Below, piece after piece: positions 1-64,000 of a stretch of DNA of 64,000 bases (positions are counted from its first letter, which is position 1; each line of letters opens with the position of its first letter). The notes below the pieces were generated by a model. It had not been told where the DNA came from. It saw nothing but the letters and a program-made list of their open reading frames with translations, and did no database searches. Both the position numbers and the translations under genes were made by a program. This DNA comes from Thermorudis peleae (GTDB lineage: Bacteria; Chloroflexota; Chloroflexia; Thermomicrobiales; Thermomicrobiaceae), in contig NZ_JQMP01000003.1 of the NCBI RefSeq assembly GCF_000744775.1, forward strand, positions 124,001 to 188,000, read 5' to 3'.

Positions 1-447
1 TTGTGCCACGCCAAACGGAGCAAAGAGCTTGCCGCCAACGACATCAGCGCCCGGGATGATCAGGATGTCGTTAGCAAAGCCCTTCGTTTGAGGATCGTAG
101 ATGCACTGGGCAGCGGTCAACGCCACATCAACGCCGATGATGGACGCCGTGCAGCCGTAATAGCGACCGGCTGCATCCTGTCCGATCAGCAGCGCGATGG
201 CCGAAAACGGGAAGCGAGTCGTATCGGCGACCCGCTGCCGGTCATCGGTGCCGACGATACGCTGGTAGTGGGCTGGGAGATCGAGAGTAGCGAGCGCGGC
301 CTCGAGGTCGATCCGGCCTCGCATCTGGCCACGGTATGGGGCAAGGGGATCGGCCTGAGCCTGGGCCGGGATGGCCAGCCACGCCGGCACGCACAGTGCC
401 AGGACCAGCGCGAACGTGACGATCAATCGACGCGACCAGTGGGTCAT
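1..447 (-). CDS. Secreted chymotrypsin-fold (V8/glutamyl-endopeptidase-like) serine peptidase homologue, 3' truncated by window edge
   Basis: Only the first 149 codons are in the window; the gene runs off the left edge. It begins with a signal peptide (MTHWSRR then a hydrophobic core, AQA cleavage near residue 32), so the product is exported. Residues 96-116 read YYGCTAS...LTAAQC, which matches the S1 peptidase segment around the catalytic His, including the two cysteines (99 and 115) that bridge it in trypsin-like enzymes. The catalytic His position is Gln114 (codon at 106-108), so this may be a pseudo-enzyme. The start is ATG at 447, with GGAGGGGAGGAAG just upstream and a good promoter at 630-658. 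The Asp and Ser of the triad lie outside the window, so activity cannot be judged fully. Confidence 0.75.
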   Translation of the reverse strand, partial: MTHWSRRLIVTFALVLALCVPAWLAIPAQAQADPLAPYRGQMRGRIDLEAALATLDLPAHYQRIVGTDDRQRVADTTRFPFSAIALLIGQDAAGRYYGCTASIIGVDVALTAAQCIYDPQTKGFANDILIIPGADVVGGKLFAPFGVAQ

Positions 448-988
448 TGCACTTCCTCCCCTCCCTCTTGGACGGGCACGGTCGCCTGGCCCGCCCACAC
501 CGCACGCAGTCGCCGTCGCGGCCGCCTCGCCGTGTTCGCCGGGGACGGCAGCCATAGCCTACGCTGCAGTGGGAGAAGGATGGGGTTCTCGTGCCGTACC
601 GGCTGACCCAGTCGGGCCGCGATACGGTGAGCATACAATCTACTCGGTAGCCTGTCAAGTATCCTATCGGAACACGCCCTCTGGCCTGACACCCAGGGCC
701 AACGGCCCGCGCGACCTGCCACCATGCGTCACGGTTCCCCCTAGCCTGACACCAAAGAAAAACGGCAAACGGCAGCTGGCGTTCAGGAGCAACCGGGACA
801 CCGCGGGACGCCGGGCCGCGACCATAGGCACCCCGGAGCAGCTCGCCCGGTTCGGTATCACGGCAGCGCAGCCGGCTGGCGGCGTGCCTACCCCCGACGC
901 ACGCCGGCCGCCAGCTGCCGCGCCGAATAGCACAGCACCCGCAGGGCACAGCGCCGCCGCAGATCCAGCGCGCTGGGCGTGTTATCCC
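448..988. other. 541-bp intergenic region without a convincing gene
   Basis: It lies between the peptidase-like gene (start 447) and the FAH-family gene (end 989), both on the minus strand. It holds the promoter at 630-658 and a 10-nt direct repeat GCCTGACACC at 684-693 and 744-753, exactly 60 bp apart. Open frames here run without ribosome sites and match no family I know. No tRNA or riboswitch fold was recognised. Confidence 0.6.
630..658 (-). promoter_or_regulatory. Sigma-A type promoter for the serine-peptidase-like gene
   Basis: On the minus strand there is a perfect -35 TTGACA (658-653), a 17-bp spacer and a -10 TATGCT (635-630). Transcription would start near 622 and give a leader of about 175 nt before the ATG at 447. 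It is one of the two best hexamer pairs seen in the window. Confidence 0.7.
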
Positions 989-1933
989 TCAGCCACGACC
1001 GGGTTTTTCGAGCGTCCCAACGCGTTCGATGGTCACCCGCACGACATCGCCTGGCTGCAGGAAGCGTGGTGGCTTGCGGGCGAAGCCGACGCCAGCAGGG
1101 GTGCCGGTCGCGATGAGATCGCCCGGCACCAGCTGGACAATCTGCGAGAGGTAGGCGATGGTCTCGGCGACCGGGAAAATCATCTCGCGGGTGTTGGAGT
1201 GCTGCAGCACCGCACCACTCACCTCCGTGGTGATCGTGAGGTTCTGGGGATCAGGCACCTCGTCGGCCGTGACAAGCCACGGCCCAACCGGCGTCGAGCG
1301 GTCGAACGTCTTGCCCGGCAGCCATTGCCGGCCACGGAACTGGAAATCGCGCATGCTGATGTCGTTGAGGATGGTGTACCCCGCCACATAGTCGAGCGCG
1401 CGGTCGGCGGGGATGAAGCGACCAGGCCGGCCGATCACGACCGCCAGTTCGGCTTCATAGTCAACCTGCTGGCTTACCCGGGGAAGCACGATCGGCTCGC
1501 CCGGGCCGATCAGAGTGCTCGGGAACTTGCTGAACAGTTCAGGGTACTGCGGCACCGCCGCGCCGCTTTCGGCCGCATGGTCGGCGTAGTTGAGCCCAAG
1601 GCAGATGATCTTGTCCGGGCGGAGCAGCGGAGGACGGAGCTGCACGGCAGGATCATCCAGCGCGGCGATGATCCCAGCGGCTGCGAAGCGGTCGCGCTTG
1701 TCAGGCAGCTGCTCGATCACCGCCGCGGCGACCTCGCGAGCACGCTCGAGCCCATCGCGGGCAAGCAGCGTCACCAGGTCAGGCGGGCACTCGGCCAGGG
1801 CACGACCGGGCGCGTCGCTGACACCACGGTCGGCCAGCAGCATGGCATAGGCCCGGGGTACATCGATGATGAGGCCATCGTCGACGACACCAACGCTCGT
1901 CCACCCACGCAGGGTATAGGTCACCAGCCGCAT
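989..1933 (-). CDS. Fumarylacetoacetate hydrolase (FAH) family protein
   Basis: A 314-aa protein of the FAH superfamily, whose members are cytosolic metal-dependent hydrolases, isomerases or decarboxylases acting on 2-oxo acids from aromatic degradation (HpcE, acylpyruvase). A short N-terminal domain (1-100) is followed by the catalytic fold: CLGLNYADH (111-119), metal ligands in YEAEL (E160, E162), D191 in ILNDIS, PGKTFD (207-211) and ATGTPAGVG near 275. The longer frame upstream of 1933 is rejected because the ATG at 1933 follows AAAGGACGG at good spacing and the product then has the usual family length. No aromatic-degradation partners are adjacent, so the substrate is unknown. Confidence 0.9.
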   Translation of the reverse strand: MRLVTYTLRGWTSVGVVDDGLIIDVPRAYAMLLADRGVSDAPGRALAECPPDLVTLLARDGLERAREVAAAVIEQLPDKRDRFAAAGIIAALDDPAVQLRPPLLRPDKIICLGLNYADHAAESGAAVPQYPELFSKFPSTLIGPGEPIVLPRVSQQVDYEAELAVVIGRPGRFIPADRALDYVAGYTILNDISMRDFQFRGRQWLPGKTFDRSTPVGPWLVTADEVPDPQNLTITTEVSGAVLQHSNTREMIFPVAETIAYLSQIVQLVPGDLIATGTPAGVGFARKPPRFLQPGDVVRVTIERVGTLEKPGRG

Positions 1934-2255
1934 CGTTCCGTCCTTTCCCACCGTCTTCCAACGCTGGCTGCGCAGCGCAGGCACAGCCTGTCCAGGCAGC
2001 ATTGTCGCACGTTGCCCAGCCAATGGGCGAGAATCGGTCTGGGCGCTCCGCCAGGCTGGCTGGCGTGGGCACATTCGTTCAGACCGGAATGCAGGCGGCC
2101 AGGACTGCGGCGTGGCGCGTCCAGGTTCAGTATGAATGAACAAGAGGGCGGCAGCCATGCCATGCTAGGGTATACTGAGCGGCAGCCGCACATGGAGAGC
2201 AGGCACACTGCGACCGGCAAGCGGGGCACGTCGACGAGAAGGGGATCGGGATACC
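1934..2255. other. 322-bp divergent intergenic region
   Basis: This separates the FAH-family gene (minus) from the MFS gene (plus). The only signal worth noting is a TATACT hexamer at 2171-2176 on the plus strand. No coding frame with a ribosome site and no structured RNA were seen. Confidence 0.5.
2171..2176 (+). promoter_or_regulatory. Candidate -10 box for the MFS exporter gene
   Basis: TATACT matches the -10 consensus at five of six positions and lies 80 bp before the start codon. No good -35 hexamer sits 16-18 bp upstream, so this is only a candidate. The same TATACT recurs before queF, the LCP gene and ftsY. Confidence 0.3.
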
Positions 2256-3533
2256 ATGGTCGAGCGAGGGCTGCCCAGTGCAGCAGTCCAGCGAGGGGCA
2301 CAGTCGGCGGCTGCGGCAGCTGGGCAGGCACGTCACGCCCAGGCCACGCGGCCGGGCGAGCGCGCGCAGGGCGGCGATGAGCGGGGCGTCTGGCTCCTCA
2401 CCTGGGCCCACTTCTCCCACGACATCTACCCGTCCTTCCTCGGCGTCTTCATCCCGGCGATCCAGTCCCATCTCCACGTCTCGCTCACCCTGGCGAGCCT
2501 GATGGTGCCCGCCCAGCAACTGCCCTCGCTCCTCCAGCCGTTCATCGGCGAACTGGCTGAACGCACCAGCCGCCGCTGGTTCGTCATCCTCGGCCCGACG
2601 ACAGCCGCCATCGCGCTCTCGCTGATCGGCCTGGCGCCGAACATCTGGCTTGCCCTCAGCCTCCTGCTGATCTCTGGCCTGGCCTCAGCCGTCTTCCATG
2701 CTCCGGCTATCTCGCTCGTCGGCGAGTTTGGCGGCGAGCGCCTCGGCCGGGCGATGGCCATCTTCATGGCCGGCGGCGACCTGGCACGCACGATCGGCCC
2801 GGTCGTGATTACGGCTGTGATCGCGCTCCTCGGCTTCCACGCGACGCCACTGGTGATGGTGCTCGGCGTGCTCTGCGGCGTCAGCCTCTGGCGCTGGCTC
2901 GACACCCGGGCAGCCGACGCCGCCAGCCGGGCCCGGCGCGGCGAGCAGCAGCTGGGCACGCTCTTCCGCCAGCACTGGCGGCCGATCGTCGTCCTCCTGA
3001 CTTACACCGGGATCAACACCGCGGCACTCAGCCCACTCAGCTACTTCCTTGACCAGCTCCTGGTCTCGCGCGGCCGTAGCGAATGGTACGGCGGCATCGC
3101 GCTCTCCGTGCTCTACGCCAGTAGCGTCGCCGGCGGGTTGATCGGCGGCGTGCTCTCCGACCGCATCGGCCGGCGGACGGCGCTGGCCCTCTCGGCTGGT
3201 CTCAGCACGCCGTTGATCCTGCTCTACCTGGCGCTGGAGAACGGCAGCTGGTGGGTGCTCGGGCTGGTCGTGCTGATCGGGCTGACGCTGATGGCTGCGC
3301 GGCCCGTGACGCTGGCGCTGGCCAACGACATCCTGCCGGAAGCGCGCGGGCCGATGTCGGGGCTGGTGCTGGCGATCAACTTCGGTGGGCAGAGCCTGGC
3401 AGCGATCGCCTTTGGCGCGCTCGCTGGCTGGCTCGGTGAGACGCCGGCCTTCTGGTGGTTCGCCTGGCTCGGGCTGCTCGGCCTGCCGCTCGTCCTGCTG
3501 CTGCCCCGTCGCCCCCGCCTCCTCAGCGCCTAA
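2256..3533 (+). CDS. MFS exporter, fosmidomycin-resistance (Fsr) type
   Basis: A 425-aa polytopic membrane protein with about 12 hydrophobic segments. After a 45-residue Ala/Arg-rich tail comes WAHFSHDIYPSFLGVFIP, the first helix pattern typical of the Fsr-like branch of the major facilitator superfamily. The central loop (about 210-235) is charged, and the second half repeats the fold with GGLIGGVLSDRIGRR, the MFS motif between helices. Such proteins expel small drugs or metabolites by proton antiport; the substrate here cannot be inferred. The start at 2256 follows GAAGGGGAT. The extended N-terminus is unusual, and a later start near the first helix is possible, though I see no stronger ribosome site. 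Confidence 0.85.
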   Translation: MVERGLPSAAVQRGAQSAAAAAGQARHAQATRPGERAQGGDERGVWLLTWAHFSHDIYPSFLGVFIPAIQSHLHVSLTLASLMVPAQQLPSLLQPFIGELAERTSRRWFVILGPTTAAIALSLIGLAPNIWLALSLLLISGLASAVFHAPAISLVGEFGGERLGRAMAIFMAGGDLARTIGPVVITAVIALLGFHATPLVMVLGVLCGVSLWRWLDTRAADAASRARRGEQQLGTLFRQHWRPIVVLLTYTGINTAALSPLSYFLDQLLVSRGRSEWYGGIALSVLYASSVAGGLIGGVLSDRIGRRTALALSAGLSTPLILLYLALENGSWWVLGLVVLIGLTLMAARPVTLALANDILPEARGPMSGLVLAINFGGQSLAAIAFGALAGWLGETPAFWWFAWLGLLGLPLVLLLPRRPRLLSA

Positions 3534-3675
3534 CCTCCCCGCAGCCTCGCCCTGGCACCGAGCGGAACACCTGCCCCCAGCGTATCACAGCGCTGCGACG
3601 CCCTCTCCCGTGGCGCTTCCATCAACTGCATCAGCCCCCCAAGGCCTGCCGCTCGGCAAGGCAAGCCGCGCGGAC

Positions 3676-3695
3676 AAAATCGCCTGGCGGTTTTT
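3676..3695 (+). terminator. Weak intrinsic-terminator-like hairpin after the MFS gene
   Basis: AAAATCG (3676-3682) can pair with CGGTTTT (3688-3694) around a 5-nt loop, and a run of five T follows within the arm. It lies about 140 bp after the MFS stop. The stem is short, so support is modest. Confidence 0.35.
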
Positions 3696-3812
3696 GCCCC
3701 GCTCGGTGTCTTGATAAGAGTAGAGGGTCACCCAACCGCCCCCGTCCTCGTCCCCTGCTCCCCCGTGGAGCAGCGGGACGTCGGCGAGGCGACCACACGA
3801 AACGGAGGGATG

Positions 3813-4109
3813 ATGCCGTCGCCTGCTGAACTACCCGAGCCGGTCGCCGCGCTGCTCACCCGCGCCGCCACACGCCTGCAACGCGCCGACCCCCGCGCAC
3901 CGTCGTTCGCCGCCGAAGCGGCTGCACTCCGCGCGCTGGCCGTCGCACTCTTGCTCGCCGAACGCGACCTCGTCCGCCTGGCGCAGGCGCTGCCCCGCGT
4001 CCTCACGGCACTCGCTCGCCTCAGGCAGCTTGAGCGCGCAGCGTCCGCTGGCGATGCCACCGCGCTCCACGCGGTCTTGGCTGCACTTGATGCTGAGGAG
4101 GATCGCTGA
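3813..4109 (+). CDS. Small helical protein of unknown function at the head of the virion cassette
   Basis: A 98-aa, Ala/Leu/Arg-rich, entirely helical-looking protein (PSPAELPEPVAALLTR at the start). I recognise no family. The ATG at 3813 is chosen over the adjacent ATG at 3810 because GGAGGG ends at 3809. It overlaps the next gene by 1 nt (TGATG), so the two are translationally coupled. Its position before a small coiled-coil/membrane ORF and the capsid genes suggests it belongs to the cassette, perhaps in a packaging or regulatory role; that is inference from position only. Confidence 0.55.
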   Translation: MPSPAELPEPVAALLTRAATRLQRADPRAPSFAAEAAALRALAVALLLAERDLVRLAQALPRVLTALARLRQLERAASAGDATALHAVLAALDAEEDR

Positions 4110-4327
4110 TGACACCGTGCCCAACGCACCAGCCACCCGTTCCGCCTTCAGCGGGCGGCGCCGACCCACTCGCGCCAGCTAGCCCCTACGAGGCGATGAC
4201 GCGGCAGATGGTCGACGCGCTCGCGCGTGATGTGGCGGAGATCCGGAGCCGGCTCGATCAACTGTTCACGCTGATCGCCGGGAGTGTGCTCGTGGAGTTG
4301 CTGCTGCGGTTAACCGGGCTGGGCTAA
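4109..4327 (+). CDS. Small coiled-coil plus C-terminal membrane-segment protein (XhlA-like layout)
   Basis: A 72-aa protein: a Pro-rich N-terminus, a short amphipathic helix (about 28-50, DVAEIRSRLDQL) and a single hydrophobic segment to the C-terminus (LFTLIAGSVLVELLLRL). This layout resembles XhlA-type phage hemolysin/holin-associated proteins, but the length and pattern are the only support. The start ATG overlaps the preceding stop by 1 nt. If it belongs to the lysis module it would act at the membrane with the amidase at 11839-12684 and possibly the holin-like gene at 16261-16593. Confidence 0.5.
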   Translation: MTPCPTHQPPVPPSAGGADPLAPASPYEAMTRQMVDALARDVAEIRSRLDQLFTLIAGSVLVELLLRLTGLG

Positions 4328-4436
4328 CCAGGGATTCCGGCGCAGGCTCCGCACGCCGGCAGCGGGAGAGCCAGTCGGCACCGTCGACCTCGCCGGTTAT
4401 GCGAAGCGAGCGTGAAACGAAGAAAGGAGGAGCACA

Positions 4437-4814
4437 ATGGACGATGCCGTGTCACACGCGGCTGAGCCGATGGAGACGGCCGTGACGCCGGAAGCGGCCC
4501 CGGAACTGGCGGGCGCGGCGGCAATGCCGGGAGCGAGAGAGCCAGCGCGGGCGGAGACGGTGGAGCAGGAGGCGACGCTGGCAGCGCTCCGCGCGCTCGT
4601 GCTCCGCGCTTACCCGAGCGCACCGCCCGAACTCGTGACCGGCGACACGCTTGCAGCGCTCGTCGCGAGCGCGGAGCGGGCCGAGCAACTCGCCCGCCGG
4701 ATCGCGGCCCAGACCCTGCCGGCCGGACAGCCACCGCGCGATCCGCTGCCACTGCCGGTCGAGCAGCTCAGTCCGAGCGCGAAAATTGCGCACGGCCTGC
4801 GCCTGCGTCGCTAG
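4437..4814 (+). CDS. Acidic helical protein upstream of the capsid gene (candidate scaffold or head accessory protein)
   Basis: A 125-aa protein rich in Ala, Glu and Pro, with a helical middle part (ATLAALRALVLRAYP... and LAALVASAERAEQLARRI) and a basic C-terminus (HGLRLRR). It has a strong ribosome site (GAAAGGAGGAGCACA before ATG at 4437). Size, acidity and location a few hundred bases before the capsid gene fit a scaffolding or minor head protein, but no motif proves this. Its last 4 nt overlap the end of the convergent LysE-type gene. Confidence 0.5.
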   Translation: MDDAVSHAAEPMETAVTPEAAPELAGAAAMPGAREPARAETVEQEATLAALRALVLRAYPSAPPELVTGDTLAALVASAERAEQLARRIAAQTLPAGQPPRDPLPLPVEQLSPSAKIAHGLRLRR

Positions 4815-5455
4815 CCGAGGAGCGCCCCGAGCGCCGTCAGGGCAAGCCAGCCCGCCCGCAGCCCGAGCCCAAGGAGCGCCAGCGCACACAGCCCACTGAT
4901 CCAGCGGAACACGCTCGGCCGCAGCGCGCGCCGTCCCCAGGCGGCGAGGCCAGCCAACACCACGCACCACACGAGCGCGGCAGTCAAGAACCCGCCGAGA
5001 AACAGGGCGTACGCCCACCGGCCCAGGGTCTCGGCCTCGACTCCGCCAAGCGCGCCGCCGACGCCGAGCCAGAAGACGATCGCCCACGGGTTGGTCAGCG
5101 AGAGCACGGCCCCGGTCGCGAGCGCGCCGCGGCCGCTGCCTGGCCCGGCCGCCAGCGCAAGCACCGGCTGCTGCGTCTCCCGCCAGGCGCTCCAGGCGAG
5201 CCGCAGCAGCAGCCCGCTGCCCAGCAGCCCGAGCACTGCCTGCGTCGCCGGATGCTCGGCGAGCGCGGCCGCGCCAGCGAGCGCGAGCGCCGCCCAGCAG
5301 CCGTCGCCGACCAGCGAGCCCAGCTCAACCCAGAACGCGCCCCAGAATCCCTGGGAAAGCCCACGCCGCGTCGCCTCGGCGGTCACCGCCCCCGGCGGCG
5401 CACAGTAGGCAATGCCCAAAACGAACGCCGCGCCGAGTACGCTGGCCACGCTCAC
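4811..5455 (-). CDS. LysE/RhtB-family amino-acid exporter
   Basis: A 214-aa membrane protein with about six hydrophobic segments. It contains the family pattern FVLGIAYCAPPGAVTAEATRRG at the N-terminus (split: PPG between helix 1 and the first loop) and SLTNPWAIVFWLGVGG in the middle (NP in the third helix). Members export amino acids or related solutes by proton antiport. The start is GTG at 5455, preceded by GAGGGGGGAC; the open frame upstream of it has no ribosome site and would give a non-family N-terminus. It lies antiparallel inside the virion cassette and shares its upstream region, including a 16-bp palindrome at 5558-5573, with the capsid gene. Confidence 0.85.
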   Translation of the reverse strand: MSVASVLGAAFVLGIAYCAPPGAVTAEATRRGLSQGFWGAFWVELGSLVGDGCWAALALAGAAALAEHPATQAVLGLLGSGLLLRLAWSAWRETQQPVLALAAGPGSGRGALATGAVLSLTNPWAIVFWLGVGGALGGVEAETLGRWAYALFLGGFLTAALVWCVVLAGLAAWGRRALRPSVFRWISGLCALALLGLGLRAGWLALTALGALLG

Positions 5456-5557
5456 CGCTGTCCCCCCTCTCGGCCACCCGCCGCCACGCGCCGACCAAGG
5501 ATGCCACCGGCCACCCCGCCCGGCTTCGGGCAGGCGCCCAGTGGCCGCGGCACGCTG

Positions 5558-5573
5558 TTGTGCAGCTGCACAA
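5558..5573. promoter_or_regulatory. Perfect 16-bp palindrome in the lysE/capsid divergent region, candidate operator
   Basis: TTGTGCAG/CTGCACAA is a perfect dyad with no spacer, 103 bp from the exporter start and 162 bp from the capsid start. Such symmetry is typical of sites for dimeric helix-turn-helix repressors. No regulator gene is adjacent, so the binding protein is unknown. Confidence 0.5.
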
Positions 5574-5734
5574 TCGTCTGACCAGGGCACGGCCGAAACA
5601 GTGGCAACATGTGGCGGCCAGCACGCCGGCAAGCGCGCAGCGCACGGTTCTCGCTGCCAGCGAACGCTGGCGAAGGCGCGGGGAGGCATGCCTCCCTGCC
5701 ATTGTCCGTGTCACCGGTACGAAAGGAGATGCTG

Positions 5735-6622
5735 ATGGCCCTCACGAAGCTCGAAGCCGCAAAACTGACCAATGACCTGCTCCTGCGCGGCGTCGTCGAG
5801 ACGATCGTCCGCGAGTCGAGTGTGCTGGCGCTGTTGCCCTTCACCGAGGTCACCGGCACGGCACTGACCTACGTCCGCGAGGCGACACTGCCGGCCGCCA
5901 GCTGGTACGACGTCGGCGACACCTGGAGCGAGGCGACGCCGACCTACACACAGGTAACCGCTAGCCTCAAGATCCTTGGTGGCGACGCCGACGTCGATAC
6001 GTTCCTGCAGCAGACCTACGCCGACCCCAACGATCTGGAGGCGCTGGTGCTCGAGAGCCGTGCCAAGGCCGTAGCCCACGCGTTCTCCGACGCGTTCTAC
6101 AACGGCGACAGCGCCGCCAACCCCAAGCAGTTCGACGGGCTCAAGAAGCTCGTCTCGGCCGCGCAGACGATCGCGCCGGGGGCAAACGGCGGCAGCCTGA
6201 CGCTCGATTTGATGGATCAGCTGATCGACCTGGTCAAGCCGGGCCGTCCCGACGCCCTGCTGATGAGCAAGCGCTCGCGCCGCAAGCTCAGCGCCCTGCG
6301 TCGGGCCTCCGGCAACCTGCTCGAGACCGACGTCGATGCCTTCGGTCGCCGCGCCCTCTTCTACGACGGCATCCCGATCCTGGTCGACGACTTCATCAGC
6401 GACAGCGAGACGCTCGGCTCCGGCACCGGCCTCAGCTCGATCTACGCCGTCAAGTTCGGCCCGGCCGGGCTGATGGGCCTCGAGCACGGCGGCATCCAGG
6501 TCGAACGGGTCGGCGCGCTCGAGACGAAGGACGCCACACGCTGGCGCGTCAAGTGGTACGTCGGCCTGGCGCTCGCCAGCGACCTCGGCGTCGCCCGCCT
6601 GCAGGGCATCACCGCCAACTAG
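5735..6622 (+). CDS. HK97-fold-like major capsid protein
   Basis: A 295-aa protein that reads as a phage major capsid/encapsulating protein. It has an N-terminal helix (LEAAKLTNDLL), a SSVLALLPFTEVTGTALTYVRE segment (split here: LLPF..., TYVRE) and repeated threonine-rich strands like an E-loop/A-domain. The middle has ALLMSKRSRRKLSALRR and the end ETKDATRWRVKWYVGLAL, both typical of HK97-like capsid proteins that lack the N-terminal scaffold domain. The start ATG at 5735 follows AAAGGAG at 6-nt spacing. No prohead protease gene is next to it. The portal gene follows after 65 bp. The family call is from pattern recognition, not alignment. Confidence 0.75.
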   Translation: MALTKLEAAKLTNDLLLRGVVETIVRESSVLALLPFTEVTGTALTYVREATLPAASWYDVGDTWSEATPTYTQVTASLKILGGDADVDTFLQQTYADPNDLEALVLESRAKAVAHAFSDAFYNGDSAANPKQFDGLKKLVSAAQTIAPGANGGSLTLDLMDQLIDLVKPGRPDALLMSKRSRRKLSALRRASGNLLETDVDAFGRRALFYDGIPILVDDFISDSETLGSGTGLSSIYAVKFGPAGLMGLEHGGIQVERVGALETKDATRWRVKWYVGLALASDLGVARLQGITAN

Positions 6623-6687
6623 CCACCGTCGGGCCGGCCCCGGGCTCCCCCGCCCGGGCGCTGGCCCACAGCGGGAAAGGAGTTGCG

Positions 6688-8016
6688 ATGTCGACAACGC
6701 CGCTCACCGACCGGCTCAGCCGCGCGCAGGCCCTCGCCGCGCTCGATCACGACCGCCTGGCCCGCTACCGGCAGTACCTCGACTTCTATCAGGGCAACCA
6801 GTGGGACCGCCCGCCGCGTCCCGGCGAAACCCGCTTGACGGTCAACTACGCCCGCGCGCTCGTCCGCAAGCTGGCCAGCTTCGTCTTCTCCCAGCCGGTC
6901 ACGTTCTCCGTCCCCGCATCCCCAGCCGCCGAGCACTACCTGAACCAGCTGGCGCAGGAGCAGGACTGGCACGCGCTCGATGAGCAGACGCTGATCGACG
7001 CGGCCGTGCTCGGCGACGGCGCGTTCAAGGTGACCTGGGACGCCCAGGCCGGCCAGCCTCGCGTCAGCGCCATCGATCCAGCCACGCTCTTCGCCTGGGT
7101 CGCCCCCGACAACGTGCGCCAGCTCACGCGCGTCGCCCAGCGCTACTGGCTGCCAGCCGCGAGCGCTGCCCAGGCCTTCGCTGTGCCGCTGCCCGCCCTC
7201 GACGCGGCCGCGACCGTGCCGGTCGTCGAGGACTGGACGGCCGACTGGCTGGTCGTCGAGGTCGCTGGCCAGGTCGTGCGCGACGAGCCGAACCCTTACG
7301 GCGCGATCCCCTACGTCATCTTCCCGAACACGCCGCGGCCACACAGCCTGTGGGGCGAGAGCGACCTGGCGGACATCCTCGACCTGTGCCGCGAGCTGAA
7401 CCGCCGCCTCACGACGCTCGCCCGCATCCTCCAGGTCAGCGGCAACCCGATCGTCGTGCTGGAGAACGTGACCGCCGCCGACGGCGTACGCGCCGAACCC
7501 GGCGCCGTCTGGGAGCTGCCGCCCGACTCGCGCGCCTACCTGCTCGACCTGCTCGCCGGGGGCGGCGTGCGCCTGCACATCGACACCATCGAGCTGCTCT
7601 ACCGCGCCATCCACGACCTGGCCGAAGTCCCCCGCGCGGCCTTTGGCGACCCACGCCGCGAGCTGAGCGGCGCGGCGCTCGAAGTCGAGCTGCAACCGCT
7701 GGTGCAGCGCGTCCAGCGCAAGCGCCGCATCTGGGAGAGCATCTACCGCCGGCGCAACGCGCTCGTCCTGGCACTCGCCGAGCAGTTCGGCGGCTATGAC
7801 TTCGGCGGGGCGCGCCAGTCGGTCGTCAACTGGGGGCCCATCCTGCCGCAGGACTTCACCCGGCTGGTCGAGGCCGAGGTCGCGCTGGTGCGGGCTGGCA
7901 TCCGCTCGCGTCAGGGTGCACTGGCGGCGCTCGGTGTCACCGACCCAGCCGCTGAGTGGCAGCGGGCACTGGCCGAGCAACAGGCGCTGGCCGCCCAGGA
8001 ACAGAACGGAGGGTAG
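6688..8016 (+). CDS. Phage portal protein, SPP1 gp6-like
   Basis: A 442-aa protein of the SPP1-type portal family, which forms the dodecameric channel at one capsid vertex through which DNA is packaged. Typical features are the N-terminal LARYRQYLDFYQGNQW segment, LTVNYARALVRKLASFVF (helical wing), LGDGAFKVTWD, the NPYGAIPYVIFPN turn before the stem helices and a long helical C-terminus rich in Ala/Glu/Gln. The ATG at 6688 follows GGGAAAGGAG. It is followed after 3 bp by the adaptor gene, so both are in one operon with the capsid gene. Confidence 0.85.
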   Translation: MSTTPLTDRLSRAQALAALDHDRLARYRQYLDFYQGNQWDRPPRPGETRLTVNYARALVRKLASFVFSQPVTFSVPASPAAEHYLNQLAQEQDWHALDEQTLIDAAVLGDGAFKVTWDAQAGQPRVSAIDPATLFAWVAPDNVRQLTRVAQRYWLPAASAAQAFAVPLPALDAAATVPVVEDWTADWLVVEVAGQVVRDEPNPYGAIPYVIFPNTPRPHSLWGESDLADILDLCRELNRRLTTLARILQVSGNPIVVLENVTAADGVRAEPGAVWELPPDSRAYLLDLLAGGGVRLHIDTIELLYRAIHDLAEVPRAAFGDPRRELSGAALEVELQPLVQRVQRKRRIWESIYRRRNALVLALAEQFGGYDFGGARQSVVNWGPILPQDFTRLVEAEVALVRAGIRSRQGALAALGVTDPAAEWQRALAEQQALAAQEQNGG

Positions 8017-8019
8017 CCG

Positions 8020-8574
8020 ATGGCCACGCTTGGTGACGTCCGCGCTCAGCTCCGCCGCCAACTCGACGATACCACCGCCGCACCGCTCTGGAACGATGCC
8101 GCGCTCAACGACGCGCTTGCCGCCGCCCTCGCCGCCTACTCGGCCGCCTGGCCCGATGAGTCGCGCACGACGCTGGCGGTGAGCGCCGGCACGACGAGCC
8201 TGCCCCTGCCGCCGGATACGCTGGCCGTTGTCCGCCTGCTCGACCCGACCGGCGCGCCCGTCGAAGGCTGGCAGGTCGTGGCCGGCCAGCTGAGTACACC
8301 GCCGCTGGCCGCCGGGAGCTACACGCTCGTCGTCCGGCGTCCCCGGGCCTTCCCAGCCAGCGACACGGCCGCCTTCCCGGTGCCCGACGCTGACGTGCCG
8401 CTCGTGGTGGCCGAGGCCGCCTGCCGGGCCCTTGAGCTGCGCCTGGTGGCCGACGCTAAGCGCGGCCCGCTGCCGCCTGATACCACGCAGGCGCTGGCGG
8501 CGCTGCGCGCGCGGGCCACGGCCGAGTGGACTGCCCGCAGCCGGCGCGTGCGGCCGGCCTCCGTCGTCTGGTGA
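8020..8574 (+). CDS. Probable head-tail adaptor/connector protein
   Basis: A 184-aa protein directly after the portal gene. The N-terminus MATLGDVRAQLRRQLDD and the helical pattern with W/ALNDALAAAL resemble gp6/gp15-type adaptor proteins that dock under the portal. The middle is beta-rich (SAGTTSLPLPPDTLAVVRLL). The last 50 residues are helical and basic. Spacing of 3 bp from the portal stop and 13 bp to the next start indicates co-translation. Function is assigned mainly from position and size. Confidence 0.55.
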   Translation: MATLGDVRAQLRRQLDDTTAAPLWNDAALNDALAAALAAYSAAWPDESRTTLAVSAGTTSLPLPPDTLAVVRLLDPTGAPVEGWQVVAGQLSTPPLAAGSYTLVVRRPRAFPASDTAAFPVPDADVPLVVAEAACRALELRLVADAKRGPLPPDTTQALAALRARATAEWTARSRRVRPASVVW

Positions 8575-8587
8575 GAAAGGAGGAACG

Positions 8588-10318
8588 ATGTCTGCCCCGC
8601 TTGCCGATATCGTGCTCGACGGCCAGGGCTACCTCGTCGTGCCCGGCAGCTACCGGCGCGACGCTGCCGCCAGCCCAGCCCTCGAGCGCCTGCGACTGAC
8701 TGCCCCCGCGCAGTCGCCGGCCTTCTGGCGCACGGTGGGGGCGCTCCCAGCCGAGTTCCAGGCGCTCGGCCCAGGGCCAGCCCGCAAAGACGTACCCCTC
8801 ACCACCTCGCTCAGTACCACGACGCCGCTCTGCAGCGCCGTCTGGAACGCCCAGGCCCTGCTCGTCAGCGGCGCGGTGCTCTACCAGCCGGTCGTGAACA
8901 GCGGCGCGCTCACCGGCCTGAACTCGCTCCGCACGCTGGCCGCGCCGGTGCTCGACGCCACGTTGCGCAACGGCCAGTGGATCTTCGCCCACGGCACGAC
9001 AGCGGCGATGAGCACCTACGATCTCGCAAGTGGCACCTACACGACCGCCAGCCCGAATTACCAGGCGCGCCTGGTCTGCGCCGACCCCTGCGGCCTGATC
9101 TACGCCCCCGCCGCCGCCAGCGACCGGGCACGGGTGGCGCGCTGGATCTCCGGCACGACGCAGGTCGTCAAGACACTCGACAGCGAGGTGCTGCGCCTCG
9201 TCTCCCACCTCGGGCGCTGCCACATCGCCACCCGCACGACGCTCTACGCCGTGACGACGCCCGAGACCGACACCAGCGGCTTCGCGGTGGACGCCGTCGC
9301 CAGCCTGCCGCTGCTCACCCAGCCCGACGACCTTGCCTGGGCCGTCTCCCACCAGGGCGTGCTCTACGCATGGATCGGCAAGCAGGTCATGGCCCTTGAC
9401 CGCACCCGCGTCAACGGCACCCAGCGCTTCGTCGCCACTGGCCTCGGCGGCCTCGCCACCAGCGGTGCTGTCAGCGCGGGCGGGCTGCTGCTCGTCTTCC
9501 TGACGGAGAGCCAGAGCGGGCAGCCCCAGGTGTGGGCCACGGCCGACGGCGCACGCTGGTGGCTGCTCGAACACGGCCTGTCGTGTCTGGCCGTCGCCCC
9601 GTTCGGCGGCCAGGCTGACGACGCCGATGTCGTCGCGCTCGGCGGGGCGCAGACGCTGCGGGCCTTCCAGCTGCGACCACGGCCGGGCAAACCCGGGCTG
9701 CGCGCCGGCTGGAGCGTGACGACGCTGCCCTTCGACGGCAACGCCCGCGACCTGCCGACCCTCTGGACGCGCTGCGGGGCCACGCTGGCCTGGCCTGGCG
9801 AGACAGCGCCGAGCGGCACGACGACGGTCACGCTCGAGTGGTCGATTGATGGCGGCAAGACGTGGCAAGGCGGCAGCCAGAGCGACACGCTGACGCCGCA
9901 GGACGCCGGCTGGACCGCGGCCATCACGCGCAGCCTGACGCCGCCGGTGGCCGCGCCGGCGCTGCAACTCCGCCTCACGGTCGCCAACCCGGCCAGCTGG
10001 TCACCCCGGCTGCTGAGCCTGTGGGTCGAGGGCGAGCGCCTGGCCGCCGACGCCCTCCGCCGCAGCTGGCGCCTCGCCGTCCGCCTCGACGACCCAGCCG
10101 TGCGCCCCGACGGCAGCGTCGAGCCACGCACGCCAGCCCAGCGCGTCGCCGCGCTCTGGCAGGCGCTGCGCCGTGGCACGCCACTGGCCTTCACCGACCT
10201 CGATGGCTCGACCGCCTGGGTGCGCCTGCTGGCCATGCGCGAGCGGCACGACGGCCCAGCCTCGGCGCTCGGCAGCCCGACCGCGCTCGAGCTGACGCTG
10301 CTGGAGTTGCCGACATGA
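8588..10318 (+). CDS. Large beta-rich virion-associated protein of unknown fold (propeller-like repeats)
   Basis: A 576-aa protein between the adaptor and the terminase gene. It is rich in Ala, Thr, Leu and Trp. Repeating strand pairs such as NGQWIFAHGT, QARLVCADPC, GVLYAWIGKQV and QPQVWATADGARWW look like blades of a propeller or a fibre-like structural protein. A C-terminal portion (about 400-490) has an immunoglobulin-like strand pattern (TTVTLEWSIDGGKTW). ATG at 8588 follows AAAGGAGG. It overlaps the terminase gene by 4 nt (ATGA). It could be a neck, stopper or spike protein of the particle; no tail-fibre or tape-measure motif is present. Confidence 0.5.
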   Translation: MSAPLADIVLDGQGYLVVPGSYRRDAAASPALERLRLTAPAQSPAFWRTVGALPAEFQALGPGPARKDVPLTTSLSTTTPLCSAVWNAQALLVSGAVLYQPVVNSGALTGLNSLRTLAAPVLDATLRNGQWIFAHGTTAAMSTYDLASGTYTTASPNYQARLVCADPCGLIYAPAAASDRARVARWISGTTQVVKTLDSEVLRLVSHLGRCHIATRTTLYAVTTPETDTSGFAVDAVASLPLLTQPDDLAWAVSHQGVLYAWIGKQVMALDRTRVNGTQRFVATGLGGLATSGAVSAGGLLLVFLTESQSGQPQVWATADGARWWLLEHGLSCLAVAPFGGQADDADVVALGGAQTLRAFQLRPRPGKPGLRAGWSVTTLPFDGNARDLPTLWTRCGATLAWPGETAPSGTTTVTLEWSIDGGKTWQGGSQSDTLTPQDAGWTAAITRSLTPPVAAPALQLRLTVANPASWSPRLLSLWVEGERLAADALRRSWRLAVRLDDPAVRPDGSVEPRTPAQRVAALWQALRRGTPLAFTDLDGSTAWVRLLAMRERHDGPASALGSPTALELTLLELPT

Positions 10319-11820
10319 GCCGCCATCGCCGCGCACGACGCCGTCCATACACGCTGGGCCCGCCTGACCCAGCCCACGGGCTGCGGCAGGCGCTCAGCGA
10401 CATCGCCGCTTTCTCGCGCGCGTTCCTGCCCCACCGCGCGCTCCGCCCCTACCAGGTCGAGGCCGCGCGGGCCGTCCTGGCGGCCGTACGCCGTCAGCCG
10501 GGCGCGCCGCGGCAGCTGGCGTGGGTCTTCGCCCGGCAGTCGGGCAAGGACGAAGCGCTGGCACAGCTGCTGGCCTTCCTGCTCGTCCGCTGCAGCCAGC
10601 GCGGCGGCAGCATCGTGGTGGCCGTGCCGGCCTTTCGCCCGCAAGGGCTGATTGCCCGCGACCGGCTGCTCGAGGTGCTGGCCACGCCACGGCTGCGGGC
10701 GCTCGGTCTCCGCCCGGTCGTGCGCGAGGGTGCGAGCGTTTGGCTGGGACAGGCGGTCGTCCACTACGTCTCGGCGGGGCCGGCTGCGCACGCCCGCGGC
10801 CACACGGCCAGCGTGCTGCTTGTCGCCAACGAGGCGCAGGACATTGCACCCGACCGCTGGGACGCGGTCTTCGCCCCGATGACGGCCGCCACCGCCGCAC
10901 CCCAGCTTGTGCTCGGCACCCCGTGGACGAGCGACGGCCTGCTTGCCCGCCAGCTCGCCTATCTGGAGGGCCATGACCCAGCCGCCATCTTCCGCGTCCC
11001 CTGGCGAACGGTCGCCGCGCTCCTGCCGGCCTACGGCCAGCATGTCGCCGAACGGATCGCCCAGCTCGGCCCCGACCACCCGTTCATCCGCACGGAGTAC
11101 GAGCTGGTGCCGCTCGACGACGCCGGCCGGCTCTTCCCGCCCGAGCGGCTGGCCCTGATGCAAGGCGCGCACCCGGCCCTCGAACGCCCGCAGGCCGGCG
11201 AGCGCTACGCCCTGCTCATCGACGTCGCGGGCGCCGCCGAGGCCGACCAGCTCACGCTGCGGGCCGACCCACACTCGGCGCACGACGCGACCGCTGTCAC
11301 CGTCGTCCGGCTCAGCGGCGGGCCACAGCCGGTGTACGAGGTCGTGCGGCGCTACCTCTGGAACGACGTGGCCTACCTCCGGCAGGTCGAGGCGGTGCTG
11401 GCGCTGGCCCAGGCCTGGCGCGCCGTCGCCGTCGTCGTCGACGCGACCGGCCTCGGTGCGGGGCTGGCGGCCGCGCTCAGCCACGCCTTGCCAGCGCGCG
11501 TCCACCCGTTCACCTTCACGCTCGCCAGCAAGTCAGCCCTGGCCTGGAGCTTCATCGGGCTGATCGAACGCGGGCGCTACCGCGACTACGACGCGGCCCA
11601 CAGCGACCCCGAAGCCGCTCAACTCGCCCAGCTCTTCTGGCAGCAAGCGCGCGCCTGCCGCTACCGCGTGCTGCCTGGCCCGAACCGCCTCGTCCAGTGG
11701 GGCGCGCCACCAGGCCAGCACGACGACCTGCTCGTCTCGGCCGCGCTGGTCGCCGCCCTCGACGAGCTGGACTGGCGCGAGCGCGTCGCCCGCGGCATCG
11801 TGCCAGCCCGTGCGTTGTGA
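10315..11820 (+). CDS. Terminase large subunit (DNA-packaging motor)
   Basis: A 501-aa protein with the two domains of a terminase large subunit. The ATPase domain has Walker A ARQSGKDE (73-80) and Walker B VLLVANEAQDI with the acidic residue at E173. The RNase H-like nuclease domain has acidic positions in LLIDVAG (D303), VVVDATGLG (D376) and GQHDDLL (D470/D471). The protein cuts and pumps DNA into capsids through the portal. It overlaps the preceding gene by ATGA. Coming after capsid and portal genes is the reverse of the usual phage order, and no small terminase subunit was recognised. Confidence 0.85.
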   Translation: MSRHRRARRRPYTLGPPDPAHGLRQALSDIAAFSRAFLPHRALRPYQVEAARAVLAAVRRQPGAPRQLAWVFARQSGKDEALAQLLAFLLVRCSQRGGSIVVAVPAFRPQGLIARDRLLEVLATPRLRALGLRPVVREGASVWLGQAVVHYVSAGPAAHARGHTASVLLVANEAQDIAPDRWDAVFAPMTAATAAPQLVLGTPWTSDGLLARQLAYLEGHDPAAIFRVPWRTVAALLPAYGQHVAERIAQLGPDHPFIRTEYELVPLDDAGRLFPPERLALMQGAHPALERPQAGERYALLIDVAGAAEADQLTLRADPHSAHDATAVTVVRLSGGPQPVYEVVRRYLWNDVAYLRQVEAVLALAQAWRAVAVVVDATGLGAGLAAALSHALPARVHPFTFTLASKSALAWSFIGLIERGRYRDYDAAHSDPEAAQLAQLFWQQARACRYRVLPGPNRLVQWGAPPGQHDDLLVSAALVAALDELDWRERVARGIVPARAL

Positions 11821-11838
11821 TGGAAGGAGGATTGTGCG

Positions 11839-12684
11839 ATGCGCCTGCTCGACACCGCCGCCTGCGCGGTGCCCGTCCGCCTCGGGCTGATTCCGCCGGG
11901 CAGCCCGAACCGCCCAGAGTTGCCGCTGACGCCCCGTTGGCTGACCGTCCACGAGACGGCCAACCCCGCGCCGGGCGCAAACGCCGAGGCACACCGCCGC
12001 TTTGCAGCCAGCGGCGGCGGGCCCGAGCACGTGAGCTTCCACTTCGTCGTCGACGACCACGAGGCGATCCAGCTGCTGCCGCTCGACGAGGTGGCCTGGC
12101 ACGCTGGCGACGGCCCTGACGGGCCCGGCAACCGCACGGCGATCGCCATCGAGACCTGCGTCAACGCCGACGGCGACTGGGCACGCACGCTGGCGAACCT
12201 GGTCGCGCTGCTGGCAGCGCTCGGCCGGCAACTCGGGCTGGGCACGGCGCAGATCGTGCAGCACCACCACTGGAGCGGCAAGGACTGTCCGCACCGCATC
12301 CGGGCTGAGGGGCGCTGGGAGCAACTGCTGGCCGACGTCGCCGCGCAGCTGAGCGGGCCAGTCCAGCCGGGCACGACGCCGGGTGGCGACACGAGCGCGG
12401 CGGGGGCGGTGCGCCGCTTTCCGGAGACGGGCTATGGCATCGGCGGCGGCTTCCGCGCGTTCTGGGAGCGGCTGGAGCGTGCGGGGCTGGCGCTGCTGGT
12501 ACTCGGCTACCCGCAGAGCACCGAGTTCCGCGCCGTGCTCGACGGCCGCGAGCGGGTTGTCCAGGTCTTCGAGCGCGGGGTGCTGGTATGGGAGCCGGAG
12601 CACGCCCCGCCGTGGGACGTCCACCTGGCGCTGCTGGACCAGGTCCGCACCGTGCTCGCCGCGCTGAATCGGACAGGTGGGTAA
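11839..12684 (+). CDS. N-acetylmuramoyl-L-alanine amidase (Amidase_2, endolysin-like)
   Basis: A 281-aa peptidoglycan hydrolase. The Amidase_2 domain spans about 30-175: zinc ligand H38 in WLTVHETAN, FHFVVDD (68-74), E105 in AIAIETC, the HHHWSGKDCPHRI motif supplying His and Cys ligands (142-154). It cleaves the amide bond between muramic acid and the stem peptide. The C-terminal 100 residues contain RRFPETGYGIGGGF and may be a wall-binding module (GFRAFWERL...). The start at 11839 follows GGAAGGAGG. It closes the virion cassette, where it would act in cell lysis; no signal peptide is seen, so it would need a holin. Confidence 0.88.
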   Translation: MRLLDTAACAVPVRLGLIPPGSPNRPELPLTPRWLTVHETANPAPGANAEAHRRFAASGGGPEHVSFHFVVDDHEAIQLLPLDEVAWHAGDGPDGPGNRTAIAIETCVNADGDWARTLANLVALLAALGRQLGLGTAQIVQHHHWSGKDCPHRIRAEGRWEQLLADVAAQLSGPVQPGTTPGGDTSAAGAVRRFPETGYGIGGGFRAFWERLERAGLALLVLGYPQSTEFRAVLDGRERVVQVFERGVLVWEPEHAPPWDVHLALLDQVRTVLAALNRTGG

Positions 12685-12830
12685 CCGGCGGGGGAGCGCG
12701 TGGTCAGGGCCAACAGGCCGTCCACACGGGCACGTCAGCGCAGCCGGGTGGCCTGCCTAACCCAGCGGCCATGCCAGTCGCTGCGCAGGCCTGCGCGGCA
12801 GACGCGGGGATGGGGCGAGCATGTCGGTGA

Positions 12831-13667
12831 TTAGCGCAGCCCGCTCTGGAGGACACCGCGCTCGAACGCGCGTCGCAGCACGACGAACAGCCCTAACACT
12901 GGCCCGACCACCAGCAGCGTCGCTGCTGCAATCAGCTGCCAGGCAGCGCCGGCCTCGTTCGCCTGCGTGAACAGCGCCAGGCCCACACTCAGGGGTCGCA
13001 CCCGATCGACGCTCGTGACGACCAGCGGCCAGAAAAACTCATCCCAGTGGGCACTGAACGACACCAGGGCAAACGCCGCCACGGCCGAGCGCGACAGCGG
13101 CAGGTAGACATGCCACAGCACCTGCCACAGCGAGGCCCCGTCCAGCCGTGCCGCGTCCTCATATTCCGGCGGGATTGCCCGGAAATGCTGGCGCAGCAAG
13201 AAGGTGGCCATCGCTGAGCCGACATAGGGCAACACCATGGCCCACCGCGTGTTCACCAGGCCGAGCTGGCGCACCAACAGCGTTGCCGGGGTGACCAGCA
13301 CCGGCAACGGGATCAGCATCTGCACAAGGTAGAGCACAAACAGCACGTCGCGGCAGGGGAAGTGCAGCCGGGCAAAGGCATAGGCGGCCAGGCAGGAGGT
13401 CACCGTCTGCAGGAGCACGATGCTGCCCGCCACGATCAGGGTCGTGCGTAAATAGCTCCCAAACGGGGCGGCATGCCACGCAGCTGCCAGCGTGGCCAGC
13501 GTCAGCCGATGCGGCACCAGGCTGCTGGCCACGCTGTCCTGTTCCGGCCGGAGCGCCGTCAGCACCAGCCAGCCGAGCGGCACTGCCCAGCTCAGGGCCA
13601 CCAGCAGTGCCCCGCCCGTTGTCACCACCTGCCCAGCCCAGCGCGCCGGGGAACGGCGCCGGCTCAC
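12831..13667 (-). CDS. ABC transporter permease, carbohydrate type (MalG/UgpE-like)
   Basis: A 278-aa inner-membrane protein with six hydrophobic segments. The EAA loop that docks on the ATPase is seen in EYEDAARLDGASLWQVLWH followed by YLPLSRSA. MalG-like proteins form the channel with a MalF/UgpA partner, encoded just upstream with a 4-nt overlap (13664-13667). An ATPase gene is absent here, which is common for CUT1 importers that share an MsmK-type ATPase encoded elsewhere. The 146 bp after the stop hold nothing recognisable. Confidence 0.88.
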   Translation of the reverse strand: MSRRRSPARWAGQVVTTGGALLVALSWAVPLGWLVLTALRPEQDSVASSLVPHRLTLATLAAAWHAAPFGSYLRTTLIVAGSIVLLQTVTSCLAAYAFARLHFPCRDVLFVLYLVQMLIPLPVLVTPATLLVRQLGLVNTRWAMVLPYVGSAMATFLLRQHFRAIPPEYEDAARLDGASLWQVLWHVYLPLSRSAVAAFALVSFSAHWDEFFWPLVVTSVDRVRPLSVGLALFTQANEAGAAWQLIAAATLLVVGPVLGLFVVLRRAFERGVLQSGLR

Positions 13668-14632
13668 GTCATCGCTCCTCTCCGATCAAGGCCGACCACA
13701 TGGGCCAGCGTCACCGCGAGCACCAGCAGCAGGAAGACGACCGAGAGTGCCGCGGCCTGCCCCACGTCGCCAAACGTGAACTGCGTCTCATAGATGTGGA
13801 AGAGGAAGAGGTTCGTGGCGTTGTTCGGCCCGCCCTGCGTCATGACGTACACCATGTCAAAGGCCTGCAACGCGCTCAGCGTCGCCTGGGCGCTCACAAA
13901 CACGCCGATCGGCCAGAGCTGTGGCAACCAGACATGCCGGAGCAACGCCCAGCGCCCAGCGCCGTCCAGCCGTGCTGCTTCGGTCAACGCCGGATCGAGC
14001 GCATGCAGGCCGGCCAGCCAGAAGATGGCCGCGAACCCGGCCTGTCGCCACAGGTGCACCAGTGCCGTCGCCAGGAGTGCCGTCCGCGCGTCACGGAGCA
14101 GTGCAAGACTGGCCGGTCCGCCAAGCCACTGGACGACGCGGCTCACCAGCCCGTAGTCTGGTGTGAGCAAGAACAGCCAGACCGACGCCACGCTCACCGG
14201 CGGCAGCACGATCGGGTGCAGGAAGCAGAACCGGACCAGCGCCTGCACTGGCCGAGCATGTTCCATCCACCAGGCAAACACCAGGCCAAGGGCGACCGCG
14301 GCGGGCGTCGTCAGCGCGACGAAGCACAGGCTGTTGCGGAGCACCTGCCAGAACAGGGGGTCGTGGGCGAGGGCGGCGAAGTTGGCGAGGCCAGCCCAAC
14401 GCGGTTGCGGGTGCGCCAGGTTCTGCCGGTGGAGACTCAGCCACAGCAGGGAGCCAAGCGGATACAGCGTGAACAGCGCAATTGCACCGAAGCCCGGCAG
14501 TACCAGGGCAACGCCGACGAGCGATTGGCGTAGCTGGCTACGCCACGGTGCACGGCTCGTCGCTGGCTGGCTCAACGCCAGACGCTCGGGCGCTGCTACC
14601 TGACCTGGTGGATCAGCACGAAGCCACGCCAT
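13664..14632 (-). CDS. ABC transporter permease, carbohydrate type (UgpA/MalF-like)
   Basis: A 322-aa membrane protein with six hydrophobic segments after a 50-residue N-terminal tail. The EAA motif reads LTEAARLDGAGRWALLRHVWLPQL. It pairs with the downstream permease. The ATG at 14632 lies 4 bp after the binding-protein stop codon (TGA at 14637-14639), so the three genes form an operon reading leftwards. The frame extends further upstream into the binding-protein gene, but that part is rejected. Confidence 0.88.
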   Translation of the reverse strand: MAWLRADPPGQVAAPERLALSQPATSRAPWRSQLRQSLVGVALVLPGFGAIALFTLYPLGSLLWLSLHRQNLAHPQPRWAGLANFAALAHDPLFWQVLRNSLCFVALTTPAAVALGLVFAWWMEHARPVQALVRFCFLHPIVLPPVSVASVWLFLLTPDYGLVSRVVQWLGGPASLALLRDARTALLATALVHLWRQAGFAAIFWLAGLHALDPALTEAARLDGAGRWALLRHVWLPQLWPIGVFVSAQATLSALQAFDMVYVMTQGGPNNATNLFLFHIYETQFTFGDVGQAAALSVVFLLLVLAVTLAHVVGLDRRGAMT

Positions 14633-14636
14633 TGGC

Positions 14637-16055
14637 TCACCGGTAGGCTGCAAGAATCTGGTCGGCTTGCCGCTGGGCATCAGCCAACGCTTGTTCAGGC
14701 GACTTCTGGCCGGTCACCGCTGCCTGCACGGCATCGCTGACCAGCTTTTGCAGCTGCCCGCTCTGGTGCCCGTTCAACTCCGGGTAGCTATACGCCAGCT
14801 GGTCAAGGGCGACCCGTGCTTGCGGCGTCTTGGCCACGTAGTCGCGCCAGATTGCTGTCTCCAGTGCGGAGCGACGCGTCGGCACATAGCCGGTATCGAT
14901 TGCCCACTGAGCCGCGCGCTCAGGCGCCGTCATCCACTGAATGAATGTCCAGGCGGCCTGCTGCCGCTCGGCTGGGATCTCGCGGAAGATGTAGAGGTTA
15001 CCGCCGCCCGTCGGTGTCCCATACTGCTCGCGCTTTGGCAAGAAGCCAACGCCCACCGGGAAGCTTGCCTGGTTGAGGATGGCCCGCAGGCTCCCGGTCG
15101 AGTGGTAGACAAAGGCGACGTGGCCGGCGGCGAAGTCGGTTGGCGTGGCCGACCAGTCGATTGCGCCGGTCGGCATCACGCGCATGGTCCGGCTCAGATC
15201 CACCATCCAGTGGAGTGCGGTACGGGATGCTGCGGTGTCAAAGGCAACTGACGCTGGGCCATCGCCATTGAGGTCATGCCCGGCTTCAATGCAGAGCGCC
15301 TGGAATAACCAGTAGGCGCTACCGGTTGCTGGAATCTCGACGCCCCAGGAGACCTTGCCGGTCTGCATGGCACGCTGGGCCACCTCCACCAGCTCGTCCC
15401 AGGTCTGGGGCAAGGCGTTGGGGTCGCGGCCCGCTGCCTGCAACGCTGCCTGGTTGGCATAGAGCACGGGCGTGCTGCGCTGGAAGGGGACACTCCAGGT
15501 CTTGCCCTGAGCCTGACTGTTCTTCAAGAACGCGGGCTGGAAGTCGTCGAGGGCGAAGTCGGGCCCGGCCTGGCTGAGGAACGCGTCGATCGGCACGATG
15601 GCGTTGAGGTCGAGCAGCGTCTGGAGGTCGGTCGAGAGCAGGATGGCCACGTCTGGCGGCTGATGAGCATTGAGCGCGGTCAGCACTTTGGTGGTCGTGC
15701 TGGTGTAGTCGCCGGTGAACGAGGCAGTCACGTGAACCTGTGGATGGCTCTGGTTGAACTGATCGACCAGTTGCTGGATGAGCTTACTGAGGGGGCCCGC
15801 GACGCCGACCGGGTAGAAGAAGGTTAACTCCACAGTGGCGCGCCCAACCGTTGCCGGGGCAGCGGATGCTCCCTGTGGTGTCGCGTTGCTCCCTGCTCCC
15901 GTGCTGGATGTCACTGGCGTGGCTGGCGCTGAGCCACGACACGCTGCCAGCAGGCCTGCAATGCCCCCAGCGGCCAGTCCGGCCAGCATCTGCCGGCGCG
16001 TCAACGGCCGCAGCGCTGTTCCCCATCGCATGCCCTGGTTGGCCATGTCGGTCAT
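14637..16055 (-). CDS. Extracellular solute-binding lipoprotein of a carbohydrate/glycerol-phosphate type ABC importer
   Basis: A 472-aa family 1 (UgpB/MalE-like) binding protein. The N-terminus carries a twin-arginine motif TRRQMLAGLAAGG and the lipobox LLAACRG, so the product is probably exported by Tat and lipid-anchored. A Ser/Thr/Ala linker precedes the mature fold: LIQQLVDQFNQSHPQV, PDVAILLSTDLQTLL and QAAWTFIQWMTAPERAAQWA are standard for the family. The start ATG at 16055 follows AAAGGAG at 12-nt distance; the longer frame upstream lacks a signal sequence. Ligand is likely an oligosaccharide or sn-glycerol-3-phosphate derivative, not determinable here. Confidence 0.9.
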   Translation of the reverse strand: MTDMANQGMRWGTALRPLTRRQMLAGLAAGGIAGLLAACRGSAPATPVTSSTGAGSNATPQGASAAPATVGRATVELTFFYPVGVAGPLSKLIQQLVDQFNQSHPQVHVTASFTGDYTSTTTKVLTALNAHQPPDVAILLSTDLQTLLDLNAIVPIDAFLSQAGPDFALDDFQPAFLKNSQAQGKTWSVPFQRSTPVLYANQAALQAAGRDPNALPQTWDELVEVAQRAMQTGKVSWGVEIPATGSAYWLFQALCIEAGHDLNGDGPASVAFDTAASRTALHWMVDLSRTMRVMPTGAIDWSATPTDFAAGHVAFVYHSTGSLRAILNQASFPVGVGFLPKREQYGTPTGGGNLYIFREIPAERQQAAWTFIQWMTAPERAAQWAIDTGYVPTRRSALETAIWRDYVAKTPQARVALDQLAYSYPELNGHQSGQLQKLVSDAVQAAVTGQKSPEQALADAQRQADQILAAYR

Positions 16056-16260
16056 GGTCTGCCCATGCTCCTTTCTTCCGCGGGCGAGCATAGCGGACAC
16101 GCCGCGCCGGTCTGTGAACAGCGTATGAACCGGCGCATCACCGCGGCCGCACCCCCTGGCACACGCCGGGGCACGTGACGGCCGACGGTGCCGGACAGCA
16201 TGGCACCTCCTCGCACGAGGAGTGTGCGTGGCAATCCACCATGACGAAAGGAGGACAGGG

Positions 16261-16593
16261 ATGACCCCAACTGCAAATCCGGCTGATGGGATTATGCTGC
16301 TCGGGGTACCGGCCCTGGTGCTGGTGCCGCTGATTGTCGCAGGGCTGAAGCGGCTGGGGCTGCCCCGGCGCTGGGCGCCAGCGGCTGCCGTGCTCGTGGC
16401 AGCCGGCGTGGCAGCGCTGGCGGAGGCGGTGCAGGCGTGGCCCGCGCTGACGCCGCTGGCCCGCGTCGTGCTGGCAGCTGTGCTGATCGGGTTCGGCGCA
16501 CGCGGCGCTGCTCTGCACGCACGGCAGGCCCGGCGGCGTGTGCGAGCCCGGTCACGGCAACGGCGAGGAGACCACGCATCACCCCAGCCATGA
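16261..16593 (+). CDS. Small holin-like membrane protein
   Basis: A 110-aa protein with three hydrophobic segments: IMLLGVPALVLVPLIVAGL, WAPAAAVLVAAGVAALAEAV and LARVVLAAVLIGFGARG. It ends in a short Arg/His-rich cytosolic tail. Size, segment number and charged tail fit phage holins of the three-helix type, but many small membrane proteins look alike. ATG at 16261 has a very strong ribosome site (AAAGGAGGACAGGG). It is divergent from the ABC binding-protein gene and 3.6 kb past the amidase gene. If it is a holin it may have been separated from the virion cassette by the transporter operon. Confidence 0.55.
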   Translation: MTPTANPADGIMLLGVPALVLVPLIVAGLKRLGLPRRWAPAAAVLVAAGVAALAEAVQAWPALTPLARVVLAAVLIGFGARGAALHARQARRRVRARSRQRRGDHASPQP

Positions 16594-16864
16594 CCACTGC
16601 GCCAGTGGCGCGCCTGCCGATGGGTCATACGGCACGCGGGAGGGAGCATGCGGGCAACGGCCCAAGTGGTACCTTTGGGGGAATGTGTCAGCGTGGCGGC
16701 GTCGCTACACTTCTCCGTAGGCATCCGCCAGGTTGAGTGTGTTGGCGGGCTCGGGGCAGGGCAATGCAGCACCATCCGCAGCGACAGCAGCAGGGCAGCC
16801 AGGCCTCGCAGGCGCGTGGCGTTCCTACATATGGGGGGGGCAGGAAACACTGCCACAACCGGGC

Positions 16865-19800
16865 ATGCCGACCGTCATGACCGCCAAGCCGGCCACCGCC
16901 CTGCAACTCGACCACCTCGGGCATGTCCGCGATGTCAGCGGGCCGCTGCTCGCTGGGCTGGACGGGCCTGCCCTGCTTGGCCAGCCGATCACGGCCGCCC
17001 TCGACCCAGCCAGCCTTGACGACGCCACGGCCTTGCTCGATGCCGCCCACGCTGGCCAGCCGGCCTGGGCTGTCCTGCGCTTCCGCACCGGCCTGCTCTG
17101 CGACGTCGTCAGCACGCCGCTGTTCACGCCCGACGGCCCGGCCGGCGCGTGGTGGACGCTCCGCCCACACGCCGAGCGGCACGGCCCGGCGGCACTCCTC
17201 GTCCAGCACCTGTTGACGCTCTGCAGCAACCTGCCGGGGGTCGCCACCTACCTACTCCACCTGCGCCCGCCCCGGCGCGTGCTCGCCGCGTCGCCCAAGC
17301 TCGCCGACTGGCTTGGCCAGCCGCTCGAGGCGCTCGCTGACCCGCACGCCTGGTCGCGCCTCGTCCACCCCGACGACCTGCCCCGCCTCGTCGAGACCGG
17401 CTGGCAGACCGTGCAGGCCGCAACGCCGTTCGACCAGCGCTACCGCCTGCTGCCGGCCGACGGCATGCCGCGGCTGGTGCGCGAACTCGCCGTGACGCTC
17501 CCCGGCGACGACGGCGAGCCTGGCCTGTGGTGGGGCGTCCTGATCGACCAGTCGGCCAGCAGCCTGCTCACCTTCGCGACGGCCACCACGCCCGAAACGT
17601 TGCTCGACCTGATTCCGACCGGCCTGCTGGCGAGCGACACTACCGGGCAGGTGGTCGTGGCCAACCAGGCGTTCAGCCTGCTGCTCAACCTGCCAGCGCC
17701 CAGCGCTGTGCGCGGCCAGCCGCTCGCTGCCCTGGCCGACGCGCTGGCCAGCCGCTGCCTTGACCCCGCAGCCTTCCACACCTGGCTGGCCGCGCCGACC
17801 GCCGAGCCGGTGACCTTCCCCGGCACCGCTGGGCTGACGCTCGAGGCGCTGGCGCTGCCCAGCGGCATGGTCGTGCTGGCTCGCCCCGACACGACCGCCC
17901 CGGGCTGGCAGGCACTCGATACCCTCCTGGCCGAACTGCCGGTCTCGCTCTTCGTCGCCCTCGGCCTGCCCGGATCCGGCAGCGACGCCCTGCGCCTGCT
18001 CTACCTGAGCCCTTATGCCGCGCGCCAGCTCGGCCACGACGGGTCTGCCTGCCTCGACCCCACCGCCGTCGCGCAGGCGATCGACCCCGACGACCTCGCC
18101 CGGCTGGCGCGCGAGGTCGGACGCCCCACCGCGACTGCGACGCCGTACCAGACGGAGCTGCGCGTGCGCGGGCCGGACGGGCAGACGCGCTGGCTCGCGG
18201 TCGAGGCCGTGCACCTGCCGGGCCCGCTGCCACTCTGGATCGGCCGATTGAGCGACGTCACGACCGAACGAACAGCGCTGATGGCTCTGGCCGAACGCAC
18301 GGCCCTGCTCCACGGCATCATCACCGCCTCGCCCAATGCCTTGCTCTTTGTCGACCGTGAGCAGTGCATCCAACACGTCAACCCGGCCTTCTGCCAGCTG
18401 TTCGACCTGCCGAGCCCCGAGGCGGTCATCGGCCAGCGCTGGCCCGACCTGGCCGACGCACTCCGGTTCCGCTTCGCTGATCCCGCGGGCTTCGTCGCCG
18501 GCGTGGCCCAACGCCTCGCCGACGGCGTCACCGTGCGCAACGAGGAGCTGCGCCTGGCCGACGGCCGCATCCTCAGCCGCGACGTCATCCCTGTCGATGG
18601 CCCAACCGGACGCATCGGCACGCTCTGGCGTCACACGGACATCACCGCCCTGCGGCTGGCCGAAGCGCAACTGCGCGAACTGGTGATGCACCTGCCGGCC
18701 GCACTCGTCGTCGTCAGCACCGAGCGGCAGATCCTGCCCGATGGCACGCCCGCCTACCCCTCGCCGATCATCACCCCGCAGATCGAAGCGCTGACCGGCT
18801 ACACGCCCGCGGAATGGGACACGCCCGGCCATTGGTTCCGCAGCCTCCATCCCGACGACCGCGACTGGGTCGTCGCGACGATCAACGCAGCCCACGATAC
18901 CGACACGCCGGTTCGCATCGACTACCGGCTCGTGCGCAAGGACGGGCACGTCATCTGGGTGCGGCATGAAGAGACGTCGGGCTACCTGCCCGGCCTGCCC
19001 GGCCGCTGCCGCATCGCCTTGCTCTCGGACGTGACCGCCGAGAAACAGGCTGCAGAAGCGCTGCGCCAGGCCCGCGACCAGCTGCGCCAGCTCATCGAGC
19101 AACTGCCGGCGGCGCTCGTCGTCTTCCTGCCGGCGTCGAGCACGGCGGGAGACGGCCAGCCCGGCCTGCCGTCTGTGATCATGAACGCCCACGTCGCCGA
19201 GGTCACCGGCTACCCGCTCGAGGAGTGGAACCAGCCCGGCGCGTGGGAACGGGCCTTGCATCCCGACGACCGCGACTGGGTGGTGGCGACGGTGCGCGAG
19301 GCCGACGCTGCCCATGCCCCGCTGCGCATCGAATACCGCATCTGCACACCCGACGGCAGCGTCCGCTGGCTGCGCCACGAAGAGACGTCCGTCCGTCTGC
19401 CAGGTTATCCCGAGCCGATCCGGATCGCCCTGGCCTTCGACATCACCGACCAGAAAGCGACCGAGGCCGCGCTGCGCGAAGCCGAAGCCCGCTACCGCAC
19501 ACTCGTCGAGCAACTGCCAGCCGCGGTGCTCGTGACAGAGTGCCGGCCAACGACGCAGCCGGACGGTGTTCCCGGCTGGCGCGTGCGGTATCTGAGCCCG
19601 AAAGTCGCCGAGATCACCGGCTACACCTTCGAGGAAGTATGCAAGCCAGGCTCGTGGGCGCGGATGCTGCACCCGGACGACCGCGAGCGGGTGCTCCGCC
19701 AGTTCCTCGAAGCTGAGGAGCAGGAGCAGCCGTTTCACGCCGTCTACCGCATCATCCGCAAGGACGGGCGCATTGCCTGGATTCGCCACGAGGCGGTGCT

Positions 19801-22060
19801 GGTGCGCAGCAACGGCGGGCCGCCCGTTTGGCAAGAGCTGCTGCTCGACATCACGGCCGAGCGGGAAGCGGTCGACGCGCTGCGCGAGCTGCAGGCCCGC
19901 TACCGGCTGCTCCTCGAGACCGCGCCGGTCGTCGTCTACCTTGCGCCAGCGGCCGAGGTCGAGGCCACGACCTACGTCAGCCCACAGGTCGAGGCGCTGC
20001 TCGGCTACACGCCCGAGGAGTGGCTGGCGATGCCCCGCGCCTGGGTGCGCCACGTCCACCCCGACGACCTGCCGGCCGCCGTCGAGACGATTCACGCCGC
20101 CGCGGCCGCCGGCCAGCCGTTCACGATCACCTACCGCATGATCCGGCGCGACGGCCGCGTCATCTGGGTGCAAGACCGGGGCATGCCCCAGCGCGCGGCC
20201 GACGGCACGACGGTCATTCACGGCGTCATGTTCGACGTGACCGCCCAGAAGCAGGCGGAGGAGGCCTTGCGCGAGGCCGAAGCCCGCTACCGCACGCTCG
20301 TCGAGCAACTGCCGGGCGCGTTGATCGTGGCCGACGCCGAACCAGAATGGGATGCCAACGGCCTGCCACACTTCCACATGCACTACGTCAGCCCGCAGAT
20401 CGAAGCCGTCACCGGCTACACGCCCGAGGAGTGGATGGCATCTGGCCTCGCGATCAGCCGCCTGCACCCGAGCGACCGCGCCCGGGTGTTGCGCGCCATC
20501 GCCGAGCACACGGGCGGCAGCCCGCTGCACCTCGAGTACCGGCTGGTGCGCAAGGACGGGCGCGCTATCTGGGTGCGGCAGATCACGCACTGGGTGCCGC
20601 GCGACGGCGGCCGCGCCCTCCGCCACACCATGCTCTTCGACATCACGGCCGAGAAGGAGGCCGAACTTCAGCGGCAGACGATTGAGCAGCGCTACCGTCT
20701 GCTCGTCGAGCAGATCCCGGCCGCGCTCTTCCTCGCCGACGCCCGCGACCCCTTGCGCCTGCTCTACGTCAGCCCCTACATCGAGGCCGTCACCGGCTAC
20801 CCACCGGAAGCCTGGCAGGCCGAGGAAGGGCTGCTGGCTCAGATCATCCATCCGGCCGACCTGCCCCACTTCACCGCCGCCTGGAGCCAGGCCATCCAGA
20901 CCGGCGGCCGCTTCCAGTGCGAATTCCGCTTCCGCCACGCCCGCGGCCACGACGTCTGGGCCTACGGCGACGCCTTCCTCGTCCGCGACCAGCGGGGACT
21001 GCCGCTCTACTGGCACGGCCTGTTCCTCGACATCACCGAGCGCAAGCGCAGCGAGCAACTGCTGCTCGGGCAGTCGATGGTGCTGTCGCGGATCGTCCAG
21101 CAAGCGCCGCTGAGCGAAGTGCTCGAGGCGATCTGCCGGATCATCGAGTTGCAGCGGCCGGGCGTGCGCGCGAGCATCCTGCTGGTGGACGAGCACGGCC
21201 GGCTGCGGCACGGCGCGGCCCCAAGCCTGCCGCCGGACTACCTGCGAGCTATCGACGGCCTCGCCATCGCCCCGACCGGCAGCGGCACCTGTGGGCGGGC
21301 GGCCGCGATCGGCGAGCCGGTCGTCACTGCTGACATCGAGACTGACCCCAACTGGGCCGACTACCGGGAACTGGCGCGGCAATACGGCCTGCGCGCCTGC
21401 TGGTCGATGCCGGTGCGTTCGAGCGCGGGCCACGTGCTCGCCACCGTCGCCCTGTATGCCGGCGAGCCGCGCCAGCCCGACACCGACACCTGGCGGCTCC
21501 TGGAGCTGGCCGCCCAGCTCTGCGCCCTGGCCATCGAGCGCTGGCAGGCCGACGAGCAGCTACGCTTCCAGGCCCTCCACGATCCGCTGACCGGCCTCGC
21601 CAACCGCACACTCTTCTACGACCGGCTCGAGCACGCCATGGAACACGCCATCCGCGAGGGCCACGCGCTCGCCGTCGCCTTCATCGACCTCGACCGCTTT
21701 AAGGACGTCAACGACACCTATGGCCACCAGGCCGGCGACGAACTCCTCGTGACCATCGCCGAGCGCCTGCGCCGCAGCGTCCGGGCGAGCGACACGGTCG
21801 CCCGCTTCGCTGGCGACGAGTTCACGGTGCTGTTCGAACGGCTCGACGACCCCGCCGAGGTTCACCCGCTAGCCGAGCGGCTGCTGGACGCGCTGCGCCA
21901 GCCGATCCCGCTGAGCGTGGGGACGGTGCAGATCTCGGGGAGCATCGGCGTCGCCGTCAGCACGCCGCCGCACGACCGCGGCGACCTGCTGCTTGCCGCC
22001 GACCAAGCGCTCTACGCCGCCAAGCGAGGCGGGCGCAACCGGATTGTCCTTGCCCCCTAG
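16865..22060 (+). CDS. Giant soluble multi-PAS / GAF / GGDEF diguanylate cyclase
   Basis: A 1,731-aa cytosolic protein (no membrane segment seen). About eleven PAS-like modules run in tandem from residue 10 to 1400. The later ones (from about 640) are clear PAS_3 folds with repeated ...GYTPEEW...LHPDDR...YR..RKDGR..W and the linker ITAEKEAxxALREAEARYRTLVEQLPA, which forms coiled-coil signalling helices. A GAF domain follows (about 1405-1560), then GGDEF (1566-1731). The catalytic motif is AGDEF (1649-1653) and an inhibitory RxxD site (RASD, 1640-1643) lies five residues before it, so it should make cyclic di-GMP with product feedback. No EAL/HD-GYP. The start is uncertain: ATG at 16865 or 16877 are preferred over a TTG at 16733. 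Confidence 0.85.
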   Translation: MPTVMTAKPATALQLDHLGHVRDVSGPLLAGLDGPALLGQPITAALDPASLDDATALLDAAHAGQPAWAVLRFRTGLLCDVVSTPLFTPDGPAGAWWTLRPHAERHGPAALLVQHLLTLCSNLPGVATYLLHLRPPRRVLAASPKLADWLGQPLEALADPHAWSRLVHPDDLPRLVETGWQTVQAATPFDQRYRLLPADGMPRLVRELAVTLPGDDGEPGLWWGVLIDQSASSLLTFATATTPETLLDLIPTGLLASDTTGQVVVANQAFSLLLNLPAPSAVRGQPLAALADALASRCLDPAAFHTWLAAPTAEPVTFPGTAGLTLEALALPSGMVVLARPDTTAPGWQALDTLLAELPVSLFVALGLPGSGSDALRLLYLSPYAARQLGHDGSACLDPTAVAQAIDPDDLARLAREVGRPTATATPYQTELRVRGPDGQTRWLAVEAVHLPGPLPLWIGRLSDVTTERTALMALAERTALLHGIITASPNALLFVDREQCIQHVNPAFCQLFDLPSPEAVIGQRWPDLADALRFRFADPAGFVAGVAQRLADGVTVRNEELRLADGRILSRDVIPVDGPTGRIGTLWRHTDITALRLAEAQLRELVMHLPAALVVVSTERQILPDGTPAYPSPIITPQIEALTGYTPAEWDTPGHWFRSLHPDDRDWVVATINAAHDTDTPVRIDYRLVRKDGHVIWVRHEETSGYLPGLPGRCRIALLSDVTAEKQAAEALRQARDQLRQLIEQLPAALVVFLPASSTAGDGQPGLPSVIMNAHVAEVTGYPLEEWNQPGAWERALHPDDRDWVVATVREADAAHAPLRIEYRICTPDGSVRWLRHEETSVRLPGYPEPIRIALAFDITDQKATEAALREAEARYRTLVEQLPAAVLVTECRPTTQPDGVPGWRVRYLSPKVAEITGYTFEEVCKPGSWARMLHPDDRERVLRQFLEAEEQEQPFHAVYRIIRKDGRIAWIRHEAVLVRSNGGPPVWQELLLDITAEREAVDALRELQARYRLLLETAPVVVYLAPAAEVEATTYVSPQVEALLGYTPEEWLAMPRAWVRHVHPDDLPAAVETIHAAAAAGQPFTITYRMIRRDGRVIWVQDRGMPQRAADGTTVIHGVMFDVTAQKQAEEALREAEARYRTLVEQLPGALIVADAEPEWDANGLPHFHMHYVSPQIEAVTGYTPEEWMASGLAISRLHPSDRARVLRAIAEHTGGSPLHLEYRLVRKDGRAIWVRQITHWVPRDGGRALRHTMLFDITAEKEAELQRQTIEQRYRLLVEQIPAALFLADARDPLRLLYVSPYIEAVTGYPPEAWQAEEGLLAQIIHPADLPHFTAAWSQAIQTGGRFQCEFRFRHARGHDVWAYGDAFLVRDQRGLPLYWHGLFLDITERKRSEQLLLGQSMVLSRIVQQAPLSEVLEAICRIIELQRPGVRASILLVDEHGRLRHGAAPSLPPDYLRAIDGLAIAPTGSGTCGRAAAIGEPVVTADIETDPNWADYRELARQYGLRACWSMPVRSSAGHVLATVALYAGEPRQPDTDTWRLLELAAQLCALAIERWQADEQLRFQALHDPLTGLANRTLFYDRLEHAMEHAIREGHALAVAFIDLDRFKDVNDTYGHQAGDELLVTIAERLRRSVRASDTVARFAGDEFTVLFERLDDPAEVHPLAERLLDALRQPIPLSVGTVQISGSIGVAVSTPPHDRGDLLLAADQALYAAKRGGRNRIVLAP

Positions 22061-22116
22061 TGCCCGGAGCAGCCCCCTGGTATTCTTGGCCTAACACGGG
22101 AACGGAAGGACGAGTG

Positions 22117-22566
22117 ATGTCCGATTCCGACGCTGAGCTTGCCGCCCTGCTCGATCGTCTCCGCCACAGTCCCGCCTTGCGTGAAGCGCTGCTGCGTGCG
22201 CTGCTCTCGCCCAGCTGGCTCGGCCCGTCCGATGAACTGGAGGGACTGGCCCGCGCCCACGACCAGCTCGCGACGCGCGTGATTGCGCTGACGAGCCAGC
22301 TGCAGCGGCTGAAGGCGCGGCAGGACGGGGCGGACGCCGCCTTCCAGGGACTGGAGGAGGCGCTGGCTGATCTCGCGGCCGAAGCGCGCACCACGACCGA
22401 GCAACTCAAGCGGCTCAGCGACCGGGTCACGTTCCTGGCGGCGCGGCAAGAGCGGCACGAGGCACTGCTGGCAAGCCTGACCGAGCGCATCGAGCGGCTG
22501 GAAGTGCTGCTTGAGGCGGTGCTGCGCCAGCTGCGCCAGCCCGAGCACGGCTCCCACCCCCACTGA
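22117..22566 (+). CDS. Coiled-coil protein of unknown function
   Basis: A 149-aa protein. After an acidic start (MSDSDAELAALLDRLRHS) it is a long heptad-rich helix: LARAHDQLATRVIALTSQL, then TEQLKRLSDRVTFLAARQ and ERIERLEVLLEAVLRQL. I recognise no domain. It starts at ATG 22117 with GGAAGGA upstream, 57 bp after the diguanylate cyclase stop, so the two are probably one transcription unit and it might be a partner or scaffold for that protein. A frame starting at 22060 is rejected for lack of a ribosome site. Confidence 0.65.
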   Translation: MSDSDAELAALLDRLRHSPALREALLRALLSPSWLGPSDELEGLARAHDQLATRVIALTSQLQRLKARQDGADAAFQGLEEALADLAAEARTTTEQLKRLSDRVTFLAARQERHEALLASLTERIERLEVLLEAVLRQLRQPEHGSHPH

Positions 22567-22707
22567 GCGTTCTCGCCCACGGCGGCACGCCCTCCGCCCT
22601 GCCAGCGCCCTGCAACGCTCGCCCGATCGCCACGGCGACGGGCTCCGCCCCGGCGCTGGGCACTGCCGCCGGCGTCGCCGCCGAACGCACGCTGGGGCAC
22701 TGCGCGC

Positions 22708-23091
22708 TCAGTCGGCGGCTGCCGGCGCCGCCTCCACCGTCCGCTCGTAGCGCGCCGTCACCACCGTGTGCAGCCCACCCCGCACGTTGAAGTCCGCCAC
22801 CACCGTCAGCCGCCGCGGCTGCAGCACCCGCACCAGATCATCCAGAATCTGGTTCGTCACCGCCTCGTGGTAGTGCCCTTCGTTGCGAAACGACCAGAGA
22901 TAGCACTTGAGCGACTTCAGCTCCACAATCCAGCGGTCAGGCACATACCGGATCGTGAGCGTGGCAAAGTCCGGCTGCCCCGTCTTGGGACAGACGCAGG
23001 TGAACTCGCTCGTCGTGATCTCGATCTCGTAGTCCCGGTCCGGCTTGGGGTTGGGAATCGGCTCCAGCTCCTTGCTCGGCTGCGTCGGCAT
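22708..23091 (-). CDS. queF: NADPH-dependent 7-cyano-7-deazaguanine reductase
   Basis: A 127-aa unimodular QueF, which reduces preQ0 to preQ1 in queuosine biosynthesis with NADPH. The active-site Cys34 in [10 protein letters not shown] and Asp41 have the same seven-residue spacing as the catalytic Cys/Asp of the Bacillus enzyme. [24 protein letters not shown] is the QueF signature (E for purine binding, Lys/His for NADPH). It is a T-fold enzyme. No other queuosine gene is nearby. A -10 TATACT lies upstream at 23143-23148. Confidence 0.96.
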
Positions 23092-23142
23092 CGTCCACGC
23101 CCTCCCAATCGCACGGCCTCTCCACGCCGACTACCTGGCCCG

Positions 23143-23148
23143 AGTATA
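23143..23148 (-). promoter_or_regulatory. Candidate -10 box for queF
   Basis: TATACT read on the minus strand, 52 bp before the start codon. A weak -35 (CTGGCG) lies 17-18 bp further upstream. Only the -10 is convincing. Confidence 0.4.
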
Positions 23149-23337
23149 GCCCGGCAGCGTGCATGCGCCAGGGCCAGGGGCACGGCCACACCCCTGCAGA
23201 TGACCAGCCCGCTCACCGCAGCCCAGCTGTGCAAGAGCGTCCACCGGGGCAGCCGACGGGCCACGTAGCCGCAGCCCCTGCGCCCGTGCCTGCCGCAGCT
23301 CACCCGCGGGGATCCGCCAGGGCCTGGCGCAGGATGA

Positions 23338-23370
23338 TGCTCCGGGGGCAGCGCACCTACCCCCGGAGCA
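23338..23370 (-). terminator. GC-rich hairpin after the CSLREA/beta-helix gene
   Basis: Arms TGCTCCGGGGG (23338-23348) and CCCCCGGAGCA (23360-23370) pair perfectly over 11 bp with an 11-nt loop. It starts 23 bp after the stop of the minus-strand gene at 23393. No T-run follows, so it may be a GC-type terminator or an RNA-stabilising 3' hairpin. Confidence 0.5.
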
Positions 23371-23392
23371 CGCGCGGACTGCCTCCCCGCCG

Positions 23393-25438
23393 CTACTGGA
23401 TCAGGAACGGCTGGGCCAGCGTGTTGTTGGCTTCGTTCAGCTCAACCACCCCATTCCCCCAGTCGGCCACCGCCACCAGGTACCCCTGCTGGTGCTGCGG
23501 CGCCCGCGGCAACGCCCGCACCGTCACCTGGCAGCTGGCCTCCTGGCCAACCCCAAGCGGCCCCACGCTGCAGGTGCCCAGCGCCAGGTCGTCGGCACTC
23601 GGCGTCGGGTCAGCCGAGAAGAGCAGGGCAACGGTGCTCGCCGGGGCGGGCGCCGTGCCCTGGTTGCGCACGGTCACCGTGGCCCGCAGCGGCCCACCGC
23701 GCGCTGCCCGCGGCCGGGCGTCGAGCGCGCTCACCACCAGGTCCGGCTTGGGCACTGGCGTCGGCGTCGGGGTGGGTGTTGAGGGCGTGGGTGTTGAGGG
23801 CGGCGTGGCAGACGAGCCGAGCTCACTCTCGTAGGCGCCAGCGTCGCACCGTGTCCCGGACGGGTTCGGCCGCGGCTGGCCCCGCTGGTCTTGCGTCACT
23901 GAACTGTTGGCCGAGTCGGTGCACTGCCCCGACGGCACAGCGGCGATGGCCGGTGAGCCGTTCAGCAGCGCATGCGTCGGGGTGGGGCCGCCGTTACTGG
24001 TCAGGCTCCCGAGCGTTGAGCGGAGGTTCGGGACGACGCTCACGCCGCTGCCACAGGAGGCATCGTCGGCCAGCACCGCACCAGCCGTCTGGACGGTTAG
24101 GCCCGTGCCACTCCCGTTGTCGAGCGGGCCACACTCGGGAACATTCGGGTCAGCCAACACGACGTTCTTGAGCCGGAACGTGCCATGGGGCGCTTCACCA
24201 ACGTCGAGCGCGGTCGGTCCACTGTTGTCAGCCAGGGTCACGAAGGCGAGAGAGGCCTGCGAGTTCGGACCAGACAGGTAGATCGCGCTCCCCTCGCCAT
24301 TCGAGACCGTATTGTGACTGATCGTCGAGTTGACCATTGAGAGACTCGCGTCAGAACAGCCGCCGAGAAAGATGGCGCCGCCCTCGTCGGCCGTATTGTC
24401 AGTGAATGTACTGCCGGAGACCTGGATGGAGCCGGATGCACTGTCGTGCGTCACAAGCGCGAGCGCGCCTCCCTCTTTATCAGCATGGTTCTGGGAGAAC
24501 GTCGAGTTGGTGACCGTGACCGGACCGGAAATCGCCCCGCCGTAACCAGCAGTCGTGTTCCCCTGGAACGTACTCTGGTCGACCGTCACCTGAGCGTGAC
24601 TCGTCGGATTGATCCAGATCGCCCCGCCGCCGGCAAAGAAGCAGAGGATGTTCGTGTCCGCTGCAAGCCCCTGGTTCTGGGTGAACGTTGAACCGGTGAT
24701 CTGCACCGTCGCCGATGTGCCCCCGGACGGCCAGACCCAGATCGCCCCGCCCGACCCGGCCTGATTGCCATCAAACTGCGAGTTCTGCACGATCAGCGTC
24801 GCTGGCTCATTATTATCAATGCCGATTGCCCCTTCGTCGAAAGCAGACGGGCCATTTTGGGTAAAGCGCGTGTTCTGGACGGTCACCGTCCCACCCGACG
24901 GGCCGATCAGGAGGGCCATCCCGAAATGCTGAAGCCGAGCGTTGCGGAGCGTGAACGTCGCCCCCGTGGGCTGCAGGCCAGGTGAGTTCGCTCCGCCGTC
25001 GAGGGTGAGGTCTTGCACGGTGACCGTGATGTCGCCAAATGCCCAGAGCCAATCCCCTTGTGGGTTGTTGTACTGGACGGTCGTCGCATTCAAGCCGGCG
25101 CCGGCAATGACCAGTCCACCGTCTTGAGAGGGGAAGGTCTCTGGTAAGGGGCTGGTCAGCGTATAGGTTCCAGCGGCGAGCGTGATCGTGTCGGGGTCGG
25201 TTGCCGATCCAGCGGGACATTCGTGGTAGGCTGCGTTGGTCGTTGCAGCGGTCACCGCTTCGACCAGTGAGCAGACGTTGTCGTTGGGATCATCAGCGAC
25301 TGCCCCAGCGGGAACCGTGTAGGTTGTGCCGGCGGCGCGGGCTGGCACGGCCCACAGCGTGGCCAGCCAGCCACAAGCAAGCAGCATGCTGAGGATCGCC
25401 CGCCCGACCCTCTGCGAACGCAGTCGACGTACTGGCAT
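23393..25438 (-). CDS. Secreted CSLREA-domain right-handed beta-helix protein with C-terminal CARDB domain
   Basis: A 681-aa exported protein. Signal peptide 1-35 (ILSMLLACGWLATLWAVPARA). Next is a CSLREA-type segment (DDPNDNVCSLVEAVTAA), common in Chloroflexota and Bacteroidota surface proteins. Residues 70-520 repeat short Thr/Asn/Gly strands with FTQN, STFQGN and GGAIW turns: a parallel beta-helix of the Pmp type. A Thr/Pro linker (about 540-560) leads to a CARDB-type adhesion domain (560-681; PDLVVSALDA, VTVRNQGTAPA, VVELNEANNT). Start ATG at 25438 has GAGGAGG upstream. Probably a cell-surface adhesin or sugar-binding protein; no catalytic residues were identified. Confidence 0.85.
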   Translation of the reverse strand: MPVRRLRSQRVGRAILSMLLACGWLATLWAVPARAAGTTYTVPAGAVADDPNDNVCSLVEAVTAATTNAAYHECPAGSATDPDTITLAAGTYTLTSPLPETFPSQDGGLVIAGAGLNATTVQYNNPQGDWLWAFGDITVTVQDLTLDGGANSPGLQPTGATFTLRNARLQHFGMALLIGPSGGTVTVQNTRFTQNGPSAFDEGAIGIDNNEPATLIVQNSQFDGNQAGSGGAIWVWPSGGTSATVQITGSTFTQNQGLAADTNILCFFAGGGAIWINPTSHAQVTVDQSTFQGNTTAGYGGAISGPVTVTNSTFSQNHADKEGGALALVTHDSASGSIQVSGSTFTDNTADEGGAIFLGGCSDASLSMVNSTISHNTVSNGEGSAIYLSGPNSQASLAFVTLADNSGPTALDVGEAPHGTFRLKNVVLADPNVPECGPLDNGSGTGLTVQTAGAVLADDASCGSGVSVVPNLRSTLGSLTSNGGPTPTHALLNGSPAIAAVPSGQCTDSANSSVTQDQRGQPRPNPSGTRCDAGAYESELGSSATPPSTPTPSTPTPTPTPVPKPDLVVSALDARPRAARGGPLRATVTVRNQGTAPAPASTVALLFSADPTPSADDLALGTCSVGPLGVGQEASCQVTVRALPRAPQHQQGYLVAVADWGNGVVELNEANNTLAQPFLIQ

Positions 25439-25625
25439 ACGCTACGCCTCCTCTCTCAGGCTATTCCCCAATCCGCTCCAGGCCCCGTGCCAGGCCGCCT
25501 GCTGACGAATACCGCCGGTCTCCCACGGCCCTCCTCTTCCCGGCAGCGTGCCACCGCCGCGCCGTCCAGCTAGGCACGGGCCGCTCGTTCACTCCTGGGC
25601 ATAGCCGAATGCGCGGGGAAAGGGA

Positions 25626-25677
25626 ATACGACAAAGCGCGTAGTCCCCGGGTGGAGGGACTACGCCTTTTGTCGTAT
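25626..25677. repeat. Long imperfect inverted repeat (hairpin 1)
   Basis: Arms of 22 nt at 25626-25647 and 25656-25677 match at 20 of 22 positions around an 8-nt loop. Both ends read ATACGACAAA / its complement TTTGTCGTAT. Its right arm contains TACGCCTTTTG, which is also exactly complementary to part of hairpin 2. Confidence 0.75.
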
Positions 25678-25692
25678 GCCAGGTGTACGTAC

Positions 25693-25712
25693 TACGCCAA
25701 AAGGCGTATTTT
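25693..25712 (+). terminator. Short hairpin with T-run (hairpin 2), candidate terminator/attenuator
   Basis: TACGCC (25693-25698) and GGCGTA (25703-25708) form a 6-bp stem with an AAAA loop, followed directly by TTTT. The stretch CAAAAGGCGTA (25698-25708) is the exact complement of 25661-25671 in hairpin 1, so the two hairpins exclude each other. Confidence 0.45.
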
Positions 25713-25889
25713 GTGTTGGAACCCGTCGTAATGTAGGAGATAGGGTGGCCTCGGCTGGGGCCGTTACCGGCTGCTCCGCGCTGTCAGGCTCGGCGCGCCC
25801 CTCGACAGAGGAGTAGTCTCGGTCGGTGCGCTCACGGGGCTGACAGATCGGCCCGCTTCAGGCATGATGCCGTAGCGGTCGGACGCGAC

Positions 25890-25969
25890 CTGTCCGGGGC
25901 TGGTTGCACGGTCAGCCCGAGCGCAGCGTTCCCGGTGGGGGAGGGCACGAGCTGTCCGGGGCTGGTTGC
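25890..25969 (+). repeat. 18-bp perfect direct repeat, period 62 bp
   Basis: CTGTCCGGGGCTGGTTGC occurs at 25890-25907 and 25952-25969, each followed a few bases later by CCGAGC. It lies directly upstream of the LLM oxidoreductase start (25999). It may be an iterated regulatory site or a small duplication. Confidence 0.7.
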
Positions 25970-25998
25970 GCCGCGGCCGAGCAGGAAAGGAGCAGACG

Positions 25999-26913
25999 AT
26001 GCCACGTGCGATTGAGCTGGGGGTGTTGTTGCCGCAGGCGGAATACCGGCTGGCTGGCCAGACGCCGCGCTGGGCCGACTACCAGGCGTTTGCCGCCGTC
26101 GCTGAGGCGATCGGCCTCGATGCCCTCTGGGTCGTCGACCACCTGCTCGTCCGCACGCCGGACGGCCAGCCCGAAGGCGTGTGGGAAGGCTGGTCGCTGC
26201 TGGCTGCGCTCGCGGCCATTACCCGGCGCGTCCGCCTCGGCACGCTCGTCCTCTGCACCGCCTGGCGTCACCCCGGCCTGCTGGCCAAGATGGCCGACAC
26301 CGTCGACGAGATCAGCGGCGGGCGGCTCGTGCTCGGCCTCGGCGCCGGCAACACCGAAAGCGAGTTCCGCCAGTTCGGCTTCCCCTGGGAGCGGCGCGTC
26401 AGCCGGTTCGCCGAAGCCGTTGCCGTCGTCCACCAGGCGCTGCGCACTGGCGCGGTCACGTTCCACGGCCAGTTCTACCAGCTCGACGGCGCGCTCATCC
26501 GCCCCCGCGGCCCGCGCCCAGCCGGCCCGCCGCTGCTCATCGGCGGCACCGGCCCCCGCGTCCTTGACTTGACCGTCCGCTACGCCGATTGGTGGAACGT
26601 CTACTATTCCGAAACCGGCAACCGCGCGGCCGGCATCGGCCCTCACCTCGCCGCCCTCGACGCCGCCTGCGCGCGCCTCGGCCGCGACCCAGCCAGCCTC
26701 GTCAAGACGGCCGCCGTGCTCGTTGCCTTCCCCGGCTACGGCCCGATCTACGGCGTCGTCGCCGACCCGCTCATCGGCCCACCCGAGGCCCTGGCCGAGG
26801 AGTTCCTCGCCTACGCCGCGGCAGGTGTGCGCCACCTCATCCTCCGCCTCGAACCGAACACGCCGGCCAGCCTGGCCCGCCTGGCGCCCGTCCTCGACCT
26901 GCTCGAGCGGTAG
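25999..26913 (+). CDS. LLM-class (luciferase-like) F420- or flavin-dependent oxidoreductase
   Basis: A 304-aa TIM-barrel protein of the bacterial luciferase-like superfamily. Signature parts are LGVLLPQAEY at strand 1, EAIGLDALWVVDHLL (DH after strand 2), TRRVRLGTLVLCTAWRHPGLLAK, ISGGRLVLGLGAGNTESEF (phosphate binding) and GPPLLIGGTGPRVLDL. The GxGAGN pattern and lack of a reductase partner fit F420-dependent members. Substrate unknown. ATG at 25999 follows AAAGGAG; a frame starting at 25966 is rejected. The PHP phosphatase gene follows at 69 bp. Confidence 0.88.
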   Translation: MPRAIELGVLLPQAEYRLAGQTPRWADYQAFAAVAEAIGLDALWVVDHLLVRTPDGQPEGVWEGWSLLAALAAITRRVRLGTLVLCTAWRHPGLLAKMADTVDEISGGRLVLGLGAGNTESEFRQFGFPWERRVSRFAEAVAVVHQALRTGAVTFHGQFYQLDGALIRPRGPRPAGPPLLIGGTGPRVLDLTVRYADWWNVYYSETGNRAAGIGPHLAALDAACARLGRDPASLVKTAAVLVAFPGYGPIYGVVADPLIGPPEALAEEFLAYAAAGVRHLILRLEPNTPASLARLAPVLDLLER

Positions 26914-26982
26914 CTGTTCACGGCACGGCAACAGCGGGCTTGCCAGCCAGCGTATCCTCAGGGTGGGGAGAAAGGAGTGTGC

Positions 26983-27741
26983 ATGAGCGACGCGCAGCAC
27001 CAGCGCGAGATTGTCCAGGTTGACCTGCATAGCCACATCCTGCCCGGTGTCGACGACGGCGCGCCGGATCTGGCCACTGCGCTGGCGATGGCGCGCCTGG
27101 CCGCCGCCGACGGCACCCGCATCATCGCCGCCACGCCCCACGCCCACCTCTGCCCGGTCGAGGAGGTAGCGCCGGCCGTTGCCGCGCTGAACACTGCCAT
27201 CCAGCAGGCTGGCATCCCGCTCACCGTCATCCCCGGCCGGGAAGAACAGCTGACTGCTGACCTGGCCGAGCGCCTGGTCGCTGGCCGAGCGCTGCCGCTT
27301 GGCGAGAGCCGCGCCGTCCTGGCTGAGCTGCCGAACTGGCGGCAGTGGCCGGCCGACATCGTTGAGCGCGCGCGGCAGGTGCAGGCGGCCGGCTACCAGC
27401 TGATTCTGGCCCACCCCGAGCGCTACGATCCCGTCCAGGCTGATCCCGCGATCGTGCGGCCGCTGGTGGCGTGCGGCGTGCTTCTGGAAATCAATGCTGA
27501 TTCGCTGCTTGGAGCGAACGGCCCGGCGGCCCAGGCGACCGGCGAGCAGCTGCTGCGGGCGGGGCTTGCCCACCTGCTCGCCAGCGACGCCCACGGCACC
27601 GGCCCGCGCGCGCCGCTGCTCTCGCCCGCCTTCGCCCACCTCGCCACCCTGCTCGGCCCAGACCGCCTGCAGGCGCTGCGGGCCACGGCAGCGAGCCTGG
27701 TGGTGGAGCGCCCGCTGGCACGGGCTGAGGCGGCACGCTGA
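26983..27741 (+). CDS. PHP-domain tyrosine-protein phosphatase, CpsB/CapC (YwqE) family
   Basis: A 252-aa PHP-fold metalloenzyme. Metal-binding motifs are DLHSHILPGVDDGA near the N-terminus, AATPHAHL (about 46-53), GREEQL (about 83-88), LAHPERY (about 143-149) and ASDAHGTG (about 202-209). Family members dephosphorylate the bacterial tyrosine kinase that controls capsule polymerisation. No kinase or capsule genes lie beside it, though LCP and PAP2 envelope genes are a few kb away. ATG at 26983 is preferred to GTG 26977, which overlaps the ribosome site AAAGGAG. Confidence 0.88.
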   Translation: MSDAQHQREIVQVDLHSHILPGVDDGAPDLATALAMARLAAADGTRIIAATPHAHLCPVEEVAPAVAALNTAIQQAGIPLTVIPGREEQLTADLAERLVAGRALPLGESRAVLAELPNWRQWPADIVERARQVQAAGYQLILAHPERYDPVQADPAIVRPLVACGVLLEINADSLLGANGPAAQATGEQLLRAGLAHLLASDAHGTGPRAPLLSPAFAHLATLLGPDRLQALRATAASLVVERPLARAEAAR

Positions 27742-27837
27742 CATCGCGGCACTCGCAGGTGGGCGGCGCATGACAGGTTTGCTGCTGGCGGCTCCGGCGT
27801 CGCTGTGGGCAATTCGCCCGCGCCATGCCGCGCCATT

Positions 27838-27846
27838 TGGTAGAAT
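27838..27846 (+). promoter_or_regulatory. Extended -10 promoter of the heme operon
   Basis: TGG followed by TAGAAT gives an extended -10 (TGn plus hexamer), 41 bp before the hemE start. No -35 is seen, as expected for this class. The surrounding GCCATTTGGTA closely matches GCCGTTTGGTA before the NADH dehydrogenase gene. Confidence 0.5.
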
Positions 27847-27887
27847 CTCCCCGGCGCTGGACAGCCTGCCGGCGCCGGGAGTGATGC

Positions 27888-28937
27888 ATGGACACGTCAC
27901 GGTTCTTGCGGGCCTGCCGTCGCCAGCCGGTCGACACCACCCCCGTCTGGTTCATGCGCCAGGCTGGGCGCTACCTCCCGGCGTATCGCGCTGTCCGGGC
28001 CCGTGCCTCGCTGCTTGAGATCTGCGCTGACCCGGCCCTCGTCGCCGAGGTCACGCTCCAGCCGGTCGAGGCCCTCGGCGTCGATGCCGCGATCATCTTC
28101 GCCGACCTCCTGCTGCCTGTCCCCGGCCTCGGCCGCTCGCTCCACTTCAGCGCCGGTGAGGGCCCGGTCATCTCGCCGCCCGTCCGCACCGCGGCCGACG
28201 TCGCCCAGCTGCTCCAGCCGGAACCCGAGGAGTTTGCCAGCGGCGTGCTCGAGGGCATCCGCCTCGTCCGGCGCGCGCTCGACGGCCGCGTCCCGCTTAT
28301 CGGCTTCGCCGGCGCGCCGTTCACGCTCGCCAGCTACCTGATCGAAGGCGGCAGTTCCCGCCACTACCTGGCCACCAAGCACCTGCTGACGCATGAGCCA
28401 GCAGCCTGGCACGCGCTGATGGAGCGGCTCACGGCGGTCACCATCGCCTACCTGCAGGCACAAGTCGCAGCCGGCGTCCAGGCCGTGCAACTCTTCGACA
28501 GCTGGGCCGGTGCGCTCAGCCCCTTCGACTACCAGCGCGCGGTCCTGCCCTGGACACAGCGCATTGTCGCCGCGCTCAAGCCGCTCGACGTCCCGGTCAT
28601 CCTCTTCAGCACCGGCACGGCTGGCTTCCTGCCCCTGCTCGCCGCCACCGGCGCCGATGTGATCAGCGTCGACTGGCGTATCACACTGGCCGACGCCTGG
28701 GCGGCAATCGGCGCCGATCGCGCCATCCAGGGCAACCTCGACCCGGCCGCGCTCTTCGCTCCCCGTGACGACCTGGCTCGCCAGGCCCAGCAGATCCTCG
28801 ACCAGGCTGCCGGTCGCCCCGGGCACATCTTCAACCTCGGCCACGGCATCCTGCCGGACACGCCGGTCGAGCACGTCCGCTTCCTCGTCGAGTATGTGCA
28901 CGAGCATGCGGCACAGCCTAGCCCGTCGCTCGTGTGA
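27888..28937 (+). CDS. hemE: Uroporphyrinogen decarboxylase
   Basis: A 349-aa cytosolic TIM-barrel enzyme that removes four carboxyl groups from uroporphyrinogen III to give coproporphyrinogen III. The two family signatures are present: TTPVWFMRQAGRYLP (17-31) and IGFAGAPFTLASYLIEG (about 140-156). The catalytic Asp of FADLLLPV and the substrate-binding Tyr/Ser region follow the usual order. ATG at 27888 has GGGAG upstream. hemH starts 36 bp after the stop. The order hemE-hemH-hemY is that of Bacillus-type heme operons. Confidence 0.97.
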   Translation: MDTSRFLRACRRQPVDTTPVWFMRQAGRYLPAYRAVRARASLLEICADPALVAEVTLQPVEALGVDAAIIFADLLLPVPGLGRSLHFSAGEGPVISPPVRTAADVAQLLQPEPEEFASGVLEGIRLVRRALDGRVPLIGFAGAPFTLASYLIEGGSSRHYLATKHLLTHEPAAWHALMERLTAVTIAYLQAQVAAGVQAVQLFDSWAGALSPFDYQRAVLPWTQRIVAALKPLDVPVILFSTGTAGFLPLLAATGADVISVDWRITLADAWAAIGADRAIQGNLDPAALFAPRDDLARQAQQILDQAAGRPGHIFNLGHGILPDTPVEHVRFLVEYVHEHAAQPSPSLV

Positions 28938-28973
28938 ATCGGGCAGAGGAGCCAAGGTGAAAGGAGTGTCCCC

Positions 28974-29984
28974 ATGACATCGCCTCGCCCCGAGCGCGTC
29001 GCTGTGTTGTTGATGGCCTACGGCGGTCCCAATTCGCTCGAGGACATCCCGGCATATCTCAGCGACGTCCGCCACGGCCGCCCCTACTCGCCGGAGTTTC
29101 TGGCCGAGCTGACCGAGCGCTATCGCCAGATCGGCGGCCGCTCGCCGATCCTGGAGCTGACGCAGGCGCAGGCGGCTGGCATCGCCCGCGCCCTCAACGA
29201 TGGCAGCGAGGCCGGGCGGGTCTACCAGGTCTTCGTCGGCATGCGTCACTGGCACCCGTACATTCGCGAGGTCATCCCCGACATCGTCGCCAGCAACCCT
29301 GACCGGCTCGTCGGCGTCGTGATGGCGCCCCACTACTCGCGGATGAGCGTCGGCGCGTACCTCGAGCGGCTCCAGGAGGCGCTCGCCGAGCACCACGTGA
29401 CCATCCCCGTCACGACCGTCACCAGCTGGAAGGACGAGCCAGCGTTCATCGCCGCGCTCACCGAGCGCGTCCGCGAGGCCCTGACCCGCTTCCCCGCCGA
29501 CATCCGCGACCAGGTCACGCTGCTGCTCACGGCGCACAGCTTGCCTGAGCGCATCCTGCAGTGGGGCGACCCCTACCCGGAGGAACTGCTGACGACGGCC
29601 CGCCTCCTCGCTGCTAACTTCCCGAACCACCCCTGGCGCTTCGCCTTCCAGAGCCAGGGCGCGAGCGAGGAGCCGTGGCTCGGCCCGGCCGTTGAGGACG
29701 TCGTCGCCGAGCTGGCCAGCCAGGGCGCGCGCGACATCCTGGTCGCGCCGATCGGCTTCCTCTGCGACCACGTTGAAATTCTCTACGACATCGATATCGA
29801 GCTGCAGCAGGTCGCGGCCGAGCTCGGCGTCCACCTCGAGCGGATCGTCTCGCTCAACGACCACCCGCTGCTCTGCCAGGCCGTCGCCAATGTCGTGCGC
29901 GCGGCCCTGGCTGGGGAGGCCACAACGAGCGGCGCGCCGGCAGCCCAGTCCAGTGCGGCACCGAGCACGACGCCGGCCCCATGA
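28974..29984 (+). CDS. hemH: Ferrochelatase (probably coproporphyrin ferrochelatase)
   Basis: A 336-aa enzyme that inserts Fe2+ into a porphyrin. Seen are LLMAYGGPNSLEDI at the start, RYRQIGGRSPI, APHYSRMSVGAY, the catalytic His in TAHSLPERI and the acidic GFLCDHVEILYDID near the C-terminus, all ferrochelatase hallmarks. The length and lack of C-terminal iron-sulfur cysteines match the Gram-positive CpfC type. The last 25 residues are Ala/Thr/Pro-rich. AAAGGAG precedes the ATG. It overlaps hemY by 4 nt (ATGA). Confidence 0.95.
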   Translation: MTSPRPERVAVLLMAYGGPNSLEDIPAYLSDVRHGRPYSPEFLAELTERYRQIGGRSPILELTQAQAAGIARALNDGSEAGRVYQVFVGMRHWHPYIREVIPDIVASNPDRLVGVVMAPHYSRMSVGAYLERLQEALAEHHVTIPVTTVTSWKDEPAFIAALTERVREALTRFPADIRDQVTLLLTAHSLPERILQWGDPYPEELLTTARLLAANFPNHPWRFAFQSQGASEEPWLGPAVEDVVAELASQGARDILVAPIGFLCDHVEILYDIDIELQQVAAELGVHLERIVSLNDHPLLCQAVANVVRAALAGEATTSGAPAAQSSAAPSTTPAP

Positions 29985-31447
29985 CGCGCACGCTGCCGCC
30001 GCACATCGTGGTTGTTGGCGGGGGCATGGCCGGACTGGTCGCGGCCTACCGGCTGCGCCAGGCTGCCCGCGAGCGCCCGCTGACCATCACCCTCGTCGAG
30101 GCCCAGTCCCGTCTCGGGGGCTGGGTTGAGACGCTCGACTGGCAGGGCGCGCGCGTCGAACGCGGCCCGGATAGCTTCCTGACCAGCAAGCCGGCCGCGC
30201 TGCAGCTCGCGCTCGAACTCGGCCTCGGCAGCCAGCTCCAGGCGCCGATCCCCGGCCCAACGTTCATCGCCTGGCGCGGCCGGCTCGAGCCGCTGCCCGA
30301 CGGCCTCTGGCTCGTCGTGCCCACCCGCCTCGGCCCCATCCTGCGTAGCCGCCTGCTCTCCCCCTGGGGCAAGGCCAGCGTCCTGCTCGACCTCGTCCTG
30401 CCCCCGCGACCGCGCACCGACGACGAGGCGCTCGGGGCGCTGCTGCGCCGTCGCTTCGGAGCGGAGTTCGTCGCCCGCATCGCCCAGCCGCTGCTCCACG
30501 GCGCATATGCTGGCGACCTCGACGAGATCAGTGTCCAGGCACTGGCCCCACAGCTGGCCGAACTCGAGCGCCGCTACGGCAGCCTCATCCAGGGCGCCCG
30601 GGCGCGGCTGCGCGAGCGCCGCACGCCGAGCCAGCCGCCATTCCTCAGCCTGCAAGGCGGCATGGGCACGCTCATCGACGCTCTCGCCGCCGCCCTCCGC
30701 CCCGACCGGCCCGGCCTCACGCTCCGACTCGGCACGCCCGTCACCAGCATCACCGGCAACCGGGCCAACGGGCAGGCCGCGAGCTTCACCCTGACCCTGG
30801 CTACCGGCGAGCGCCTCACCGCCCAGGCCGTCGTCCTGGCTACGCCCGCCTTCGTCAGCGCCCAGCTTCTGGCCTCGCTTGACGCCGACCTCGCCAGCCT
30901 GCTCGCCCGCATCCCCTATGAGCACGGGGCAACCCTGACACTCCGCTATCCCGCCGCCGACCTCGTCGGCATCGCCCGCGGCCGTGGCGTGCTCGTGCCC
31001 GCGGCCGCCGGCCGCCTGATCAGCGCGGTCACCTGGGTCACCGAGAAGTTCCCCGACCGCGCGCCGGCCGGCGAGGCGCTCGTCCGCGTCTTCCTCGTCC
31101 CCAGCCACCCAGCTGCGCTCGACGCCGCCGACGACGTGCTCGTCAGCCGGGCGCTCGACGAGCTGGCCGCACTCACTGGCCTGCGAACGCGCCCGACCGA
31201 TGCCCTGCTGCTGCGCCAGCCGAACGCCTTGCCGATCTTCCGCGTCGGCCACCGCCAGCTCGTCGCCGCCATCGCCGCCCGTTGCGCGACGTGGCCCGGC
31301 CTCGCCCTCGCCGGCGCAGCGTACCAGGGCGTTGGCCTGCCGGACTGCATCACCAGTGGCAGCGTTGCCGCCGCAACCGTGCTCGAGGCGCTTGCCCAGC
31401 CTACGGCTGCCGCGGGTTCGTCAGCCGACGCGCCCGCCAGCGGCTGA
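29981..31447 (+). CDS. hemY: Protoporphyrinogen/coproporphyrinogen oxidase, FAD-dependent
   Basis: A 488-aa flavoprotein that oxidises the porphyrinogen to porphyrin. The FAD-binding VVVGGGMAGLVAAYRL lies at 7-22, followed by TLVEAQSRLGGWVET and ERGPDSFL, the typical HemY opening. The C-terminus has the second FAD motif LALAGAAYQGVGLPDCITSG. In Gram-positive relatives this enzyme (CgoX) acts on coproporphyrinogen III before hemH. The final step of that route, coproheme decarboxylase, is not in this window. The 3' end overlaps the convergent PAP2 gene by 47 bp. Confidence 0.95.
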   Translation: MTRTLPPHIVVVGGGMAGLVAAYRLRQAARERPLTITLVEAQSRLGGWVETLDWQGARVERGPDSFLTSKPAALQLALELGLGSQLQAPIPGPTFIAWRGRLEPLPDGLWLVVPTRLGPILRSRLLSPWGKASVLLDLVLPPRPRTDDEALGALLRRRFGAEFVARIAQPLLHGAYAGDLDEISVQALAPQLAELERRYGSLIQGARARLRERRTPSQPPFLSLQGGMGTLIDALAAALRPDRPGLTLRLGTPVTSITGNRANGQAASFTLTLATGERLTAQAVVLATPAFVSAQLLASLDADLASLLARIPYEHGATLTLRYPAADLVGIARGRGVLVPAAAGRLISAVTWVTEKFPDRAPAGEALVRVFLVPSHPAALDAADDVLVSRALDELAALTGLRTRPTDALLLRQPNALPIFRVGHRQLVAAIAARCATWPGLALAGAAYQGVGLPDCITSGSVAAATVLEALAQPTAAAGSSADAPASG

Positions 31448-31997
31448 CGCCCTGCGTTACCAGCGCGCAGCCCCGCGTCACCGGCCGCCGTCCGAGCCGC
31501 ACCACAAGCCAGCCCACGACGAGGCCGATCACCGCCCCAGCTAGCACATCGCTCGGATAGTGCAGGCCGACGTAGACCCGCGCCACGCTCATTACCGCAG
31601 CGAGCACGAGCACCAGCGCCCCCAGCCGTCGGTGGAAGGCCACCAGCAGCGTGGCAATCGCAAACCCGGCCGCCGCGTGGTCGCTCGGGAACGAGGCATC
31701 GGCCGGATGCTGCACCAGCAGGTGCACCAGCAGCGGGTGCGCCACGAACGGCCGCGGCCGCGCCCAGAGCAGCGCAATCCCCCCGTTCACCGCCAGCGCC
31801 AGCGCGGCCGCGGCCAGCGCCAGCAGCGGCCCAGCCCGCTCGGCCGCGTCGCCACGCCACCAGGCCAGCACGAGCCAGATGGCGACCAGCCCGGCAAACA
31901 GCAGCGCCCCGTGTTGTGCGAGCGGAATCATCACCGTATCGAGCAGCGGCTCGTGCCCAGCTGCGCCGTTCAGCCACTGCTCCAGCGCGACATCCAT
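31401..31997 (-). CDS. PAP2-family phosphatase, undecaprenyl-diphosphatase-like
   Basis: A 198-aa membrane protein with about five hydrophobic segments. The three acid-phosphatase motifs are visible: ALLWARPRPF (K replaced by neighbouring pattern, RP conserved), SFPSDHAAAGFA (PSxH with catalytic His) and SVARVYVGLHYPSDVLAG (SRxxxxxHxxxD). BcrC-type members recycle undecaprenyl pyrophosphate on the outer face of the membrane. The start ATG at 31997 gives the usual length; upstream codons in the same frame have no ribosome site. It is convergent with hemY and divergent from the LCP gene. Confidence 0.85.
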   Translation of the reverse strand: MDVALEQWLNGAAGHEPLLDTVMIPLAQHGALLFAGLVAIWLVLAWWRGDAAERAGPLLALAAAALALAVNGGIALLWARPRPFVAHPLLVHLLVQHPADASFPSDHAAAGFAIATLLVAFHRRLGALVLVLAAVMSVARVYVGLHYPSDVLAGAVIGLVVGWLVVRLGRRPVTRGCALVTQGVSRWRARRLTNPRQP

Positions 31998-32015
31998 GCT
32001 GCCCCCCGTCTCACT

Positions 32016-32037
32016 TGTCACTGACAGAGTGTATACT
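32016..32037 (+). promoter_or_regulatory. Palindrome next to -10 box upstream of the LCP gene
   Basis: TGTCA-C-TGACA (32016-32026) is a perfect 11-bp dyad. The -10 hexamer TATACT follows at 32032-32037, 80 bp before the LCP start. A repressor bound at the dyad would cover the -35 area. The PAP2 gene starts 19 bp away in the other direction, so both envelope genes could be controlled. Confidence 0.4.
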
Positions 32038-32117
32038 CCGGCCGAACGCGCGTGGCAGCGCTGGGGCACTATGCAACGTGCTCGCTGGGCGCGCCACGCA
32101 CTTGAGGAACGGTGCGC

Positions 32118-33914
32118 ATGGCCGATACACCGTCGGGGCAGCAGCCAGAACCGGCCCCACTCACGAGGTTGACACCGGGTCAAGTCCGCGCCGCTCGCCA
32201 ACGCGGGCGCAACACTGGTCGCGCCACGCCGACGCCTGTCGCGCGTGCTAGCAACGGCGGTGCGGGTGCCCCGCCAGCGTCATCAGCCCAGCCCGTCGCC
32301 GCGCCTGCGCCGTTGCCAGCCCGCCGCCCACGCTGGGGCCGACGCATCGTTCTCACGCTCAGCCTCGTCGCTATCCTCGCTATCTCGGCCTATACCATCC
32401 GGCTGGCGTGGGCCGCCCGCAACGCCTTCAACCAGGTCTTCGTCACCGCGGTGCCCCGCGCAACCGTCGTCATCAACGCCCAGGGCACGCCGGAACTGCG
32501 CCTCGTGACACCCCAGCCCGGCCAGCCCACCCCCGCCTTGCCTGACTGGAACGGCACCCAGCGGATCAACATCCTGCTGCTCGGTGTCGACCAGCGGCAG
32601 GGGACGCCTGACGAAGGCCCGCCCCGCTCCGACACCATCATCATTGTCTCGATTGACCCGGTCGCCAAAGATGTCGCGATGCTCTCGATCCCCCGCGACC
32701 TGCTGGTCACGATCCCCGGTTTCGGCCGTGACAAGATCAACGCCGCCTATCCCCTCGGCGCGACCTCGCAGTACACCGGCCCCGGCCTCGTCCGCGCCAC
32801 CATTGAGTACAACTTCGGTATCCCGATCCACTACTTTGCTGAAGTCGACTTCCAGGGCTTTATCAAGATCGTCGACACGCTCGGCGGCGTGACGATCGAC
32901 GTTCCTGCCCCGATTAAGGACGACGAGTACCCCGGCGCCGGCAACAACTACACCCGCATCTACTTCTCCACCGGCCTGCAGCATATGGACGGCGCCACCA
33001 CCCTCCAGTACGCGCGCACGCGCCACGACGACAACGACTTCGCCCGCGGCCTGCGCCAGCAGCAGGTGCTGCGTGCCCTCCGCGATCAGGCTATCCAGCT
33101 CAACCTGATCACCAAGGCGCCGACGCTGCTCAACCAGCTGGCCGACACCGTCCGCACCGACCTCTCGCCGACCGACATCCTGGCGCTGGCCAAGCTCGGC
33201 ACGCAGATTGACCGCTCGCACATCCGGAGCTATACGCTCGGCACCGCCGTCCACGACTACTGGGTACCCGGCCAGCCCTACTACGCCATCCCCGACTGGC
33301 CCAAGATCCAGCAAATCCTCAACGAGATGATGCCGCCACGGCCCGGTGAGCCAGCGCCGACCGTCCGCGCTCAGCCGACGCAGGTGCCAGCGACGCCAGC
33401 CATCCCCGAGCCAACCGAGGCGCCCACGCCCACCCGCGTCACCAGCGCTCGCGTCGCCCCAACGCCGACGCCAGAGCTGGAATCCACGCCCACTGCCCGA
33501 TCGCTTGCCACCCCAACGCCGACCACGTCCAGCGCGCCGAGCCGCGTCGCCACGCCAACACCGCGCCTCGCCACCCCGACGCCGCGCCCGGCAACGCCAA
33601 CGCCAGCTGCGGCCGCGCCCGCGCAACAGCCGGCTATCCTCGTCGAAAATGGCACCCACACCAGCGGCCTCGCGGCACAGGCGGCCGCCACGTTGCAGAA
33701 CAACGGCTTCACCCACGTCGCCATCGCCCAGGCCCCCGACGCCGGGCAGCATCCAACGTCCGTGATCTACGTCTACGGCCAGCAGTACACTAACGCCGCC
33801 CTCCAGGTCGCTGCGCTCCTCGGCATCCCGCCCAGCGCGGTCTATGCCGGCACGCCTGGCGGCGGTGGCAACTACGCGATCGTTGTGATCATCGGCAATG
33901 ACTTCGCCAGCTAG
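32118..33914 (+). CDS. LytR-CpsA-Psr (LCP) family glycopolymer transferase with LytR_C domain
   Basis: A 598-aa membrane-anchored enzyme that attaches teichoic-acid-like or capsule polymers from lipid carriers to peptidoglycan. A cytosolic Pro/Ala tail (1-75) precedes one membrane segment (77-97). The LCP catalytic domain spans about 148-385: NILLLGVDQ (151-159), R170/D172 in PPRSDTI, IPRDLLV (191-197) and DTLGGVTIDVP. A Thr/Pro-rich linker of some 100 residues leads to a LytR_C domain (about 505-598; ILVENGTHTSGLA, IVVIIGNDF). ATG 32118 follows GAGGAAC; GTG at 32112 is less likely. Confidence 0.93.
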   Translation: MADTPSGQQPEPAPLTRLTPGQVRAARQRGRNTGRATPTPVARASNGGAGAPPASSAQPVAAPAPLPARRPRWGRRIVLTLSLVAILAISAYTIRLAWAARNAFNQVFVTAVPRATVVINAQGTPELRLVTPQPGQPTPALPDWNGTQRINILLLGVDQRQGTPDEGPPRSDTIIIVSIDPVAKDVAMLSIPRDLLVTIPGFGRDKINAAYPLGATSQYTGPGLVRATIEYNFGIPIHYFAEVDFQGFIKIVDTLGGVTIDVPAPIKDDEYPGAGNNYTRIYFSTGLQHMDGATTLQYARTRHDDNDFARGLRQQQVLRALRDQAIQLNLITKAPTLLNQLADTVRTDLSPTDILALAKLGTQIDRSHIRSYTLGTAVHDYWVPGQPYYAIPDWPKIQQILNEMMPPRPGEPAPTVRAQPTQVPATPAIPEPTEAPTPTRVTSARVAPTPTPELESTPTARSLATPTPTTSSAPSRVATPTPRLATPTPRPATPTPAAAAPAQQPAILVENGTHTSGLAAQAAATLQNNGFTHVAIAQAPDAGQHPTSVIYVYGQQYTNAALQVAALLGIPPSAVYAGTPGGGGNYAIVVIIGNDFAS

Positions 33915-33977
33915 CCGATGGGGCGGCGGCCCTGCCACATCGGCGTGGCACGTGGCATGATGAAGCAGCGGAGGAGC

Positions 33978-34006
33978 GCCCCGGGTGGCCACTCAGGCCC
34001 CGGGGC
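33978..34006 (+). terminator. GC-rich hairpin after the LCP gene
   Basis: GCCCCGGG (33978-33985) and CCCGGGGC (33999-34006) pair perfectly over 8 bp with a 13-nt loop, 64 bp after the LCP stop. No T-run follows; it may end or process the LCP transcript before the small membrane gene. Confidence 0.4.
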
Positions 34007-34035
34007 AGGCGCTGGCAGAAGGAGGAGTGACCCGC

Positions 34036-34215
34036 ATGAGTTTCATCGGCATGAACCCTGAGCCGCTGACCCCGCGCGGACGGCTCATCGTCTTCTCGGC
34101 CGTTATCCTCGCCCTCATCTTCATCGCCCTGATGGTCACCGGCATCGTCCTGATCCTCCACAACCCCGGCCAGGGCACCGTCGCCTGTCAGTGGCATTGG
34201 CTTGGCTGCTCCTAA
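34036..34215 (+). CDS. Small single-pass membrane protein, unknown function
   Basis: A 59-aa protein with one long hydrophobic stretch (about 15-40, LIVFSAVILALIFIALMVTG) and a short C-terminal tail containing CQWHWLGC, two cysteines flanking Trp/His. ATG at 34036 lies 10 nt after AAGGAGGA. Upstream in-frame codons extend to 33985 but lack a ribosome site. It follows the LCP gene in the same direction, so a cell-envelope role is possible. No family was recognised. Confidence 0.55.
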   Translation: MSFIGMNPEPLTPRGRLIVFSAVILALIFIALMVTGIVLILHNPGQGTVACQWHWLGCS

Positions 34216-34236
34216 CTCGCCATCCTGAGCACCTGC

Positions 34237-34734
34237 TCACCAGGATGCACGCTCGCCCAGGCGCTTCTGCATCACAATCCCATGCCGGTTGCGGCCGTAG
34301 TAGTGCCGCACCTCGCCGACTGGGAGGTAGCCGAGCCGCTGGTAGAGCGCCTGGGCAGCAGTGTTCTTGTCTTCGACCATCAGGGTGAACTGCTCAGCCC
34401 CCAGCACCTGCTCGAGCGCGAGCAGGAGCGTCCGGCCGATCCCGCGTCGCCGCACCTCCGGCGCGACGCAGAGGTTGAGCACACGCCCCTGCTTGCCCCG
34501 CACGTCGCCGATCGCGCAGCCGACGAGCGCGTCGCCGAGCTGGGCCACCAGCAACTCCGCGCTCGGCCAGTACGCCAGCACCGCCAGCGTCACCAGGCCA
34601 TACGCTTGCCCGCCAAAACACTGCCGCTGCAGCCGCGCCAGCGCCGGCAGGTCGCGCAACGTCGCCCGCTGGATCCAGACCTGCTCCCCGGCTGTCTGAT
34701 GCGTCGCGATCAATCGGATGCTGTGCCCCGCCAT
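34237..34734 (-). CDS. GNAT-family N-acetyltransferase (RimI-like)
   Basis: A 165-aa acetyl-CoA-dependent acetyltransferase. The fold order is clear: IQRATLRDLPALARLQRQCF at the start, GCAIGDVR, then the acetyl-CoA binding loop LCVAPEVRRRGIGRTLL (Q/RxxGxG/A) and FTLMVEDKNTAAQALYQRLGY near the end. The V-E-x-x-N-x-A-A-xxLY pattern is typical of RimI-type protein N-terminal acetylases, but a small-molecule substrate cannot be excluded. It is convergent with the small membrane gene and 102 bp downstream of the PolX gene end. Confidence 0.88.
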   Translation of the reverse strand: MAGHSIRLIATHQTAGEQVWIQRATLRDLPALARLQRQCFGGQAYGLVTLAVLAYWPSAELLVAQLGDALVGCAIGDVRGKQGRVLNLCVAPEVRRRGIGRTLLLALEQVLGAEQFTLMVEDKNTAAQALYQRLGYLPVGEVRHYYGRNRHGIVMQKRLGERASW

Positions 34735-34836
34735 CGGCTACGCCCTCCGCTTATCACGGCCGGCCGGCGCCGCGCGCCGCCCCATGCCCATCTCTCGTCT
34801 GCCTCCTGATCGCACGCTCCTGCCCCGTTCCCGCCG

Positions 34837-36585
34837 CTAGCCCTGCTGGCGCGCCGCCCGCCGTGCCGCCCGCCAGGCAAGCAACCCGTCGAGATCCCGC
34901 GCGTTCAGCACGTGGCGCGCCTCCGCCCAGCCGCGCCGCGCCTGCGCCACCGCATAGCGCCGGTAGTCGAAGTTCCGGCGACTGTGCGCGTCCGTCGTGC
35001 AGGCCACCAGCACCCCCTGGGCGATCGCTCGCCGCACCCAGACGTCTTCAATGTCGAGCCGGTCGGGCTGCCCGTTCACCTCGATCGCCACCCCATGCGC
35101 GGCCGCAGTCGCGATCACGGCCTCGAGGTCGACGGCGTAGCCATCGCGCCGCCCCAACAGCCGGCCGGTGGCATGCCCGAGCACGTCGACCATCGGGTGA
35201 GCGAGCGCCCGGCAGATGCGCGCGGTCATCGCCTCGCGCGACTGCCGGAATTGGTTATGCACCGAAACGATCACCACGTCGAGCATGGCCAGCACATCGT
35301 CAGGGTAGTCGAGCCGCCCGTCCGGCAAGATGCTCACCTCGGCCCCGTGCAGCACCCGAAACGGCGCGAGTTTGGCGTTCAGCGCCGCAATCGCGCGATG
35401 CTGCTCGCGCAGCCGCTCGGCGCTCAGCCCGCCCGCGACTGCTGGCGTCGGCGAGTGGTCGGTAATCACCAGGTAGGCGTCGCCGCGGGCCCGCGCGGCC
35501 TCGACCATCTGCTCCAGCGTGTCAGCACCGTCGCTCCAGTCAGTATGGGCGTGCAGCTCGCCGCGGATGTCAGCCACGGTCACCAACGCCGGCAACGCGT
35601 GCGCGGCCGCCGCCTCCACCTCGCCTGCGCCCTCACGCAACTCCGGCGGCACCCAGTCCAGCCCGAGCGCGGCGTAGACCGCGGCCTCGTCCGCACCAGC
35701 ACGCCGCCGGCCCTGCTCATCGACCAGCCCGGCTGGCGTGAGCCGCCAACCGCGCGCCACGGCCCGGGCCGCCAGCTGCTCGACGTGCGCCCGCGCGCCT
35801 GTCCAGAACAGCAACGCCGTGCCCCACGCGTCCGGCTCGACCAGCACGACCCGCACCGGCACTCCGGCCGCGTGCTCGAGCACCTGCCACGCGTCCTCGG
35901 CCCGCACGCGCTCGACACCGGGCAGGTTTGGCAGGGCCGCGATCACCGCATCCGGCTCGGCCGTCGCCACCAGCAGCGTCACGTCGCCAACCGTCGCCCG
36001 CCAGCGCCGCAGGCTGCCCACTGGCGAGACTGCCCGCACCGCCCGGTGCTGCGCGAGCTCGGCTGCCAGCGCCTCCGCCAGCGGCAGCACTGCGCCGAGC
36101 AATAACCGCGCCGGCCGCTCCTCTGGCGTTGCCAGCGCTGCCAGCACCTGCTGCTCCAACGCCGCCCCAAAGCCGGGGATGCCGCGCAGTTCGCCGCGTT
36201 CGGCCGCAGCCCGCAGCGCTGCCAGCGACGTAATGCCCCGCTTGAGCAACTGGCGCGCCCGCGCCGGGCCGATCCCCGGCACGCGCAGCAGCGCCACCGC
36301 CTCGGCCGGCACCTGTGCCCGCAGGCGTTCCAAGTAGCCCAACTGGCCGGTCGTCAGGTACTCATGGATCTTGGCTGCCAACGCCTTGCCGACGCCCGGA
36401 ATCGCATCGAGCTGGCCAGCCGCGTCCAGCTCAGCGATATCGACGGCCAGCCCGCGCACCTGCTCGGCGGCCGCGCGATAGGCCCGCACCCGAAACGGCT
36501 GCTCGTCCTGCAGCTCCAGCAAGTCCGCGATCTCCTCCAGCACGTGCGCCACCGCGTGGTTGCGCGCTGTCCCGCCCTCAGCCAT
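34837..36585 (-). CDS. PolX-family protein with degenerate polymerase site and intact PHP nuclease domain
   Basis: A 582-aa homologue of bacterial DNA polymerase X. The 8-kDa/HhH part (1-150) has IPGVGKALAAKIHEYL and VPGIGPARARQLL. In the palm, GSLRRWRATVGDVTLLVAT keeps the first catalytic Asp (D201) but has Thr203 where the second Asp should be. The third (VDLR in Thermus PolX) is Arg245, and TGSK has become TGAR. The PHP domain (about 335-570) keeps all its metal motifs: ELHAHTDWSDG, ITDHSPT, HGAEVSIL, VSVHNQF, GHATGRLLGRR and TTDAHS. The protein is thus expected to be a nuclease or phosphoesterase rather than a polymerase. Confidence 0.88.
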   Translation of the reverse strand: MAEGGTARNHAVAHVLEEIADLLELQDEQPFRVRAYRAAAEQVRGLAVDIAELDAAGQLDAIPGVGKALAAKIHEYLTTGQLGYLERLRAQVPAEAVALLRVPGIGPARARQLLKRGITSLAALRAAAERGELRGIPGFGAALEQQVLAALATPEERPARLLLGAVLPLAEALAAELAQHRAVRAVSPVGSLRRWRATVGDVTLLVATAEPDAVIAALPNLPGVERVRAEDAWQVLEHAAGVPVRVVLVEPDAWGTALLFWTGARAHVEQLAARAVARGWRLTPAGLVDEQGRRRAGADEAAVYAALGLDWVPPELREGAGEVEAAAAHALPALVTVADIRGELHAHTDWSDGADTLEQMVEAARARGDAYLVITDHSPTPAVAGGLSAERLREQHRAIAALNAKLAPFRVLHGAEVSILPDGRLDYPDDVLAMLDVVIVSVHNQFRQSREAMTARICRALAHPMVDVLGHATGRLLGRRDGYAVDLEAVIATAAAHGVAIEVNGQPDRLDIEDVWVRRAIAQGVLVACTTDAHSRRNFDYRRYAVAQARRGWAEARHVLNARDLDGLLAWRAARRAARQQG

Positions 36586-36685
36586 CGTCCCACCTCACGC
36601 CCTTGGCCACCGGTGCCTCCTTGTCGCCAGTGTACTGCGAAGCGCCCACGCTGCGGCAGCGGCCAAATGACCCAGCGCATCCAGC

Positions 36686-36727
36686 TATACTTAGACGGCA
36701 GTGTAGGCCGCAGCGGTTCACCGCTGC
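36686..36727 (+). promoter_or_regulatory. -10 box followed by 18-bp near-perfect palindrome in the ftsY leader
   Basis: TATACT (36686-36691) is followed at 36710-36727 by GCAGCGGT-TC-ACCGCTGC, a perfect 8+8 dyad around two bases. It would sit at about +12 of the transcript, as operator or leader hairpin. A second hairpin (CCGGC-CATC-GCCGG, 36746-36759) lies just before the ribosome site. No -35 is clear. Confidence 0.4.
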
Positions 36728-36779
36728 CGAACGTTGCCATTATCCCCGGCCATCGCCGGATCATTGAGGAGTTGTGTCT

Positions 36780-37742
36780 GTGATCTTTCGACGATTCTTT
36801 CGGCGAACCACGCCCGAACCCCACGTCCAGGAAGGCCTGCGCAAGAGCCGGCGCGGCATCTTCCGCGAGATCGTCGCGCTCTTCGACCGCAGCGCCATCG
36901 ACGACGAGCTCTTCGACGACCTCGAGGCCCTCTTGATTCAGGCTGACCTCGGCGTCGAGACCACCCAGGCCTTGCTCGACCAGCTCCGCGCGCGCATTCG
37001 CCGCGAGGGGATCACCGACCCGGCGCAGGCCCGCGAACTGCTGCGTCAGGAAATGATTGCCCTCCTTGAGCAGGCCACCCGTAACCGCCGTGTCAAGATC
37101 TACCAGCGCGGCGTGCCGTTCGTCACCCTCGTCGTCGGCGTCAACGGCACCGGTAAGACGACGACGATCGCCAAGCTCGCCAAGTACCACCAGGACCGCG
37201 GCCGCAACGTCCTGCTCGTCGCCGGCGACACCTTCCGCGCTGCCGCGATCGACCAGCTCAAAGTCTGGGGCGAGCGCCTCGGCGTGCCAGTCATCAGCCA
37301 TGCGCCCGGCGCTGACCCTGGTGCCGTCGTCTTCGACGGCCTCCAGGCCGCCTTCAACCGCAACTACGATATCCTGCTGATCGACACCGCCGGCCGGCTC
37401 CACACCAAGTACAACCTGATGGAAGAGCTCAAGAAGATTCGCCGGGTCATCCAGCGCCAGGTGCCCGACGCCCCGCAGGAAGTCCTGCTGGTCATCGATG
37501 CCACCACCGGGCAGAACGGCCTGGCGCAGGCCCGCCTCTTCACCGACGCTGCCGGCGTCACCGACATCGCCATCGCCAAGCTCGACGGCACCGCCAAAGG
37601 CGGCATCGCCTTCGCCATCGCCCGCGAACTCGGCATCCCGATCAGCTACATCGGCACCGGCGAGAAGGTCACCGACTTCGCCGAGTTCGACCCCGAAACC
37701 TACGTCGATGCCCTCTTCTTCGACGATGAGGAGGCCGCCTGA
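36780..37742 (+). CDS. ftsY: Signal recognition particle receptor FtsY
   Basis: A 320-aa SRP GTPase that receives SRP-ribosome complexes at the membrane. The N-terminal acidic A-domain is very short; the N domain begins [14 protein letters not shown]. The G domain shows [15 protein letters not shown] (G1), [22 protein letters not shown] (G3), TKLDG-type [10 protein letters not shown] (G4) and [14 protein letters not shown] at the end, which is specific to FtsY. GTG at 36780 is preferred to GTG 36774 because GAGGAG ends at 36771. Its stop overlaps the ffh start (TGATG), so receptor and SRP protein are made together. Confidence 0.95.
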
Positions 37743-39247
37743 TGTTTGAAACGCTGACCGATCGCCTCACCGCCGCCTTCCAGCGCATCGGCCGCAAGGG
37801 CCGCCTGACCGAGGAAGACGTCGACGAAGCCCTGCGTGAAGTCCGCCGTGCCCTCCTCGAGGCCGACGTCCACTACCGCGTCGTCCGCGACTTCGTCGCC
37901 ACGGTGCGCGAGCGGGCCATCGGCGAGGAAGTCCTGCGCTCCCTCACCCCCGCCCAGCAGGTCATTGCGATCGTCCACCAGGAACTCGTCCGCCTGCTCG
38001 GTGAGGAGCGCGTGCCGCTGCAGTGGGCGCCGCAGCCGCCGAGCGTCTTCCTCCTCGTCGGCCTGCAGGGCTCCGGCAAAACGACCCACGTCGCCAAGCT
38101 CGGCGCCCTGCTCAAGAAGGAAGGCCGCCGCCCTCTCCTCGTCGCCGCCGACGTCTACCGCCCAGCGGCCATCGCGCAACTGCAAACCCTCGGCCAGCAG
38201 AACGACCTGCCCGTCTACGCTGAGGGCCCAAACGCCGACCCGGTCGACATCGCCCGGCGCGCCGTCGCCCACGCGCGCCAGTACGGCTACAACCCGGTCA
38301 TCATCGACACTGCCGGCCGCCTCCAGATCGACGAGCGCATGATGCAGGAGGTCGAGCGCATCAAGGCCGCCGTCAACCCGGTCGAAATCCTCCTCGTCGC
38401 CGACGCCATGACCGGCCAGGAGGCCGTCCGCGTCGCCGAGGAGTTCCACCGCCGCCTCACGCTCACCGGTCTCATCCTCACCAAGATGGACGGCGATGCC
38501 CGCGGCGGCGCTGCGCTCTCGATCCGCGCCGTCGTCGGCGTCCCGATCAAGTTCATCGGCACGGGCGAGCGCGTGGATGCCATCGAGCCCTTCTACCCCG
38601 ACCGCCTCGCCACCCGCATCCTCGGCATGGGCGACGTCGTCTCGCTCATCGAGAAGGCGCAACAGCAGACGTCCGAGGAAGAGCGCCAGAAGCTGCAGGA
38701 GAAAGTCCTGACCGGCTCCTTCAACCTCGAAGACTTCCTCCACCAGCTCCAGCAGCTCAAGCGGATGGGCCCGCTCACCCAGCTCCTCGAGATGATCCCC
38801 GGCGTCGGCCAGCTCATCCGCCAGCAGCAGGTGCAGATCAGCGACGACGAGTATAAGCACATTGAGGCCATCATCCTTTCGATGACGCCCGAGGAGCGCC
38901 GTAACCCTGACATCATTACCTACAGCCGGCGCCGTCGCATTGCCCGCGGCAGCGGCACGACGATGGCCGAGGTCAGCCAGCTCCTCAGCCAGTTCAAGCA
39001 GATGCAGCGGATGATGGCCGAGCTTGGCCAGGCGGCCATGGGCGGCGGCCGCCGCGGTGCACTCCGCGGCCTGCTCGGCGGTGGGGGCAACCCCCTGGCC
39101 GCCCTCGGCAACGGCGGCCTCGATGGCCTCATGGGCGGCTTGCCCACCAACCTGCCCAGCGGCAGCCTCCCCCGCCGCCCGCCACAGCCACCGCCCAAGG
39201 CCGGCAAGCACGCCAAGAACAAGAAGAAGCACAAGAAGCGCCACTAG
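37742..39247 (+). CDS. ffh: Signal recognition particle protein Ffh (SRP54)
   Basis: A 501-aa SRP GTPase that binds signal peptides and 4.5S RNA. N domain LTDRLTAAFQRIGRKGRLTEEDVDEAL; G domain with GLQGSGKTTHVAKLG (G1), [22 protein letters not shown] (G3) and TKMDGDARGGA (G4), then FIGTGERVDAIEPF. The M domain (about 320-440) has the RNA-binding GSGTTMAEVSQLLSQF (normally SGxGxxVxxVNxLL; glycine-serine-glycine kept) and Met-rich helices. The tail is a Gly/Met stretch ending in a run of Lys/His (KNKKKHKKRH). ATG overlaps the ftsY stop. Confidence 0.96.
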   Translation: MFETLTDRLTAAFQRIGRKGRLTEEDVDEALREVRRALLEADVHYRVVRDFVATVRERAIGEEVLRSLTPAQQVIAIVHQELVRLLGEERVPLQWAPQPPSVFLLVGLQGSGKTTHVAKLGALLKKEGRRPLLVAADVYRPAAIAQLQTLGQQNDLPVYAEGPNADPVDIARRAVAHARQYGYNPVIIDTAGRLQIDERMMQEVERIKAAVNPVEILLVADAMTGQEAVRVAEEFHRRLTLTGLILTKMDGDARGGAALSIRAVVGVPIKFIGTGERVDAIEPFYPDRLATRILGMGDVVSLIEKAQQQTSEEERQKLQEKVLTGSFNLEDFLHQLQQLKRMGPLTQLLEMIPGVGQLIRQQQVQISDDEYKHIEAIILSMTPEERRNPDIITYSRRRRIARGSGTTMAEVSQLLSQFKQMQRMMAELGQAAMGGGRRGALRGLLGGGGNPLAALGNGGLDGLMGGLPTNLPSGSLPRRPPQPPPKAGKHAKNKKKHKKRH

Positions 39248-39307
39248 GGGGCGCCGCGCGGCCCGAACGGCTGCGCACGCCCCCACGAAACGGCACGGTG
39301 ACCAGCC

Positions 39308-40387
39308 ATGAGCATCCAGTTGCAGCGATGGATGGAACGCCTCCGCACCCTCCCCATCTTCTACAAAGTCTTGATCGCGAACACGACCATTGTCGTCGCC
39401 GGCGCCGTCGTCGGCACGACGCTCACCCTGCTCTCAACCGGCAGCACCGAGCACATCGTTGAACTCGTCGTCCTCTTCGGCACCACTGGCACACTCCTCA
39501 GCGCCATGCTCAACTGGGTTGTCCTGCGCGCCGCCTTCCAGCCCATCCGCGCCCTCGAATACACCGCCGACCAGGTGCGCCAGGGCAAGTTCGACGTCCG
39601 CGCGCCCACCGTCCCCTTCAGCGACCCGAACCTCGACGCCCTCACCGCCACCTTCAACGCCATGCTCGACACCATGGTCGCCTACCAGAGCCGCCTCCGC
39701 GAGCTCTCCCAGCGCGTCCTGAGCGCGCAAGAGGCTGAGCGCCAGCGCATCGCTCGCGAACTCCACGACGACACCGCCCAGACCCTCACCGCCCTGCTCC
39801 TGCGCCTCAAGATGCTCGAATCCGCCAACAGCGCGACCGACCGCGCCACCGTCCGCGAGCTCGTCAGCCTCACCGCCGCCGCGCTCGAGTCCATCCGCGC
39901 CATCGCCCAGGAGCTGCGTCCACCCGTCCTCGACGACTTCGGCCTGCCGACCGCCCTGCAGAGCCTCGCCGACCAGCAGCGCCAGCGCTTCGGCCTGCCC
40001 GTCAGCGTCGCCGTCCAGGGCCAGCCCCGCCGCCTGCCGCCCGACGTCGAACTCGCCCTCTACCGCATCGCTCAGGAGGCCCTCACCAACGCCGCCAAGC
40101 ACGCCGACGCTCGCCACGCGGTCGTCACCCTCAGCTTCGGCGACCACGCCGTCACTCTCTCCATCCACGACGACGGCCGCGGCTTCAACCTCCACGACCT
40201 CTCACTCGACCACGGCGAACTCGGCCTCTTCGGTATGCGTGAGCGCGCCGAACTCGCCGGCGGCACCTTCGCGATCCACTCCGCCCCCGGCGCCGGTACC
40301 ACCGTCCAGATCACCGTGCCGCACAACGGCAAGCTCGCCAGCGCCTCCGCCGCGCTGTCCACCGAACCAGAAAGGAGCACCCCGTGA
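39308..40387 (+). CDS. NarX/LiaS-type sensor histidine kinase (HisKA_3)
   Basis: A 359-aa membrane kinase. Two membrane segments (about 18-42 and 48-73) are joined by only a few residues, so there is almost no extracellular sensor. A HAMP-like linker (QPIRALEYTADQVRQGKFDV) leads to the dimerisation helix with phospho-acceptor His153 in RIARELHDDTAQTL. The HATPase domain has EALTNAAKHADA (N box), DDGRGF (G1) and GLFGMRERAELAGG (G2). Its GTG-started partner regulator overlaps its stop (40384-40387). The signal is likely in the membrane or from another protein. Confidence 0.92.
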   Translation: MSIQLQRWMERLRTLPIFYKVLIANTTIVVAGAVVGTTLTLLSTGSTEHIVELVVLFGTTGTLLSAMLNWVVLRAAFQPIRALEYTADQVRQGKFDVRAPTVPFSDPNLDALTATFNAMLDTMVAYQSRLRELSQRVLSAQEAERQRIARELHDDTAQTLTALLLRLKMLESANSATDRATVRELVSLTAAALESIRAIAQELRPPVLDDFGLPTALQSLADQQRQRFGLPVSVAVQGQPRRLPPDVELALYRIAQEALTNAAKHADARHAVVTLSFGDHAVTLSIHDDGRGFNLHDLSLDHGELGLFGMRERAELAGGTFAIHSAPGAGTTVQITVPHNGKLASASAALSTEPERSTP

Positions 40388-41055
40388 GCCGCACGCAACA
40401 GCCGATCCGCGTCGTCCTCGCCGACGACCACCCGATCGTTCGCGCCGGGCTCCGTGCCCTCCTCGAGTCGCAGCCGGACATGGTCGTCGTCGGCGAAGCC
40501 GGCACGGCCAGCGAAGCTGTCGACCTGGTCCGCCAGACTACGCCCGACGTCGCCGTCCTCGACATCTCGATGCCCGGCGGCGGGCTTGAAGCCCTTCGCG
40601 AGATCGCCGCGCTCAAACTCCCGACCCGCGTCCTCATCCTCACTGTGCACGCCGAAGAACGCTACCTGCTCCCTGTCCTCCAGGCCGGCGGCTCCGGCTA
40701 CGTGCGCAAGACCAGCCTCCACACCGACCTGCTCGACGCCATCCGCACTGTCGCCGCCGGCGAAGTCTTCGTCGACCCGGACGCCGCTCGCATGCTCCTC
40801 CAGGGCTACCTCGACCAGGTCAAGCGCGGCGAAGTCCAAGACCCCGCCCAACTGCTCTCCGAACGCGAGCGTGAGGTGCTGCGCCTCACCGCTGCCGGCT
40901 ACACCGCCCAGGAGATCGCCGAGCAGCTCTACCTCTCCCCCAAGACCGTCGAGACCTACCGTCACCGCGTCATGCAGAAGCTCGGCTTCAGCCGCCGCTC
41001 CGAGCTCGTGCGCTTCGCCCTGCAGATCGGCTTGCTCGACCCCGACGCGTCCTAA
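40384..41055 (+). CDS. NarL/LuxR-family response regulator
   Basis: A 223-aa two-component regulator. Receiver domain 8-125 with acidic pocket DD (14-15), phospho-acceptor Asp60 in VAVLDISMPGGG and the conserved Lys in YVRKTS. The LuxR-type HTH (about 155-215) reads LSEREREVLRLTAAGYTAQEIAEQL then SPKTVETYRHRVMQKLG. GTG start at 40384 overlaps the kinase stop, so the two are stoichiometrically coupled. Target genes cannot be read from this window; palindromic leader sites nearby (for example at 36710) are possibilities only. Confidence 0.94.
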   Translation: MSRTQQPIRVVLADDHPIVRAGLRALLESQPDMVVVGEAGTASEAVDLVRQTTPDVAVLDISMPGGGLEALREIAALKLPTRVLILTVHAEERYLLPVLQAGGSGYVRKTSLHTDLLDAIRTVAAGEVFVDPDAARMLLQGYLDQVKRGEVQDPAQLLSEREREVLRLTAAGYTAQEIAEQLYLSPKTVETYRHRVMQKLGFSRRSELVRFALQIGLLDPDAS

Positions 41056-41120
41056 CCGGTGACAACGCGGCGGCGTGGCTGCCGGCACTGCGCCCCAGCA
41101 ACCTCCGACGCGCTGAAAAG

Positions 41121-41158
41121 CGTGACAGCCTGCCAGGTTACCCCGACAGGCTGCCACG
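41121..41158 (-). terminator. Hairpin between convergent response regulator and guaB, probable terminator
   Basis: Arms CGTGACAGCCTG (41121-41132) and CAGGCTGCCACG (41147-41158) pair at 11 of 12 positions with a 14-nt loop. On the minus strand the stem is followed by CTTTTC, so it best fits the end of the guaB transcript, but it could act both ways. Confidence 0.5.
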
Positions 41159-41199
41159 CCCTCCCCAACCGCGCCCTGCCGTCCGTGGGAAGAACGAAG

Positions 41200-42780
<1,581 letters not shown>

Positions 42781-42796
42781 TTACCATGCCCTGCGC

Positions 42797-43594
42797 TCAG
42801 TCGGCTGGACTAGCCGCCGGCGCGAGAGCCAAGCGTGCCACCAACTCCTCGCCCAACGCCGCATACGCCTGCGCCGCGCGCGAGCCCGGGTCATACTCAA
42901 AGATCGTCTTGCCAAAGCTCGGCGCTTCAGCCAGGCGCACCGTCCGCGGGATGATCGTGGCAAACACACGCCGGCCAAAGAAGCGGCGCACCTCCTGCAC
43001 CACCTGCAGCGCCAGCCGCGTCCGCGCGTCGAACATCGTCAGCACCACGCCCAAGACGTCGAGCGCCGGGTTCAACCGGCGCTTGATCAGGTCGATCGTC
43101 GTCACAAGCTGGGCCAGCCCTTCAAGGGCCAGGTATTCGCACTGCAGGGGTAAGAGAATCGCCCTGGCGGCGACCAGGGCGTTGACCGTCAACAGCCCGA
43201 GCGACGGCGGGCAATCGATCAGCACGACCTGGTAGTCCTCCAGTACCGGCATCAGCACAGTGCGCAGGCGCTGCTCGCGGCGGGGCAACGCCACCAGCTC
43301 GACCTCCGCCCCGGCCAGCGCCGCATTGGCCCCGAGCACGTCGAGCCCGGGCCGCACGTCACGGCAGAGACAGTCGGCCACTGCGGCCTCACCGAGCAAG
43401 GCCGTATAGGTTGTCAGGGCAAGCTCCTGCTTGGAGAGCCCCAGGCTGCTCGTCGCGTTTGCCTGCGGATCCATATCCACCAGCAGCACGCGCAGTCCTT
43501 GCCGGGCAAGGTAGTGCGCCAGGTTCACCGCCGTCGTCGTCTTGCCGACGCCGCCTTTCTGATTCGCCACTGCCAGCACGTGCGCCACGCTCAT
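42797..43594 (-). CDS. ParA/Soj-family ATPase, without adjacent ParB
   Basis: A 265-aa Walker-type ATPase of the chromosome-partitioning family. Deviant Walker [10 protein letters not shown] (13-21), A' motif [16 protein letters not shown], Walker [14 protein letters not shown] and the C-terminal [18 protein letters not shown], all typical of Soj. Such proteins load on DNA with ATP and move ParB-parS complexes. No parB gene or parS site (TGTTTCACGTGAAACA) was seen near it, and it sits next to guaB, so it may be an orphan or serve another cargo. Promoter candidate at 43623-43651. Confidence 0.92.
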
Positions 43595-43622
43595 CTCCCG
43601 GCGCTCCGCTACTTATCGGGCT

Positions 43623-43651
43623 AGTCTAGCATGTCCACGGCCGCAACACAA
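43623..43651 (-). promoter_or_regulatory. Candidate promoter for parA
   Basis: On the minus strand: -35 TTGTGT (43651-43646), 17-bp spacer, -10 TAGACT (43628-43623), about 30 bp before the start codon. The -35 is only half-consensus. Confidence 0.4.
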
Positions 43652-43701
43652 GGTCGAACCGCCTGTTGCTGGCCATGCCGCCCGCACGTCGCGCCCCCAG
43701 C

Positions 43702-44640
43702 TCACCCCCCCGCTGGCTTGCCAGCTGGCGGCTGCGCGCTCGCCTGCTCAGCCGCATCCGGCTCCCCAGCGCCCTGCGCCGTCCCCGGCACGCCCGCTTG
43801 CGCCAGCGCCCGCACGATCCACAGCCGCAGCGCCTGCTGGACCCGCCACCGATCGAGCGGCCGCGTTCGCACCGCGACCCGCACCGTCACCTGCTGCGCC
43901 GCCGGCTGCTCCACGCCCACAATCTCTCCCGGCCCCAGCAGCGCCGGCGCGTAGTCTGGATCGTCCGCAATCACTTGCAGCGCCTGCTGGACCGTCCGCA
44001 GCACGGCCTCAAATCCTGCATCCAGCGGCACCGTCACATCCACCATCGCCCGCGCCCAGTCGCGCGTCAAGTTCGTCACCGTCCGGATATCGCCATTGGG
44101 CACCACGGTCAGCGCCCCATCTTGCCCGCGGATCGCCGTGTAGCGCAGCGTGATCACCTCCACCGTCCCGGTGACGCTCCCCACCGTCACCACGTCCCCG
44201 ACGAGGAAGTGCCCCTCGAGGATCAGGAAGAACCCACCGATGACATCCCGGATCAACGACTGCGCCCCAAACCCAACGGCGATCCCGGCCACCCCAGCGC
44301 TCGCCAGCAGCGGCCCAATCGGCACCCCGTAGATGTTCAGCACCGTCATCCCGGCGACGACGAGCACCACGAGCCGCACCGCCGACTCCGTCACGCTTGC
44401 CAGCGTCTGCAGCCGGACGGCCACCTCCCGCGGCGCTGTCCCGCGCCGTTCGAGCACGCGCCGGATCGTCTCCCCCAGCACCCGGTGGGCCAGCCGGATG
44501 ATCACCCAGGCCAGCACGACCGTCACCAGCGTTGCCGGCAACCCGCTCACCAAGCGGTCACCCAGCGCCAGCAACCGGCTCACCAACCCGCCCGACAGCG
44601 ACGCCTGCTCACTTGCCATCGTCAACCATGCACGCGGCAT
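43702..44640 (-). CDS. MscS-family mechanosensitive channel
   Basis: A 312-aa channel protein. Three membrane segments: about 25-50 (ATLVTVVLAWVIIRLAH), 70-95 and the pore helix TM3 (LLASAGVAGIAVGFGAQSLIRDVIGGFFLILE), whose Ala/Gly knobs and GFGAQ are diagnostic. The beta domain follows (FLVGDVVTVGSVTGTVEVITLR, VVPNGDI) and then the alpha/beta vestibule. It opens under membrane tension to release solutes. The C-terminal 25 residues are Ala/Pro/Gly-rich. ATG at 44640 follows GGGAGG; GTG at 44655 overlaps nothing useful. Divergent from the NADH dehydrogenase gene. Confidence 0.93.
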   Translation of the reverse strand: MPRAWLTMASEQASLSGGLVSRLLALGDRLVSGLPATLVTVVLAWVIIRLAHRVLGETIRRVLERRGTAPREVAVRLQTLASVTESAVRLVVLVVAGMTVLNIYGVPIGPLLASAGVAGIAVGFGAQSLIRDVIGGFFLILEGHFLVGDVVTVGSVTGTVEVITLRYTAIRGQDGALTVVPNGDIRTVTNLTRDWARAMVDVTVPLDAGFEAVLRTVQQALQVIADDPDYAPALLGPGEIVGVEQPAAQQVTVRVAVRTRPLDRWRVQQALRLWIVRALAQAGVPGTAQGAGEPDAAEQASAQPPAGKPAGG

Positions 44641-44714
44641 CGCCACCTCCCTCACACTCCGCCCCCGAGGCTAGCAGCCGCCCCCGCCAGCGGCAACCAG
44701 CCAACCACGCCGTT

Positions 44715-44723
44715 TGGTATGCT
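44715..44723 (+). promoter_or_regulatory. Extended -10 promoter of the NADH dehydrogenase gene
   Basis: TGG followed by TATGCT (44718-44723) forms an extended -10, 73 bp before the start. No -35 is present. The context GCCGTTTGGTA nearly equals that before hemE. Confidence 0.5.
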
Positions 44724-44796
44724 TAACGGCTGGCCTGTCGCCATTCCGTCGGATGACGACAGACCACCCAACTGGGAGAACGCAAAGGACATGCTG

Positions 44797-46167
44797 ATGT
44801 CGACGAGAGCTGCTTCACCGATCACGCGCGCCACCCGCCCGCGCATCGTCATTCTCGGCGGCGGCTTCGCGGGCGTCACCGTCGCGCAGGCACTCGAGCA
44901 CCACCTCCGGACCGGCGAGGCCGACGTCGTGCTCGTCAGCCGCGACAACGCCTTCGTCTACTACCCGCTCCTGCCTGAGATCGTCCCGGGCCAAATCCGC
45001 ATTGAAGACATCCTCTCGCCGATCCGCCTCGTCGCCCCGCACGCCCGCCTGCTGATGGGCAGCGTCCAGGCGATCGATCTCGACGCCCAGCTCGTCCACG
45101 TCCGCTACGGACTCGATCACGGCCCGACCGACGAGCTGACCCTTCCCTACGACCACCTCGTCCTCGCGCTCGGCGGCATCCCGGCCACCTTCAACATCCC
45201 CGGCATCAACGAGTACACCTACCAGATCCAGCGTCTCGGCCATGCCTTCGCGTTGCGCAACCACCTCATCGACCTGCTCGAACAGGCCGAGGCCACCGAC
45301 GACCGTGAACTCCGCCGCGCCCTGCTCACCGTCGTCGTCATCGGCGGCGGCGCAACCGGCGTCGAACTCGCGGCCGCGGTCGAGGAACTGCTCAGCCGCG
45401 CCCTCCACTACTACCGCGGCCTGCAGCAGAGCGATTACCGCGTCGTCCTCGTCCACGCCCTCGAGCGGCTCCTGCCCGAAGCCCCGACCGCCCTGGGCGA
45501 CTACGCCGAGCGCATGCTGCACCGGCGCGGCATTGACCTGCTCCTCAACCGCCCAGTCGTCCAGGTCGAACCCGACGCCGTCATCCTCAAGGACGGCACC
45601 CGCATCGCCGCCCACACCGTCATCAGCGCGATCGGCGTCCAGCCTCACCCCCTGGCCCGGGCACTGCCGGTTGAGCACGACCGCCAGGGCCGCATCGTCG
45701 TCGAACCCACGCTCCGCATTCCGGCCTACCCGAACGTCTGGGCGATCGGCGACCTCGCTGCTGTCCCCGACCCGAACACCGGCAACGCCTATCCACCGAC
45801 GGCCCAGCACGCCATCGCCGAAGCCGAGACCGCGGCGCACAACATCGCCGCCACCCTCCGCGGCCGCCCGCTCCATGTCATCCAGTATCGCACGCGCGGC
45901 CAGATGGTCACCCTCGGCCACCGCACCGCCGTTGCCGCCATCGCCGGCCGTGTCATCACCGGGCACCTCGCCTGGTGGATCTGGCGCACCTACCACCTGC
46001 TGCGCCTGCCACGCTGGGAACGCCGGCTCCGCGTCCTCTTCGACTGGACCCTCGACCTCTTCTTCCCACCCGAGCTCGTCCGCCTGCCGGTCAGCCAGCT
46101 CACGCCCCGTGCCAACGCGGCCGCGCCGGTCGCCGAGCCTGTCAGCGCGCCCGCGAACCCGCGCTAG
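44797..46167 (+). CDS. ndh: Type II NADH:quinone oxidoreductase (NDH-2)
   Basis: A 456-aa peripheral membrane flavoprotein that transfers electrons from NADH to quinone without pumping protons. The FAD site RIVILGGGFAGVTVAQAL is near the N-terminus, the NADH site VVVIGGGATGVELAAAVEEL in the middle, and VWAIGDLAAV with PPTAQHAIAEAE near residue 320 close the flavin site. The C-terminal IWRTYHLLRLPRWERRL helix and hydrophobic patch serve as membrane anchor. ATG at 44797 has AAAGGA 7 nt upstream; a longer frame back to 43666 is antisense to the mscS gene and rejected. Confidence 0.92.
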   Translation: MSTRAASPITRATRPRIVILGGGFAGVTVAQALEHHLRTGEADVVLVSRDNAFVYYPLLPEIVPGQIRIEDILSPIRLVAPHARLLMGSVQAIDLDAQLVHVRYGLDHGPTDELTLPYDHLVLALGGIPATFNIPGINEYTYQIQRLGHAFALRNHLIDLLEQAEATDDRELRRALLTVVVIGGGATGVELAAAVEELLSRALHYYRGLQQSDYRVVLVHALERLLPEAPTALGDYAERMLHRRGIDLLLNRPVVQVEPDAVILKDGTRIAAHTVISAIGVQPHPLARALPVEHDRQGRIVVEPTLRIPAYPNVWAIGDLAAVPDPNTGNAYPPTAQHAIAEAETAAHNIAATLRGRPLHVIQYRTRGQMVTLGHRTAVAAIAGRVITGHLAWWIWRTYHLLRLPRWERRLRVLFDWTLDLFFPPELVRLPVSQLTPRANAAAPVAEPVSAPANPR

Positions 46168-46256
46168 CCCGCGCCCGCCGCCGATGCCTTGCCTGCCTCA
46201 TTGTGCGGCAAGGCGGGCGGCGGCACCGTAACGCTTGTCACAATGGAGGAAGAGCA

Positions 46257-46544
46257 ATGAACACCATCGTCGACAACGATAAGCACCTGCGGCAACGCTT
46301 CCTGAGCGGCGCGCTCGTCGAGCAACTCCAACAGTTTAGCGTGCTCGACCACGACCAGGCTGAGGCCCTCGGCCTTGCCCTGGCCGACATCGCCGAGGAA
46401 ATCGTCGTCATCTACCGTGACATCGTGCCACGACTCGAACATGCCACGACGCCCGAAGCGTTCCAGGACGCTCTCACCGATCTCTTCGACGCCTTCCGCC
46501 ACGTCGATTACCACATCCACGACGCCACGCGGCTCGAACCCTAA
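46257..46544 (+). CDS. Small acidic helical protein, unknown function
   Basis: A 95-aa protein, mostly helical: LRQRFLSGALVEQLQQFSVL, then AEALGLALADIAEEIVVIYRDIV and FQDALTDLFDAFRHVDYHIHD. The His/Asp pairs at the end (HVDYHIHD) are notable but form no motif I know. ATG at 46257 has GGAGGAAGAGCA upstream, 89 bp after the NADH dehydrogenase stop, so it is probably in that transcription unit. It may be a small regulator or assembly factor; that is a guess from position. Confidence 0.6.
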   Translation: MNTIVDNDKHLRQRFLSGALVEQLQQFSVLDHDQAEALGLALADIAEEIVVIYRDIVPRLEHATTPEAFQDALTDLFDAFRHVDYHIHDATRLEP

Positions 46545-46711
46545 CCCCATCCCGTCCCCTGCCCCACGCCGTGCGGCATCCCGCACGCAACGCGTCGCCC
46601 GCGCACCACGGCCCGTACCACAGGCCCGTGCCATAAGCCCTTCCGTGTCAGATCCCTGCCACACGCGCGCCCGTGAGCCGGCCGCAGCAGGCAGCACACT
46701 TCGCCACCCGA

Positions 46712-46740
46712 TTGACAGCGCCGGCCAAGACGACTATCCT
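46712..46740 (+). promoter_or_regulatory. Strong sigma-A promoter of the E1 dehydrogenase operon
   Basis: Perfect -35 TTGACA (46712-46717), 17-bp spacer and -10 TATCCT (46735-46740). Transcription would begin near 46747, giving a leader of about 52 nt before the GTG start at 46799. Confidence 0.75.
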
Positions 46741-46798
46741 GAGGGAAGAACCACGATTCAACCCAAACAGTGCGTCGCCGCAGCAAAGGAGGTGAGGG

Positions 46799-47836
46799 GT
46801 GTTAAAGCCAGAGCCGAGTTTGCCTGACCTCCAGTACCTCGTTGCCCAGTCCGGACTTACCCGCGAGCAACTCCTCAATGCCTACCAGCAGCTCTGCCTC
46901 ATCCGCGCCTTCGAGGAGACCATCGCCGACCGCTACGCCATCGGCAAGACGCCCCAGTTCAACATGGCCGCTGGCCCGATCCGCGGCGAGATGCACCTCG
47001 CCGTCGGCCAGGAAGCGGTCGCCGTCGGCGTCGGTCTCTTCCTCACCGACGCCGATGCCGTCGTCAGCACGCACCGGCCACACCATCACGCGCTGGCCAA
47101 AGGCGTGCCCGTCGACAAGCTGGCGGCCGAGATCTTCGGCAAGGCGACCGGCCTCTGCCGGGGCAAGGGCGGGCACATGCACCTCTTCGATGCCGAGCAC
47201 CGCTTCGCCTGCAGCGGCATCGTCGGCGCATCCTTCCCCCAGGCTGCTGGCGCTGCCTTCGCGTTCAAGCACCGCGGTGAACCGCACGTCGCCGTCGCCT
47301 TCGCCGGCGAAGGCGCAGCCAACCATGGCACGTTCACCGAGACGCTCAACGCCGCCGCCCTCTGGCAGCTCCCGCTCGTCATCGTCATCGAGGACAACCT
47401 CTACGCCGACTCGACCCCCAAGTGGGCTGCCCTCGCCCAGCCCCATCAGTTCCAGCGGGCCCTCGGCTACAACGTCACCACCTACCTCGTCGATGGCATG
47501 GACCTCATCGACGTCGCCCGCGCCGCCCGTCAGGCCATCGCGCGCGCCCGCGCTGGCTACGGCCCCAGCGTCATCGAAGCCCTCTGCTACCGCTACCGCG
47601 GCCATTTCGAGGGCGACGGCGAAGAGTACCGCACCAGGGAAGAAGTCGAACGCTGGCGCCAGCTCGACCCCATCCCACGCCTGGCCCGGCGCCTCACGGC
47701 CCTCGGCTGGGCCGACGACGCCGTCCTCGCTGGCCTCGCCGCCGAAGCCACCGCCCGCGTCGAGCAGGCCATCGCCTTCGCCGAGCAGAGTCCCTTGCCC
47801 GAACCCGATGAAGCACTCGTGGGGGTGTTCCGATGA
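46799..47836 (+). CDS. Thiamine-diphosphate-dependent dehydrogenase E1 alpha subunit (pyruvate/acetoin type)
   Basis: A 345-aa alpha subunit. RAFEETIADRYAIGK and GQEAVAVGVGLFL, then HRPHHHALAKGV and GKGGHMHLFD are typical E1 alpha segments. The ThDP/Mg site reads FAGEGAANHGTFTETLN...VIEDN (GEG in place of GDG). The RYRGHFEGD phosphorylation-loop region and the Arg/His substrate residues are kept. The 30-residue N-terminus and HRPHHH pattern point to acetoin or pyruvate dehydrogenase rather than branched-chain enzymes. GTG start with AAAGGAGGTG. E1 beta overlaps by 4 nt; no E2 or E3 gene is adjacent. Confidence 0.9.
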   Translation: MLKPEPSLPDLQYLVAQSGLTREQLLNAYQQLCLIRAFEETIADRYAIGKTPQFNMAAGPIRGEMHLAVGQEAVAVGVGLFLTDADAVVSTHRPHHHALAKGVPVDKLAAEIFGKATGLCRGKGGHMHLFDAEHRFACSGIVGASFPQAAGAAFAFKHRGEPHVAVAFAGEGAANHGTFTETLNAAALWQLPLVIVIEDNLYADSTPKWAALAQPHQFQRALGYNVTTYLVDGMDLIDVARAARQAIARARAGYGPSVIEALCYRYRGHFEGDGEEYRTREEVERWRQLDPIPRLARRLTALGWADDAVLAGLAAEATARVEQAIAFAEQSPLPEPDEALVGVFR

Positions 47837-48870
47837 GCACGACACGCACCATCACCGGCATTGCGCCCGCCATCGCCGAAGCCATCGACCAGGAGATGGC
47901 CCAGCGCACCGACATCGTCGTCCTGGGCGAAGACGTCACCTACTGGGGCGCCGTCTTCGGCTTCACCATGGGCCTCTTCCAGAAATACGGCCGTGACCGC
48001 GTCATCGACACGCCCATCACAGAGCAGACGTTCATGGGGATGGCGGTCGGCGCGGCAGCCGTCGGCCTGCACCCTGTCGTCTCGTTGATGTTCGTCGACT
48101 TCCTCGGCGCCGGCTTTGATCAAATGTACAACCACATGGCCAAGAACCACTACATGTCCGGCGGCCAGTTCGCTATGCCCGTCACCGTCCTGACCGCCAT
48201 CGGCGGCGGCTACGGCGACGCCGAGCAGCACTCGCAGGTGCTCTACGGCCTCTTCGCCCACGTCCCCGGCTTCAAAGTCGTCGTCCCCGCCACCGCCTAC
48301 GACGCCAAGGGCCTCACCATCAGCGCCTTGCGCGACCCCAACCCCGTCGTCATCTTCGGCCACAAGCTGCTCACCGGCCTGCCGTTCCTGCCCTTCGAAG
48401 GCATCGCCGACGAACCCGTGCCCGATACCCCCTACACCGTCGAGTTCGGCAAGGCCGCCGTCCGCCGCGAAGGCCGCGATGTCACCCTCGTCGCTGCTGG
48501 CCTCATGGTGCACCGCTGCCTGCGCGCCGCTGAGCAGCTCGCCCAGCAGGGCATCGACGCCGAGGTCATCGATGTCCGCACCCTCGTCCCACTCGACACC
48601 GCCACCCTCGTCGCGTCCGCCCGCAAGACCGGCCGTGTCCTGATCGTCGACGAGGATTATCAGAGTTTCGGCATGACCGGTGAACTTGCCTTCCGCATCC
48701 AGGCCGACGCCTTTGACGCCCTCAAGGCGCCGATCCGCCGCCTCGCCGTCCCCGACGTGCCCATCCCCTTCTCCGCGCCACTCGAGCAACGGGTCATCCC
48801 CAGCGTCGAGCGGATCGTCGCTGAAGCCCAAGCACTCTTTGGCGCGCCAGCCCGCGCAACGGCGCGGTAG
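47833..48870 (+). CDS. Thiamine-diphosphate-dependent dehydrogenase E1 beta subunit
   Basis: A 345-aa beta subunit forming the alpha2-beta2 E1 with the upstream gene. The pattern [44 protein letters not shown] and [19 protein letters not shown] is that of pyruvate/acetoin E1 beta. [20 protein letters not shown] contains the conserved loop with catalytic His. The transketolase C-terminal domain begins near 205 ([46 protein letters not shown]). ATG overlaps the alpha stop. A penicillin-acylase-family gene follows after 18 bp. Confidence 0.92.
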
Positions 48871-48888
48871 GAGGGATCACCAGATCTG

Positions 48889-51552
48889 ATGCACCGGTTT
48901 CCATTCCGCCTGCTGGTCGGCACGAGCACAGCCGCCCTCGCGGTTGTGCTCGTTGTCCTGCTCGCGCTCCCGCTCGGCCCACTCCCCGCCCTCGGCCCCA
49001 CCTTCAACCCCGTCACCGGCGTCTTTGCCGGCATCGACCGCGATCAAGCATCGACGCTCACCGTCCCTGGCTTACAGCAGCCGGTCATCATCAACGAAGA
49101 CGCCTACGGCGTGCCCCACATCTTCGCCCAAACCGACCATGACCTCTTCTTCGCCCAGGGGTACCTCACCGCACGCCATCGCCTCACCGAACTCGACCTG
49201 ATCCGCCGCCAGGCCGAAGGCCGCCTCGCCGAAATCGTCGGCCCGGCTGCCCTCCCCAGCGACGAACGCGAGCGCGTCCTCGGCCTCGCCCGCACGGCGC
49301 AGGCCGCCGCCGCCCGCCTCCCCCAGGTCGACCCCGAGGCCGCCGCCGAACTCGACGCCTACGCCGCGGGCATCAACGCCTGGATCGACGAGGCCGTCCG
49401 CACCCACGCCTTGCCGCCCTTCTTCCGCTTGCTCGGGTACACCCCCGAACACTGGCAGGTCGCCGACAGCCTCGCCATCCAGGGCATCATGACCCAGGAA
49501 CTCGCCTTCAGCACTGCACCCATCGACCGCGCCAACCTCGCCGACGCCCTCGGCCAAGACGCCGCCGCAACGCTCTTCCCGCAACTTCCCCAGAACCCGC
49601 AACTGCCCTACGCGCCCGGCCCCTACCCCGCCATCACGCCCGACCAGGCCGCCCTCGACGCCGCCTTGCTCCCCTATGGCAACGGCGCTGGCACCGGCGG
49701 CCGCCAGCCGTCGTCCGCTGACGCGCCGCCCCCGCCATCACGCGCCACCAGCCTCCCGCCCTCGCGCACCGTCGACCGGCTCATCCAGTCCATGCCCTGG
49801 CTCGTCGATCCGCTCGGGCTCCTCGTCCGGCCACAGCTCACCGAGGGCAACAGCAACAACTGGGCGGTCGGCGGCGGCCTCACCGACACCGGCAAGCCCT
49901 ACCTCGCCGGCGACCCCCACCTCGGCCTCACGTTGCCAGCCATCTGGATCGAAGTCCACCTCGAGTCGCCGACCATCCACGTCTACGGCGTCAGCATCCC
50001 CGGCACACCCGGCATCATCATCGGCCACAACCGTACCGTCGCCTGGAGCCTGACCAACACCCAAAACGCCCAGACCGTCTTCTACCGCGAACAGACGAGC
50101 CCTGACCACCCGGGCCAGTACTTCTACGCCGGACAGTGGCGCCCCTTCGTCGACCACGACGAAACCATCCTCGTCCGTGGCCAGCCCGCCCACCACCTCA
50201 CGGTCCACTGGACCGTCCATGGCCCGGTCATCCCCGAAGGGCTTGCCGGCATCCCGCCGCTGAACGGCCGCACGCTCGCCATGGCCTGGACCGGCAATCT
50301 CTTCTCCGACGACGTCGGCGCACTCCTCCGCCTGATGCAAGCCCGCACCGCCGACGACGTCCGTGCCGCCCTCGCCCGCTGGGGCGCCCCAACCCAGAAC
50401 TTCGCCTACGCCACCACTGACGGCGCTATCGGCATCATCGCCGCAGGCTACTACCCGCTCCTCGCCCACGGCCAGCTTGACACCCTGCTCGACGGCAGCG
50501 ACCCGCAGCAGAACTGGCAGGGCCTCATCCCAGCTAACGCTGTCCCCCAGGTCCAGGGCAAGCCCAACCAGTTCGTCTGGTCAGCGAACCAGCGGCCGGT
50601 CAGCGCTGACTATCCTGTTGATATCGGCAGCGCCCTCGGTTTCGACGCCGGCTATCGCGCAAGCGTCATCTACGCGTTTCTCAACGACCCCGCCAACCGG
50701 CCGCTCACGCGCGATCGCCTCATGGCCCTCCAGGCCTCGCACCAGGACGCCCTCGCGCGGCGCATGCTCCCCGTCGTCGTCCAGGCTCTCGCCCAGGACA
50801 CCACGCTCTCCCCGCTTGCCCAGCAGGCCCTCGCCCTCCTGCGCCAGTGGGACGGCACCATGGCAGCCAACCAGGCCGCCCCCGCCATCTGGTGGCACTT
50901 CCTCCAGGCCTTCATCGTCCAGCTCTTCGGCCCCTGGTGGGCCCAGGCCGGTCTCGACCAAACCGCCTACACCTTGCACACCTTCACGCCGCACCAGGAC
51001 GGCTGGGACGGCAACCTCGTCGTCGCCGCCGAAGTGCTCACCACCGGCAACCCCGCCGACCGCGCCCAGGTCCTCCAGCGCTGGCTCGCCGACCCCTCCA
51101 CCGGCCAGCCCCGTCCACTCCCCACCCTCTTCCATAACGCGCTCGAATCCGCGGTCAACGACCTCGCCCAGCGGCTCGGCGCCAACCCAGCCAGCTGGCA
51201 GTGGGGTGCCATCCACCGCCGCCTCATCCCATCCCTCACCCAGGCCCCGCGCCTCGCCCGCGGCCCCTATCCCACCGACGGCGACCGCTTCACCGTCGAC
51301 CCCAGCGGTGGCGAGTCATCGACCGGCGGTGCCAGCTGGCGCATGATCGCTGACCTGGCCGATCTCACGCGTTCCGTCGGCGTCTTCCCCGCCGGCGAAT
51401 CCGAAGACCCGACCAGCCCGCACTACGACGACCAGCTACCGCTCTGGCTCAACCACCAGGTCAAGCCGCTCCACTTCCCCGACACCCCACAGACCACCCC
51501 AGGCGGCTGGGTCGTCCGCGTCTGGCAGCTTCGCCCGAAAGGAGCGTCGTGA
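48889..51552 (+). CDS. Penicillin acylase (Ntn-hydrolase) family amidase
   Basis: An 887-aa exported amidohydrolase. N-terminal hydrophobic anchor/signal 8-33. The alpha chain has EDAYGVPHIFAQTDHDLFFAQGY and ARHRLTELDLIRRQAEGRL. The autocatalytic site is GNSNNWAVGGG, with Ser322 as the new N-terminal nucleophile of the beta chain, followed by DPHLGL. Oxyanion and structural residues (GIPGTPGIIIGHN-like, NxTN) follow. A Pro/Ser-rich linker before residue 300 marks the spacer. Family members hydrolyse beta-lactams, acyl-homoserine lactones or fatty-acyl amides; which one cannot be told. Same transcript as the E1 genes. Confidence 0.92.
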   Translation: MHRFPFRLLVGTSTAALAVVLVVLLALPLGPLPALGPTFNPVTGVFAGIDRDQASTLTVPGLQQPVIINEDAYGVPHIFAQTDHDLFFAQGYLTARHRLTELDLIRRQAEGRLAEIVGPAALPSDERERVLGLARTAQAAAARLPQVDPEAAAELDAYAAGINAWIDEAVRTHALPPFFRLLGYTPEHWQVADSLAIQGIMTQELAFSTAPIDRANLADALGQDAAATLFPQLPQNPQLPYAPGPYPAITPDQAALDAALLPYGNGAGTGGRQPSSADAPPPPSRATSLPPSRTVDRLIQSMPWLVDPLGLLVRPQLTEGNSNNWAVGGGLTDTGKPYLAGDPHLGLTLPAIWIEVHLESPTIHVYGVSIPGTPGIIIGHNRTVAWSLTNTQNAQTVFYREQTSPDHPGQYFYAGQWRPFVDHDETILVRGQPAHHLTVHWTVHGPVIPEGLAGIPPLNGRTLAMAWTGNLFSDDVGALLRLMQARTADDVRAALARWGAPTQNFAYATTDGAIGIIAAGYYPLLAHGQLDTLLDGSDPQQNWQGLIPANAVPQVQGKPNQFVWSANQRPVSADYPVDIGSALGFDAGYRASVIYAFLNDPANRPLTRDRLMALQASHQDALARRMLPVVVQALAQDTTLSPLAQQALALLRQWDGTMAANQAAPAIWWHFLQAFIVQLFGPWWAQAGLDQTAYTLHTFTPHQDGWDGNLVVAAEVLTTGNPADRAQVLQRWLADPSTGQPRPLPTLFHNALESAVNDLAQRLGANPASWQWGAIHRRLIPSLTQAPRLARGPYPTDGDRFTVDPSGGESSTGGASWRMIADLADLTRSVGVFPAGESEDPTSPHYDDQLPLWLNHQVKPLHFPDTPQTTPGGWVVRVWQLRPKGAS

Positions 51553-51923
51553 TGCGCGTCGCAGCCCGCTGGCTCCCCTGGCTGATCCTCCCCCTCGCCC
51601 TGCTCATTGCCGCAGCCATGCTGCTTATCGGCTGGTGGTGGGCCGTGCCCGTCGCCGGCCTGCTCACCGGTCTCGTCGGCCAGGTGAGCCGCCGCCGCGC
51701 CTTCAGCTACGGCTTCCTCGCCGCCCTGCTCGCCTGGCTCGCCTTGCTCGCCTGGCGCGCGCTTGCCTGGCGCGGCCTCGCCCAGCTCGCCGTCGTCGCC
51801 GCCCTGGCACGGTTGCCCACGGTGGCCGGCATCGCCTTCGCCCTCGTCCCCGCCCTGATCACAGCCCTCGCCGCAGGGCTCCTCGCCGTCGCGGCCTGGA
51901 CACTCGCCCGTCTCGCCCGCTAG
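51552..51923 (+). CDS. Small polytopic membrane protein, unknown function
   Basis: A 123-aa protein with three or four hydrophobic segments (LPWLILPLALLIAAAMLLIG, AVPVAGLLTGL, FLAALLAWLALLAWRAL and AGIAFALVPALITALAAGLL). No motif was recognised. It starts with ATG overlapping the acylase stop (TGATG; AAAGGAG 8 nt upstream), so it belongs to the same operon. Its 3' end overlaps the convergent UspA gene by 4 nt. Confidence 0.65.
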   Translation: MRVAARWLPWLILPLALLIAAAMLLIGWWWAVPVAGLLTGLVGQVSRRRAFSYGFLAALLAWLALLAWRALAWRGLAQLAVVAALARLPTVAGIAFALVPALITALAAGLLAVAAWTLARLAR

Positions 51924-52810
51924 GCTTCGCTCAGCGCTGGCTCCTCGGACGGCCGCACCAGCAGCAATGGCACCGTGCCCTCACGCAGCAGCCGCTCGGC
52001 CACGCTCCCCAACACCAGCCGGCTCAGCCCACTGCGCCCGTGCGTCGCCATCACGACCAGGTCAGGCTGGAGCTTCCGTTCCAGCTCCAGCAGTTCCGCG
52101 ACCGGCAGGCCGCTCCGCACCTGCGTCTGGACAACAACCCCCTGCGACCGTACCTGCTCGGCCACCATCGTCAGGTAGCTCTCAGCATCCTGCACCAGAT
52201 CCTGCTCGAGCTGATTGATGATGTCCGCGCTCGCTGGCATCTGCACCCAACTCTGGTAGAGCATTGCTGGCACATCGACCACCCGCACCACGTGGATCGT
52301 CGCCCCCGTGTGCGCCGCTAGCTCCACCGCGTAGGGCAACGCCGCCTCCGCCAAGGCCGAGCCGTCCAGCGGCACGAGCAGCATCCGCAGCGTGTCCGGC
52401 ACGGCGTGCGTCACCCCCGAGCGCAACAGCAGCACAGGCACACCAGCGTGCCGCACCACCTTGTCAGCAACACTGCCGGAAATCCAACGCCCAATGCCGC
52501 CCCGTCCGTGCGTCGTCATCACGATCAGCGGATCGGATTGCTCCTGCGCATAGTCAATAATCTCCCCAGCCGGATCGCCATAGCGGATCTCGCCGTGCGC
52601 CGCGACTGCTAGCCGCTTTGCCACATCCTCGACATACGCCCGAGCCTCAGCGCCCGCCTCCGGCGTCGCATCCTCGGGCACCACCCGCAGCAGCCGCAGG
52701 GGCACGTCGAGCTTCCGTGCCAACAGCACCGCGTAGGGCAGTGCGTCCTCGGCAAGCGCCGAGCCATCGAGCGGCACCACAATCGTCCCGATCCGCCGTC
52801 GTTCCTGCAT
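51920..52810 (-). CDS. Tandem universal stress protein (two UspA domains)
   Basis: A 296-aa cytosolic stress protein. Domain 1 (about 5-140) begins GTIVVPLDGSALAEDALPYA and has the ATP loop THGRGGIGRWISGSVADKVV. Domain 2 (about 150-285) begins RMLLVPLDGSALAEAALPYA and has THGRSGLSRLVLGSVAERLL. Both keep the G-2x-G-9x-G(S) pattern, so both should bind ATP. ATG at 52810 follows GGGAGGGAACC; the upstream 21 codons lack a ribosome site. It is divergent from the Ldh2-type gene. Confidence 0.92.
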   Translation of the reverse strand: MQERRRIGTIVVPLDGSALAEDALPYAVLLARKLDVPLRLLRVVPEDATPEAGAEARAYVEDVAKRLAVAAHGEIRYGDPAGEIIDYAQEQSDPLIVMTTHGRGGIGRWISGSVADKVVRHAGVPVLLLRSGVTHAVPDTLRMLLVPLDGSALAEAALPYAVELAAHTGATIHVVRVVDVPAMLYQSWVQMPASADIINQLEQDLVQDAESYLTMVAEQVRSQGVVVQTQVRSGLPVAELLELERKLQPDLVVMATHGRSGLSRLVLGSVAERLLREGTVPLLLVRPSEEPALSEA

Positions 52811-52873
52811 CGGTTCCCTCCCAATCCACCCTGACAGACAACCATTGGCATAGTACCATGCCCACGAGCGCAC

Positions 52874-52892
52874 AACGGTTGGCGCGACCGTT
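52874..52892. promoter_or_regulatory. Inverted repeat in the uspA / Ldh2 divergent region
   Basis: AACGGT-N7-ACCGTT (52874-52879 and 52887-52892) is a perfect dyad with a 7-bp spacer, 39 bp before the Ldh2 start and 64 bp before the uspA start. It overlaps CACAACGGTT (52871-52880), which recurs in the macA leader. Confidence 0.35.
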
Positions 52893-52930
52893 CGGCAAGC
52901 ACTGCGTTATTCAGGAAAAGGGGGAACGTT

Positions 52931-53995
52931 GTGGGGCAGAACGAGGTTCGCGTGCCGGTCGACACGCTCCATGCCTTCGTCGTCGACGCCTTCCGCCGGG
53001 TCGGCATCCCTGACGACGATGCCCGGATTAGCGCCGACATCTTGCTCGCATCCGACGTCCGCGGCATCGAGTCACACGGCGTCCCACGCCTGCGCGGCTA
53101 CATCACCCGCATCCGCCAGGGCGTCATCAACTTGCGGCCAACCCTCCGCGTCCTCGCCGAAACCCCCGCGACGCTCGCCCTCGACGCCGACAACGGCCTC
53201 GGCATGCCGTCGGCCTACCGCGCCATGCAGCGCTGCATCGCCAAGGCCCAGCAGACCGGCTTCTGCCTCACGACGGTCCGCAACAGCAACCACTTCGGCA
53301 TCGCGGGGTACTACGCCACCATGGCGCTCGAGGCCGGCCTCTGCGGCGTCGCCATGACCAACGCCACGCCGCTCGTCGTCCCCGCTGGCGCGCGTGACCC
53401 CTATCTCAGCACCGCCCCCATCGCCGTCGCCATCCCCGCGGGCGAGGAGCCGCCCTTCGTCCTCGACATGGCCACGAGCACCGTCGCCTGGGGCAAAATC
53501 GAAATCGCCCAGCGCGAGGGAAAGCCCATCCCCCGCGGCTGGGCCTATGACGCCAATGGCGAGCTGACCACCGACCCCTTCACCGCCGTCGCTCTCACGC
53601 CGCTCGGCGCGCTGCCCGAACTCGGCGCGCACAAAGGCTACGGCCTCGGTCTCTTCATCGAAGTTCTCTGTGGCCCACTCGCCGGCGGCCCCTGGGGCTA
53701 CCACGTCGCCGGCTCACGGAGCGCGCCGCGCCCCTCCGGCACTGGCCACGCCTTCATGGCCTGGCGCATCGACGCTTTCCAGCCCGAGGACCAGTTCCGC
53801 GCCGCCATGGACGAGATGCTCCGCACGCTCCGCTCCGCCGCCCCACGCTCTGGCGTCGCGCGCGTGCTCGTGCCCGGCGATCCCGAGCGTGAGGCCGAGG
53901 CCGACCGGCGCGCCAACGGCATCCCGCTCCATCCCAAAGTCCTCGACGACCTCCGCGCCCTGGCCGCCGAACTCGACCTGCCCGCGCCCTTCTAG
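52931..53995 (+). CDS. Ldh2-family (malate/L-lactate/ureidoglycolate-type) NAD(P)-dependent dehydrogenase
   Basis: A 354-aa oxidoreductase of the Ldh_2 (AllD/YiaK/MDH) family, which differs in fold from ordinary malate dehydrogenases. VDTLHAFVVDAFRRVG, SADILLASDVRGIESHGVPRL (catalytic His), VRNSNHFGIAGYYA (second His), LVVPAGARDPYLSTAPIA and HKGYGLGLFIEVL are the diagnostic blocks. It reduces a 2-oxo acid or oxidises a 2-hydroxy acid with NAD(P). The exact substrate is unknown. GTG start at 52931 follows AAAAGGGGG. Its stop overlaps the convergent thioredoxin-fold gene by 4 nt. Confidence 0.93.
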   Translation: MGQNEVRVPVDTLHAFVVDAFRRVGIPDDDARISADILLASDVRGIESHGVPRLRGYITRIRQGVINLRPTLRVLAETPATLALDADNGLGMPSAYRAMQRCIAKAQQTGFCLTTVRNSNHFGIAGYYATMALEAGLCGVAMTNATPLVVPAGARDPYLSTAPIAVAIPAGEEPPFVLDMATSTVAWGKIEIAQREGKPIPRGWAYDANGELTTDPFTAVALTPLGALPELGAHKGYGLGLFIEVLCGPLAGGPWGYHVAGSRSAPRPSGTGHAFMAWRIDAFQPEDQFRAAMDEMLRTLRSAAPRSGVARVLVPGDPEREAEADRRANGIPLHPKVLDDLRALAAELDLPAPF

Positions 53996-54513
53996 CCGTC
54001 GAGCACCACCGGGCTATCAGCGCCGCACTCCCGGCACTGATAGGAGACAAATTCAACCCAGGAAACAACCTCGTCTGGCGCTGGAAAGGCGTGCTCAGCG
54101 CCAGCGTCCCAGCGTGCGTAGATCGTCCCAAGGTCATCGGTCACGACCAGCGCCGCCACCGGCTGACCGCCCATGCCCCGCAGCCCGCACCGCCCATGCA
54201 GCGCGCCATCCTCGTCGAGCAGCACCGCCGTACCACGGCCCAGCCGCGTCAGCTCCCGCACCGCGATCGTCGGCCCCAAGGCAACCACCACGAGCAACTG
54301 CCCGCGCGCCGCGGCAATCGCCGGCTCGCGTTCCGCCAGCTGCTCCACGTAGGCCGCACAGCCCGGACACGGCCAGGCATGCGTGAACAGCACCACGAGG
54401 TTGCGACGCCAGTACCACTGCCGTGTGTCCACCTCGCCGTCCAGCCCCGTGCCACGCAGTCGCGGTAGCTGCTGCCCGCGCGCCAGCCGTTCACCGGCCT
54501 GCTCCGCTGCCAT
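53992..54513 (-). CDS. Thioredoxin-fold protein with two CxxC motifs (AhpC/TSA-like)
   Basis: A 173-aa protein with a peroxiredoxin/thioredoxin-like fold: LVVLFTHAWPCPGCAAYVEQL has a CPGC pair (C49, C52) after strand beta1, and GRGTAVLLDEDGALHGRCGL and VVTDDLGTIYARW follow the AhpC-like order. The C-terminus adds a second pair in YQCRECGAD, which may bind zinc or relay electrons. No signal peptide, so cytosolic. ATG at 54513 with GAGGGA upstream is preferred to GTG 54519. It may be a thiol reductase or peroxidase. The PBP gene ends 14 bp upstream in the same direction. Confidence 0.75.
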   Translation of the reverse strand: MAAEQAGERLARGQQLPRLRGTGLDGEVDTRQWYWRRNLVVLFTHAWPCPGCAAYVEQLAEREPAIAAARGQLLVVVALGPTIAVRELTRLGRGTAVLLDEDGALHGRCGLRGMGGQPVAALVVTDDLGTIYARWDAGAEHAFPAPDEVVSWVEFVSYQCRECGADSPVVLDG

Positions 54514-54527
54514 CGCCACTTCCCTCG

Positions 54528-56738
54528 CTACTGCGTGATGATCCCCGCTTGCACGGCCGCATCCACCACCTGCCGTGCCAGGGGCGCTGCCGTCACCGAG
54601 CCCTCGCCGCCGTGCTCGACCATGACAACCGCTGCCAGCTTCGCCCCGTCCACCGGCGCAAACTCCGCGAACCAGGCGTGCGGCTGCTGCTGCCCGCTCT
54701 CGGCCGTCCCCGTCTTGCCCGCAACCGGCACCTTCTCTCCGCGGAACGCCGTCACCGCCGTGCCATTCGGTGCTGACGTCACGTCATGCAGCGCGCTGCG
54801 AATATCCGCCAGGTGCTGCGGCGAGACCGGGAGCGTGCCCCGCGCCTTCGGCTGGTGGGTATAGAGCTTCGTCCCATCGACCGCCACCACCTCTTGCACC
54901 AGATAGGGCTCCCAGAGCGTCCCACCGTTCGCGATCGCTGCATAGGCATCGGCCAGTTGCAGCGGCGTTGCCAGGAAGAAGCCCTGCCCAATCGCCAGGT
55001 TCACCGCATCGCCCCGCGCCCAGTAGTCGTTCTTTTGCTGCCGCTTCCACGTCGGATCCGGCACGAGCCCAGCAACTTCCGGTAACTCCGCCAGCCCCGT
55101 CTGCGAGCCAAACCCAAAGCCCCGCGCCATCTGCGGCAGCAGGTTCGGGTCATGCTCGTCGAGCTGGGCACCAATCTGGTAGAACACCGTGTCACACGAC
55201 TGCACCAGCGCATTGTGCAGCGTCAGCACACCCTGCCCGTTCGGGCTCCAGTCGTGCCACACCTGCGAGCTGCCAGGCAACGAGAACGTCGCCGGACAGT
55301 TGATCCGCGTCTGCGCCGTCATCCCCAGCTTCTCGAGCGCCGCGGCCATCGTCACGACCTTAAACGTCGATCCCGTCGGGTAGGCCATCTGCGTCGCCCG
55401 GTTCACCAGCGGCTGCTTCTGCGGATCATTCAGCGCGTTCCACGCCTCCGGCGTCATCCCCAGGATGAACTGGTTCGGGTCGAAGCTCGGGTTGCTGGCC
55501 ATCGCCAGGATCGCCCCGGTGTTCGGGTCGAGCACGACGATGCTGCCAACCTTGTCCCCCAGCGCCTTGTAAGCCGCCTGCTGCAAATCAGCGTCGATCG
55601 TCAGCACGATGTCGGCAGCCGGCTGGCTCGGCACCTCCGCTAGCAGCTTCCGCTCCTGCCCGTCCGGCCCGACGATCACCAGCCGCCCGCCGCGCTTGCC
55701 GCTCAGGTACTGCTCGCCCCACGCCTCAATGCCTGCCCGGCCAATCCGGTCGCCAACCTCATAGCCCCGGTCAGCATACTTCGCCAGCTCGTCGGCGCTA
55801 ATCTCCGTCAAATAGCCCGTGATGTGCGCCGCCGCTGGCCCCAGCGGGTAGACGCGGTCGGGCCACTGCCGGATCACCACCCCGGGAATCGCCAGTAACT
55901 TCTGCGCCAGCTGCGGATCGACCGGATCGGGCAGCGTGGTGATCGGCATGAACCAGTCCGGCTGCCCGTTCGCATAGCGTTGCTTGATGACGTCCTTCGG
56001 CAGGTTCAGCAACTGGCTCAAGCTCTCCAGCAGCGCGTTCTCGTCCTTGATCTGCCCGGGAATCACCCCGACCTTGTCCACCATCCCCAGCTCTGCCAGT
56101 GGCCGCCCCTTGCGGTCAAGGATCCGGCCACGCTGCGGCACCACCGGCACCCAGCGCACGTAGCCGTCTCCCAGGTCAGCCACAATCAGCGAGGGCGTCC
56201 AGTCTACCCGATATTGCCCTTGCTCGCGAATAATCGGGATCACATTGTCTTCGGTCAGCGTCCCCACCCGGCTCGTCTGCCGCACCACGTGGATCGGCAG
56301 CCGCATCGCCCCCGGCGCGGCCGTCCCCAGCGTTACCGTGATCGACCGCTGCCCCATCTCGGCCGCAATGTCCTGGTACCGCTTGACGAAGTCCGCCTGG
56401 CTGATGTGCGACTGCGCGGCACTTGAGATCAACGGGTACATTGCGGCATAGTCGCCCTTCTGCCAGGCCGCGATGAACGCCTGGGCCAGTTCCTGCGGCG
56501 ACGCGAATGTCGCCCCAGCCGGCACGGGCGTGCCGCCAGCCACCGCCAGCGGACTCGCCGTGCTCGTCGCCGCCGCTGTCGCCGTCGGCTCCGGCCCGGC
56601 GGCAAGGCGCCCCAGCCGCGCTGCGAGCAGGAACGCTCCCCCCACCACGACCAGCACGCTGACCACACTGACGATGATCAGGGCAGGATTCCGGCTCCGT
56701 TCGAGGCGTCGAGCCGGGACCGTTGAGTATCGTCGCAC
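54528..56738 (-). CDS. Class B penicillin-binding protein with MecA-type N-terminal domain
   Basis: A 736-aa peptidoglycan transpeptidase. One membrane anchor near the N-terminus (ALIIVSVVSVLVVVGGAFLL), a Thr/Ala spacer, an NTF2-like MecA_N domain (about 65-180; ELAQAFIAAWQKGDYAAMYPL), a dimerisation domain beginning RGRILDRKGRPLAE, then the transpeptidase: S457-x-x-K460 in PTGSTFKVV, S514-C-D in QSCDTVFYQIG and K675-T-G in AGKTGTAES. The SxN motif is SCD. It builds cross-links in wall elongation or division. The GTG at 56738 has GGGGGTG upstream; ATG 56762 lacks a ribosome site. Confidence 0.92.
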   Translation of the reverse strand: MRRYSTVPARRLERSRNPALIIVSVVSVLVVVGGAFLLAARLGRLAAGPEPTATAAATSTASPLAVAGGTPVPAGATFASPQELAQAFIAAWQKGDYAAMYPLISSAAQSHISQADFVKRYQDIAAEMGQRSITVTLGTAAPGAMRLPIHVVRQTSRVGTLTEDNVIPIIREQGQYRVDWTPSLIVADLGDGYVRWVPVVPQRGRILDRKGRPLAELGMVDKVGVIPGQIKDENALLESLSQLLNLPKDVIKQRYANGQPDWFMPITTLPDPVDPQLAQKLLAIPGVVIRQWPDRVYPLGPAAAHITGYLTEISADELAKYADRGYEVGDRIGRAGIEAWGEQYLSGKRGGRLVIVGPDGQERKLLAEVPSQPAADIVLTIDADLQQAAYKALGDKVGSIVVLDPNTGAILAMASNPSFDPNQFILGMTPEAWNALNDPQKQPLVNRATQMAYPTGSTFKVVTMAAALEKLGMTAQTRINCPATFSLPGSSQVWHDWSPNGQGVLTLHNALVQSCDTVFYQIGAQLDEHDPNLLPQMARGFGFGSQTGLAELPEVAGLVPDPTWKRQQKNDYWARGDAVNLAIGQGFFLATPLQLADAYAAIANGGTLWEPYLVQEVVAVDGTKLYTHQPKARGTLPVSPQHLADIRSALHDVTSAPNGTAVTAFRGEKVPVAGKTGTAESGQQQPHAWFAEFAPVDGAKLAAVVMVEHGGEGSVTAAPLARQVVDAAVQAGIITQ

Positions 56739-56818
56739 TGCACACCCCCGGCATCGTAGCACCGGCCGCTGTCGGCGACCCGGCGTGCCCTAATGCTGGC
56801 AGCTGAAGGGGGTGCGCG

Positions 56819-57799
56819 TCAACCAACCGAAGGCCACCGCAGCCGCGCTGCACTGCGGTAGGCCAGGCTCACGCTTGCCCCGGTGTGAATCCGCTGGATC
56901 GACTCCCCGAGCAGCGGCGCCACCGACAGCACCGTGATCTTCTCGAGGTGCTTGTGCGGGGGCAGCGGAATCGTGTCCGTCACCACCAGCTCCTGGATCG
57001 GGCTGCGCGCGAGCCGCTCCACCGCCGGCCCGCTCAGCACCGGGTGCGTGCAGGCCGCGTAGATCGTCCGCGCCCCCCGCGCCAGGCACAGCTCCGCCGC
57101 CTGCGTAATCGACCCCGCCGTGTCAATCTCGTCGTCGATCAGAATCACCTCAGCGTCCCGCACGTCGCCGATCAGGTTCAGCAACTCGGTCTGGTCATTG
57201 TTCCCCTTGCGCCGCTTCTCGATGATCGCCAGCGGCGCATTCAGCTCGTCCGCGAAGTTGCGCGCCCGCTTCGTGCTCCCCAGGTCAGGCGAGACCACCA
57301 CCGGATTGCTGAGTTGCTTTTCCTGGAAATACCGCGCCAGGATCGGTAGCGCCGTCATCTCGTCCACCGGGATGTTGAAGAAGCCCTGAATCTGCCCAGC
57401 GTGCAGGTCGATCGTCAGCACCCGGTCAGCCCCGGCCACCGTAATCATGTCGGCGATCAGCCGCGCGGTAATCGGCACCCGCGGCTGATCCTTCTTGTCC
57501 GTCCGCCCATAGCCGTAGTACGGGATCACCGCCGTGATCCGCCCAGCCGACGCCCGCTTCAGCGCGTCGATGATGATCAGCAGCTCCATGATGCTCTCGT
57601 TGACCGGGCTGCTGAACGACTGGATCACGAAGACGTCGTTCTCGCGCACGCTCTCGCCGATGCGCACAAAAATATTCTCGTTGCTGAACTTGAAAACCTC
57701 GATCCGCCCGAGCGGGATATCGATATACGCGCAGACTTTGCGCGCCAGCTCGGGGTTCGCGTTCCCAGTGAAGATCGTCAGCTGGTCATAGAGTCCCAT
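56819..57799 (-). CDS. prs: Ribose-phosphate pyrophosphokinase (PRPP synthetase)
   Basis: A 326-aa enzyme making PRPP from ribose-5-phosphate and ATP. Blocks seen: IFTGNANPELARKVCAYIDIPLG, the ATP loop SFSSPVNESIMELLIIIDALKRASA, the metal/ATP VIPYYGYGRTDKKDQPR, LTIDLHAGQIQGFFNIPVDEM, the flexible loop KRRKGNND (K/R) and the PRPP loop VILIDDEIDTAGSI (DDxIDTAG). ATG at 57799 follows GAGGGGG and gives the usual length. It overlaps the end of rnc by 14 bp. The last 20 residues are Ala/Arg-rich. Confidence 0.97.
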   Translation of the reverse strand: MGLYDQLTIFTGNANPELARKVCAYIDIPLGRIEVFKFSNENIFVRIGESVRENDVFVIQSFSSPVNESIMELLIIIDALKRASAGRITAVIPYYGYGRTDKKDQPRVPITARLIADMITVAGADRVLTIDLHAGQIQGFFNIPVDEMTALPILARYFQEKQLSNPVVVSPDLGSTKRARNFADELNAPLAIIEKRRKGNNDQTELLNLIGDVRDAEVILIDDEIDTAGSITQAAELCLARGARTIYAACTHPVLSGPAVERLARSPIQELVVTDTIPLPPHKHLEKITVLSVAPLLGESIQRIHTGASVSLAYRSAARLRWPSVG

Positions 57800-58565
57800 C
57801 GCGCCCCCTCGCCTCCTCCGCCTGCAACCGCTCGAGCGCCTGGCGCGCCGCCTCTTGCTCGGCCGCCCGCTTGCTCGGCCCTTGGCCAATTCCCAGCACC
57901 ACCTCGCCGACCTGCACCGCCACAGTGAACATCCGCTGGTGCGCCGGCCCCACTTCCTCGAGCGTTGCATACACCGGCGTCACGTGCAGCCGCTCTTGCG
58001 TCCACTCCTGCAGCCGCCCCTTGTAGTTGCCGATCCGCCGCACCAGTGACCCCTCGTCCGCTTCCCGCTTCAGGAAGCGGGCCAGGAATCGCCGTGCCGT
58101 CCGAATCCCGCGATCCAGGTAGATGGCGGCCAGCACCGCCTCGAACGCCCCGGCCAGAATCCGATCACGCACTGGCTGGCCCGGCCGTGGCCGCTCTCCA
58201 TGCCCCAGATATAAGCACTGGTCGAGTTCCAGCTCCCGTGCCCAGCGTGCCAGCGTCTGCGTCCGCACCAGCGCCGTCCGGTAGGCCGTCAAGTCGCCTT
58301 CCGGCGCGCGCGGAAACCGCTGGTAGAGAAATTCGGCCGCCAGCAGCCCAAGCACCGCATCGCCGACGAACTCCAGCCGCTCGTTTGAGGCTGCCACCGC
58401 CGCCTCGCCGCTCAGCCCCTGCTCATTGACGTACGACAGGTGCGTCAGCGCGCGCCGCAGCAGCGCCACATCACGAAACTGCACCCCCAGCCGCTGCGTG
58501 GCCAGCGCCAACCGCTCGTCCAGCTCCCCCGCCTTCGCCATCGTCGCGTCTGCTGTCGCGCTCAT
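57786..58565 (-). CDS. rnc: Ribonuclease III, with one metal-ligand Asp replaced by Gly
   Basis: A 259-aa double-strand-specific RNase. The signature NERLEFVGDAVLGLL (E62, E65, D69) is intact. The second acidic cluster reads ILAGAFEAVLAAIYLD: Glu142 is kept but the usual Asp (ILAD) is Gly139 (codon 58149-58151). A dsRNA-binding domain closes the protein (KGRLQEWTQERLHVTPVYATLEEVGP ... GPSKRAAEQEAARQALERL, quoted in parts). It processes rRNA and mRNA. Start ATG overlaps the upstream unknown gene stop (ATGA), so translation is coupled. prs follows. Confidence 0.92.
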   Translation of the reverse strand: MSATADATMAKAGELDERLALATQRLGVQFRDVALLRRALTHLSYVNEQGLSGEAAVAASNERLEFVGDAVLGLLAAEFLYQRFPRAPEGDLTAYRTALVRTQTLARWARELELDQCLYLGHGERPRPGQPVRDRILAGAFEAVLAAIYLDRGIRTARRFLARFLKREADEGSLVRRIGNYKGRLQEWTQERLHVTPVYATLEEVGPAHQRMFTVAVQVGEVVLGIGQGPSKRAAEQEAARQALERLQAEEARGRDGTL

Positions 58566-59005
58566 CGCATGGCAAGCTTCAGCATCGCCTCAAGGTCGAC
58601 CTGGGCCTTGCGCGCGAGCTCGGCCAGCTTGTCCCAGTGGATGGAGATGATATAGAGGTAGTGCATCGGCTCCGTCTCGCGGCTCATCGAACTCGCCAGC
58701 CCCGGACCCACCAGAAAGTGGATCAGCGCCTCGGCCATCATGTTCTCTTCCGCGTTGCGATCGTCCAGCGTAATCGCGTTGCCCCCGGCGCAATACGCCG
58801 CGTACGCCTTTGCCAGACCCCGCAGAAACGGCCGCACCATCCGATCGGCCAGCGCCCGCTCCTTGCGCATCACCCGTCGCTGCTCGGCCTCGATCTCCTG
58901 CACAGCCTCAGCCGTCGTCGCGCTGCGCTCGACGTCCTTCACCTCCTCACGCCCAGTGTAGTGCTCGACAATGTAATACAGCAGGCGCTGTGCCTCGTCT
59001 GCCAT
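58562..59005 (-). CDS. Conserved-looking helical protein of unknown function, upstream of rnc
   Basis: A 147-aa helical protein: EAQRLLYYIVEHYTGREEV, then a charged helix (AEAVQEIEAEQRRVMRKER) and AEALIHFLVGPGLASSM, with HYLYIISIHWDKLAELAR near the end. It has no membrane segment and no motif I know. ATG at 59005 is chosen over GTG 59011 since AGGGTGG lies just upstream. The ATGA overlap with rnc shows an operon. Its link with RNase III suggests RNA or ribosome metabolism, which is inference. Confidence 0.65.
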   Translation of the reverse strand: MADEAQRLLYYIVEHYTGREEVKDVERSATTAEAVQEIEAEQRRVMRKERALADRMVRPFLRGLAKAYAAYCAGGNAITLDDRNAEENMMAEALIHFLVGPGLASSMSRETEPMHYLYIISIHWDKLAELARKAQVDLEAMLKLAMR

Positions 59006-59151
59006 ATCCACCCTGCCCCACTGCTGGCCAGCCCAGCCCTCTGGCCTGCCCTTATTCTCGCATAGTCTGCCTCACGAGGAACACCTGCGCGCACTCCAAG
59101 CCTACCGGTATCCCCGCCCGCTCAGCAACCCCACCCGGCAATCGTAAGAAG

Positions 59152-59214
59152 CCGTTTACACAACGGTTACCATGCGGCACTATTATGAGCCAGGCCGGGG
59201 TATCCTTCCCCGGC
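59152..59214 (+). promoter_or_regulatory. Operator-like palindrome, -10 box and leader hairpin upstream of macA-like gene
   Basis: CCGTT-TACAC-AACGG (59152-59166) is a perfect 5+5 dyad. TATTAT (59181-59186) is a good -10; TTTACA (59155-59160) could be a -35 but the spacer is 20 bp, longer than usual. A perfect 7-bp hairpin GCCGGGG/CCCCGGC (59194-59214) lies in the leader before the ribosome site. Confidence 0.45.
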
Positions 59215-59257
59215 AAAGTCAGGCGTGTCGTGCTGTCAGCAAGGAGGCCCACTGCCG

Positions 59258-61567
59258 ATGAGCACCGGAACTGCTGGTCTGCGTGCCCCGTGGTCGTTCC
59301 CCAAGTTTCCGTTTTCCTGGACACAACGCGCCGTGCTCCTCGCCGCGCTCTTGATCAGCGCCGTCGTCGGCCACACGGCCTACTACCGCGTGACCGGCCA
59401 GTCATCTGCCCCTGTCACACCGCCGACCGTCACGCCCGTCCGCCGGGGCACAGTGGCCGCGACGGTCTCGGCCTCCGGCAACTTGACGACTGACACGACG
59501 CTGAATCTCAACTTCGCCACATCGGGCCGTGTCCAGGAAGTGCTGGTCAAGGTCGGCGACCAGGTCAAGGCCGGCCAGCCACTCGCTCGCCTCGACCCGA
59601 CCGACCTGCAGAACCAGGTGAACCAGGCCCAGGCCCAGGTCGCCGCGGCCCAGGCGCGTCTTGACGCCGTCATGCACCCCTACACCCAGGCTGACGTCGC
59701 TGCGGCGCAACAGCAAGTGGCGCAGGCCCAGGCCTCCTATACCCAGGCCGTCAACAACCTCAACGCTCTACTGAACCCGAGCCCGGCCGACATCGCTGCG
59801 GCGCAGCAGCAGGTGGCCCAGGCTCAGGCAACCTACCAATCGGCTCTGAACAACCTCAATACCTTGCAAAACCCGAGCCAGGCTGACATTGCTGCCGCCC
59901 AGCAGGCCGTCCAGCAGGCCCAAGCCAACTACCAGACCGCGCTCAATAACCTCAACACGCTCCAAAACCCGAACCAGGCCGACGTCGCCGCAGCCCAGCA
60001 AGCTGTCCAGCAAGCCCAGGCCAACTACCAGACCGCGCTCAATAACCTGCAGAACCTGCAGCAGCCGAACGCCGCCGACGTCGCTGCGGCCCAGCAGGCC
60101 GTCGCTCAGGCTCAGGCAGCCTACCAGAGTGCCCTCAACACGCTCAACACGCTCCAGCATCCGAGCCAGGCCGACATCGCTGCTGCCAACCAGGCCGTGC
60201 AACAGGCTGGCGCAAGCCTCAGCCAGGCCCAGAACAACCTCACCTTCTGCGGCCGGCAGGGCTATCCCGACTGCGTCACTGCCCAGCGCCAGGTCGATTC
60301 CGCCAAGGCCGCACTCGACGCCGCTCGCCAGAAGCTCTACCAGCTCATGAACCCCGACCCCGCTCAGATCGCCGCGGCCCAGCAGCAGGTGCAGTCGGCC
60401 AAGCAAGCCCTCGATGCCGCCAACGCCAAGCTCCAGCAGTTGCTCAACCCCGATCCCAGCCAGGTCGCCGCGGCCCAGCAGCAAGTCAACGCCGCCAAGT
60501 CGGCGCTCGATGCCGCCCAGGCCAAGCTCAACCAGCTCCTCCATCCCGACCCGAACCAGCTGGCCGCCGCGCAGCAGCAGGTCGACTCGGCCAAGGCCGC
60601 GCTCGATGCTGCCAACGCCAAGCTCAACCAGTTGCTCCATCCTGACCCCAGCACGATCCAGGCCGCGCAGCAGCAGGTCGACTCGGCCAAGGCTGCGCTC
60701 GACGCCGCCAACGCCAAACTCAACCAGCTCCTCCACCCCACCGCCCGCGATATCAGCAACGCTCAGGCGGCCGTCCAGAGCGCGCAATCAGCCTTGAACG
60801 CTGCCCAGGCTCACCTGCAGCAGGTGCTCGCTGGCCCCTTGCCGACCGACGTCGCCCAGCAGCAGGCAGCTGTCCAGCAAGCCCAGGCCGCCTTGCAGCA
60901 GGCCCAGGACAACCTCGCCAAGGCCACCTTGACTGCGCCGATCGATGGTGTCGTAACGGCCGTCAACATCAAGCCCGGTGACCTGGTCGGCACCTCGAGC
61001 GCCAGCGGCGCCATCAGCATCCTCAACAACACCGGACTCTACCTGCAGGCGACGATCAGTGAAACCGACGTGCCCAACGTCAAGGTCGGCCAGCCGGCGA
61101 TCATCACGCTCGACGCCCTGCCCAACCAGCGCTTCACCGGCCACGTCTCGGCCATCTCGCTCTCGCCCACCGTCACCCAGGGCGTCGTGACCTACACCGT
61201 CCTGCTCTCCCTCGATAACACCCCGGCCACCAGCAGCCTGGCCCCGGGCATGACCGCGACCGCCTCGATCATCACCCAGCAGCACACCAACGTGCTCGTC
61301 GTCCCCTCGCGGGCCATCCGTCGCCAGGGCACGCAGCAGGTCGTCGACGTCTGGGCCAATGGCCATATGGTCACCCGGACCGTGACGACCGGCCTGAGCT
61401 CCAATAACCTTACGGAGATCACCAGCGGCCTGAACGAAGGCGACCTCGTCGTCGTGCCCACGACTGGCACGGCTGGCACGACTGGTACGACCACGCAAGC
61501 GACGCCCGCGGCCAACGCGCCACGCGGCTTCGGTGGCGGCGGCTTCTTCGGCGGCCCCGGGCGATAG
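59258..61567 (+). CDS. MacA/HlyD-type periplasmic adaptor protein with long repetitive helical hairpin
   Basis: A 769-aa membrane-fusion-type subunit. One membrane anchor (about 23-43), a lipoyl half-motif [21 protein letters not shown], then about 13 helical repeats of 32 residues (145-557): AQQxVxQAQAxYQxAL..L..P in the first half and [16 protein letters not shown] in the second. Cys331 and Cys339 (CGRQGYPDC) separate the halves. The second lipoyl half ([16 protein letters not shown]) and the beta-barrel ([28 protein letters not shown]) follow. A Gly-rich tail ends it. ATG 59258 follows AAGGAGG. It works with the ATPase and permease encoded next. Confidence 0.9.
59690..60926 (+). repeat. 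Internal 96-bp tandem coding repeat of the macA-like gene
   Basis: About 13 units of 96 bp encode 32-residue helices ending in a Pro kink (NPSQ, HPDP). Two unit types occur, one before and one after the two-Cys loop (Cys codons at 60248-60250 and 60272-60274). Units 2-4 and 9-10 are very alike at DNA level, which suggests recent expansion and makes the region prone to recombination or misassembly. Confidence 0.85.
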
Positions 61568-61577
61568 GAGGTGTGCG

Positions 61578-62324
61578 ATGATCCGCGTCCGTAACCTCAA
61601 GAAGATCTACCAGATGGAAGGCGGCGTGACGATCCCAGCCCTGGCCGGCGTCTCGCTCGACATTGCCGACGGAGAGCTGGTCGCGATCATGGGGCCCTCC
61701 GGCTCGGGCAAGTCGACGCTGATGTACATCCTCGGCTGCCTCGACCAGCCCACCTCTGGCACCTACGAACTCGACGGCGTCCTCGTCAACGAGCTCTCCG
61801 ACGACAAGCTGGCCGAGATCCGCAGCAAAAAGATCGGCTTCGTCTTCCAGAACTACAACCTGCTCCCCCACCTGCCCGCCATTGAGCAGGTCGAGATGCC
61901 GCTCATCTACCTCGGCCTGCCGCGCAGCGAGCGCCGCAAGCGGGCCCGTGAGGCGCTGATCGCCGTCGGACTCGGCAACTTCCTCGATCACCGCCCCACC
62001 CAGCTCTCCGGCGGCCAGCAGCAACGCGTCGGCATCGCCCGGGCGCTCGTCAAGGAGCCCTCCCTCATCCTCGCGGACGAGCCGACCGGCAACCTCGACA
62101 GCCGCTCCGCCGAGGAGATCCTCGCCATCTTCCAGCGGCTCAACGCCGAGCGCGGCATCACCATCGTCCTCGTCACCCACGAGCCCGATATCGCCGCTCA
62201 CACGCAACGCGTCATCCGCATGCGCGACGGCTTCGTCATCGGCGACGAGCGCCAGGAGCCCGTCCTGGCCGGCAGCTGGGCCACCGTTGCGCCCGCGGTG
62301 ACTTCACCGGAGGTGCAGCCATGA
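61578..62324 (+). CDS. ABC transporter ATPase, MacB/LolD type
   Basis: A 248-aa ATPase. Walker [10 protein letters not shown] (about 38-46), [14 protein letters not shown] (Q loop), signature [15 protein letters not shown], Walker [13 protein letters not shown] and the switch His in VLVTHEPD. The [15 protein letters not shown] phrase is typical of LolD/MacB families. It powers the permease encoded next, overlapped by ATGA. ATG at 61578 has GGAGGTG. Predicted cytosolic, membrane-associated. Confidence 0.95.
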
Positions 62325-63568
62325 GCATCGGCGACGCCTTCGCCATCGCCTTCCACGCCCTGGCCACCAACAAGCTGCGCACCGCCCTCACCATGCTCGG
62401 CATTATCATCGGCGTCTGTGCCGTCATCGCCATGATCGCCATCGGCCAGGGCGCCCAGCAGCAGGTCGTCTCCCGCATCTCCTCGCTCGGCACCGACCTG
62501 CTCTACATCCGCCCCGGCGCCCAGCAGCAGAACGGCGTGCGCACGGCCGCCGGTACCGCCCCGACCCTCAGCATCGACGACGGCCAGGCCATCGCCCAGA
62601 ACGTCGACAACGTCAAGGCCGTCGTCCCCGTCGTCTACGGCAACGCCCAGGTCATCTACCAGGGGCAGAATGTCAACACCCGTATCATCGGCACGACCCC
62701 AGCCTACCAGGACGTCCATAGCTACTATCCCGTCGACGGCGACTTCTTTACCGACCAGGACGTTACCGCCGCCAACCCGGTCATCGTCCTCGGCTCCAAC
62801 GTCGCCCAGGAACTCTTCGGCGACACCGAGCCGGTCGGCCAGACCGTCCGCGTCTCGGCCGGCCGCGTCTCGATCCCCTTCCGCGTCGTCGGCGTGATGC
62901 AGTCGAAGGGCAGCCTCGGCTTCGTCAATGTCGACGACCAAGTGCTGATGCCCCTCACAACGCTCGCCCGCAAGATCCAGGTTAACCGCAACACCAAGGG
63001 TGGCCAGCTCGTCGACGAACTCGACGTCCAGGTCACCAGCACGGACGTAATCCCAACCGTCCAGAACCAGATCGACGACCTGCTCCGCACGCGCCACCAG
63101 GTCGCTCAGGACGACTTCACGATTCTGAGCCCGCTCGACTTCCTGAACACGCTCTCGAGCGCGATCCAGGCCTTCACCATCCTGCTCGGCAGCATCGCCG
63201 GTATCTCCCTCGTCGTCGGCGGCATCGGCATCATGAACATCATGCTCGTCTCGGTCACGGAGCGCACACGCGAGATCGGCATCCGCAAGGCGATGGGCGC
63301 CCGGCGACGGGATATTCTGACCCAGTTCCTGATCGAGGCCGTGACGGTGAGCCTGATCGGCGGCGCAGCCGGCATCTTGCTCGGCGTCGGGGCAGCCCAC
63401 GTGCTCAACGGCCGGCAGATCGGCACCGGCACGCTAACAACGGCGATCGTGCCGTCCTCGATCGTGCTGGCCTTCACCGTCGCCGCAGCGGTCGGGATCG
63501 TCTCCGGGATCTACCCGGCGATGCGGGCTGCCTCGCTCAACCCGATCGAGGCCCTGCGGTATGAGTGA
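62321..63568 (+). CDS. ABC transporter permease, MacB/FtsX type
   Basis: A 415-aa membrane protein with the MacB layout: one N-terminal helix ([20 protein letters not shown]), a large extracytoplasmic domain (about 40-270; [38 protein letters not shown]) and three C-terminal helices. [23 protein letters not shown] before helix 3 is the FtsX coupling loop. With the ATPase and the adaptor it forms a tripartite-like exporter, probably for a peptide, lipid or drug. No outer-membrane channel is expected in this lineage. ATG overlaps the ATPase stop by 4 nt. Confidence 0.95.
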
Positions 63569-63688
63569 CACGCAGCCGCCACGCCCGCCGCACTGCTGCG
63601 GCCCGCCCGGTGCCAGGGAAACGCGGCGCCGGGCGACCGGACAGGCAGCAGGCACGGGATCGCTGGGTAGGGGTGGAAAGGAGAAGGC

Positions 63689-64000
63689 ATGCGCAATCGC
63701 TTTACCCAGGTACTCGCCGTCGTCATCATCCTCGGCCTCGGCATCGGGGCTGCATTCGCCGCCGGCTCGGTCTACGGCCGGAACACGGCGGCCAAGAACG
63801 TCCAGCCGGTCGTCATCGGCGCGGGCGGCACAGGCGGCGTCGCCGCAGCGAGCGGCACAGCCGACGCCGCCGGTGGCACCGGCAGCGGCAGTGGCAGTGG
63901 CCGCCAGGGCTTCGGCGGAGGCGGCTTCGGCGGCGCCATCAGCGGCACCGTCAGCGCTGTCAACGGCCAGCAGCTCACGCTGACGCTCGCCAACGGCCAG
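63689..64000 (+). CDS. Secreted Gly-rich protein, 3' truncated by window edge
   Basis: The first 104 codons of a gene that runs past 64000. It has a signal peptide/anchor (1-31, VLAVVIILGLGIGAAFAAG), a Gly/Ser-rich stretch (GGTGSGSGSG, FGGGGFGG) and then SGTVSAVNGQQLTLTLANGQ, which looks like the start of a DUF5666-type OB-like beta fold. ATG at 63689 follows GGAAAGGAGAAGG. It is 120 bp after the permease and likely co-transcribed, so it may be the substrate or partner of the exporter; unproven. Confidence 0.7.
   Translation, partial: MRNRFTQVLAVVIILGLGIGAAFAAGSVYGRNTAAKNVQPVVIGAGGTGGVAAASGTADAAGGTGSGSGSGRQGFGGGGFGGAISGTVSAVNGQQLTLTLANGQ

Follow-up and report, generated by a model that had tools for sequence, protein, structure and literature searches.

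A MacA-like export adaptor of Thermorudis peleae with a giant segmented hairpin whose two halves probably form one long rod

It is an open question why bacteria that have no outer membrane retain pump adaptors (PMC5985334, PMC4446572), and a gene of Thermorudis peleae, a member of the Chloroflexota, raises it again. The gene lies in a 64,000-nucleotide stretch of this genome (the window), and its product is a MacA/HlyD-type adaptor with a giant segmented hairpin. How is such a hairpin built, and what could it do in the envelope of this bacterium? The open reading frame (59258-61567, plus strand, 769 aa) is intact, begins with ATG and has an AAGGAGG-like site upstream. An earlier note on this DNA had called the product a MacA-like adaptor with a long repeat rod, and the domain searches bear out the family: TIGR01730, HlyD_3, Biotin_lipoyl_2 and HlyD_D23 all scored over their cut-offs, and TIGR01730 (RND_mfp), at 176.1 bits against a cut-off of 94.9, identifies an RND/HlyD-type periplasmic adaptor.

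The domains follow one another on the plus strand in the order of an adaptor. A hydrophobic stretch in the translation (59327-59386, residues about 24-43) is probably an N-terminal membrane anchor. The first half of the lipoyl domain (59504-59596, residues 83-113; Biotin_lipoyl_2, 50.2 bits) is separated by the inserted helices (residues 114-559) from a region at 60926-61462 (residues 557-735) that holds the second lipoyl half, the beta-barrel and a probable membrane-proximal domain. HlyD_3 covers residues 557-664 of this region, the best stretch of RND_mfp runs from 531 to 734, and a profile match to solved MacA structures gave an E value of about 1e-49. MacA was also the best solved relative of the class profile (E 8.7e-50). 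The NCBIfam MacA equivalog PRK11578 gave 95.7 bits, under its cut-off of 342, so we describe the adaptor as MacA-like and do not file it as MacA proper.

Directly downstream, and again as expected of a MacA-like protein, are genes for a MacB-type ABC ATPase subunit (61578-62324, plus strand; PF00005, 118.5 bits) and a MacB-type permease with MacB_PCD and FtsX domains (62321-63568, plus strand; PF12704, 178.9 bits; PF02687, 86.8 bits). The best NCBIfam model for the ATPase was MacB, with 268.8 bits, below the full-length cut-off of 966. The permease is followed by the gene for a probable exported DUF5666 protein of 214 aa (63689-64333, plus strand, L153:4690-5334, running past the window end at 64000; PF18914, 31 bits, cut-off 27), which by its position may be part of the operon. 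An ABC Walker A motif was found in the DNA downstream of the adaptor in 51 of the 61 representatives described below. Beyond the window and downstream of the operon, on the minus strand, lies a gene for a secreted-looking protein of 728 aa with C-terminal Thr/Pro/Gly tandem repeats (TATPTGTPTGTP; L153:6213-8399, corresponding to 65212-67398).

Between the two lipoyl halves, the DNA is repetitive. Tandem Repeats Finder reported two adjoining 96-bp arrays, at 59686-60208 and 60281-60739, with scores of 377-512. Neighboring units are mostly 63-81% identical as DNA (compared in the first five units of the N half and the first four of the C half), and the N half and C half are only about 50-59% alike. 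The halves thus have two consensus sequences, as had been claimed, and a simple assembly duplication is unlikely. Assembly error as the source of the repeat number is likewise not supported: the units have diverged by at least 19%, and relatives with the same 6+6 layout occur.

To count the segments we relied on the helix breaks, each marked by Pro or Gly followed by D-[IVL]-x-x-A-[QE], which we located by a position-specific scan trained on relatives. The outgoing strand (59597-60247, plus strand) has breaks at residues 146, 178, 210, 242, 274 and 306; the returning strand (60275-60934, plus strand) has them at residues 370, 402, 434, 466, 498 and 530. The strands are joined by a tip loop, CGRQGYPDC (60248-60274, plus strand, residues 331-339), with Cys331 and Cys339 at its ends. 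The break intervals read 32,32,32,32,32|64|32,32,32,32,33, with the tip interval between the bars equal to twice 32, and DSSP on an AlphaFold model placed seven helices before and seven after the cysteine loop. Of the earlier description, the periodicity of 32 residues or 96 bp therefore stands; the count of about 13 units, six before and seven after the loop, is replaced by six breaks and seven helices on each side, and the hairpin of "some 410 residues" is in fact about 446 residues long (114-559), roughly four times the length of a textbook adaptor hairpin.

We compared this protein with more than 100 Chloroflexota relatives, found by searches that covered the order, the class and the phylum, and clustered them at 60% identity into 61 representatives for statistics. 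The same-family adaptors that we found were all short, about 330-375 residues, with one open frame of 463, and one long adaptor was found in the same order (genome G008). In other families of the class and phylum, long adaptors (about 500-1000 residues) are common. The long-hairpin proteins among them (for example L064, L065, L044 and L094) have hairpins of about 160-630 residues with the same break motif and palindromic segments, and differ in how many segments they have, in how long these are, and in the length and the cysteines of the tip. In a quick tree of the C-terminal domain, with modest support, the short adaptor of the window genome clusters with its short counterparts in the family, and the long adaptor falls among long adaptors of other families; it may have been acquired from outside the family. 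Matches to plasmids by tblastn were confined to the C-terminal domain, with no record covering 80%, no relatives were found among viral contigs, and a scan of genome contigs gave three loci, none of them useful.

Two further observations concern the bodies of these adaptors. The only other HlyD_3 adaptor of the Thermorudis genome has 349 aa and almost no hairpin (L002, L003, L154; G000:C4:343479-344363). The C-terminal domain of L092 (genome G293) is about 55-60% identical to those of Chloroflexia adaptors that have 3+3 breaks and long tips. The hairpins of L092 and of the closely related L159 (G370), however, show the 4+4 layout 26,26,33|68 found in adaptors of L092's own family. Judged from these sequences, rods may have been exchanged between adaptor bodies.

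Across the relatives, the spacing of the breaks follows a rule. Excluding the tip, intervals are 25-27 or 32-33 residues, and rarely 19 or 40, so that the spacings 19, 26, 33 and 40 can be written as 5+7k residues. There are up to about nine segments per strand, and the series of intervals tend to read the same in both directions: 26,32,32,33,40|73|40,32,32,33,26 in L064 (33 counted as 32-33), 26,26,33|67|33,26,26 in L082, 26,33,33,33,33|71|32,33,33,33,26 in L065, and 26,33x6|129|33x6,26 in L096. The window adaptor conforms: it has as many breaks before the tip as after it, and its segment lengths are mirrored.

The earlier note had read the two unlike halves as the two strands of one rod, and comparison of copy number in relatives favors that reading. 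Break counts on the N and C sides were equal in 42 of 61 representatives, compared with 17.6 under random tip placement (maximum 27 in 2000), and in 47 of 61 once double-length gaps were split. Among the proteins with unequal counts, several proved on reading the sequences to be truncated ORFs or to have a missed break near the tip. Exact palindromes were found in 11 of 17 proteins of mixed segment length (shuffled mean 3.9, maximum 9 in 5000), and 55 of 62 segment pairs matched (null 35.3, maximum 47). These figures are to be read with a motif model trained on the same sequences, a tip taken as the longest interval, and kinship handled by the 60% clustering. We also tried charge covariation between mirrored segments, which looked significant in its first form, and set it aside because segments that were consistently mis-paired scored comparably in part of the control.

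Two alternatives make different predictions for these numbers. The first is that neighboring units within each half pack as spectrin-like bundles, giving a string of short independent hairpins, and single-sequence AlphaFold models do set neighboring units as two-helix hairpins. Yet such packing does not predict palindromic lengths, equal counts on the two sides or odd break counts, which are common (3, 5 and 7 occur), and segments are of equal length in 94% of mirrored pairs compared with 58% of neighboring ones. Matched counts, mirrored lengths and odd counts together fit one long antiparallel rod and not independent neighbor hairpins; the models in question are of low confidence and were made without an alignment, and we regard the string of bundles as improbable. 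The second alternative is neutral slippage, in which the 96-bp repeats expanded without functional consequence. Tandem repeats slip easily, and the five N-half and four C-half units are alike; however, a slippage event alters a single half and would preserve neither equal counts nor palindromic lengths, and units that differ by at least 19% as DNA do not record a recent expansion. This explanation, already disfavored, is the one to which we give very little credence.

The hairpins of the 61 representatives contain 24 cysteines, all of them among the 6,689 residues of the tip intervals; the remaining 15,822 hairpin residues include none. A tip pair is present in 12 of the 61, spaced 8-10 positions apart in 11 of these 12, and lies near the mirror axis in most. 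The two-cysteine loop first noticed in the window is thus a recurrent feature, and because cysteines are confined to the tip, mostly as close pairs, a disulfide between Cys331 and Cys339 is plausible from the sequences.

Structure prediction was less decisive. Both AlphaFold models were made from the single sequence, without an alignment. In the full-length model (pLDDT 52.7, hence of low confidence), residues 269-397 match continuous antiparallel hairpins (EmrA, colicin, Smc) and residues 399-561 match spectrin-like bundles. A tip fragment of 196 residues (pLDDT 81, pTM 0.36) matches adaptors in the form of separate two-helix hairpins, made of neighboring units. These single-sequence models disagree with each other and lean in part to short hairpins, which makes them weak evidence against the rod. 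The coiled-coil rows obtained with VIA-align had the size expected of long helices, and we did not take them as homology.

If straight, the rod would be up to about 33 nm long, an upper limit because a paired hairpin doubled back on itself would fit the palindromy too. In such a hairpin the two strands would stay together, bend at the levels of the breaks and stack into a compact multi-helix stalk. The CusB hairpin folds back in this way and is a solved precedent (PMC4446572), the Pro/Gly-rich breaks are flexible, and those of one strand are level with those of the other, which a hinge requires. Against this, odd and even break counts both occur, and a total length that is typical of a lineage even in divergent paralogues is more readily understood if full length is important. 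We consider the folded stalk unlikely, if a little less so than the string of bundles, and continue with the extended paired rod.

Is hairpin length, then, a property of the lineage? In the sampled long adaptors it ranges from 117 to 675 residues, and lineages differ threefold. Within genomes, paralogue pairs of less than 55% identity in the C-terminal domain (n = 35, picked by similarity to the window protein and so not a full census) differed in hairpin length by a median of 6 residues, compared with 105 for pairs of matched identity drawn from other families. When each family was represented by a single genome (n = 10), lengths were correlated at r = 0.986, and the mean difference was 15.7 residues compared with 142.5 when permuted; 0 of 20000 permutations were as low. 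Segment layout, too, was mostly common to paralogues. Slippage would not maintain almost the same length in paralogues of one genome that are 28-50% identical. Gene conversion may have acted in a few pairs (G092, G111, G116); we rejected it as the general cause of equal lengths, with hairpin identity at 0.44 within genomes and 0.40 between equal-length pairs from different genomes. Pairs taken across genomes within a family differed by a median of 8 residues, as close as same-genome pairs, so shared ancestry may contribute to the agreement.

The length match has exceptions, namely G080 (363/282), G116 (400/320), G148 (178/226), G342 (282/248), G216 (221/431) and G204 (246/622). In a census of 18 genomes, long adaptors occurred side by side with short or nearly hairpinless ones, and the window genome is such a case, with hairpins of 47 and 430 residues in its two adaptors, the other one being the short-hairpin protein. 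Taken together, the sequence comparisons suggest that hairpin length is lineage-typical, in keeping with a ruler that the envelope sets, and they lend indirect support to the idea that the rod crosses the envelope.

What envelope would such a ruler measure? The genome (G000) gave no match to Omp85 or to TolC/OEP (PF02321) in searches that were positive in seven diderm control genomes. The suggestion that this organism lacks an outer membrane is upheld to the extent that neither Omp85 nor a TolC-type exit duct was found, and the result agrees with the reported absence of BAM genes from Chloroflexota (PMC13319060). Envelopes in the phylum may be mono- or "neoderm", which is debated (PMC13319060), and Thermomicrobium roseum, also of the Chloroflexota, is reported to have little peptidoglycan and a protein-dominated wall (PMC2615216). 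The envelope of the phylum is not a plain thick Gram-positive wall. Elsewhere in the window, an ORF on the minus strand (54528-56762) reads by eye like a penicillin-binding transpeptidase and would indicate peptidoglycan synthesis.

We propose the following model, which we hold to be probable as a whole. The hairpin would be lengthened by tandem helix-plus-break segments of 7k+5 residues, always paired on the outgoing and returning strands, and the paired segments would form one long, articulated, antiparallel two-stranded rod, its end probably closed by a Cys331-Cys339 bond. By analogy with MacA and Spr0693, six rods could assemble into a tube on the MacB-type dimer. In place of docking on a TolC, the tube would act as the conduit that leads substrate from the membrane through the envelope, and each lineage would have a tube length adjusted to its own envelope. 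The anatomy of the hairpin, its matched palindromic segments, the tip cysteine pair, the neighboring genes, the lack of Omp85/OEP matches and the lineage-typical length among sampled relatives are observed; the straight rod, the hexameric tube, the disulfide, the crossing of the wall and the transport of substrate are what we infer. A bolder version, in which the Chloroflexota adaptor alone serves as a trans-envelope conduit, a heptad-tuned modular tube with a length that acts as a molecular ruler set by the lineage envelope, is put forward tentatively, and the odds run somewhat against it. This class of adaptors offers a testable answer to the question raised at the outset, namely that they are conduits sized to the envelope. 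If that is true, the depth of the envelope could be predicted from adaptor length as read from a genome, in a phylum where envelope architecture is disputed.

We found no paper that describes the long-hairpin class, in a literature search conducted largely outside subscription journals. The closest systems resemble it in part. MacA of MacAB-TolC (PDB 5NIK, 3FPP, 9QGY) shares the N-terminal anchor, the lipoyl and barrel domains and an adjoining MacB-type partner. Its stem, however, measures about 70 Å (PMC5985334), compared with a hairpin of about 446 residues, 12 breaks and a tip cysteine pair here; it docks tip-to-tip on TolC, whereas no OEP/TolC was found in the window genome; and, unlike MacAB, the ATPase and permease here are separate proteins. 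Gram-positive MacB-family systems with adaptors handle peptides and drugs (PMC5985334). Spr0693-0694-0695 of the Gram-positive Streptococcus pneumoniae (PDB 5XU0, 5XU1) is likewise a three-gene MacAB-like system, for which a hexameric nanotube across the inner-wall space has been proposed, with its apex about 154 Å above the membrane (PMC5768738). The helical barrel of Spr0693 is only 56 Å, with segment repeats not reported (PMC5768738), whereas the adaptor described here is segmented and longer. The hairpins of mycobacterial MmpL5, also long and antiparallel, together form a channel that has been proposed to bridge the periplasm with no separate duct (PMC12262633), but MmpL5 is a trimeric RND transporter with its own hairpin and ours is an ABC adaptor. 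Adaptor coiled coils are known to gain or lose length in heptads in both helices (PMC4446572). This rule holds here too, but whole break-bounded segments are added in mirrored pairs. What appears new is a class of giant, break-segmented hairpins with a mirrored segment rule, a tip cysteine pair and a length typical of the lineage.
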